Below, piece by piece: positions 1 through 28,463 of a stretch of 28,463 nucleotides of DNA; the stretch's first letter is position 1, and the number at the start of each line of letters is the position of its first letter. The notes below the pieces were generated by a model. The model saw nothing but the letters and a program-made list of their open reading frames with translations, was not told where the DNA came from and searched no databases. Where the stretch lies: positions 1 through 28,463 of IMG/VR virus record IMGVR_UViG_3300025120_000393, one strand, 5' to 3'. This DNA comes from a virus. The position numbers and the translations under genes were made by a program.

Positions 1-2
1 AA

Positions 3-230
3 ATTAAACCAGAAGCATGGTTAGAGAACTATTTTGTTCAGGAAACTTTCTATGCTGCTGCTTACTATGAACTGACTGGTATTCCTGTCAAAAAACTTAT
101 CACTATCATGGTTACTCCTGGCGGTGAGGTTAAGGTATTTGACAAAAGAAACAAAGGGGACTATATTAAATTATTAGTTCGTTATATTAAAGAATTTGTA
201 TCTCACAATATTGGGCACCATGGAGAATGA
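3..230 (+). CDS. RecB-like PD-(D/E)XK nuclease, C-terminal part (5' truncated)
   Basis: An open frame runs from the left edge to a TGA at 228-230 and gives 75 residues; the N-terminal part lies outside the window. The stretch VQETFYAAAYYELTG contains a Q-x-x-x-Y motif like the one that ends the catalytic core of RecB/Cas4-type PD-(D/E)XK nucleases, followed by a short strand-turn-strand segment (VTPGGEVKVF). Cyanophages of the T4 group carry an exonuclease of this type near gp33 and gp59, so a role in DNA end processing or recombination is likely. The catalytic D/E-x-K residues would be upstream and cannot be checked here. The 3' end overlaps the next start codon (ATG at 220) by 11 nt, which suggests translational coupling. 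Confidence 0.55.
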   Translation: MKPEAWLENYFVQETFYAAAYYELTGIPVKKLITIMVTPGGEVKVFDKRNKGDYIKLLVRYIKEFVSHNIGHHGE

Positions 231-477
231 ACTAGAAAAAGCATTTGAAAATAAGTTTTTTTGTCCTGCTCGTTTCGCACAAGAAATTGAAAATCTTGTA
301 AAGGATAATCAAAATTTGAGTTACATTGATGCCATCGTGCATTTTTGTGAATCCAATTCAATCGATCTTGAATCTGTACCAAAACTAATTTCCAAACCGT
401 TAAAGGATAAAATTAAGTGTGAGGCTATGGAACTCAACTTCTTGAAGAAAACTTCCCGCGCTAAATTAATTTTTTGA
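220..477 (+). CDS. 33: Late-promoter co-activator gp33 (RNA polymerase-binding protein)
   Basis: 85 residues if started at ATG 220. A TTG at 196 lies in the same frame but sits well inside the upstream gene and adds residues with no family resemblance. The body (CPARFAQEIENLVKDN, YIDAIVHFCE, then KIKCEAMELNFL) matches my memory of cyanophage gp33, a short helical protein that binds the polymerase flap and links it to the sliding clamp for late transcription together with gp55. The extreme C terminus (AKLIF) is short and hydrophobic, as expected for the clamp-binding tail of gp33/gp55 proteins. It is packed between the nuclease gene (11-nt overlap) and gp59, whose ATG directly follows this stop codon. 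Its presence agrees with the ATAAATA late promoters seen downstream in this window. Confidence 0.7.
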   Translation: MENELEKAFENKFFCPARFAQEIENLVKDNQNLSYIDAIVHFCESNSIDLESVPKLISKPLKDKIKCEAMELNFLKKTSRAKLIF

Positions 478-1077
478 ATGATGCCTGTTGATGCTTATCG
501 CCAATACATTGCGTTGAAGAACCACTTCACTAAAGAAAAGTATGACTACCACAGATATAATGGAAAAAGTCGTGCTACTGTCCAATCATTCTATAAACGT
601 AAAGACAGATTTTGGTTTGAAAAGTTGGCAAGAAATAAAGATGATAAAGAAGTAGTAGAGTTTTTTATTTCTAACTTTATTACATGCACTGATCCAAATA
701 AACTTTGGATTGGAGAAATGATTAAAGAAGGTGAAGATAGATATACCTCATGGAAAAAGAGAACTCAATCTCTTTCATATCTTTTTAAACAAGAAGTAGA
801 AAAAATCTTTGATGATAGTGATTTTAATTCTATGTTTGCTTTGAATGGATCCCGCCACCCACAAATACTTAAGGAACACTTACGTGGAAGTGTTTCTATT
901 GAGACTATGATAATCCTAGATGGTATTTTAAATTACACGAAAGAGTGGGATAAAAATCTAACTGATCCTGTATGGGAAATTGTTAGTATGAAAATGAAAA
1001 AATATTCTCCTTTTCTAAATATTGATGTACAACGTTACAAAACTATTTTGAAAAAAGTAGTAATCCAAAACAAATGA
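478..1077 (+). CDS. 59: gp59 loader of the replicative helicase gp41
   Basis: 199 residues, slightly shorter than T4 gp59 (217). The N-terminal motifs MMPVDAYRQYIALKNHF and FYKRKDRFWFEKLAR, then LWIGEMIKEGEDRYTSWKKR, and the C-terminal PVWEIVSMKMKKYSPFLNID, are the conserved blocks I recognise from cyanophage gp59. The protein is almost all helical and rich in Lys and aromatic residues, as expected of a fork-DNA-binding protein that places the gp41 hexamer on gp32-coated DNA. Two ATGs (478 and 481) are adjacent; the first directly abuts the gp33 stop. The stop codon overlaps the ATG of the next gene (ATGA at 1074-1077). Its partner gp32 is encoded 380 bp downstream, so the replication-loading module is contiguous. 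Confidence 0.85.
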   Translation: MMPVDAYRQYIALKNHFTKEKYDYHRYNGKSRATVQSFYKRKDRFWFEKLARNKDDKEVVEFFISNFITCTDPNKLWIGEMIKEGEDRYTSWKKRTQSLSYLFKQEVEKIFDDSDFNSMFALNGSRHPQILKEHLRGSVSIETMIILDGILNYTKEWDKNLTDPVWEIVSMKMKKYSPFLNIDVQRYKTILKKVVIQNK

Positions 1078-1418
1078 GTTTTTTTGATTCAGAAATAGTA
1101 AGGGCAGAAATGGTAGGCATTTCTGAATTGCAAGAAGAGGTTTACTCTAGTGCAATGAACTTTGCCTTTATGAATAACCGTGATAAATTGCACCATGTAG
1201 AACTTCTTGAAAAGTTACTTAACAAACAAAAAGTTCTTTATGCAAGACTTTCTTTATCTGATGATCCAGAAGCAAAATTGATGAAGCAAAATATTGCTGA
1301 TTCTGCTTTGATGATGGGCCTCCCTCGCGATGTTGACATCACAACAGTGTTTGATCAAATGAATCAGATGATTGGAATTATGAAAATGCAGATTGACAAA
1401 GACCAATCTGCCCAGTAG
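1074..1418 (+). CDS. DUF1825-like small protein
   Basis: 114 residues, starting in an ATGA overlap with gp59. The N terminus MSFFDSEIVRAEM and the helical body with KLHHVELLEKLLNKQKVLYARLSLSDDPEAK resemble the DUF1825 family, which occurs in cyanobacteria and in cyanophages next to gp59/gp32. It is predicted to be entirely alpha-helical, with no catalytic motif, no Cys and no membrane segment. Function is unknown; its place between two replication proteins suggests an accessory role in replication or recombination, but that is inference from position only. A sigma-70-type promoter for gp32 lies across its last codons and stop, so gp32 can be transcribed independently of this gene. Confidence 0.6.
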   Translation: MSFFDSEIVRAEMVGISELQEEVYSSAMNFAFMNNRDKLHHVELLEKLLNKQKVLYARLSLSDDPEAKLMKQNIADSALMMGLPRDVDITTVFDQMNQMIGIMKMQIDKDQSAQ

Positions 1419-1421
1419 AAT
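1393..1421 (+). promoter_or_regulatory. Sigma-70-type promoter for gp32
   Basis: A perfect -35 TTGACA at 1393-1398 and a -10 TAGAAT (5 of 6 consensus) at 1416-1421 are separated by exactly 17 nt. The expected start point near 1428 leaves a leader of about 30 nt before the gp32 ATG at 1460. The -10 box overlaps the TAG stop of the DUF1825-like gene. T4-like cyanophages use host-type sigma-70 promoters for early genes, and separate early expression of gp32 makes sense because it is needed in large amounts. Confidence 0.65.
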
Positions 1422-1459
1422 AACGAAGTACACACAAACCAAATCCGTATAAAATCCGA

Positions 1460-2395
1460 ATGTCATTCGCAAATCTTAAAAAGCAATCCTCTCTTGGTTC
1501 CCTGACCTCTAAGTTGGTCAAGGAAGTTGAGAAAATGAATAATACTAGTGGTGGTGGAGACGATCGTCTCTGGAAACCTGAAATGGATAAGACTGGTAAT
1601 GGATATGCAGTCATCCGTTTCTTGCCTGCACCTGAGGCAGAAGACCTGCCTTGGGCAAAGATGTACTCCCATGCCTTCCAAGGTCCTGGTGGATGGTACA
1701 TTGAGAACTCATTGACCACTAATGGAGGTAAAGATCCTGTATCAGAGCACAATCGTGAGCTTTGGAACAGTGGTATTGATGCAGATAAAGAAACTGTTCG
1801 TAAGCAGAAACGCAAACTCTCTTACTATGCCAACATTTATGTTGTGCAGGACAAAGCAAACCCCCAGAATGAGGGTCGTGTCTTCCTGTATAAGTTTGGT
1901 AAGAAGATCTTTGATAAGGTCATGGAAGCAATGCAACCTGAGTTTGAGGATGAGACTCCAATCAATCCCTTTGACTTCTGGCAGGGTGCAAACTTTAAAC
2001 TGAAACTGAAGAAAGTTGCAGGTTATTGGAACTATGATTCATCTGAGTTTGGTTCTATTGAACCTCTCCTTGATGATGATGATGCACTGGAGGCTCTCTG
2101 GAAGAAAGAATATTCTCTTACAGCACTGACTGCATCTGATCAGTTCAAGTCTTATGAGCAACTACAGAATCGTCTACAGATGGTTCTGGGTCAGAAGTCT
2201 TCTTCTCGTGCTCGTTACGATGAAGACACTGCCAATGAGGACAATGATCGTGGATCATTTACTCCAGAGTTTTCTTCTCGTCAACAGAAGTCTGAACTTC
2301 CAGAGCAACTGAGTGCTCAACTTAGTAGCATTTCTTCTGCCAGTGAAGATGAAGACGATGCTCTCAGTTACTTTCAACGTCTTGCTGAGGAGTGA
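1460..2395 (+). CDS. 32: gp32 single-stranded DNA-binding protein
   Basis: 311 residues, close to T4 gp32 (301). The N terminus is basic (FANLKKQSSLGSLTSKL), as in the cooperativity domain. The core has the conserved blocks WYIEN, KRKLSYYANIYVV, NEGRVFLYKFGKKI, and FWQGANFKLKLKKVAGYWNY with FGS just after it. The C terminus is acidic (SASEDEDDALSYFQ), as in the partner-recruiting tail. The T4 zinc-binding segment (His64, Cys77, Cys87, Cys90) is not conserved: after WYIEN the sequence reads SLTTNGGKDPVSEHN, with no Cys. It coats ssDNA during replication and recombination and interacts with gp59 (478-1077). It has its own promoter (1393-1421) and its 3' end converges with gp53 on the other strand. 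Confidence 0.95.
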   Translation: MSFANLKKQSSLGSLTSKLVKEVEKMNNTSGGGDDRLWKPEMDKTGNGYAVIRFLPAPEAEDLPWAKMYSHAFQGPGGWYIENSLTTNGGKDPVSEHNRELWNSGIDADKETVRKQKRKLSYYANIYVVQDKANPQNEGRVFLYKFGKKIFDKVMEAMQPEFEDETPINPFDFWQGANFKLKLKKVAGYWNYDSSEFGSIEPLLDDDDALEALWKKEYSLTALTASDQFKSYEQLQNRLQMVLGQKSSSRARYDEDTANEDNDRGSFTPEFSSRQQKSELPEQLSAQLSSISSASEDEDDALSYFQRLAEE

Positions 2396-2432
2396 TTAAA
2401 TATAATCAGTTAAAATAGTCTGATATTATCAG
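2393..2432. terminator. Paired hairpins at the gp32/gp53 convergence
   Basis: Only 14 nt separate the two converging genes. TGATTA (2393-2398) and TAATCA (2403-2408) form a 6-bp stem with an AATA loop. CTGATA (2420-2425) and TATCAG (2427-2432) form a second perfect palindrome inside the gp53 3' end. Both stems are AT-rich and lack a clear U-tract, so classic intrinsic termination is weakly supported; they may slow converging polymerases or protect 3' ends. Confidence 0.3.
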
Positions 2433-3078
2433 CACGCTTAAGGGTTTCATTCACATATTGAGTGGAACCCTTTTTATATTCCATCATTTCTTCTAGATCA
2501 TCAAATACTAAGTTTAGATATTTTGGTTTTAATATAAAAATTTCTCTTTTTTTATCATTACGTTTTTCCTCATACTCATAGACCGTAACTTCAGTAACCA
2601 TATCTTCAATTTCAACGTAGGATTCTGTTCCTCTATCATAGTATGTTACAGATTGATCTTCATCAACTTCCAGGCCTTTGGGGAATATTAAATTTCCATC
2701 AGGATCTTTTATTTCAATTGATTCATAGTGATGAGTATTTTGTGTACGATCAAAATTTAAATATGTTTCCAACATATATGTTGTAAAACTTTCTTGAGTT
2801 AGAGGCCACTCATTTTGAACATTTAATATATTATTTGATAGTAAGATTACCCAATCTAATGTTGGATCATCATAAATTTCATTTGCCACATTGTCTGGGC
2901 GATCATCACCTTTGATAAAATATTTGTCAAAAAAAGTAAGGTCTTGAAATATATCTTCTCTTAACTTTCCTTTTTTAAAAAGATTTTTAACAGTTGTATA
3001 ATCGGAGATATTTTTACCATCATTTGTACGATTTACATATTCAAAATTTGGTAAGTTGCGAAAATATGAATTTGACAT
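2410..3078 (-). CDS. 53: gp53 baseplate wedge subunit
   Basis: 222 residues, near T4 gp53 (196). The N-terminal half has the family's pattern: YFRNLPNFEY, DLTFFDKYFIKGDDRPDNVA, then EIYDDPTLDWVILLSNN. This parallels the T4 segment with YYIKGSPRPEELA and IYGNPQLYWVLL. The C-terminal half is acidic and beta-rich, with ...YDRGTESYVEIEDMVTEV... . gp53 joins neighbouring wedges around the hub when the baseplate closes. It is the last gene of the minus-strand unit; its ATG (3076-3078) lies 1 nt past the gp48 stop (TAA at 3080-3082), and an AGG about 9 nt upstream can act as ribosome binding site. It converges on gp32. Confidence 0.8.
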   Translation of the reverse strand: MSNSYFRNLPNFEYVNRTNDGKNISDYTTVKNLFKKGKLREDIFQDLTFFDKYFIKGDDRPDNVANEIYDDPTLDWVILLSNNILNVQNEWPLTQESFTTYMLETYLNFDRTQNTHHYESIEIKDPDGNLIFPKGLEVDEDQSVTYYDRGTESYVEIEDMVTEVTVYEYEEKRNDKKREIFILKPKYLNLVFDDLEEMMEYKKGSTQYVNETLKRADNIRLF

Positions 3079-3079
3079 T

Positions 3080-4501
3080 TTAGAAACCTATTGAAGTGTC
3101 TAGAGCATTCTGTTTATTGCCATAATCATCATTATATAGTGGTTCAAGTTCACTGAATTGGAATTGTAATTCATATGATGTCATTGATGAGTTTTCAAAA
3201 GTAGAATATGTTCCATCAGGTGTATAGTTTACATTAAATGATGTTAATGCACACTCTTTAATTTTAGGTAAAAAATCATGCTTTTCAGATTTAGCCTTTC
3301 TAAAAACTAATTGATATGTATTCGGCGCTTTTAAGAATAGATTAGAAACTGATCTTTGAACTGCCATAGATTGCTTAAACATCCTAATTATTCTCATAAC
3401 CATCAGAGTCTCGTCTTTACTTCTTGGACTCATTCTATATGTGAATGCAAATGTTCTAAGTTTAGGTCCGTTGAATAATAACTCAAAGTTGGGGTTAACG
3501 ATTGCGCCTGCAGTTCTGGCTAAGAGACCAGTAGTACCTGTTGCAGCTTGAGTGAAGAAAACAGATGCTGATTTCTTTAATCCGCCTATCTCATTTCCAA
3601 GACTATCTATCGTGGACTTTGCCCTATCAGCGAATGCATCAGCTCCACCTTCTATAGCAGCCATTGCTGCTCCTGCAAATGCCACATCAAAGGCATTCAT
3701 AGATTCTCCACCCCATCCAACAGAATTCTTATCTGCAACTTTACTAACAGGGAGAATTACAGATCCGATTGAAGTTCTTGTTCCCCCATCTTTAAATTTG
3801 CTCCTTTTAAATGAAAGACCATCCACTTTGCTAGGAGAAAATTTAAAAACATCTATTTTTAAAGTATCTTGGATATCTGTATCAATAGTTTCTGGGTATT
3901 TTAAATTTAAGTTATAATTTTGTCTAGTTTCTGGACTGTCACCTATTTCACCAAATTCAAAATCACTAGTGGAGACTGGATCATCATCGGAGTTCTCTGT
4001 GTTGCTATCGGTATTCGCTTTATCGATCGCCGCCTGAGACTGCTTTTCTAATGATGTTTTTGCTAATGCTTTTATTGAAGTATCTGTTTTTACTTGCTCT
4101 TTTATTGCATTGTAAAGTAATCCATCCGGTTTTTCTAGTCCCTTTGTTATAAGGGATCTCTGGAAAGATCCTCCAAAATTTATTGAATTTTCTGCCGTTG
4201 CAGCAATCGCAGATTTTTCAGAATCATCACCTCCAAGGATAAAATTTCCATCCTCACCCCTCTTATCATTTAAATATGTATTACCCTTTGCTATGACAGC
4301 TTCCGCTCCTTTACCAGTACCGTCTTTAAATTCTATAATTTCAAACTGAAACCGAGGCTCTCCATTCACGTCGTTTACTTTTTTAATTCTAGTTTTAATA
4401 TAAATTTTCTTGGAAGGACCTTTTTTCGCACGGCGTTGCTGCGAGTTTCCTGTGAATATTGTAACGGGGGAAATTTTGCTAGTAGCGGTATTGTCAGCCA
4501 T
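3080..4501 (-). CDS. 48: gp48 baseplate tail-tube cap protein
   Basis: 473 residues, longer than T4 gp48 (364). The C-terminal third has the blocks I recognise from cyanophage gp48: FAFTYRMSPRSKDETLMVMR, FLKAPNTYQLVF, KIKECALTSFNVNYTPDGTY, and SYELQFQFSELEPLYNDDY. These resemble the tail-tube-like fold shared by gp48, gp54 and gp19. The N-terminal part (residues about 20-180) is Lys/Asp/Ser-rich and less conserved, and a Gly/Ala-rich segment lies near residues 265-290. In T4, gp48 caps the hub and gp54 sits on it to start tube assembly; gp54 is encoded divergently at 5345-6127. It lies between the 116-aa protein and gp53 in one minus-strand unit. Confidence 0.75.
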   Translation of the reverse strand: MADNTATSKISPVTIFTGNSQQRRAKKGPSKKIYIKTRIKKVNDVNGEPRFQFEIIEFKDGTGKGAEAVIAKGNTYLNDKRGEDGNFILGGDDSEKSAIAATAENSINFGGSFQRSLITKGLEKPDGLLYNAIKEQVKTDTSIKALAKTSLEKQSQAAIDKANTDSNTENSDDDPVSTSDFEFGEIGDSPETRQNYNLNLKYPETIDTDIQDTLKIDVFKFSPSKVDGLSFKRSKFKDGGTRTSIGSVILPVSKVADKNSVGWGGESMNAFDVAFAGAAMAAIEGGADAFADRAKSTIDSLGNEIGGLKKSASVFFTQAATGTTGLLARTAGAIVNPNFELLFNGPKLRTFAFTYRMSPRSKDETLMVMRIIRMFKQSMAVQRSVSNLFLKAPNTYQLVFRKAKSEKHDFLPKIKECALTSFNVNYTPDGTYSTFENSSMTSYELQFQFSELEPLYNDDYGNKQNALDTSIGF

Positions 4502-4512
4502 CTACGTCTTTT

Positions 4513-4863
4513 TTATCTATTTAGCACAAACTTTCCATATTGTAATGAGAGTAAGTCATCAAGTTCATTTTGCTGTACAATATAAACCTGACCGCCCAAT
4601 TCCCCCCAGGTATATTGCCTATAATCTCTGTGGTGAAAATTGAATCCACGGAAACCCCACTGGAATAATTCAGTCACTGCAACTAGTGGGTGTTGGTCGT
4701 ACTCAATATTCGGAGTCTTGGCATAATAATAAAAGGTACATATGTTTCCAACTTCAGGTATAGGTGCTACAGTATCATTCAATGCATATGTAATTAAAGT
4801 CATCCTATCTCTAACATCACCTTCAGTTTTTATATCTGAGATGACTGGTTCTATACGATTCAT
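4513..4863 (-). CDS. Conserved phage structural-type protein of unknown function
   Basis: 116 residues, not assigned to a named gene. It is rich in aromatic residues, with the central string TFYYYAKTPNIEYDQHPLVA followed by GFRGFNFHHRDYRQYTWGEL. The Y..HPLV...GF.G.N.H pattern recalls a recurrent segment in small virion proteins of large myoviruses, where PLV and GLN-x-HY motifs occur, but I cannot name the family with certainty. There is no signal peptide or membrane segment. The start ATG overlaps the gp4 stop by 4 nt, and 11 nt separate its stop from the gp48 start, so it is co-translated with head-completion and baseplate proteins and is probably a late morphogenesis protein. Confidence 0.6.
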   Translation of the reverse strand: MNRIEPVISDIKTEGDVRDRMTLITYALNDTVAPIPEVGNICTFYYYAKTPNIEYDQHPLVAVTELFQWGFRGFNFHHRDYRQYTWGELGGQVYIVQQNELDDLLSLQYGKFVLNR

Positions 4864-5303
4864 TTGATTCCCAGTTCGTCTTCTGTGATAATTTTGAATT
4901 GAATGCGTCTATCATCACAAAACTCTTGAGCAGCTTTCCACTTTGCTTTATTGACTTCCCAAGTTGTGCATTCATAAATGTATGATTTGGTTTGTCTCTT
5001 GGGTTGTTTTGGTGGTTTTGTTTGCTTCTTTGGTTTAACTTCAATCACATAAGTTTTAACTTGTCCTGAACTTTCTTTTACCTTAATAATAAAATCAGGA
5101 TAGTATTTGTGAACTCTTCTGTCTATGGGAGAGATATATGGGATATGAAATTCTTCACTACCCCATTGAAGAATTTTTTCGTTTGCATCACACCATTTAC
5201 AAAACTTGCGTTCCCAACTACTTCTACATATAATATTGTTGGGATTTCCTTTGTATTTTTCCGGATAGGATGGTTTATATCTACTCTTAATACTTTCTGC
5301 CAT
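4860..5303 (-). CDS. 4: gp4 head completion protein (PD-(D/E)XK nuclease fold)
   Basis: 147 residues, almost the length of T4 gp4 (150). A nuclease-type core is visible: an early E31 in RSSWERKF, P69-D70 in YYPDFIIKV, and E88-V89-K90 in YVIEVKPKKQ, giving the E...PD...ExK arrangement of PD-(D/E)XK enzymes. A Lys/Pro/Gln-rich linker follows (residues 91-108). gp4 acts after DNA packaging to complete the head before tail joining; whether it cleaves DNA is less certain. It is the first gene of the minus-strand unit and has a TATAAATA late promoter about 32 nt before its ATG. Confidence 0.8.
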   Translation of the reverse strand: MAESIKSRYKPSYPEKYKGNPNNIICRSSWERKFCKWCDANEKILQWGSEEFHIPYISPIDRRVHKYYPDFIIKVKESSGQVKTYVIEVKPKKQTKPPKQPKRQTKSYIYECTTWEVNKAKWKAAQEFCDDRRIQFKIITEDELGIK

Positions 5304-5335
5304 TAACTTGACTACATAATATACAAGTCAAAAAG

Positions 5336-5343
5336 TATTTATA
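5336..5343 (-). promoter_or_regulatory. Late promoter for the gp4-gp48-gp53 unit
   Basis: On the minus strand the octamer reads TATAAATA, identical to the T4 late -10 box. It ends 32 nt before the gp4 ATG, which fits a start point near 5329 and a leader of about 26 nt. The element is partly palindromic, so TATAAATG also appears on the plus strand (5340-5347), overlapping the gp54 start codon. An inverted repeat TTGACT (5308-5313) / AGTCAA (5326-5331) lies between promoter and gene. Confidence 0.65.
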
Positions 5344-5344
5344 A

Positions 5345-6127
5345 ATGACTTCTGTTGCTCCGCGTCCACAAAAAATATCAGATGTAAAGAGTAAGTTATT
5401 AAACCCTGCTCTCACTTCACATTTTATGATTTATATTGGGTTGCCCAGAAAAGAGCAACAATTTAGACAGTTCATGGCACAAAATTCCTTGGTGTTAGAT
5501 CAAGATAGGTTGCAACTATTATGTTGCGAAACATCACTACCAGGATCTTCTCTTGCAACAACGGAATTGAAGAATGATTTTTCTGGAGTAACAGAAAGAC
5601 ATGCATATCGTCGCATCTATCAAGATCGTATTGATCTGACTTTTTATTGTGATGCAGAACAATATATGCCAATCAGATTTTTTGAATCCTGGTTAAAGTT
5701 TATTATGAATGAAGGCACTGGTATTGAAAATCAAAATTATTCATATAAAGTTAAGTATCCTGAAGATTATAAAGGTAATTTGGAAATTACAAAATTTGAA
5801 AAAAATATTCAACAGGGCCTGTTCAAACAGAATGGATCAGTAGTTCCATTGACATATAAATTTGTAAATATATTCCCGGTAGCAATAACATCAATACCAG
5901 TTTCCTATGAAGCATCTTCTCTATTGAAGTGTTCTGTGTCTATGAACTACACAAGATATTACACTAGTCCTGGTAGTGGAAACCCAAATTCATTTGCTGA
6001 TGGTATTAATTTAGATTTGAATTTAGATATTCCACGATACGATAGTAGTTCTGACCTTAATCCATTTGGCCCCGAGGGTCAAGCAGCATTCAATGACACC
6101 TTCAATTTTGGATTCCCAGGGTCATAA
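5345..6127 (+). CDS. 54: gp54-like baseplate tail-tube initiator
   Basis: 260 residues, shorter than T4 gp54 (320). The order of motifs agrees with the tail-tube-like fold: an N-terminal segment, then CCETSLPGSSLATTELKNDF, then YRRIYQDRIDLTFYCDAEQ with FFESWLKFI. The T4 protein has an equivalent path, with ENRLSYETDWNY and LVISFRMD followed by a MQDWV helix. The C terminus is Asp/Ser/Pro-rich. gp54 polymerises on gp48 and nucleates the gp19 tube. The ATG lies only 41 nt from the divergently read gp4 ATG, and I see no well-placed plus-strand promoter in that gap. A gp19-like tube protein is the alternative, made less likely by the baseplate-hub neighbours. Confidence 0.65.
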   Translation: MTSVAPRPQKISDVKSKLLNPALTSHFMIYIGLPRKEQQFRQFMAQNSLVLDQDRLQLLCCETSLPGSSLATTELKNDFSGVTERHAYRRIYQDRIDLTFYCDAEQYMPIRFFESWLKFIMNEGTGIENQNYSYKVKYPEDYKGNLEITKFEKNIQQGLFKQNGSVVPLTYKFVNIFPVAITSIPVSYEASSLLKCSVSMNYTRYYTSPGSGNPNSFADGINLDLNLDIPRYDSSSDLNPFGPEGQAAFNDTFNFGFPGS

Positions 6128-6134
6128 TATCCTC

Positions 6135-6142
6135 AATAAATA
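6135..6142 (+). promoter_or_regulatory. Late promoter before gp26
   Basis: AATAAATA lies 27 nt before the gp26 ATG (6170), in the gap after gp54. It matches the ATAAATA core of T4-like late promoters and has almost the same spacing as the elements before gp4, the spike gene and the 1987-aa gene. Confidence 0.55.
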
Positions 6143-6169
6143 ATCACACTGAAGAACTTATAAGACATT

Positions 6170-6889
6170 ATGCCTTTACCAAAAATTGTAGCTCCAACAT
6201 ATGAACTTGAGTTGCCATCCACTGGAGAAACGATTAAATTTAGACCGTTTCTTGTAAAAGAAGAAAAACTTCTTGTCATTGCTTTAGAGAGTGAGGATAC
6301 AAAACAAATTACGACTGCTATCAAAGCAGTTATTAAGAGTTGTGTCTTAACAAAACAAGTTAAGGTTGAGCATTTGCCAACCTTTGATATTGAATATCTT
6401 TTTCTAAACATCCGTGGCAAGTCTGTTGGTGAGCAATTGGATGTTAATATTGTTTGTCCTGACGATGGATCTACAGAAGTTTCTATTCAAATTGATTTGG
6501 AAGATATCAAAGTCAGTAAAAATGACGAACATACAAACCAAATCAAACTTAATAATGACCTTATGTTAGAAATGAATTATCCTTCACTGGATCAGTTCAT
6601 TAAAAATAACTTTAACTTTAGTGAAAAAAATGCTATGGATCAATCATTTGATCTTGTCGCATCTTGTATGGGTAAAATTTACAATCAAGAAGAGGTTTGG
6701 GCAGCTGATGATTGTAGTAAAAAAGAACTGACTGATTTTTTGGATCAAATGAATTCTGCTCAATTTAAAGAAATTGAAAAGTTTTTTGAAACGATGCCAA
6801 AACTTTCTCATAATGTTGCAGTTAAGAATCCATCTACAGGAGTTGAAAGTGAAGTTGTATTGGAGGGCTTAGCAAGTTTTTTCGCCTAG
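6170..6889 (+). CDS. 26: gp26 baseplate hub/assembly protein
   Basis: 239 residues, a little longer than T4 gp26 (208). The N-terminal blocks LPSTGETIKFRPFLVKEEKLL, with LIALES-type and AIKAVIKSCV helices following, are the pattern I know from the T4 baseplate hub gp26 family. The C-terminal half is helical and ends in EGLASFFA. gp26 is needed for hub assembly together with gp51. The last sense codons are TTT TTC GCC before the TAG at 6887-6889. They form a T TTT TTC slippery heptamer, and a -1 slip would extend the protein by 63 residues through the gp51-like frame to give about 301 residues. This echoes the frameshifted tail-assembly chaperones of other tailed phages such as lambda gpG/gpGT. 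A late promoter lies 27 nt upstream. Confidence 0.75.
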   Translation: MPLPKIVAPTYELELPSTGETIKFRPFLVKEEKLLVIALESEDTKQITTAIKAVIKSCVLTKQVKVEHLPTFDIEYLFLNIRGKSVGEQLDVNIVCPDDGSTEVSIQIDLEDIKVSKNDEHTNQIKLNNDLMLEMNYPSLDQFIKNNFNFSEKNAMDQSFDLVASCMGKIYNQEEVWAADDCSKKELTDFLDQMNSAQFKEIEKFFETMPKLSHNVAVKNPSTGVESEVVLEGLASFFA

Positions 6890-6911
6890 CCCTGATCCAC
6901 ATGGATTTGGG
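6877..6911 (+). promoter_or_regulatory. Probable programmed -1 ribosomal frameshift site (gp26 to gp51)
   Basis: The heptamer T TTT TTC (6877-6883) lies in the correct X XXY YYZ phase for the gp26 frame, one codon before its stop. Six nt further on, a hairpin can form: CCC (6890-6892) with GGG (6909-6911), a U.U mismatch and G.U wobble, then ATCC (6895-6898) with GGAT (6903-6906) and loop ACAT. The -1 frame is open and enters the gp51-like ORF in phase at its ATG (6901). Confidence 0.65.
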
Positions 6912-7074
6912 TAGTTATTATAAAATCAATTTTGCCTTGATGCAATTTCATAAATATAGTTTAACTGAGATTGAAAATCTAATTCCATGGGAAAGAGATA
7001 TCTACGTTGGATTATTGCAGCAACATCTTGAAGAAGAAGAATTAAAACGAAAACAACAAGCATCTAATGGATGA
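6901..7074 (+). CDS. 51: gp51-like baseplate hub assembly protein (small ORF, likely frameshift extension of gp26)
   Basis: 57 residues from ATG 6901, or 63 residues as a -1 extension of gp26 entering at CGC 6883. The sequence DLGSYYKINFALMQFHKYS followed by LTEIENLIPWERDIYVGLLQ matches the short gp51 of cyanophages and has the helical, WxRD-Y pattern common in frameshift domains of tail-assembly chaperones. T4 gp51 is far larger (249), so only a local functional equivalence is claimed. No ribosome binding site is visible before ATG 6901, which favours expression through the frameshift site at 6877-6883. The C terminus is charged (EEEELKRKQQ), and its last 8 nt overlap the start of the next gene at 7067. 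Confidence 0.6.
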   Translation: MDLGSYYKINFALMQFHKYSLTEIENLIPWERDIYVGLLQQHLEEEELKRKQQASNG

Positions 7075-9244
7075 TACTGTAACTACACCAATAAAATCTA
7101 CTACAATATCAACATCTAAAATGATGGGTAGGGATGTTGGTGATACAAATTCTTCCTCACCTGGAAAAGAAAGCAAGATTGCTAAACTTTCAAGAATTTT
7201 AAGGACGACTCGTGTAAAGGTAAATGAGACAGAGAATCAAATAAAAGATATTGACAAGATAGTAAAAATAAATGCTGAAAAAATAACTAGATTAAAAAAT
7301 ATTATTAAGATTCAAAAGAGTACTCTTGCAGAAAATCTTAGTAGTCTCGATCAAAAAGCAGAATTTGCTTCGGTAGAAAAAAGTCTTAATGCTATAATTG
7401 AAACTTTAAGAAAAGAAAAAAAAGCAGAAGATAAAGCTGCAGAAGATGCTAGGAAAAAAGGAGAAAGGAATCGCGCCAAGAATAGAGAAAAGAAGTTAGA
7501 GTCTAGTCTTGGAAAGGGAATTAAACAATTCACTGGAAAAATAATAAAACCTTTCAAAAGTATTTTTGATAAAATATTTGATTTTTTACTCAATGTTTTA
7601 TTGGGAAGAACTGTCATAAAACTAATTGATTGGTTTAGTGATGATGAAAATAAAGAAAAAATAGATAACTTAATTAACTTTGTGAAGGACTGGTGGCCTG
7701 CACTGACTGCTGCTGTTCTTTTATTTGGAACTGGTTTTGGTTCTTTAGCAGCAGGTATCGTAAGTATAGTAGCAGGATTTATTCCTAAAATGATAGGAGT
7801 GATTGCCAAATTGACGATGGTGATTGCAAAAAGTCCTATTGCTCTTCCAGTACTTGCTGCTGCAGCTGCAGGTATTGGGATTTATGGTATAGGGAAAATG
7901 TTAGGTAATGATAAGGTTGCTGAAAATGAAGGAAAGCGGCAGGAGATTACTCGAAAGGGATTGGAAGAGGCACCTAGCACTAAGGATATGAGTGCTGGAG
8001 ACAGAGAGGCACTAGTTCAGGGATCAAGGCAAAGAGATGCAGGTGGTAGCGGATCTCTTAACAATATGCCAAACCAATTTATCGATCCTTTAGGCATCAG
8101 AAATGATCCTACTGGCATGGGTGGAATGCGTGGAATGGGTGGTATGAATAGATTTAATGGTGGAGGAAAAGTACCTGGTAAAGGGCCAAATAAAGATACT
8201 GTTCCTGCGATGTTATCTCCTGGTGAATTTGTGATGAGTAGAGGTGCAGTTGATAAATTTGGTACTGGTATTTTGGCTTCTATGAACTCTATTGGTGGTG
8301 GAAATAATAAACCTAAAATTTCTGATGGAGTAACATATGCATCTGGTGGTGGGATGGTTGGTAATAATAATTATGGTTCGAATTTAAAATTTAAAAGCCC
8401 AATTATGGGATATCCAAATTATGAGAAACCTACTGACGAGGCAGGACAATTCTTCTCAAGAATTTACAAGGCAGCAAAAGAAGCAGGAGATCCATTCCCA
8501 GAAATAGTTGCAGCACAAGCTGTAGAAGAAAGTAATTTTGGAAGATCTCCATTAGCAATGGAAGCAAATAATTTATTTGGCCAAGACGCTCCATCAGATT
8601 ATCCACCATCTCAAACATATAAGTATATTGATCCTATTGAAGGAGAACATACAGCAATTAAATTTAAATCTATTGAAGACTCTGTAAAATATAGAGTTAG
8701 GATATGGAAAGAGTATTATGGAGATGCTAAAACTCCATCTGAGGCAATCACTAATCTTGCAACTGCTGGATATAATCCACATGCCATATATCCAGGAAAA
8801 ATTAATGGTGTTTTACGTGATTATGGTATCGTACCAAATCAACCAAGACCTAATATGAATGATGTTAGGCCTACAAACCAACCAACTTTTGCTAATAGAG
8901 TTGAAGATACTCCAGTTGGTCCAAAAGGTCTCATTCAATCGTTGACTGATTCAGAAGGATTGTCTGGCATTTATATGAATCCGATTAACAAAATATTTGG
9001 CAATCAATCTAAAACCCAACCAAATTTACAAACTCCTGCACAAATATCAAGTTCTCAAACAAAAAAAACTTCTAACATAAAACCTTTGGAAAGAAGTGCT
9101 CCAAAGGTTTCGTTCTTACCATTACCAACATCAAATGACGATACACCTATCGCAGATGCATCTGGTAGAACAACTATTCCTCCGTTCAGTGCAGCGACTC
9201 AGGGATCTCGTTTTAAGAAACAAGTTCTTGGTATGGTGACATAA
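7067..9244 (+). CDS. Tape-measure-like hub protein with glucosaminidase-like domain
   Basis: 725 residues. Residues about 35-160 are Lys/Glu-rich and predicted coiled coil. Residues about 160-280 hold several hydrophobic segments (FDFLLNVLLGRTVIKLIDWF, WWPALTAAVLLFGTG, and an Ala/Gly-rich stretch), as in tape-measure proteins. A Gly/Met/Asn-rich linker leads to GKVPGKGPNKDTVPAMLSPG near 365, a motif frequent in phage tape-measure proteins. Residues about 455-600 look like a FlgJ/AtlA-type glucosaminidase: FFSRIYKAAKEAG, AAQAVEESNFGRS with probable catalytic E488, NNLFG, and SVKYRVRIWKEYYG. The protein would measure or line the tail and cut peptidoglycan during entry. It overlaps gp51 by 8 nt and is followed after 1 nt by the 783-aa gene. 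T4 gp29 is the positional analogue, without convincing sequence similarity that I can see. Confidence 0.65.
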   Translation: MDDTVTTPIKSTTISTSKMMGRDVGDTNSSSPGKESKIAKLSRILRTTRVKVNETENQIKDIDKIVKINAEKITRLKNIIKIQKSTLAENLSSLDQKAEFASVEKSLNAIIETLRKEKKAEDKAAEDARKKGERNRAKNREKKLESSLGKGIKQFTGKIIKPFKSIFDKIFDFLLNVLLGRTVIKLIDWFSDDENKEKIDNLINFVKDWWPALTAAVLLFGTGFGSLAAGIVSIVAGFIPKMIGVIAKLTMVIAKSPIALPVLAAAAAGIGIYGIGKMLGNDKVAENEGKRQEITRKGLEEAPSTKDMSAGDREALVQGSRQRDAGGSGSLNNMPNQFIDPLGIRNDPTGMGGMRGMGGMNRFNGGGKVPGKGPNKDTVPAMLSPGEFVMSRGAVDKFGTGILASMNSIGGGNNKPKISDGVTYASGGGMVGNNNYGSNLKFKSPIMGYPNYEKPTDEAGQFFSRIYKAAKEAGDPFPEIVAAQAVEESNFGRSPLAMEANNLFGQDAPSDYPPSQTYKYIDPIEGEHTAIKFKSIEDSVKYRVRIWKEYYGDAKTPSEAITNLATAGYNPHAIYPGKINGVLRDYGIVPNQPRPNMNDVRPTNQPTFANRVEDTPVGPKGLIQSLTDSEGLSGIYMNPINKIFGNQSKTQPNLQTPAQISSSQTKKTSNIKPLERSAPKVSFLPLPTSNDDTPIADASGRTTIPPFSAATQGSRFKKQVLGMVT

Positions 9245-9245
9245 A

Positions 9246-11597
9246 ATGGCAGTTAACGCAGAAAAACTACTATCCAGAAAAGTGGAGACTCCAAATATAT
9301 CTTCTCCAAAGGGGTCAAAATTTAGATTAAAATCAATTAAGATAAAGGTTGATACTATAAATGATATTTTAAAACAATCTTTAAAATCTAAAACGAAAGC
9401 AAGAAGTTCTGATAGATCAAAGGATGAGAAAGAAACTTCAACAAAAACAGAGAATGAATTAGAGAAACAACAAAAGAAGTTTGGTAAGTTTAAGTTGCCA
9501 AACCCAATTAAAAAATTGAACCCTCTGAATAAGATAACAAATTTTCTATTTAATATTCTTGCTGGGTATGTTGCAGTAAGATTGTTAGACAATTTGCCAA
9601 TGTTGAAGGAATTAATTCCTAAAATAGAGAGTGCCTTTGAGTTTATTGAAGAATGGGGAGGTAAAATTTTCAATGGACTTGTCACTCTGGTAGACGAGGG
9701 ATATAAAATGTATGATGGTTTACGTGATAATGTCAAAGAAATGTTTGGCGAAGATGGCCAGAAAAAATTTGATGAAATATCTAATCACTTAAAGACAGCT
9801 CTTAATTTAGCAATCGTTGCTGCTTTGATTGGAGTGAGAGTTGGAGCTTTTCGTGGTGGAGGAGCAAGAACGGGTGCAAATATAAGACCTAGACCAGGCA
9901 CAGGTGGAAGACCTAGAGTAACCGGTACTGGTGGTGGTAGAGCAGGTAGACCAAATTTACGCAACCCACTCAGACAGAGACCAAGAATAACCTCTGGTGG
10001 TGGTGCAAATAGATTCGGTAGTAGACTGCTTGGTAGAGGTGCTTCAAGAGTTACTATTGGTGCTTCAGGTCAACTTGGATCAAGAGCAGGTTTAAGAATT
10101 CTCAAAAACTTTGTCAGTCCAATTGTTAAAAGAATACCAATCATTGGTGGTCTAATTGACTTTGCACTAAACTACTTTGTTTTTAAAGAACCTATCGGAA
10201 GAGCAGCATTTGCGGCAATTGGTGCTACAATTTTTGGTGCTCTTGGAGCAACAGTCGGATCTATTGTTCCATTTGGAGGAACTTTTATTGGTGGTGTTCT
10301 TGGTGGTCTTGGCGGAGATCTTGCCGGTAAATGGTTATATGATGCATTCTTCTCTAAAAAGAAACCAATAAAAGTTCAAGATGATTCTGAATTAAAAGAC
10401 AAACTACCTAGATCTGAAATAACATCAGCAGATGAAAAAGATCTCTTTAAAAGATTGATTGCTGCTGAGTCAAGTGGGGAAGGTGAACTTGGAATGGCAT
10501 TGGTTGCTCGTTCTGTATTAAATCGTGTTGGTTTAATACAATCTGGTGAAGCTTCAACTGGAACTTTCCAGGCTAATGATAAGACTTTGACTGGTGTTAT
10601 TATGGGAAAAAATCAATACCAACCAGTAACTGATGGAAGCATTAATGATAAATTTGAACCCAGGACATTAGAAAAATCTGAGAATGCAATAAAACTTGCT
10701 CAAGATATTGATAAGTTGAAGGCAATGTTAAAAACTGAAAAAATAAGTGACTCTGATATTTCCAAACTTATGGCATCAACTGGATTCAGAACAGGGGGTG
10801 CCTTTGTTGACCAATCGCAAAATGTCAATGTTGTTCAATACAAAAATCATTATTTTAATACTGCAGGAAATCCAACTCTATCTTATGCTAGAGCAAATAG
10901 ACCAAGTATACCAAAAAATGATATTGATGATGGTCAGCGAGCACTTAGGTCTTCTAGAATTGATAGTGAAGGAAGTAAAATTGCAGGTGAACTTGGAAGA
11001 TTTATGAAAAAGAAAGGAGTAGTTCCTGGAAGTATTCACCGACACCCGGAGCATCCTCCATATAGTTTAACGCAAGGTCACTCTCCTGGTTCACTTCACT
11101 ATCAAGGAAGAGCAATTGATTTAGGAGGGTACTCTGGTGAGCAGAGGCCTATTTTAGATGCTGTTACGGAGTTTAATAAGTTAAAGGGAATATCACCAGT
11201 ACAACTTCTTCATGCAGCTAATGATCCGAGAGGTGAACATGATGATCATGTTCATGTGGCATATAAAAAAGGTGGACTTACAAAGAGTGGTGCCCATATG
11301 GCAACACTGGGTGAGGAAGGGAGAGAATTTGTTATTGATGCAGATTCAACCAATGCACTTGAAGGAAAATTGCCTGGATTCTTAAGTGCAATTAATAAAG
11401 CAGATGGAAAGGCTGCTATTGACATATTAAATGAATATACATCCTATGATGATAGGTCAGAACAAACAATTATAATTCCTCCGCCTCCACAACAAGCAGG
11501 ATATGGTGGTGATTCAACTAAAAAAGCAGTCCCTGTTCTAATTTCTGATTCGGAAATTCTTTCTAGTCATTTTGATATTTTATATCAAGGTGCGTAA
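9246..11597 (+). CDS. Tape-measure-like hub protein with SleB-like hydrolase and M15-like peptidase domains
   Basis: 783 residues. After a charged N terminus, hydrophobic segments occur near 95-120, 180-200 and 292-365 (Gly/Ala-rich, FGALGATVGSIVPFGGTFIG), separated by an Arg/Gly-rich stretch (about 200-275). Residues about 396-490 resemble SleB/Hydrolase_2 cell-wall hydrolases: LFKRLIAAESSGEGELGMAL with candidate E408, VARSVLNR, GVI and NQYQPV. Residues about 580-680 resemble M15-type D,D-peptidases: GSLHYQGRAIDLG gives the H618 and D625 ligands, and HDDHVHVAY gives H668/H670. The C-terminal GEEGREFVIDADS motif is common in tape-measure proteins. Two wall-cleaving activities of different bond types are therefore predicted. 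It sits between the glucosaminidase-like gene and gp27 in one plus-strand run. Confidence 0.65.
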   Translation: MAVNAEKLLSRKVETPNISSPKGSKFRLKSIKIKVDTINDILKQSLKSKTKARSSDRSKDEKETSTKTENELEKQQKKFGKFKLPNPIKKLNPLNKITNFLFNILAGYVAVRLLDNLPMLKELIPKIESAFEFIEEWGGKIFNGLVTLVDEGYKMYDGLRDNVKEMFGEDGQKKFDEISNHLKTALNLAIVAALIGVRVGAFRGGGARTGANIRPRPGTGGRPRVTGTGGGRAGRPNLRNPLRQRPRITSGGGANRFGSRLLGRGASRVTIGASGQLGSRAGLRILKNFVSPIVKRIPIIGGLIDFALNYFVFKEPIGRAAFAAIGATIFGALGATVGSIVPFGGTFIGGVLGGLGGDLAGKWLYDAFFSKKKPIKVQDDSELKDKLPRSEITSADEKDLFKRLIAAESSGEGELGMALVARSVLNRVGLIQSGEASTGTFQANDKTLTGVIMGKNQYQPVTDGSINDKFEPRTLEKSENAIKLAQDIDKLKAMLKTEKISDSDISKLMASTGFRTGGAFVDQSQNVNVVQYKNHYFNTAGNPTLSYARANRPSIPKNDIDDGQRALRSSRIDSEGSKIAGELGRFMKKKGVVPGSIHRHPEHPPYSLTQGHSPGSLHYQGRAIDLGGYSGEQRPILDAVTEFNKLKGISPVQLLHAANDPRGEHDDHVHVAYKKGGLTKSGAHMATLGEEGREFVIDADSTNALEGKLPGFLSAINKADGKAAIDILNEYTSYDDRSEQTIIIPPPPQQAGYGGDSTKKAVPVLISDSEILSSHFDILYQGA

Positions 11598-11620
11598 ATA
11601 GATATAAGAGGTAATAAAGA

Positions 11621-12937
11621 ATGGAAAAAACATCCACATCTAAACAAGCAGTTTCTGCTTCAGTATCAAAGGCAATTATAACTTCCAATAAGGATAAAAG
11701 CAAAACCACTAATTTGATTAATGGTTTAGTTCGTTTGATGTATTATGAAAGTATCTTACAAGATACCATAAGATCTGAAGTATATTTTATTGACACAGGT
11801 AATTCTATTGATGGAAAAAGTGTATTGGAAGGTCTTCCTATAGTAGGCACAGAAGATGCTGAATTGAAATTCACTGATAATAATCAGGTGACTATTAAGA
11901 TGAAATTAATTGTAAACAAAGTCACCCCTGTAAATGAAGAATCTACAGGATCTATGATAAGATTGGATCTAGTATCTGAAGAATTTATAAGAAATGAATG
12001 TGGAGATACAAGACTCAATATTAGATTTGATGGTAAGATATCAAATCATATTCAAAGAATTTTGACAGATTTTTTAAAGACTGAAAAATCTTTAGATATA
12101 GAACAGACAAGTAATAATTATAATTTTTTAGGAAATAATAGAAAACCATATTATGCAATGAATTGGTTATCCAAAGCATCTATACCAGCAAGTGTAGGAG
12201 AGAAGGGTAAGACTAGTGGATTCTTTTTGTTTGAAACTTCTGAGGGTTTTAAATTCAAATCAATAGATAGTTTATTTAAACAAAAGCAGAAAAAATCTTT
12301 GATCTTTAACCTAACTGCAGATTTACCTTCTGGGTATACTACAAAAGTTTTAAATCAGCAAAAAGATATTCGCATTGATGCTCAAGAAAAATTTAAAATG
12401 GGAGCATATGGAACAAGACTAGTAGTTTTTGATCCATTCAATTGTTTTTATGAAGTTAGGGAACAAACTGCAACTGAAACAAAAGATGGTACTGAATTAG
12501 CTGCAAAAGATTTGCCAAAGTTGAATGATAAATTTGAATCAGATTCAAAATTTACAAGGACAACATATTCAATTGTGGACACTGGAACACTTCCTTCTGG
12601 AACAACGGATCAACAAATTCAAAAATCAACAGAACAAAATTTTGAAGTACAGCAGGTATTGAATCAATCTATTCGTAGATATAATCAATTGTTTACGGGA
12701 ATGCAAACAGTGACGATCCCCGGAGACTTTAGCCTCCATGCTGGAGACCTTGTTTTTCTTGATACTCCAGGATTGCGTGCCAAGAAAGGTGATGATCTTG
12801 ACAAGGAATCAGGAGGTCTATATATTATAGCTGACTTATGTCATTTCATTTCTACCAATGAAACTTATACTAAGTTAAATCTGGTTAGAGATTCTTTCGG
12901 GAGAAAAGGAAACCACACTACTAATATTCCATTATGA
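11621..12937 (+). CDS. 27: gp27 baseplate central hub protein
   Basis: 438 residues (T4 gp27 has 391). Recognisable features are the N-terminal LVRLMYYESILQDTIRSEVY, the EGLPIVGTEDAELKF block, FDGKISNHIQRIL, and the C-terminal VTIPGDFSLHAGDLVFLDTP, typical of hub proteins that form the trimeric ring around the gp5 spike. The start ATG has an AGAGG about 8 nt upstream. The final TGA is in an ATGA overlap with the CP12-like gene, which is followed by gp5, the physical partner of gp27. In the T4 baseplate the gp27 trimer bridges the sixfold tube and the threefold spike. Confidence 0.8.
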   Translation: MEKTSTSKQAVSASVSKAIITSNKDKSKTTNLINGLVRLMYYESILQDTIRSEVYFIDTGNSIDGKSVLEGLPIVGTEDAELKFTDNNQVTIKMKLIVNKVTPVNEESTGSMIRLDLVSEEFIRNECGDTRLNIRFDGKISNHIQRILTDFLKTEKSLDIEQTSNNYNFLGNNRKPYYAMNWLSKASIPASVGEKGKTSGFFLFETSEGFKFKSIDSLFKQKQKKSLIFNLTADLPSGYTTKVLNQQKDIRIDAQEKFKMGAYGTRLVVFDPFNCFYEVREQTATETKDGTELAAKDLPKLNDKFESDSKFTRTTYSIVDTGTLPSGTTDQQIQKSTEQNFEVQQVLNQSIRRYNQLFTGMQTVTIPGDFSLHAGDLVFLDTPGLRAKKGDDLDKESGGLYIIADLCHFISTNETYTKLNLVRDSFGRKGNHTTNIPL

Positions 12938-13155
12938 GCGAAGAAAAAAGTATTAAACAACACATCATTGATGATAAAAACACACTTGATAATGAATCAT
13001 TGTCACCTCAAATGCGGCGTCATGTAGCGGATGAACTGGATCATCTTGAACAGTATCAAGCAAACCATCCTGGAGAAGATCATGATCCAACAGCACTTGA
13101 AATGTACTGTGATGAAAATCCAGAGACAGATGAGTGTAGAATTTATGAGGATTAA
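12934..13155 (+). CDS. CP12-like protein (C-terminal GAPDH-binding type)
   Basis: 73 residues. The C terminus ALEMYCDENPETDECRIYED has the features of CP12, the intrinsically disordered regulator that ties GAPDH and phosphoribulokinase into an inactive complex in the dark. The two Cys (C59, C68) have the 8-residue spacing of the CP12 C-terminal redox pair, followed by the characteristic R-I/V-Y-E/D-D end. The middle (RRHVADELDHLEQYQANH) aligns with the helix that carries AWDxVEEL in CP12, but the N-terminal Cys pair is absent. Phage CP12 genes are known from cyanophages as auxiliary metabolic genes. Here the gene is coupled to gp27 (ATGA overlap) and precedes gp5, so it would be expressed with late structural genes. 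A purely structural role cannot be excluded. Confidence 0.6.
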   Translation: MSEEKSIKQHIIDDKNTLDNESLSPQMRRHVADELDHLEQYQANHPGEDHDPTALEMYCDENPETDECRIYED

Positions 13156-13161
13156 TAATTA

Positions 13162-15531
13162 ATGGAAGGAGGAACACTTTTTAATCCAGGTTTTCTTGGG
13201 GGCAGTTTTCTTTGGTGGGTTGGTCAAATTAGTGATGACTCTACCTGGAGAGAAAACATAAGTTCTGCAAAGATAGAAAATAAAAATGATACCTCTGGAT
13301 GGGGATACCGATATAAAGTGAGAATCATTGGTCTTCACGATCAGAGTGAAGCATCAATTTCTTCTGACAAATTACCCTGGGCTCAAGTCATGTACCCTAT
13401 CACCGCAGGTGGTGGTCAGGGTGGATCTTTTCATACTCCAGCACTTAAGCAAGGTAATTTTGTTTTTGGATTTTTCCTTGATGCACAAGACCAACAAGTC
13501 CCGGTAATTATGGGTGTGTTGGGTAATAACTCAAAGACACAACTGAATACAAAAACTAGTTTATCTGGCGGAGAAAATTTTACTCCACAAAGTCATTTCT
13601 CTAAGACGCAGAAAAGAGATAGTACAAAAAGAGTTGCAGACAGCAACCTTTCAACTGAAAAACCATCAAAAGGATTTCCCACTAAGGAATCTGCAGATGC
13701 TACTCATTTAGAAAGTGCAAAGGATGAAAAAAAAGAAAAAGTTTTAAAAAGAAAACATACTCTGGCTTCCCCATGCCCAGAGAAAAACTCTGCTATGAAG
13801 TCAATCCAAACAATCATGGAGACTTTAAGCGAAAAAATACAAGAAATTCAAAAATCTCTACAAAACTATAAAGATGCAGCTGCACTTCCAATAAAGAATG
13901 CATTTAAAGAAATTGATAGAGTTATAGAAGAAGCAGCGACTGAGATTTCAAAGTTTATGAAAGAAATCTTTGCCAATGTTCAAAACTTTGTTACGGATCA
14001 ATTTAATAAAACACTTCAACCATTATTGAATATAGCCCCACCGAGTAGTAGAATTACTTTATTAGAAAACGCATTAAAGGGGTTTGAAGCATTATGTTGC
14101 ATATTTAATAAAATTGTAAATGGATTATTGGGAGATATTTTAGGTGCTATATTAAATAGTTTCAATAGAAAAAATTCAGCATCTCCTAATTCTGGGCCCA
14201 CTCCACAAACAAATTTAGATCCTTCACTTTCTCAACCAGGTGGAACACTACCCCTCTCAAGTCTCTCACAGGGGGGACAGGGTGGTTTAGGTGGTGCAGC
14301 AGGTCTTGGTGGTGCAGCAGGTCTTGGTGGTGCTGCAGGTCTTGGTGGTGCTGCAGGTCTTGGTGGAGTCGGAGCAGGTCTTGGTGGAGGTAGGGGAACA
14401 GGAATTTCATTACCAACAGATCCTCAAATTGGAACACCATCAGAGTTTGGAACTTCATATCAAATTCCATCATTACCACCAGATGGATTTTATACACCAA
14501 CACCCATATGTGATACTGAAGAACTGATTAGTGAAGTTTTAGGTCTACATCTAAACACTATCATGGAGTCTTTTGATGTTGCAGTTACTCCAGTCGTTTT
14601 TGCAAGTAGAGATTTTCTATCCACAGAGGGTTATTCTGGAACTGTATATGCAAAACAGATCTTAGATGCTAAACCAAAAAAAATTATTCGCAGATCTATT
14701 TCCCCAAGTGCCGTAAAATCTTCAATTGAATCTGGAGAATTAGTTAGGACGCTTGTTTCAATTCTATCAGGTCAACTTGGTGTAAATTTGACATCAAATC
14801 AACTTGATGGTATTGCATCTATTTTTAGACAAAATCCTGTCTCTGGAATTACTTCCCTTCTTGGATCCATTTCAGGAACGGATGGTGACTTTGACTTGAG
14901 ATCCACTTTACTTTCTCTTACTAATCTTGTTAATAATAATCCTTTGTTTTCAACTGACAAAACAACAGCATCCCTTATCAATGTTACTGTTGACTTATTG
15001 ACTGGTGGTGATTTAAAAAATGGTCTTGCATCAATTGCCAAACTTGCTGGAGCAGATCCTGCCGTTCTTTCATCTATTGGATCAACTTTCCAAGCTATAA
15101 AAGCAGGAAACATACTAGGTGTAGTACAATCATTGAGTCCTCTTGTTGGAGTCAGTCCAGAACTATTAAATTTAGTTACAGATTTTGTTGATGATCCCAT
15201 AGGTTCTGGGATTGGTCTTATAGATGACTTGGTTGGTGGATTAGGTGCTATTGGTGGATTTAACTTTGATGTTGGAACTGCACTAGGATTTATTTCATCC
15301 ATAACTGAATTATTCAGTTGTGATCCAAAACCAAAGTGTTCTCCAAACGATACATATACAATGCAAGAGGGTGGTAATGGTAAACCTGGAATTGAAAAAC
15401 CAAATTTAGCGGCAGTTGCTGAAGGTGCTATTGGCAAAGCGGCATCCGGGGGAAATTCTGGCGGCGTGCAATCACTAGAGGTAATTCCTTTTAGGCCACC
15501 AACATCACAACCAACACCAGTAGAAGAATAA
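13162..15531 (+). CDS. 5: gp5-like baseplate hub/spike protein without visible lysozyme domain
   Basis: 789 residues (T4 gp5: 575). The N terminus FNPGFLGGSFLWWVGQISDD followed by the OB-fold-like YRYKVRIIGLHD...LPWAQVMYP and QQVPVIMGVLGN corresponds to the gp5 OB domain that binds gp27. Next come a Lys-rich helical segment (about 160-330), a low-complexity GLGGAA repeat (about 375-405), a Cys-containing segment, and a long helical/Leu-Gly-rich C-terminal region with several DLLTGG/DDLVGG-like turns. I see no T4-lysozyme-like catalytic segment and no long GxxxI-type beta-helix here. A separate beta-helix protein is encoded at 16756-17301 and wall-cleaving domains occur in the two tape-measure-like proteins. 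The stop overlaps the next ATG by one base. Confidence 0.65.
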   Translation: MEGGTLFNPGFLGGSFLWWVGQISDDSTWRENISSAKIENKNDTSGWGYRYKVRIIGLHDQSEASISSDKLPWAQVMYPITAGGGQGGSFHTPALKQGNFVFGFFLDAQDQQVPVIMGVLGNNSKTQLNTKTSLSGGENFTPQSHFSKTQKRDSTKRVADSNLSTEKPSKGFPTKESADATHLESAKDEKKEKVLKRKHTLASPCPEKNSAMKSIQTIMETLSEKIQEIQKSLQNYKDAAALPIKNAFKEIDRVIEEAATEISKFMKEIFANVQNFVTDQFNKTLQPLLNIAPPSSRITLLENALKGFEALCCIFNKIVNGLLGDILGAILNSFNRKNSASPNSGPTPQTNLDPSLSQPGGTLPLSSLSQGGQGGLGGAAGLGGAAGLGGAAGLGGAAGLGGVGAGLGGGRGTGISLPTDPQIGTPSEFGTSYQIPSLPPDGFYTPTPICDTEELISEVLGLHLNTIMESFDVAVTPVVFASRDFLSTEGYSGTVYAKQILDAKPKKIIRRSISPSAVKSSIESGELVRTLVSILSGQLGVNLTSNQLDGIASIFRQNPVSGITSLLGSISGTDGDFDLRSTLLSLTNLVNNNPLFSTDKTTASLINVTVDLLTGGDLKNGLASIAKLAGADPAVLSSIGSTFQAIKAGNILGVVQSLSPLVGVSPELLNLVTDFVDDPIGSGIGLIDDLVGGLGAIGGFNFDVGTALGFISSITELFSCDPKPKCSPNDTYTMQEGGNGKPGIEKPNLAAVAEGAIGKAASGGNSGGVQSLEVIPFRPPTSQPTPVEE
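14284..14373 (+). repeat. Five tandem 18-bp repeats coding GLGGAA
   Basis: Unit GGTCTTGGTGGTGCWGCA; the first copy has TTTA for TCTT's equivalent and the fifth ends in GAGTCGGA. The three middle copies are nearly identical, differing only in GCA/GCT at one codon, which suggests recent slippage expansion. They encode a flexible Gly/Ala/Leu linker within the gp5-like protein. Confidence 0.9.
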
Positions 15532-16724
15532 TGCCATTCACATCAACATCAACAAATACTATTAAAGTAGGATATGTTAGTAAGTTTGAAGGATATATTA
15601 GTGGATTAACTATTCAAGAAGCGAATGATTATGAGAGTTTATCTGAAGGAACTACATTTATTTTTGTAGATGGAGATGGTGGAGTTAGATATCTCAGTAT
15701 TGATCAAGTCAATCAGTTAACCACAGATGATCTAAAAAGAAAAAAAGCATGTGATGTTGGCCCCAAATCATGCGGACCCCCAAACATAAATTTTTTTGGT
15801 GGAGGAGGAATTGGAGTAAAGGGAAACCCAATCATAGATCGTGATGGAAATATTTTAGCAGTAGATATTGTTGATGGTGGATATGGTTACACAAGTCCCC
15901 CTCAAATTAGAGCAGTTGACTTATGTAATAATGGAAGCGGTGCAGTTTTAGTTCCAGTATTAGATCCCACAGGAGTAATTACAAATGTTATAGTTGAGGA
16001 TAGTGGTTCAGGATATCTGCCATCAAGTGAAGGAGAACCTTCACCACAGTATCCAGTTTTAATAACACTGACTGATGTTATAGTCAAAAATCCCGGTCTA
16101 AATTATGATCCAAATGATACTATAATAATCAGTCCTAATAATGGAACTAATTTATCTTTTTCTCTAGATCCTTTTGGAAAAGTAAATTCAGTTAAAGTTA
16201 ATAGAGGTGGAAACTTTACATCACTTCCTGATATTTTCATGGATACTGACGCGGGAGTTAATGCACAATTCACTCCTGTGTTTGGAATTGTTCGTGATCC
16301 ACTGGTTCCTCAGATTGCTGACCCTGGAGAAATTGTTCAAGTTTATGATCTTATTGGACTTCAAATTAATGGTTATGTTGATGGTAAAGCATATTATGGT
16401 AATGTATTTTTTGATAACGGAATAAAATATGCAGGGGTTAGAAATACTGGGGTAATAGTTTATGAAACTCTGAAAGAAAGTATTACCAAAGATATTCAAC
16501 CAAAATCCCCTATTTCAACTGAAACAATAGACATAGATTATACAGAAACTGCTGATCAAACTGATACTAGTGCATCCACAGTAGTAAGATCTACTGGTAC
16601 ACGTCAAACTTCAGAACCAACAACTACACCTATAACCACAACTACAACGACGACATCAACATCAAGTGGATCTTCTTCAAGTAGCGGATCTTCAGGTGGA
16701 GGTGGAGGTGGTGGTGGTTACTAA
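15531..16724 (+). CDS. Virion structural protein with GxGY repeats and Thr/Ser/Gly-rich tail
   Basis: 397 residues, not assignable to a T4 gene. Residues 1-75 form a small domain (VGYVSKFEGYISGLTIQEAN). Then at least four beta-type repeats follow the plan [D/G-x-V/I-x-x-V-x-V/I-x-x-x-G-x-G/N-Y/F], for example AVDIVDGGYGYTSPPQIRAV, NVIVEDSGSGYLPSSE, DVIVKNPGLNYDPND and SVKVNRGGNFTSLPDIFMD. A further folded part (YDLIGLQINGYVDGKAYYG) precedes a C-terminal Thr/Ser-rich stretch and a poly-Gly end (about 345-397). Its position between gp5 and the beta-helix protein makes a hub/spike-associated role likely. The gene starts within the gp5 stop codon (TAATG). The same GxGY-type repeats occur in the 1987-aa protein. 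Confidence 0.6.
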   Translation: MPFTSTSTNTIKVGYVSKFEGYISGLTIQEANDYESLSEGTTFIFVDGDGGVRYLSIDQVNQLTTDDLKRKKACDVGPKSCGPPNINFFGGGGIGVKGNPIIDRDGNILAVDIVDGGYGYTSPPQIRAVDLCNNGSGAVLVPVLDPTGVITNVIVEDSGSGYLPSSEGEPSPQYPVLITLTDVIVKNPGLNYDPNDTIIISPNNGTNLSFSLDPFGKVNSVKVNRGGNFTSLPDIFMDTDAGVNAQFTPVFGIVRDPLVPQIADPGEIVQVYDLIGLQINGYVDGKAYYGNVFFDNGIKYAGVRNTGVIVYETLKESITKDIQPKSPISTETIDIDYTETADQTDTSASTVVRSTGTRQTSEPTTTPITTTTTTTSTSSGSSSSSGSSGGGGGGGGY

Positions 16725-16730
16725 TAAATA
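16723..16730 (+). promoter_or_regulatory. Late promoter before the beta-helix spike gene
   Basis: AATAAATA begins at the last base-pairs of the preceding stop codon and ends 25 nt before the ATG at 16756. Core and spacing match the elements before gp26 and the 1987-aa gene. Confidence 0.5.
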
Positions 16731-16755
16731 CTAAAAATCTCTTCAATACTATTTT

Positions 16756-17301
16756 ATGGCAGAAAAGAAAAATTATTGGACTCAAGTAATTGGAGCGATG
16801 AATGGTGCTATATCTTTTGGTGGTCTTTCAAAAGATAAAGCAGTCACTTCTAGTATTGAACTCCAAGCTCTTGATGGTAGACATTTTATAGATTTAACAG
16901 AAGACGGAGTTCGTGAAGGTTGGACTACGATAAATTCTCCTGGAGCAACTTCAATCAATTCTGGGGAAGATTTGAGTAAAGGTCAAAACGGGATCTTTCT
17001 AAATGCGGAAAATGGTGATATAATTATTAGAGCCAAGGACGGAAAAATACGTATTGAAGGTACTGATGTAGAAATTTGTGCTACTGGAGGAGATCCAGAG
17101 GGTAATTTTTTAGTTAATGCAAATCAATCAGCTAAAATAGATTCAAAAAATATCACAATTGATGCAAAACAGTCATTAAAATTACTCTCAACTGGTTTTA
17201 TGACCATAAATGGGAAATTAGGAACTCAAATATTATCATCTATAGTTAATGGCGTATCTTGTGCAACAAATCCCGACAAAAAACCAGGACAAATAAGGTA
17301 A
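16756..17301 (+). CDS. Beta-helix spike protein resembling the gp5/VgrG C-terminal needle
   Basis: 181 residues. From about residue 30 on, the sequence is a succession of short strands with regularly placed Gly, Asp and Asn: SIELQALDGRHFIDLTEDG, GIFLNAENGDIIIRAKDGKI, RIEGTDVEI, then NQSAKIDSKNITIDAKQSL and KLLSTGFMTINGKLG. This is the pattern of the triple-stranded beta-helix that forms the membrane-piercing spike in T4 gp5 and VgrG. The gp5-like protein upstream (13162-15531) has no such region, so the spike appears to be a separate polypeptide in this phage. Two Cys (in EICATGG and VSCATNP) could bind metal or pair. A late promoter lies just upstream. Confidence 0.6.
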   Translation: MAEKKNYWTQVIGAMNGAISFGGLSKDKAVTSSIELQALDGRHFIDLTEDGVREGWTTINSPGATSINSGEDLSKGQNGIFLNAENGDIIIRAKDGKIRIEGTDVEICATGGDPEGNFLVNANQSAKIDSKNITIDAKQSLKLLSTGFMTINGKLGTQILSSIVNGVSCATNPDKKPGQIR

Positions 17302-17310
17302 AAATTAACA

Positions 17311-18102
17311 ATGGCATTTCAATTCGATGAAACACACGTTTATGATGGGCAATCACTTGTATGTAAAGAAAATAAAATTCCAATAGCACTTGGAGTTGGA
17401 CCAACCAAAATTAAGTGCTCATCATATCATCAAGGACCACTTTTAGTTGGAAGTGAAAATACGTTTCCATTTGTGTATGCAACAGTGATGATTGGTCCTT
17501 CAGCACATGGAGCTCCAACTCCAATTGTTCCGGGGGCACTCTGTAGTGGGATTAGTAATCCATATTCTTTGGCAGTGTCTGGACCATCTGCATTTTTGGG
17601 GAACGTTGATACCAATTCAAATGTTGCAGTTGGATTAAATCTGCTTGCCCAAGGAGAAGTAATTTCAAATTGTGGTGGTCATCTTCTTTCTGCAAAGAAA
17701 AACTTTGATATTCCACACCCGACAAAAGGAGGTTATCGTTTAAGGCATACATGTCCAGAAGGACCATCAAATGATGTATACTTTAGAGGAAAACTTAGAA
17801 ACAAAAAAGAAATTTTACTTCCAGGATATTGGGAAAAACTTGTTGACCCAACAACGATTACAGTTAATTTGACACCAATTGGTGCTCATCAAAATATAAT
17901 TGTAAAGAGGATCAGTGATAATAAAATCTATCTCCAAGCAAATGGAGGAATGCCGATCAATTGTTATTATCATGTGTTTGGAACTCGTGCTGATGGAGAA
18001 AGATTAATTGCAGAATATGAAGGAGAGTCTCCGACAGACTATCCAGGAAACAATAATGAATATTCAATTTCAGGATATCACTACGACATTAAGGAGAATT
18101 AA
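17311..18102 (+). CDS. Virion protein with C-terminal domain shared with next gene (spike-tip or fibre candidate)
   Basis: 263 residues. Residues 1-125 are beta-rich with several Gly/Pro turns and a SAHGAPTPIVPGALCSG segment. The position after a beta-helix spike is where T4-like phages encode the PAAR-type tip gp5.4, but I do not see a convincing PAAR zinc motif. Residues about 130-263 form a domain seen again in the next gene: FDIPHPTKGGYRLRHTCPEG, VYFRGKL, LLPGYWEKLVDP, then INCYYHVFGTRADGERLI and AEYEGESP. Similar segments occur in marine phage tail proteins. The gene starts 9 nt after the beta-helix gene and ends 2 nt before the paralogue. Confidence 0.55.
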   Translation: MAFQFDETHVYDGQSLVCKENKIPIALGVGPTKIKCSSYHQGPLLVGSENTFPFVYATVMIGPSAHGAPTPIVPGALCSGISNPYSLAVSGPSAFLGNVDTNSNVAVGLNLLAQGEVISNCGGHLLSAKKNFDIPHPTKGGYRLRHTCPEGPSNDVYFRGKLRNKKEILLPGYWEKLVDPTTITVNLTPIGAHQNIIVKRISDNKIYLQANGGMPINCYYHVFGTRADGERLIAEYEGESPTDYPGNNNEYSISGYHYDIKEN

Positions 18103-18104
18103 TT

Positions 18105-18767
18105 ATGGCCGGCGAAATGGAATTCAAACCAGGACAAAGCGGAAAAGATTGTTCAGAAAAAGCAGGTGGATGGGGACTTAAGTCAGCGGTATTTGACTAT
18201 ATTTGGAAGGGTGATATTGATCAGTCTAAGTATCCAGAAGATGCATGTCCTCCAAGATACCATGGAAATGCACAAATTGATAACTTGCAAGTCAATGCAA
18301 ATCTTACATCTCCGGCTGCAGCAATAACAAATATCACAGGGACTATTAATGTTCAATCCTGGAAAGGATTTGATATTAAACATCCAAACAAAGAGAATCA
18401 TCGACTCAGGCACATTTGTTTAGAAGGTCCAGAAGCCGGTGTTTATATTCGAGGAAGACTTACAAGTACAAATGTAATTGATCTTCCAGATTATTGGAGC
18501 GGACTGATTGATCCAGAATCCATTACTGTTTCTCTCTCTCAAATTGGATCTTCGCAAGATTTGATTATTGATAAAATTGAATGGGGTAAAAAAGTATATG
18601 TTAGGTCTGGAAATGCATCAACGATTGATTGCTACTACACTATCCATGCATCCAGAATTGATGGAGAGCCTTTGATCGTTGAATATGAGGGTGAGACACC
18701 CGCAGAATATCCAGGTGGATCAAAACAGTTTTCAATCTCTGGATATGACTATGATGCTAGAGGTTGA
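18105..18767 (+). CDS. Virion protein, paralogous C-terminal domain
   Basis: 220 residues. Residues about 87-220 repeat the domain of the upstream gene: FDIKHPNKENHRLRHICLEG, VYIRGRL, DLPDYWSGLIDPESITV, IDCYYTIHASRIDGEPLI, and VEYEGETPAEYPGG, with the same closing SISGY.YD. The N-terminal 85 residues differ (Cys-containing, GKDCSEKAGGWGLKSAVFDY, ACPPRYHGN), so the pair arose by duplication with exchange of the N-terminal attachment part. Likely a tail fibre or spike accessory protein; function not known. Its TGA stop lies inside the -35 box of a sigma-70-type promoter for the following small gene. Confidence 0.55.
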   Translation: MAGEMEFKPGQSGKDCSEKAGGWGLKSAVFDYIWKGDIDQSKYPEDACPPRYHGNAQIDNLQVNANLTSPAAAITNITGTINVQSWKGFDIKHPNKENHRLRHICLEGPEAGVYIRGRLTSTNVIDLPDYWSGLIDPESITVSLSQIGSSQDLIIDKIEWGKKVYVRSGNASTIDCYYTIHASRIDGEPLIVEYEGETPAEYPGGSKQFSISGYDYDARG

Positions 18768-18792
18768 CAAGGACTCTTGAGTGCCTTACAAT
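18764..18792 (+). promoter_or_regulatory. Consensus sigma-70 promoter for the 62-aa gene
   Basis: TTGACA (18764-18769) and TACAAT (18787-18792) are spaced by exactly 17 nt, with 11 of 12 bases matching consensus. The expected start near 18799 lies just before the ATG candidates at 18807 and 18816. The promoter overlaps the stop codon of the upstream structural gene. This is a host-type early promoter embedded at the end of a late gene run. Confidence 0.75.
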
Positions 18793-18806
18793 ACATATGT
18801 AATCAA

Positions 18807-18995
18807 ATGAACCACATGCAGGACGATTTCCTTTCCCGTTGCGTTGTTGACCCTGTAGGACGTAAGTTCTACTTGTATTCTGAGCAAGGTGATGAGCGTG
18901 TTGTGGATTGTGAAACAATGGAACAGTTCATGTCCGTGTTAGAACTAGTCCGTGATCGTTGCCCAGAAGATAAACTTGCATATGCTCCTCTCTGA
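18807..18995 (+). CDS. Small cyanophage protein of unknown function
   Basis: 62 residues from ATG 18807 (59 from ATG 18816). A TTG at 18777 in the same frame is upstream of the predicted transcription start, so it is a poor start. The sequence MQDDFLSRCVVDPVGRKFYL followed by YSEQGDERVVDCETMEQFM looks like a compact alpha/beta protein and resembles short conserved cyanophage proteins I have seen without known function. Two Cys are present, no membrane segment. It is probably expressed early: a consensus promoter precedes it and an intrinsic terminator follows 23 nt after its stop. The leader is very short (8-17 nt). Confidence 0.6.
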   Translation: MNHMQDDFLSRCVVDPVGRKFYLYSEQGDERVVDCETMEQFMSVLELVRDRCPEDKLAYAPL

Positions 18996-19018
18996 GGGGA
19001 AAATGAACTTTTAATTCC

Positions 19019-19070
19019 AAAAAAGGGGGCAAAAAAATCCCGGCAAAAATTTGCCCTATTACCTTTTTTT
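19019..19070 (+). terminator. Rho-independent terminator
   Basis: AAAAAAGG (19019-19026) pairs with CCTTTTTT (19062-19069), and GGGCAAA (19027-19033) pairs with TTTGCCC (19050-19056), leaving a 16-nt loop and a 5-nt bulge. A run of seven T ends the structure. It would stop transcripts of the 62-aa gene and also late readthrough from the structural genes. An alternative inner hairpin GGCAA/TTGCC (19042-19055) is possible. Confidence 0.7.
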
Positions 19071-19072
19071 AA

Positions 19073-19213
19073 ATGACTTACCTACTATCTCTCTACGAAG
19101 AAATCCTAATTTGTTACGATTATGAGACCAGAAACCCGACAGTCTATGGAAATGTTATTCTATGCAAAGTGGAATCTTCCAAAAGCAGCAAAAAACTGCA
19201 ACCTAACAAATAA
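19073..19213 (+). CDS. Possible 46-aa protein overlapping the next small gene
   Basis: An ATG directly after the terminator opens 46 codons (MTYLLSLYEEILICYDYETR...). The N-terminal 20 residues have a helix-like hydrophobic/acidic pattern, while the C-terminal half is Lys/Ser-rich and overlaps the 58-aa ORF in another frame, so it may be mostly spurious. There is no ribosome binding site and no recognised family. Listed because the region between terminator and 19122 is otherwise empty. Confidence 0.25.
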   Translation: MTYLLSLYEEILICYDYETRNPTVYGNVILCKVESSKSSKKLQPNK

Positions 19214-19298
19214 AGAGTGCAAGATCGTTTTTAATGAATATTGTGCATTTCATCCCCCAACCTGGAATGTAAGTGATGAAACAACTATTTGTAGTTAG
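19122..19298 (+). CDS. Small protein with HTH-like segment
   Basis: 58 residues starting at ATG 19122: MRPETRQSMEMLFYAKWNLP, then KAAKNCNLTNKECKIVFNEY, then CAFHPPTWN. The middle, AAKNCNLTNKECKIVF, has the spacing of a helix-turn-helix (small residue, turn, hydrophobic recognition-helix positions), so a small DNA-binding role is conceivable. It resembles short conserved cyanophage proteins without assigned function. The last 23 nt overlap the start of the 98-aa ORF in another frame (ATG 19276). No clear Shine-Dalgarno. Confidence 0.5.
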   Translation: MRPETRQSMEMLFYAKWNLPKAAKNCNLTNKECKIVFNEYCAFHPPTWNVSDETTICS

Positions 19299-19569
19299 TG
19301 TCGGTGACAACTCCTGTGTCACTCATGATGGATATATTCAGATTGGAATCTTCAATCATTCTGTAGAGAAACATCTTGAGATGAATCCTTTGATTGATTG
19401 GCAAGTAACCTATTGGATGCCTGATATTTTTATTCACAGATACAAGAGAATCAACTACCAGCATACTATGAGAGCTAACGAAGGTTCTCCTAGAACTGAT
19501 AATGCTATGGATAGTCGTCCTAGAGACTTCCCCGATCAACCAACTGAAAGGTTAGAAAGAACCCTGTAA
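19276..19569 (+). CDS. Hypothetical protein, 97 aa
   Basis: Begins at ATG 19276 (a GTG three bases earlier is also in frame). The N-terminal two thirds (QLFVVSVGDNSCVTHDGYIQ, IGIFNHSVEKHLEMNP, WQVTYWMPDIFIHRYKRINY) look like a folded beta-rich domain, and the C-terminal third is hydrophilic and Arg/Pro/Asp-rich (SRPRDFPDQPTERLER). No family recognised. It ends 5 nt before the tRNA gene, so the tRNA may be released from a common transcript. Confidence 0.45.
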   Translation: MKQLFVVSVGDNSCVTHDGYIQIGIFNHSVEKHLEMNPLIDWQVTYWMPDIFIHRYKRINYQHTMRANEGSPRTDNAMDSRPRDFPDQPTERLERTL

Positions 19570-19574
19570 CTCTT

Positions 19575-19658
19575 GCGAGTATGGCGGAATCGGTAGACGC
19601 ACCAGACTTAAAATCTGTTGAGAGCAATCTCGTGGGAGTTCAAGTCTCCCTACTCGCA
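19575..19658 (+). tRNA. tRNA-Leu (anticodon TAA)
   Basis: 84 nt with full cloverleaf. Acceptor arm GCGAGTA (19575-19581) pairs with TACTCGC (19651-19657), followed by discriminator A and no encoded CCA. The anticodon loop CTTAAAA contains TAA, reading UUA. A long variable arm (GAGAGCAATCTC) and a T-arm GGGAG-TTCAAGT-CTCCC are class II features. UUA codons are frequent in AT-rich phage genes, so it may supplement the host supply during late translation. Confidence 0.95.
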
Positions 19659-19675
19659 CTTCTAAATAAACGAAA

Positions 19676-19692
19676 ATAGGACGTTTTCCTAT
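19676..19692 (+). promoter_or_regulatory. Hairpin covering the ribosome binding site and start codon of the 89-aa gene
   Basis: ATAGGA (19676-19681) and TCCTAT (19687-19692) form a perfect 6-bp stem with loop CGTTT. The stem includes the only Shine-Dalgarno-like AGGA and the first two bases of the ATG (19691). Folding would block initiation, so translation may be temperature-, ribosome- or protein-controlled. Confidence 0.45.
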
Positions 19693-19960
19693 GAAATACC
19701 GAATTGATACAAAATATGTTTGGTATAATGAAGGAAAATTAATTGTTTTCATGTACTTCATTCAAGGAATCCCATTTACCTTTGATGAATTACCTGATGA
19801 AAGTATTTTTGATCTTGAACTTATCAAACTAGCTGACGCAGAAAAAAGATGGGAACCCGACGAGGTTTATCTTGGTTATTCTTATTTAATGGAGGAAGAA
19901 TGCCATCCTTGTATTTTTGATCTTGAACTAGAAAATCCAGAATGTTTACCTGTAGACTAA
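19691..19960 (+). CDS. Hypothetical acidic protein, 89 aa
   Basis: Starts at ATG 19691 with AGGA 9 nt upstream. The protein is acidic and aromatic-rich (YRIDTKYVWYNEGKLIVFMY, FDELPDESIFDLELIKLADA, then VYLGYSYLMEEECHPCIFDL). The two FDLEL motifs, one near the middle and one near the C terminus, form a short internal repeat. Three Cys lie in the last 25 residues. No family recognised; its acidity would fit a protein-binding or DNA-mimic role but nothing shows this. It is followed 1 nt after the stop by the 53-aa gene. Confidence 0.5.
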   Translation: MKYRIDTKYVWYNEGKLIVFMYFIQGIPFTFDELPDESIFDLELIKLADAEKRWEPDEVYLGYSYLMEEECHPCIFDLELENPECLPVD

Positions 19961-19961
19961 T

Positions 19962-20123
19962 ATGAAAATACAACTTTGGTACGCAGAAGAAATGAGACAA
20001 TGGAGATGGATATTGTCTGACGACACTGACCCATATATTCAAGAATCTGGCCAACAACCACAATTAAGAGATGCAATGAATGATGTTGCCACTACTGTAG
20101 AGTATATTTTACAAAACGACTAA
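19962..20123 (+). CDS. Small cyanophage protein, 53 aa
   Basis: MKIQLWYAEEMRQWRWILSD, then DTDPYIQESGQQPQLRDAMN, then DVATTVEYILQ. The beta-beta-alpha arrangement with Trp-rich strands and the ESGQQ turn resembles a short protein that I have seen in several cyanomyoviruses, with no assigned function. The start is 1 nt after the upstream stop codon (TAATATG), which suggests coupling. Too short for many gene finders, but codon use and composition resemble neighbouring genes. Confidence 0.5.
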   Translation: MKIQLWYAEEMRQWRWILSDDTDPYIQESGQQPQLRDAMNDVATTVEYILQND

Positions 20124-20133
20124 TTATTAAATG

Positions 20134-20140
20134 ATAAATA
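20134..20140 (+). promoter_or_regulatory. Late promoter before the 1987-aa gene
   Basis: ATAAATA ends 29 nt before the ATG at 20170, with core and spacing as in the other late elements of the window. Confidence 0.55.
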
Positions 20141-20169
20141 ATCCATAACAGAACTATAGTGCAAATAAG

Positions 20170-23100
20170 ATGGGTCTTTCAAGATTAGAGAATTTTCTTA
20201 AGAATGCTCGTGGCAATATTTTGTATGTAAGTCCCAATGATTTGGATTCTACAGATAGTATAGAAAATAAAGGTAACTCTTTAACGAGACCATTCAAAAC
20301 TATTCAAAGAGCTCTTATTGAAGCAGCAAGATTTTCATATCAGCGTGGATTAAACAACGACAGATTCGGCAATACTACAATATTACTATATCCAGGAGAT
20401 CACGTTGTTGATAATAGGCCTGGATGGATACCTATCCCTGATGGAGCAAACGCTAAATTTAGGTTAAGGGATGGTACAGAATCATCTGATTTTCCTGCAT
20501 GGGATCTAACTACAATATATGATCTTAATAGTGCAGATAATGCTCTTTATAAGATGAATAGTATTCATGGAGGAGTAATTGTTCCTCGTGGTACTTCTAT
20601 CGTTGGTCTAGATTTAAGAAAGACTAAAATTCGCCCAAAATATGTTCCAAATCCATCTAATGACAATATTGAGAGAAGTGCTCTTTTTAGAGTAACAGGT
20701 GCCTGCTATTTCTGGCAGTTCTCTATGTTTGATGCAGATCCAAATGGATTATGCTATCAAGACTATACTACAAATAAGTTTGTACCTAATTTTTCCCACA
20801 ACAAACTCACATGTTTTGAGTATGCTGATGGTGTTAATAATATTGATATCAAAGATTCTTTCCAAACCTTCGGTACTAATAGAACTGATCTTGACGTATA
20901 TTATGAAAAAATTGGCCTTGTATATGGATCTGCAAGTGGTAGAGAAATTGAACCAGATTATCCATCTACTGCACTTGATATTGAACCAAAAATTGATGAG
21001 TTTAGAATTGTTGGATCTACTGGTGCCTCTGCAGGTATCACCAGCATTAAATCTGGAGATGGATCTATCTCATCTTCTCTCATTACAGTCACTACATCAG
21101 AAAAAGTCTCTGGGTTAGATGTAGACACTCCATTTAGAGTAGAGGGAATCACTGCAACTGGATATAACGGACAATTTGTTGTTAGTGAAAAATTAAGTGA
21201 TACTCAATTTAGATATGAAGTTCAAAATGCGCCAATTGATGCTCTTCCGACTGTACTAGGATCGACAGTAACTCTTCAATCCGATACAGTTACTTCTGCA
21301 TCTCCATACATCTTCAATCTCAGTTTGAGATCTGTTTTTGGTATGTGTGGTATGCACGCTGATGGAAATAGAGCCACAGGCTTTAAATCTATGGTTGTGG
21401 CCCAATTCACGGGTATTAGTTTACAGAAAGATGATAATGCATTTATTAAATATAATTCAACAACAGGTGTATATGATGATTCTACCGTTCCTGGAAATGA
21501 AAAGTTAAGTACAGATTCGAGCTCAATCTATAAACCATCGTATGTCAACTTTCATATTAAGTGCTCTAATAATTCAGTTATTCAGTCAGTTTCTATCTTT
21601 GCGATTGGATATGCAGAGCACTTTGTTGTTGACACTGGTGGTGATATGTCTATCACCAACTCCAACTCTAACTTTGGAGCTAAATCTCTCAATGCAATTG
21701 GATTCAGACAAGATGCATTCTCACAAGATGATTTTGGTTTTATTACTCATATTTTACCTCCAAAAGAGATTTCAATTTCAGAAAATGTTATTGAATTTAA
21801 TTCAGTTGATATTAATACAACCATTGGTGTTGGAACTATTGGACACTTGTATTTGTATCAACAAACAAACCCAGATATCCCACCAGAAAACGTATTAGAA
21901 GGATTTAGGGTTGGTGCTAGAGATTTAGATTCTTTAAAAGTTCTTGTTCCATCAGGAGGAACTCCAACAGAATTTAGTTCCCGTATTGTCATGCCGAATG
22001 GGACAGGATTTAATACAACATCTCAATACAGTTCAGAAAAAGTTTTTAAAGTCGATAGAAATGTCTCTGGAATCAATAGTATTACAAGTAGTGTAATTAC
22101 TTTAACAGAACCACACACTTTTCAAGATGCAGAATCCGTTCGTGTCTTAAGTGATAATGGTAGATTGCCTGATGGATTGGATCCTAATATTGTTTATTTT
22201 GCAATTACAAATCAAAATGCCTCTTCAGGACTAACAACACATAATACAATTAAACTTGCAAAAACAGAGACTGATGCAAAGAATGCATCTGCTCTTACAA
22301 TCAATAATCTTGGTGGTTCTCTCAAGATTCTAAGTAGGGTATCTGATAAAAATTCTGGAGATATTGGTCACCCGATTCAATTTGATAATAGCCCAGATCA
22401 AAATAGAAAACAGTGGTATATTAATGTATCAACTGCATCAACTGACAATGGAATTTATAGGGATGTTGTTCTTGATGAGAATGGGTTAGGACTTGGATCA
22501 ACAGCATTAGGAGAAGCCACCCCAAGATCATTTATTAAAAGAAAATCTGATACAAGAAGTTCTATTGACACTCTCTATAGGGTCAGATACGTAATACCTT
22601 CTAGTAATGGAGGAGTTATTGCCAGACCGCCTGTTGACGGATTTATTGTTCAAGAATCAAATACATCTATTGGATCTACGAATAGTGAAGTTGCAACTTA
22701 TTTTGGATCTGGAACATTAAACCACGTCAATGAAAGTAGAAATTTTAGATTCATTGCTCATGCAAACTGGGGTTCAAATATAGGAAATATCCTATCAGAA
22801 CTTCCTCATGATCTTTCTGTTGGATCTTTAGTCAAATTAGTTGATATCAAGAGTGGTGTTAATACAACTGGTATTGGAAATTCTGGATTTAATGGTACTT
22901 TCCCGGTTACCGGGATCACTAGTGCAAGAGAATTTACTGTTGGGATTAACACAGATCCTGGAGCATTTACTAACGATACTCTTACAAGAAACACAAGTCT
23001 TCCTAGATTTGAGAGAAAGAAATATAATACAACATACTATGTACAAAATGTACAGGAGATACAATCATATCGTAGAAGTGAGCAAGATGGAATTTATTAT

Positions 23101-26100
23101 CTGACAATTCTCAATTCTTCAGTATCTCCTACTGTAGATCCGTTTACATCTGATAAATTCACACAACCAGTTGTAAGATTATATCCTCAAACTGATAGAG
23201 ATACTACAAATTCAGATCCACAACCCTCCATCTCATTTGCAGATTCTGCAGATATTGGCAAAGTGGATGTTGATGATGTTAAAAAGAGTATCACTAGAGA
23301 AACTATTGATCGTCTAATTAATGATATTGACGTTGGTATTGGATTAACTGATGTTATAACGGCTGTTGGCGGAACATCTCATAGATTTAATACTAATATT
23401 GATCATGGACTGAATCGTGTAACAGCAGTCAGTATTGCAAGTAGTGGTGGTGGATATGGAGTTGGAGTTGATGCAAATTATTATAATGCAAAACTGATTA
23501 GTATTGGCAGTTCTACAACTGGAAAACATGCCACTGCCAAAGTATCTGTTGATGCTACTGGAGGTATCACTGACGTTCAGATTATGGACGGTGGTGCTGC
23601 ATATGGTATTGGAAATACTATGCATGTTGTTGGTGTTGCTACAACAGCGGGACATTCAAAAGCCATTGTTACTGTAACTGATGTATATGATAATGTCGGA
23701 GATATTATCAGAATTTCTGGTGTAACTTCAGAAACATATAGACCATACAATACTCTTTATAGAATTACTGAGGTTGAAGTTGGTGGTGCAAAGAGCTTTA
23801 CTGCAATTAGTGATCCAGCAATCACGGGAGTGACGACCACAGGAATTGGAACGATACCACTTGGTAATGCAACCTCATATTTAACTGGGGAAGGAATTAG
23901 AATTTCTAATTTAACTTACGATCCAACATCAGGAATTTCTACAGTTACTACGGTCAATGATCATGGATTAAAAATTAATGGCAAAATCAAAATTTCAACA
24001 GGTATCCACACATTATCATCATTTGATGGAGATTTTATTGTAAAACAGAATATTGATCTGAAAAACTTTACAATACTTACCGGTATCAGAGCAACTACTG
24101 AGGTTGTTGCTATAGGATCTTCAATGTTTGCCATGAGAGGCGGCATTCAATCAAATGATGGAGACGCGACTATTGAAAATGAGAGTCTCAATGGTAGAAT
24201 GATTCCAACGTATGCTGGAATTACCACTACACTTTCTACTGCAGTTGCGGATGCAATTACAACAGAAGTTAGATTGACAAATGTTGGAGATCTTGGATTA
24301 AGAATAGGTGATTTCTTATCAATTGATGATGAGATTGTTAGAATCAAAACTGCACCAACAAATCCAGCAACTAATCCACTAATTGTATTCCGCTCTGTTC
24401 TTGGAACAAGAGCAACAGCACATATTACTGGTTCGGTTGTTCGTAGAATTAAACCATATCCAATTGAACTTAGAAGACACTCTATTAACAGAGCATCTGG
24501 ACATACTTGGGAATATGTTGGATATGGCCCAGGTAATTATTCAACTGCACTTCCGGATAGACAAAATCGTTTAGTTACTGATATACAAGAACTTCTTGCA
24601 CAGTCTACTAAAAAGGAAGGAGGAGTTAATTACTTCACTGGGATGAATGACCGTGGTATTTCTTATGCTGGTAACAAAAAACTTAGCACAGTTACTGGTA
24701 GAGAAGAAATTTTTGACACTCCCATTAGAAGTATTTCTGGAGAAGATATTACTACTGAATCTGGAGTCAATCTAATTAATGCAACTGAAGGAACTTTCTC
24801 ATCATCCATACGTATAGATGGTGGTAATGAAGGAAAAGTACTTTCTGAATTTAATGGTCCGGTTGTCTTTACAAATAAAGTAACATCAACTGCGGCAAGA
24901 GGTATCGAAGCTAATAATCTCTTCTTACAGGGAGATTCTACAGTTTCTAGAAAGTATACTGTTGGTATTGCTACGCCAATTAATGCAGGAACACCTGGAG
25001 ACATTGTATATTTTGAAAATCCATCACAAGGAGATTACCTTGGTTGGGTATACACCTCAGAAAATGCTTGGAAAAGGTTTGGTAATGTAAGTCTTTCCGA
25101 TGTTGCAAACATTCATATATTTGACCAAGTTGGTATTGCAACGACAACACCTGGAGCCAATGCATTCCAAGTTGGTGCTGGAGATACTGTATTTGCTGTA
25201 AGTAGTGATAGCAGTGGTGTTGGTGTTGGTATTGGAACAACTGCGAATACAAAAAGTCTTCGTATTCATGGAGATACTGAGCAAATTGGTAATGTTAGCA
25301 TCACAGGCATTCTCACTGCAGGATTCCTGCTTGGTGATGGCAATGGTATATTTAACCTAAATGCATCGGCAACTGGATGGTCTCCTGTAAATGAAGCATA
25401 TGCTGGCGTTGGAAACACTGGAGTTTGGGCAACAGTTCCACCTAATTTAGACTCACGAGTCGGCATCGGAACGTCAGTTCCACACTTTAATCTATCACTT
25501 GGATCTGCTGGATCTGGAAGAACTGATCTTCATGTTCAAAATAAATCAGTTTTCTTAGGTCAAATTGCAACTGATGATGTTCTTGTTGGTGGATCAATTA
25601 CTGCGACAAGTTATCGATTAGATAGTGCATCAAGTAATATTCGAGTAGGTGTTGTGACATCAACTACACTTGTAGTTGGGACTGCGCTATCAACAAATGG
25701 ATCAAATGTTGGATTGGGTACTGAGTCTCCGAGAGCAAAACTTGATGTTGATGGATCGGTAAGATTTAGGACAAGTTCTGAAAATATAGAAACTCTATCA
25801 ATTTCATCTGGAAACGTTGACATTGATCTTTCTAAGGGACAAACATTTAATTTAGTTGTCTCAGAATCTGTTCAACAATTTACAATTCTGAATCCCCCAA
25901 ACGATTCTACTGCATTCACTATTAAAATTAGTCAGGTAGCTAGTGGACGTTCTGTTGGTATAAATACATTCAAAGATAATGGTGGAACTTCTATTGATGT
26001 TTATTGGCCAGGTGGTGTAATACCAATCGTAACTCAAATTGACGAAAAAATAGACATTTATTCGTTCAAGACTTTTGATGGGGCTAGTACATTATTTGGT

Positions 26101-26133
26101 ATTGTTGGTGGCCAAAACTTCACGACCAGTTAA
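20170..26133 (+). CDS. Giant tail-fibre-like virion structural protein
   Basis: 1987 residues. The N-terminal 300 residues (LYVSPNDLDSTDS, NSLTRPFKTIQRALIEAARF, TTILLYPGDHVVDNRPGWIP, then HGGVIVPRGTSIVGLDLRKT) have the repeat style of a pectin-lyase-like right-handed beta-helix. The middle is Ser/Thr/Gly-rich beta sequence with GGGYG and GGAAYGIG turns (about 1090-1160). Near the C terminus three GIGT-type repeats, VGIGTTANTKSL (about 1684), VGIGTSVPHFNLSL (about 1763) and VGLGTESPRAKLDVDGSVRF (about 1847), are typical of fibre shafts. A closing domain (FTIKISQVASGRSV, IDVYWPGGVIPIVTQ) follows. It is probably a trimeric tail fibre or a baseplate-attached fibre. I see no S74-type chaperone or hydrolase. 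A late promoter lies 29 nt upstream. Confidence 0.7.
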   Translation: MGLSRLENFLKNARGNILYVSPNDLDSTDSIENKGNSLTRPFKTIQRALIEAARFSYQRGLNNDRFGNTTILLYPGDHVVDNRPGWIPIPDGANAKFRLRDGTESSDFPAWDLTTIYDLNSADNALYKMNSIHGGVIVPRGTSIVGLDLRKTKIRPKYVPNPSNDNIERSALFRVTGACYFWQFSMFDADPNGLCYQDYTTNKFVPNFSHNKLTCFEYADGVNNIDIKDSFQTFGTNRTDLDVYYEKIGLVYGSASGREIEPDYPSTALDIEPKIDEFRIVGSTGASAGITSIKSGDGSISSSLITVTTSEKVSGLDVDTPFRVEGITATGYNGQFVVSEKLSDTQFRYEVQNAPIDALPTVLGSTVTLQSDTVTSASPYIFNLSLRSVFGMCGMHADGNRATGFKSMVVAQFTGISLQKDDNAFIKYNSTTGVYDDSTVPGNEKLSTDSSSIYKPSYVNFHIKCSNNSVIQSVSIFAIGYAEHFVVDTGGDMSITNSNSNFGAKSLNAIGFRQDAFSQDDFGFITHILPPKEISISENVIEFNSVDINTTIGVGTIGHLYLYQQTNPDIPPENVLEGFRVGARDLDSLKVLVPSGGTPTEFSSRIVMPNGTGFNTTSQYSSEKVFKVDRNVSGINSITSSVITLTEPHTFQDAESVRVLSDNGRLPDGLDPNIVYFAITNQNASSGLTTHNTIKLAKTETDAKNASALTINNLGGSLKILSRVSDKNSGDIGHPIQFDNSPDQNRKQWYINVSTASTDNGIYRDVVLDENGLGLGSTALGEATPRSFIKRKSDTRSSIDTLYRVRYVIPSSNGGVIARPPVDGFIVQESNTSIGSTNSEVATYFGSGTLNHVNESRNFRFIAHANWGSNIGNILSELPHDLSVGSLVKLVDIKSGVNTTGIGNSGFNGTFPVTGITSAREFTVGINTDPGAFTNDTLTRNTSLPRFERKKYNTTYYVQNVQEIQSYRRSEQDGIYYLTILNSSVSPTVDPFTSDKFTQPVVRLYPQTDRDTTNSDPQPSISFADSADIGKVDVDDVKKSITRETIDRLINDIDVGIGLTDVITAVGGTSHRFNTNIDHGLNRVTAVSIASSGGGYGVGVDANYYNAKLISIGSSTTGKHATAKVSVDATGGITDVQIMDGGAAYGIGNTMHVVGVATTAGHSKAIVTVTDVYDNVGDIIRISGVTSETYRPYNTLYRITEVEVGGAKSFTAISDPAITGVTTTGIGTIPLGNATSYLTGEGIRISNLTYDPTSGISTVTTVNDHGLKINGKIKISTGIHTLSSFDGDFIVKQNIDLKNFTILTGIRATTEVVAIGSSMFAMRGGIQSNDGDATIENESLNGRMIPTYAGITTTLSTAVADAITTEVRLTNVGDLGLRIGDFLSIDDEIVRIKTAPTNPATNPLIVFRSVLGTRATAHITGSVVRRIKPYPIELRRHSINRASGHTWEYVGYGPGNYSTALPDRQNRLVTDIQELLAQSTKKEGGVNYFTGMNDRGISYAGNKKLSTVTGREEIFDTPIRSISGEDITTESGVNLINATEGTFSSSIRIDGGNEGKVLSEFNGPVVFTNKVTSTAARGIEANNLFLQGDSTVSRKYTVGIATPINAGTPGDIVYFENPSQGDYLGWVYTSENAWKRFGNVSLSDVANIHIFDQVGIATTTPGANAFQVGAGDTVFAVSSDSSGVGVGIGTTANTKSLRIHGDTEQIGNVSITGILTAGFLLGDGNGIFNLNASATGWSPVNEAYAGVGNTGVWATVPPNLDSRVGIGTSVPHFNLSLGSAGSGRTDLHVQNKSVFLGQIATDDVLVGGSITATSYRLDSASSNIRVGVVTSTTLVVGTALSTNGSNVGLGTESPRAKLDVDGSVRFRTSSENIETLSISSGNVDIDLSKGQTFNLVVSESVQQFTILNPPNDSTAFTIKISQVASGRSVGINTFKDNGGTSIDVYWPGGVIPIVTQIDEKIDIYSFKTFDGASTLFGIVGGQNFTTS

Positions 26134-26157
26134 TTTTATAAAAAAAGACGCCTAAGC

Positions 26158-28410
26158 ATGACGACTAAAATATGGAATGATGTACCTACAGGTTTAGATC
26201 TAAACGGTCCTATACTATCCATTGTTACTGACACATTTACACATGCTGTTGGTGACACTGGAACACTGCAGACCAATGTTTGTGCTTCAGCACCATCTGC
26301 AGGGTCTGGTACAAAAACTATAGCATTTACTGGCATTGCAACTGCGACTTTTCCTGCAGGTTCTGATTCAAGTTTTGATGGAACAGTTGAATATCAATGG
26401 TATAAATTATCTCTTAATGGTGTAGAAACAAAATTAGGACCTTCAACAAAATATAGTGGAGAAACTAGTTCTACTTTAGAAATAACTTATGTAGAAAGTC
26501 CTACTCAAAATGGCGAACAATATTTTGTTGAGGCAGATTATAAACCGAGAGCATATAGTGAAAGTCCAAATTCTGTTGGACTTGGAAGATCAACTCCTAA
26601 TGCTATTAATGAACCTCTCAGAACAACTTCTATAGCTTTAAATGTTCTCCCTACTTTAGAAATAACAGCAGGGGTATCTCCTGTAATAGTTACTACAGAT
26701 AATGAAGCAACATTTACTGTTAGAGCTAATATGGATTCTGGGAATAATACTTCCTCAGATTCTAAAATAACATATCAATGGTGCATTGATGGAGATTGTG
26801 ATATTTCTGATGGTGTAAGAGAGACAAAATCTCTTGCCAATCAAATAGTAAAGGAGTATTTTCACACAGGAACTACTCAGACACTAGTTATTCCAGAAGA
26901 TGCTACCGAAGTAAGAATTAAAGTTGAAACTGGTGCTGGAGGTGCTGGAGGATCTGATTCAAATGGTATTGGTGGAGATGGTGGTCTTGGTAGATCAGGA
27001 ATTTTTTCTCTTGCAGATGGAGGTAGAACACTAACTATTGATGTTGGGGCCCGTGGAAGTACCGGAGAATCATCAGTCAAAGGAACTGGTGGAGGTGCCG
27101 GAGGAACTGGAGGTCCAAAAGGTGCCCAACGTGGAGGAAACTCTGGATCACAAGGTACTTCTGGTGCAGGAGGAGGCGGATCTGATGGAGTTTATATTCA
27201 AGATTCTATCTCAGACACATATATTATTGCATCTGGTGGCGGTGGTGGTGGTGGAGGAGGAAGCCTAAATCGAAACAGTTTGACCTCTTCCACTGCTAAC
27301 GCAAAAGAATTCCAAAGTATCTCTGGTGGATTGACCGGATTTAATAATGCCACTGCTGGCGCAGATAGAGGAAATGTTAATGGAGGCGGCGGCGGTGGTG
27401 GTGCAAATGGATACCGTGCAGGTGTAGGTGGAGCTGCTGGTACAGATAATCCTCCGCCACCACCACCACCGCCACCACCGTATGTGCCACCACCGTATGT
27501 GGCACCATACTACCCCCCATACTATCCCCCATACTATCCCCCGTCTGATCCACCCCCACCGCCACGGAGAGGTAGAAGGAGTGGTAGATATATTGCACCA
27601 CCATATGTGGCACCACCGTATGTGCCACCCCCACCGGACCGGAGAGGTAGAAGGTCTAATAGATATAACCCTCCACCACCAGATAGGCGTCGGAGACGGA
27701 GACGGAGAAGAAGAGGTGGAGACTGTTTCACTGGAGAAACAATGGTTCTGATGAGGAATCCATGGGTTCTCAGTGGAGATGGAAAAGGAGCTTTCTATGA
27801 AAAACCAATTGCTGAAATCGTTGTTGGCGAGTATGTTTCAAACATAAACAAAACTGAATCAAATGAAGTTGTGTTTATTGAAAAATATGGTAAAAATGTT
27901 TCAAGTCAAGACTGGATTTACTCTCCAAATCCTGATATTGAACCATTTGCAACTGTAAATCACATGCTTAAAAGGGGTGATGAGTGGGTATCAGTTAAAA
28001 CTGACTTATATCCTTGGTTAGATGTTTGCCAAAAACTTGAAAATTCTCTTGTCAAAGAATTGAAAAACAAAGAAGTTTACAATTTGTGGGTATCTGGAGA
28101 CGGAACCTATCGTGTAAATGGATATGGAACACATTCTATCATGTTTGATGGTGGATTTATGAGAAATGCTTATGATCAAAAAATCATAAAGTATAGTGAT
28201 GTTTATAAACTTATGCATGAGTTTACAGGACCTAAATTTAAAATCCTTCATGGATCTTTCCTTGTAAATAGAATATTTGGTAAAATCAATTTCCCAATTG
28301 CAAACAAATTATTTGCATATATCTTATTAGCTAATGATCAAACACTTCGTAAAAAACTTGTATTGATTCTAATGAAAGTTCTTACAAAAATTGGAGGATT
28401 ATTAAAATGA
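26158..28410 (+). CDS. Tail adhesin-like protein with C-terminal Hint self-processing domain
   Basis: 750 residues in clear modules. Residues 1-235 hold two Ig-like units with YQW signatures near 78 and 206. About 236-430 is a Gly-rich domain opening with TLVIPEDATEVRIKVETGAG, typical of phage fibre tips. About 431-522 is a Pro/Tyr-rich linker ending in ten Arg. From Cys523 (CFTGETMVLM) a Hint domain follows: block A Cys, PIAEIVVGEYVSNI, the T599-V-N-H602 motif in FATVNHMLKR, and a closing YNLWVSGDGTYRVNGYGTHS at 640-660. The usual terminal Asn is Ser660, so full splicing is unlikely, but an N-S acyl shift with cleavage before Cys523 is possible, as in hedgehog and BIL-type proteins. About 90 residues follow, ending in a cationic amphipathic helix. 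The stop overlaps the next ATG (ATGA). Confidence 0.7.
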   Translation: MTTKIWNDVPTGLDLNGPILSIVTDTFTHAVGDTGTLQTNVCASAPSAGSGTKTIAFTGIATATFPAGSDSSFDGTVEYQWYKLSLNGVETKLGPSTKYSGETSSTLEITYVESPTQNGEQYFVEADYKPRAYSESPNSVGLGRSTPNAINEPLRTTSIALNVLPTLEITAGVSPVIVTTDNEATFTVRANMDSGNNTSSDSKITYQWCIDGDCDISDGVRETKSLANQIVKEYFHTGTTQTLVIPEDATEVRIKVETGAGGAGGSDSNGIGGDGGLGRSGIFSLADGGRTLTIDVGARGSTGESSVKGTGGGAGGTGGPKGAQRGGNSGSQGTSGAGGGGSDGVYIQDSISDTYIIASGGGGGGGGGSLNRNSLTSSTANAKEFQSISGGLTGFNNATAGADRGNVNGGGGGGGANGYRAGVGGAAGTDNPPPPPPPPPPYVPPPYVAPYYPPYYPPYYPPSDPPPPPRRGRRSGRYIAPPYVAPPYVPPPPDRRGRRSNRYNPPPPDRRRRRRRRRRGGDCFTGETMVLMRNPWVLSGDGKGAFYEKPIAEIVVGEYVSNINKTESNEVVFIEKYGKNVSSQDWIYSPNPDIEPFATVNHMLKRGDEWVSVKTDLYPWLDVCQKLENSLVKELKNKEVYNLWVSGDGTYRVNGYGTHSIMFDGGFMRNAYDQKIIKYSDVYKLMHEFTGPKFKILHGSFLVNRIFGKINFPIANKLFAYILLANDQTLRKKLVLILMKVLTKIGGLLK
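27448..27720 (+). repeat. Low-complexity Pro/Tyr/Arg-coding tract
   Basis: CCN-rich and CGG/AGA-rich codon runs encode ten Pro, three YPP repeats from a 12-bp unit (TAYTATCCCCCA), repeated APPYV segments, RRGRRS twice, and a run of ten Arg just before GGD and Cys523. Base composition is much richer in G+C than the surrounding genes. Confidence 0.85.
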
Positions 28411-28463
28411 CTTGGCAATCATGGGAACCTCAATTCAAAAGTGATTTTGAAAACTGTATTTTT
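28407..28463 (+). CDS. Start of a downstream gene, truncated at the window edge
   Basis: ATG at 28407 overlaps the preceding TGA (ATGA) and opens 19 codons to the right edge (MTWQSWEPQFKSDFENCIF). GGAGG at 28394-28398 is a good ribosome binding site 8 nt upstream. Too little is visible to name the product. Coupling to the Hint-containing gene suggests that it may act with it, for example as a partner or chaperone. Confidence 0.55.
   Translation, partial: MTWQSWEPQFKSDFENCIF

Follow-up and report, generated by a model that had tools for sequence, protein, structure and literature searches.

A conserved -1 frameshift site very probably joins gp26 and the gp51-like frame of a marine T4-like phage into one tail assembly chaperone gene

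In the 28,463-nucleotide stretch of viral DNA analyzed here (IMG/VR record IMGVR_UViG_3300025120_000393; hereafter the window), gp26 and the gp51-like open reading frame that follows it very probably constitute one frameshifted chaperone gene with a short and a long product, a reading to which we assign a probability of about 0.93. Judged from the nucleotide sequence, the gene almost certainly makes its two tail-chaperone forms through a -1 slip at TTTTTTC near the end of gp26. A preliminary description of this DNA had proposed that a programmed -1 frameshift joins the two genes, and the proposal is supported by a heptamer that is conserved together with its phase in 157 of 158 distinct relatives and by the open -1 frame. 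Frameshifted tail chaperones are a known kind of gene, and the finding, though real, is for the most part not new. The elements of the junction are as follows.

6170–6889, plus strand: gp26, the probable short tail assembly chaperone (TAC-N), read in the 0 frame, 239 residues.
6877–6883, plus strand: slippery heptamer T_TTT_TTC, in phase; among distinct relatives that do not belong to the T4 clade, 157 of 158 have T_TTT_TTN.
6887–6889, plus strand: 0-frame stop TAG, one codon past the heptamer; in each of the 157 relatives this distance is zero or one codon.
6883–7074, plus strand: -1 frame extension, the gp51-like, probable TAC-C domain, 63 residues after the slip; matches phrog_634 (9.6e-27).
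6901–7074, plus strand: gp51 as conventionally annotated from an ATG start, 57 residues.

The heptamer lies in the context AGT TTT TTC GCC TAG, in the phase X_XXY_YYZ, and the coordinates and phase first given for it, one codon before the gp26 stop, were borne out. By itself it is weak evidence and not striking, because the window is A/T-rich and contains eight in-phase T_TTT_TTN sites among its 17 larger open reading frames, although only the site at 6877–6883 lies near a stop. Conservation in relatives, however, places it far beyond chance. A first scan of viral contigs yielded 80 relatives with gp26 identities of 68–87%, all 80 of which have TTT TTC, a preceding codon ending in T, and a stop one codon later. 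With further queries and phage records added, the collection comprised 184 junctions; outside the T4 clade, T_TTT_TTN precedes the stop by at most one codon in 177 of 178 of these, the exception being Vibrio phage K447, and the same arrangement holds for 157 of 158 distinct loci once duplicates are removed. These 158 loci span Kyanoviridae, Methylophilales and marine groups, and Aeromonas 65-like, KVP40-like, Menderavirus and Pootjesviridae phages. The contig scans found only six contigs with T4 gp26 as the query, two with a KVP40-like query and five with Aeromonas 65. The heptamer is also present in five further records (Aeromonas Ahp1, Pseudomonas pf16, Vibrio Bakedbeans, Stenotrophomonas BUCT608 and Prochlorococcus P-SSM4). 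The bare heptamer is common in the window, and a chance poly-T run is nonetheless ruled out by this conservation and by codon usage.

The same codons specify a Ser-Phe-Phe protein end, and the heptamer might be kept for that end only, with the downstream hairpin and the open frame being incidental. The C-terminal Phe-Phe is indeed conserved as protein, T4 gp26 included. The 167 Phe-Phe pairs found elsewhere in these genes, however, are encoded as TTC TTT 109 times, TTT TTT 50 times, TTT TTC six times and TTC TTC twice, and gene-wide codon usage predicts T_TTT_TTC at about 12% (0.12) of Ser-Phe-Phe sites, yet the junction site is essentially invariant. The T4 clade serves as a negative control: gp26 there retains the Phe-Phe residues without any T_TTT_TTN, the pair in T4 itself being TTC TTT, and gp51 is a separate, full-length gene. 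Given this codon choice, the protein motif alone does not account for the heptamer, and we consider the explanation extremely unlikely.

Following a -1 slip, the frame would read RLALIH-MDLGSYYKINFALMQFHKYSLTEIENLIPWERDIYVGLLQQHLEEEELKRKQQASNG (MDLGSYY...) and end at the stop at 7072–7074, so that 238 residues from gp26 and 63 from the extension give a computed fusion of 301 residues, as the preliminary description had estimated. Its account of an open -1 frame that enters the gp51-like frame also holds in the window. When the relatives were examined for loss of the heptamer and for -1 stops in the interval equivalent to 6883–6901, heptamer and phase proved to be kept in 157 of 158. The 157 distinct loci that have the heptamer all have an open -1 frame, and the extension is conserved. 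The extension matches the C-terminal part of phrog_150 (3.4e-05) in addition to phrog_634, and a profile of it matches T4 gp51 (1.3e-06) and not T4 gp26.

Public records annotate gp51 apart from gp26, and the conventional gene could be translated on its own from the ATG at 6901 by reinitiation or translational coupling, with the hairpin acting as a start-site control element. An ATG is kept at or near the gp51 position of the early -1 frame in 98 of 105 cyanophage-type loci, as it is in the window, and the stop and an ATG overlap in Menderavirus, KVP40-like and Rhizobium phages. Against such a separate gene, 49 of the 157 distinct loci show no ATG among the opening 16 codons of the -1 frame, and 31 of the 157 have neither ATG nor GTG nor TTG there; the -1 frame and the LAL.H residues that precede the usual gp51 ATG are conserved all the same. 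The coupling model also gives the invariant heptamer codons no role, and T4 gp51 is itself a fused two-domain protein. No Shine–Dalgarno sequence was found before the ATG at 6901; the lack of a ribosome binding site had been offered earlier as an argument for fusion, and the absence is confirmed but is uninformative, because gp26 and several other genes of the window have none either. The loss of the ATG in 49 relatives is strong evidence where the missing binding site is weak. With about a third of distinct relatives lacking an ATG, an independent gp51 with its own start is disfavored, and we regard a separate coupled gene as unlikely; the reading frame at 6901–7074 is probably not an independent gene. 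Since most loci of the cyanophage group keep the ATG, a short gp51 could still be made there independently as a minor product. In Vibrio phage K447, a distant relative, the gp26 homologue (locus L086, 2560–2860) has CTT TTC AAG TAA TGG, without the heptamer and with the stop overlapping an ATG in the next frame; this phage may have switched from frameshifting to coupling.

The heptamer is flanked on both sides by further candidate signals.

6862–6867, plus strand: internal Shine–Dalgarno-like GGAGGG, a putative stimulator, ending 9 nt before the heptamer.
6889–6912, plus strand: downstream stem-loop, minimum free energy -12.5 kcal/mol; in the conserved core, 6894–6898 pairs with 6903–6907.

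The Shine–Dalgarno-like element had been missed in the preliminary description. Across 105 loci, its position is the most complementary to the anti-Shine–Dalgarno sequence of the 180 nt examined, with an 8-mer mean of -6.9 kcal/mol versus a mean of +0.45 (sd 1.95). The codon GAG is used at the element in 78 of 105 loci (74%) versus 786 of 2548 occurrences (31%) elsewhere, and GGG in 27 of 105 (26%) versus 29 of 533 (5%), a skew indicating that the element is conserved by synonymous codon choice. The stem-loop begins about 6 nt downstream of the heptamer, where a hairpin had been described, and the segment 6877–6930 has a z score of -2.2. In the cyanophage group, the most stable 34 nt between -240 and +120 begin 3 nt after the heptamer, with a mean stability of -8.3 versus -3.1 kcal/mol. 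Of the stem, the five inner pairs are formed in 85% of cells across 79 distinct sequences, and two-sided changes occur at all five core pairs, in 45 cells compared with 11.3 (sd 3.9) in shuffles and 3–14 in slid controls. Conservation is confined to these five inner pairs and does not extend to the outer CCC/GGG pairs that the hairpin has in the window. Phages of the Methylophilales-type group have only a weak downstream structure (mean z of -0.44).

Runs of eight T can provoke transcriptional slippage, and the extension could be reached through slippage of RNA polymerase on the T run. The Methylophilales-type group does have a run of eight T. In the window and nearly all cyanophages, however, the run is exactly six T followed by an invariant C, and the phase, the Shine–Dalgarno-like element and the covarying stem fit slippage by the ribosome and favor it over slippage by the polymerase, which we consider highly improbable.

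The gp26 protein of the window matches the Pfam family T4_baseplate (PF12322, 6.7e-76) and phrog_150 (6.2e-79). We modeled it with AF2 (pLDDT of 87), and VIA matched residues 1–96 to 3fgx (Z of 8.1), the HK97 tail assembly chaperone 2ob9 (Z of 7.9) and YqbN 3klu (Z of 7.4), the next row scoring 4.9. The HK97 match, with a Z just under 8, covers residues 1–86, the N-terminal third only. A Foldseek search of the PDB with the model found nothing at E ≤ 0.001, and searching the PDB by sequence yielded no credible hit. The resemblance of the modeled fold to the HK97 chaperone is suggestive, not proof. The short product is probably a tail assembly chaperone, TAC-N, and the fusion TAC-NC.

5345–6127, plus strand: tail-tube-like gene upstream of gp26; matches phrog_45 (tail tube, 9.6e-32).
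7067–9244, plus strand: tape-measure-like gene with a glucosaminidase domain (PF01832, 2.9e-13), downstream.

The order of tail tube, chaperone and tape measure is that of frameshifted tail assembly chaperones, and the placement of the junction just before the tape-measure genes agrees with what was first described; tape-measure-like frames lie downstream of it and a tail-tube-like frame upstream. The tape-measure identity is putative, the downstream frames having partial matches to tape-measure PHROGs (best 3.5e-08 for the gene at 7067–9244). That gene shares its first 8 nt with the -1 frame. Two tandem tape-measure-like frames in fact lie directly 3′ of the chaperone (7067–11597), both carrying a cell-wall hydrolase-like domain (glucosaminidase PF01832 and, weakly, Hydrolase_2) as well as hydrophobic segments. 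Elsewhere in the window, a tRNA-Leu (TAA) gene lies between structural genes at 19575–19659, and a large Gly/Pro-rich frame at 26158–28410, a putative fiber, has an end segment (CFTGETMV...) that by eye resembles a Hint/intein-type domain, with no match in a Pfam search.

From these features we infer slippage at a rate at which most ribosomes would still terminate at the TAG at 6887 and release the 239-residue TAC-N. A fraction would be paused by the Shine–Dalgarno-like GGAGGG behind and the stem-loop ahead, and would slip by -1 on T_TTT_TTC, the two Phe-tRNAs re-pairing from TTT TTC to TTT TTT. The slipped ribosomes would then read the gp51 frame and complete the 301-residue TAC-NC. As with gpG/gpGT in lambda, the short form would be expected to coat the tape-measure protein and the extension to bring in tail-tube subunits.

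T4 gp26 and gp51 are known as hub assembly chaperones, and T4 is said to encode TAC-N and TAC-NC as the separate genes 26 and 51, while frameshifting is reportedly conserved in several T4-like groups. Both T4 proteins match PF12322 (8.8e-64 for gp26 and 3.9e-52 for gp51). T4 gp51 matches phrog_150 over the whole length (2.6e-84), and its C-terminal part matches phrog_634 (1.2e-23), the cyanophage gp51 family; by these matches it is a gp26-like domain and a gp51 domain in one frame, and cyanophage gp51 corresponds to its C-terminal part only. The preliminary description was right that T4-like gp26 and gp51 are normally annotated separately, as public records do, but T4 gp51 holds a gp26-like N-terminal domain of its own. 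T4 gp51 thus corresponds to the long form and T4 gp26 to the short form, as separate paralogous genes. A profile of the frameshifted cyanophage fusions matches T4 gp26 (1.3e-16) and T4 gp51 (8.6e-11), whereas shuffles reach at best 0.14, and it also matches the gp26 and gp51 relatives of phages KP15 and Konradin; the extension-only profile matches gp51 proteins only. In a midpoint-rooted tree, T4-clade gp26 and gp51 group together, apart from all single-gene phages (support of 100/99), which is consistent with a duplication in the T4 lineage under that rooting. Klebsiella phage KP15 (locus L187, 1501–2795) also has separate genes for the two proteins, arranged in tandem on a single strand with gp51 first; those of T4 are divergent. 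In the GenBank record of Acinetobacter phage Konradin, gp26 as well as gp51 is already called "tape measure protein assembly chaperone".

The annotation "baseplate hub assembly catalyst gp51", carried by hundreds of cyanophage genomes, would be corrected to the tail end of a frameshifted chaperone. Such a chaperone would also account for the short cyanophage gp51, which is only ~20% as long as other gp51 proteins such as that of T4 in the report of Sullivan et al. (2010), where frameshifting is not mentioned. A literature search on frameshifting in ribosome profiling of cyanophages turned up no relevant work. Possible additions to what is known are the Shine–Dalgarno-like element, the covarying stem, the codon-usage control, the absence of a gp51 start codon from many relatives and the occurrence in several groups other than cyanophages.

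Among known systems, the closest is that of the T4-like phages themselves, for which the TAC genes have been identified (Vladimirov, Gautam and Davidson 2022, Virology 566:9–15; reference via PMC10885494); the gp26/gp51 frameshift is therefore not a new idea for these phages, as it had first seemed. PMC12846349, citing this work, refers to poly-T slippery signals in the TAC-N genes of T4-like phages, and the gene family PF12322 and a poly-T slippery site near the TAC-N end are common to those genes and the window. Independent evidence from codon usage, RNA covariation and fold backs the proposal made in 2022 for the T4 tail chaperones, which had long been missing. The TAC frameshift of the Vandenendeviridae and Andersonviridae, as given for phage Adele in PMC12846349, uses the motif GTTTTT and belongs to different phage families. 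Lambda encodes a short chaperone, gpG, and a -1 frameshifted long form, gpGT, between its tail-tube and tape-measure genes (PMC5009743). The window likewise has a short form and a long -1 frame between tail-tube-like and tape-measure-like genes, although we found no sequence relationship to gpG/gpGT and its phage is contractile-tailed and T4-like. The slippery site of lambda is G_GGA_AAG.

The layout of the signals is that of dnaX, the -1 frameshift cassette of Escherichia coli, which comprises a Shine–Dalgarno-like sequence ~10 nt upstream, a slippery heptamer and a downstream stem-loop. The window has GGAGGG 9 nt upstream, the heptamer and a downstream stem-loop, with stimulation by the two flanking elements being putative; dnaX differs in its heptamer, A_AAA_AAG, and in that its second product is shorter, not longer. 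T4 differs from the window in having gp26 and gp51 as two genes on opposite strands without a heptamer. We lean slightly toward the view that the marine T4-like gp26/gp51 site is a dnaX-type cassette whose internal Shine–Dalgarno and covarying stem tune a fixed ratio of short to long form, and that the 26/51 pair of T4 came from a duplication of this frameshifting gene, control of the ratio passing from slippage to two separately expressed genes.

Follow-up and report, generated by a model that had tools for sequence, protein, structure and literature searches.

The window, that is, the whole stretch of 28,463 nucleotides of viral DNA that was analysed, raises the question of why a short reading frame resembling a regulator of the Calvin cycle lies between genes of the phage baseplate hub, what its product would do there, and when during infection it would be made. 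The locus is laid out as follows:

11621-12937, + strand: upstream hub or tail protein, the positional "gp27" (PHROG 350, "tail protein", 8e-86)
12934-12937, + strand: ATGA overlap of the upstream stop codon TGA (12935-12937) with the cp12 start codon ATG (12934), read from the sequence
12934-13155, + strand: cp12, encoding a 73-amino-acid CP12 protein, a host-derived Calvin-cycle regulator (Pfam CP12, 2.2e-14; PDB profile match; dN/dS)
13162-15531, + strand: gp5, baseplate hub subunit and tail lysozyme (PF06714 Gp5_OB, 2e-06; PHROG 33098)
6170-16724, + strand: the tightly packed series of gp26, gp51, two large tail/lysis-type genes, "gp27", cp12, gp5 and one more gene (ORF coordinates and families)

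The genes from 6170 to 16724, co-directional and arranged head to tail, would form a single operon. The sequence-only reading had placed the frame before gp5 and in ATGA overlap with the gene upstream, and both are evident (12934-12937; gp5 start at 13162). Its description of the frame as coupled to the hub gene gp27 is upheld with respect to position and overlap, but not with respect to the name: a profile of the 11621-12937 family, which corresponds to T4-GC 15 in other cyanophages, matched neither the solved T4 gp27 nor anything else meaningfully in PDB, and the label "gp27" rests on position and annotation (PHROG 350, T4-GC 15). No Shine-Dalgarno sequence is evident at the start of cp12. 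At its other end (13145-13165), the last codons, GAG GAT TAA, hold a GAGG approximately 12 nucleotides before the gp5 start, which may serve as the ribosome-binding site of gp5 and link its translation to that of cp12.

The translation of the frame 12934-13155 (+ strand), MSEEKSIKQHIIDDKNTLDNESLSPQMRRHVADELDHLEQYQANHPGEDHDPTALEMYCDENPETDECRIYED, is matched by the Pfam CP12 profile PF02672 with 54.4 bits (E = 2.2e-14; gathering score 22.7), in an alignment that spans positions 3-70 of the 70 in the profile. The resemblance to CP12 that had been recognised from the letters is thereby confirmed, whereas the accompanying claim that only the GAPDH-binding half had been kept is contradicted by this coverage of the whole domain. 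In a profile search of PDB with the window protein, the top match was the Thermosynechococcus CP12 of the GAPDH-CP12-PRK structures (1.7e-28, with a profile that itself contains canonical cyanobacterial CP12), and the best matches are CP12 chains, among them the GAPDH-bound CP12 peptides 3zdf and 3b1j. Judged by these profiles, the frame encodes a genuine, full-length CP12-domain protein. It has T4-like neighbours, is present in single copy, and groups with phage rather than host CP12 in the tree described below; by sequence comparison it is the known cyanophage AMG cp12 (T4-GC 337), a phage gene of a known kind. All 12 phage records carry a CP12 match above the cut-off, 11 of them with a single match; Syn33 has a second, sub-threshold match within a frame of 579 amino acids. 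PHROG 627 and PHROG 2603, both of which are matched by the window CP12, are listed as being of "unknown function", although at least PHROG 627 clearly matches CP12.

Two parts of the protein bear on its binding partners:

13105-13152, + strand: C-terminal GAPDH-binding motif YCDENPETDECRIYED with the C59-C68 pair (invariant residues; match to 3zdf and 3b1j)
13024-13047, + strand: stretch aligned to the AWD_VEEL core, which reads VADELDHL (alignment)

Known CP12s bind GAPDH through a CxxxPxxxxC hairpin. The only cysteines of the window CP12, C59 and C68 (CxxxxxxxxC), lie within just such a pattern with a GAPDH-binding end (C59 DEN P63 ETDE C68, followed by RIYED), of which there were no occurrences in 200,000 shuffles of the protein. 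Across an alignment of 42 phage and cyanobacterial sequences, Y58, C59, D60, P63, E67, C68, R69 and Y71 are invariant, and outside the C-terminal hairpin only M1 and L38 are. The stretch aligned to the AWD_VEEL core retains Asp and Leu, having lost a Trp that is lost in the close cellular homologues too. Since dN/dS is approximately 0.03-0.07 in most of the cp12 pairs with estimable dS, and well below 1 pairwise, the protein is maintained by purifying selection. An independent contig (L051) encodes a CP12 99% identical to that of the window in an identical arrangement.

There is no cysteine ahead of C59, in agreement with the earlier statement that the N-terminal pair is missing, and the pair is absent from every phage CP12 relative extracted (L001-L095). 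The window CP12 falls outside the canonical N/C class, which has this pair. Cellular homologues were sought class-wide, among 388 genomes sampled from the class to which G001 belongs. The best matches also lack the N-terminal pair, come mostly from genomes of 1.6-3 Mb, and show the form MKSIDEHIQKDQ..., with the MKSIDEHI... start of the phage protein, whereas both N-terminal cysteines are present in 79 of 80 canonical CP12s from other cyanobacteria. A contig search with canonical CP12 as the query had no marine picocyanobacteria among its best 80 matches. From their small genomes and the published CP12-C(M) type, the close cellular homologues look like marine Synechococcus and Prochlorococcus; PMC3906501 treats CP12-C and CP12-C(M) as recognised classes without the N-terminal pair, and cites Stanley et al. 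(2013) for the CP12-C(M) class. Truncation or reduction by the phage was considered as the origin of the missing pair and rejected, because the closest cellular homologues lack it as well and the class is a published one; sharing this form with them, the phage CP12 probably inherited it from the host lineage.

The sequence-only reading had gone on to expect that such a protein would inhibit or titrate GAPDH without the full redox switch. In the corresponding alternative, CP12 deprived of the N-terminal disulfide would bind GAPDH only, neither recruiting PRK nor responding to redox state as full CP12 does, as the absent pair and the degenerate AWD_VEEL core could suggest; because of the latter, recruitment of PRK by the window CP12 is uncertain. 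Loss of the pair does not imply titration free of PRK, however, because the CP12s of S. elongatus PCC 7942 and Galdieria, which are without it, still form the GAPDH-CP12-PRK ternary complex (PMC9406205). The C-terminal pair, moreover, remains as a redox element, and the CP12 of the host itself is probably of the same form, so that a GAPDH-only titrator is considered unlikely.

The position of the gene is shared widely. In 73 of 76 environmental relatives a gp27-like gene is directly 5' of cp12, at a gap of -4 to +42 bases, and about half of these syntenic relatives (38/73) have exactly the four-base ATGA overlap; gp5 is next downstream in 71 of the 73, the other two being short at that end. 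Among isolate genomes, cp12 directly follows the hub gene in 13 of 18, separated from gp5 in some of them by cpeT, an oxygenase or tRNAs, and it is elsewhere in the remaining five: P-HM2 (beside talC), S-TIM5, S-SRM01, P-TIM68 and the divergent copy of P-SSM2. The order gp27-cp12-gp5, for which a check in other cyanophages had been proposed, is thus a common one. Cyanophage cp12 had been described as lying near psbA or near gp5 (Sullivan et al. 2010; PMC3037559), and a metabolic gene at the hub site, called unexpected by the sequence-only reading, is ordinary for these phages (isolate records; PMC3037559). In L064 and in P-TIM68 (L091), cp12 is directly before baseplate wedge genes (gp25/gp6-like), and in L064 it is just after a ferredoxin-family phage gene; two further loci resembling L064 (L065 and L068) have no hub genes near cp12.

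In a CP12 tree of 72 columns with uneven support, the phage sequences form one group apart from those of hosts (support 93/23; 92% of bootstrap trees). The positions away from the hub arise at least four times, from inside hub-linked branches, and the hub site therefore looks like the older position of cp12, which is an indication and not proof. Mean pairwise identity is 68% for CP12 versus 43% for the neighbouring hub protein, and in one pair (L052/L079) CP12 is 82% identical where the hub protein is 16% identical; so the host-derived regulator evolves at a slower pace than its structural neighbours. Recent swapping of cp12 between phages was also considered, in view of the much stronger conservation of CP12 relative to the hub gene. 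The synonymous sites of cp12 are mostly saturated (dS from 0.8 to above saturation), and stronger constraint therefore explains the conservation better in most pairs.

The lasting linkage of cp12 to gp27 and gp5 across widely differing phages, together with co-translation with the hub gene, might be taken to mean that CP12 has been repurposed as an assembly factor or chaperone of the gp27/gp5 hub and has lost its metabolic role. Such a role would leave unexplained that strict conservation falls on the GAPDH-binding hairpin, in residues common to cellular CP12, and that CP12 stays well conserved where identity of the hub gene falls to 16-29%; the tree also has at least four branches on which cp12 left the hub, and S-PM2 has no cp12 at all (PMC3037559). 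Repurposing of this kind is regarded as extremely improbable. A different structural role had been raised in the sequence-only reading: placed between hub genes and coupled to one of them through ATGA, CP12 might be a virion component, lodged among the hub proteins, that would enter the cell on infection and inhibit GAPDH without delay. There is precedent for enzymes in cyanophage virions (cytidylyl and NMN-adenylyl transferases, and kinases; PMC10665884), but the published virion proteomes argue otherwise. CP12 (SSZBM1_64) is absent from the 30 virion proteins of S-SZBM1, in which its hub neighbours SSZBM1_61 and SSZBM1_65 were found, despite having four tryptic peptides of suitable size; the S-SCSM1 record assigns gp5 and two neighbours to the virion but gives no such mark to CP12, nor to the gp27-like protein. 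A protein of 73 amino acids that is present in few copies is close to the limit of what such proteomes detect, and they argue against a virion role of the CP12 orthologues with moderate strength. In P-HM2, S-TIM5 and S-SRM01 the gene also occupies a site apart from the hub genes, and delivery with the virion is judged very improbable.

The time at which CP12 would be made depends on two candidate promoter sites:

6136-6142, + strand: late-promoter-like ATAAATA, 27 bp before the gp26 homologue (6170), the proposed hub-operon promoter
12798-12826, + strand: sigma-70-like TTGACA-N17-TATATT (11/12 matches), a possible internal promoter in the upstream gene

The late promoter of T4-like cyanophages is NATAAATA (PMC2984593). 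Six of the nine [AC]TAAATA sites in the window are within 40 bases before a gene start, where 0.2 would be expected; it is this placement that exceeds chance, the total count of the motif in the window being not above it. Upstream of cp12, the site at 6136-6142 is the only such motif shortly before a gene start; a second upstream copy (6950-6956) is inside gp51, and the next is at the end of the gene series (16724). In other cyanophage lineages, 11 of 16 loci (L080, L081, L083, L086-L090 and L093-L095) have a late motif approximately 20-35 nucleotides before cp12, against 0.11 expected. The window's set comprises 78 loci, which were retrieved through their resemblance to the window protein and so stand for its near relatives; in none of them is there a late motif just before cp12 (0.29 expected; 12890-12933 in the window). 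SynMITS9220M01, the isolate nearest to the window (76% CP12 identity), has no late motif ahead of cp12 either, whereas S-RSM4 and P-SSM4 each have one of their own. Because the nearest late motif before a gene is that at 6136-6142, the genes are packed, and the near relatives have no late motif of their own, the window cp12 is best read, from gene and promoter arrangement, as lying within the hub operon as an internal cistron whose translation is coupled by the ATGA overlap. This apparent lack of a promoter of its own, the gene riding instead on those of the baseplate hub, is its only uncommon feature.

For the window's clade, late expression linked to the hub, which had been claimed on the basis of position, is plausible in view of the motif at 6136-6142 and the lack of a motif just before cp12. 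That the CP12 of this clade is expressed only within the late hub operon, so that inhibition of the Calvin cycle would be timed to virion assembly and not to genome replication, is a tentative proposal with somewhat less than an even chance of being correct. In P-HM2, cp12 is a middle gene by measured timing (PMC5082946). There the gene, beside talC, has its own late motif overlapping a TTGACA, which fits both the idea that middle genes have early and late promoters and the measured timing. The window cp12, too, might be made early or in the middle period, independently of the hub operon, from the sigma-70-like site at 12798-12826. This site is 108 bp upstream of cp12, and its score of 11/12, reached in the window and a few relatives, is matched by approximately 0.6% of shuffled 200-bp stretches; the middle expression of P-HM2 cp12 would also be consistent with such a promoter. 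The best site in most of the clade, however, scores 8-9, as in shuffles, so that the element is not conserved, and the hub protein has a conserved stretch (GGLYII) that these bases encode. Expression from this site is accordingly rated as doubtful, and the hub-operon reading of cp12 is preferred.

In established CP12 biology, binding of GAPDH together with PRK lowers flux through the Calvin cycle. It is highly probable that the window gene is a phage-acquired AMG of this type, whose product would slow the Calvin cycle by docking to GAPDH in the cell and which would be translated as an internal hub-operon cistron without a late-type promoter of its own. T4-like cyanophages would have taken cp12 from a marine picocyanobacterium. 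Its product would most likely act inside the infected cell, where the oxidised C-terminal hairpin (C59-C68, ending in CRIYED) is predicted to dock on host GAPDH and would probably recruit PRK; the slowed Calvin cycle would then leave NADPH and carbon to the pentose phosphate pathway and nucleotides. Redox control, if any, would be through the C-terminal pair only, because the N-terminal region is of the marine picocyanobacterial type without the cysteine pair. Translated through the ATGA overlap as an internal cistron, CP12 would be made together and in step with the hub proteins. In the light, cp12 has one of the highest expression levels of all P-HM2 genes, and the NADPH/NADP+ ratio increases (PMC5082946); S-RSM4, which has cp12, stops CO2 fixation sooner than S-PM2, which does not (PMC10665884).

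For abundant marine phototrophs, phage CP12 is the proposed switch that stops CO2 fixation. Detailed data on expression were found for P-HM2, in which cp12 is beside talC with its own motif, whereas the hub-operon position is common and looks older. If the hub-linked copies are late, the usual model, in which CP12 frees NADPH for nucleotide synthesis at the time of replication, would misfit many cyanomyoviruses, and the promoter difference between cp12 genes would predict two schedules of Calvin-cycle inhibition.

In family, size, cysteine pattern and single copy, the window gene resembles the cyanophage cp12 of T4-GC 337 (for example, P-SSM4, Syn33, P-HM2, S-RSM4 and S-SCSM1), and like most of the sampled phages of this family, the window has it after the hub gene and before gp5. 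It differs from T4-GC 337 elsewhere in that the window and its near relatives are without the late motif carried by 11 of the 16 other phages, and in that about half of the near relatives overlap the upstream gene by ATGA. With marine picocyanobacterial CP12-C(M), a class of Stanley et al. (2013) as cited in PMC3906501, the window protein shares a start of the form MKSIDEHIxKD... without an N-terminal cysteine pair, at 41-51% identity, and the marine picocyanobacterial end, HDPT.LE.(Y/H)C..NP...CRVYDD, is of the same type; the picocyanobacterial CP12, unlike that of the window, is a cellular gene on its own branch of the tree. Canonical CP12 (Thermosynechococcus 6gfo and 6gve, Arabidopsis 3qv1) aligns with the window protein by profile over the whole length and has the same invariant C-terminal hairpin, but in cyanobacteria and plants alike it has, unlike the window protein, the N-terminal cysteine pair and an intact AWD_VEEL core.
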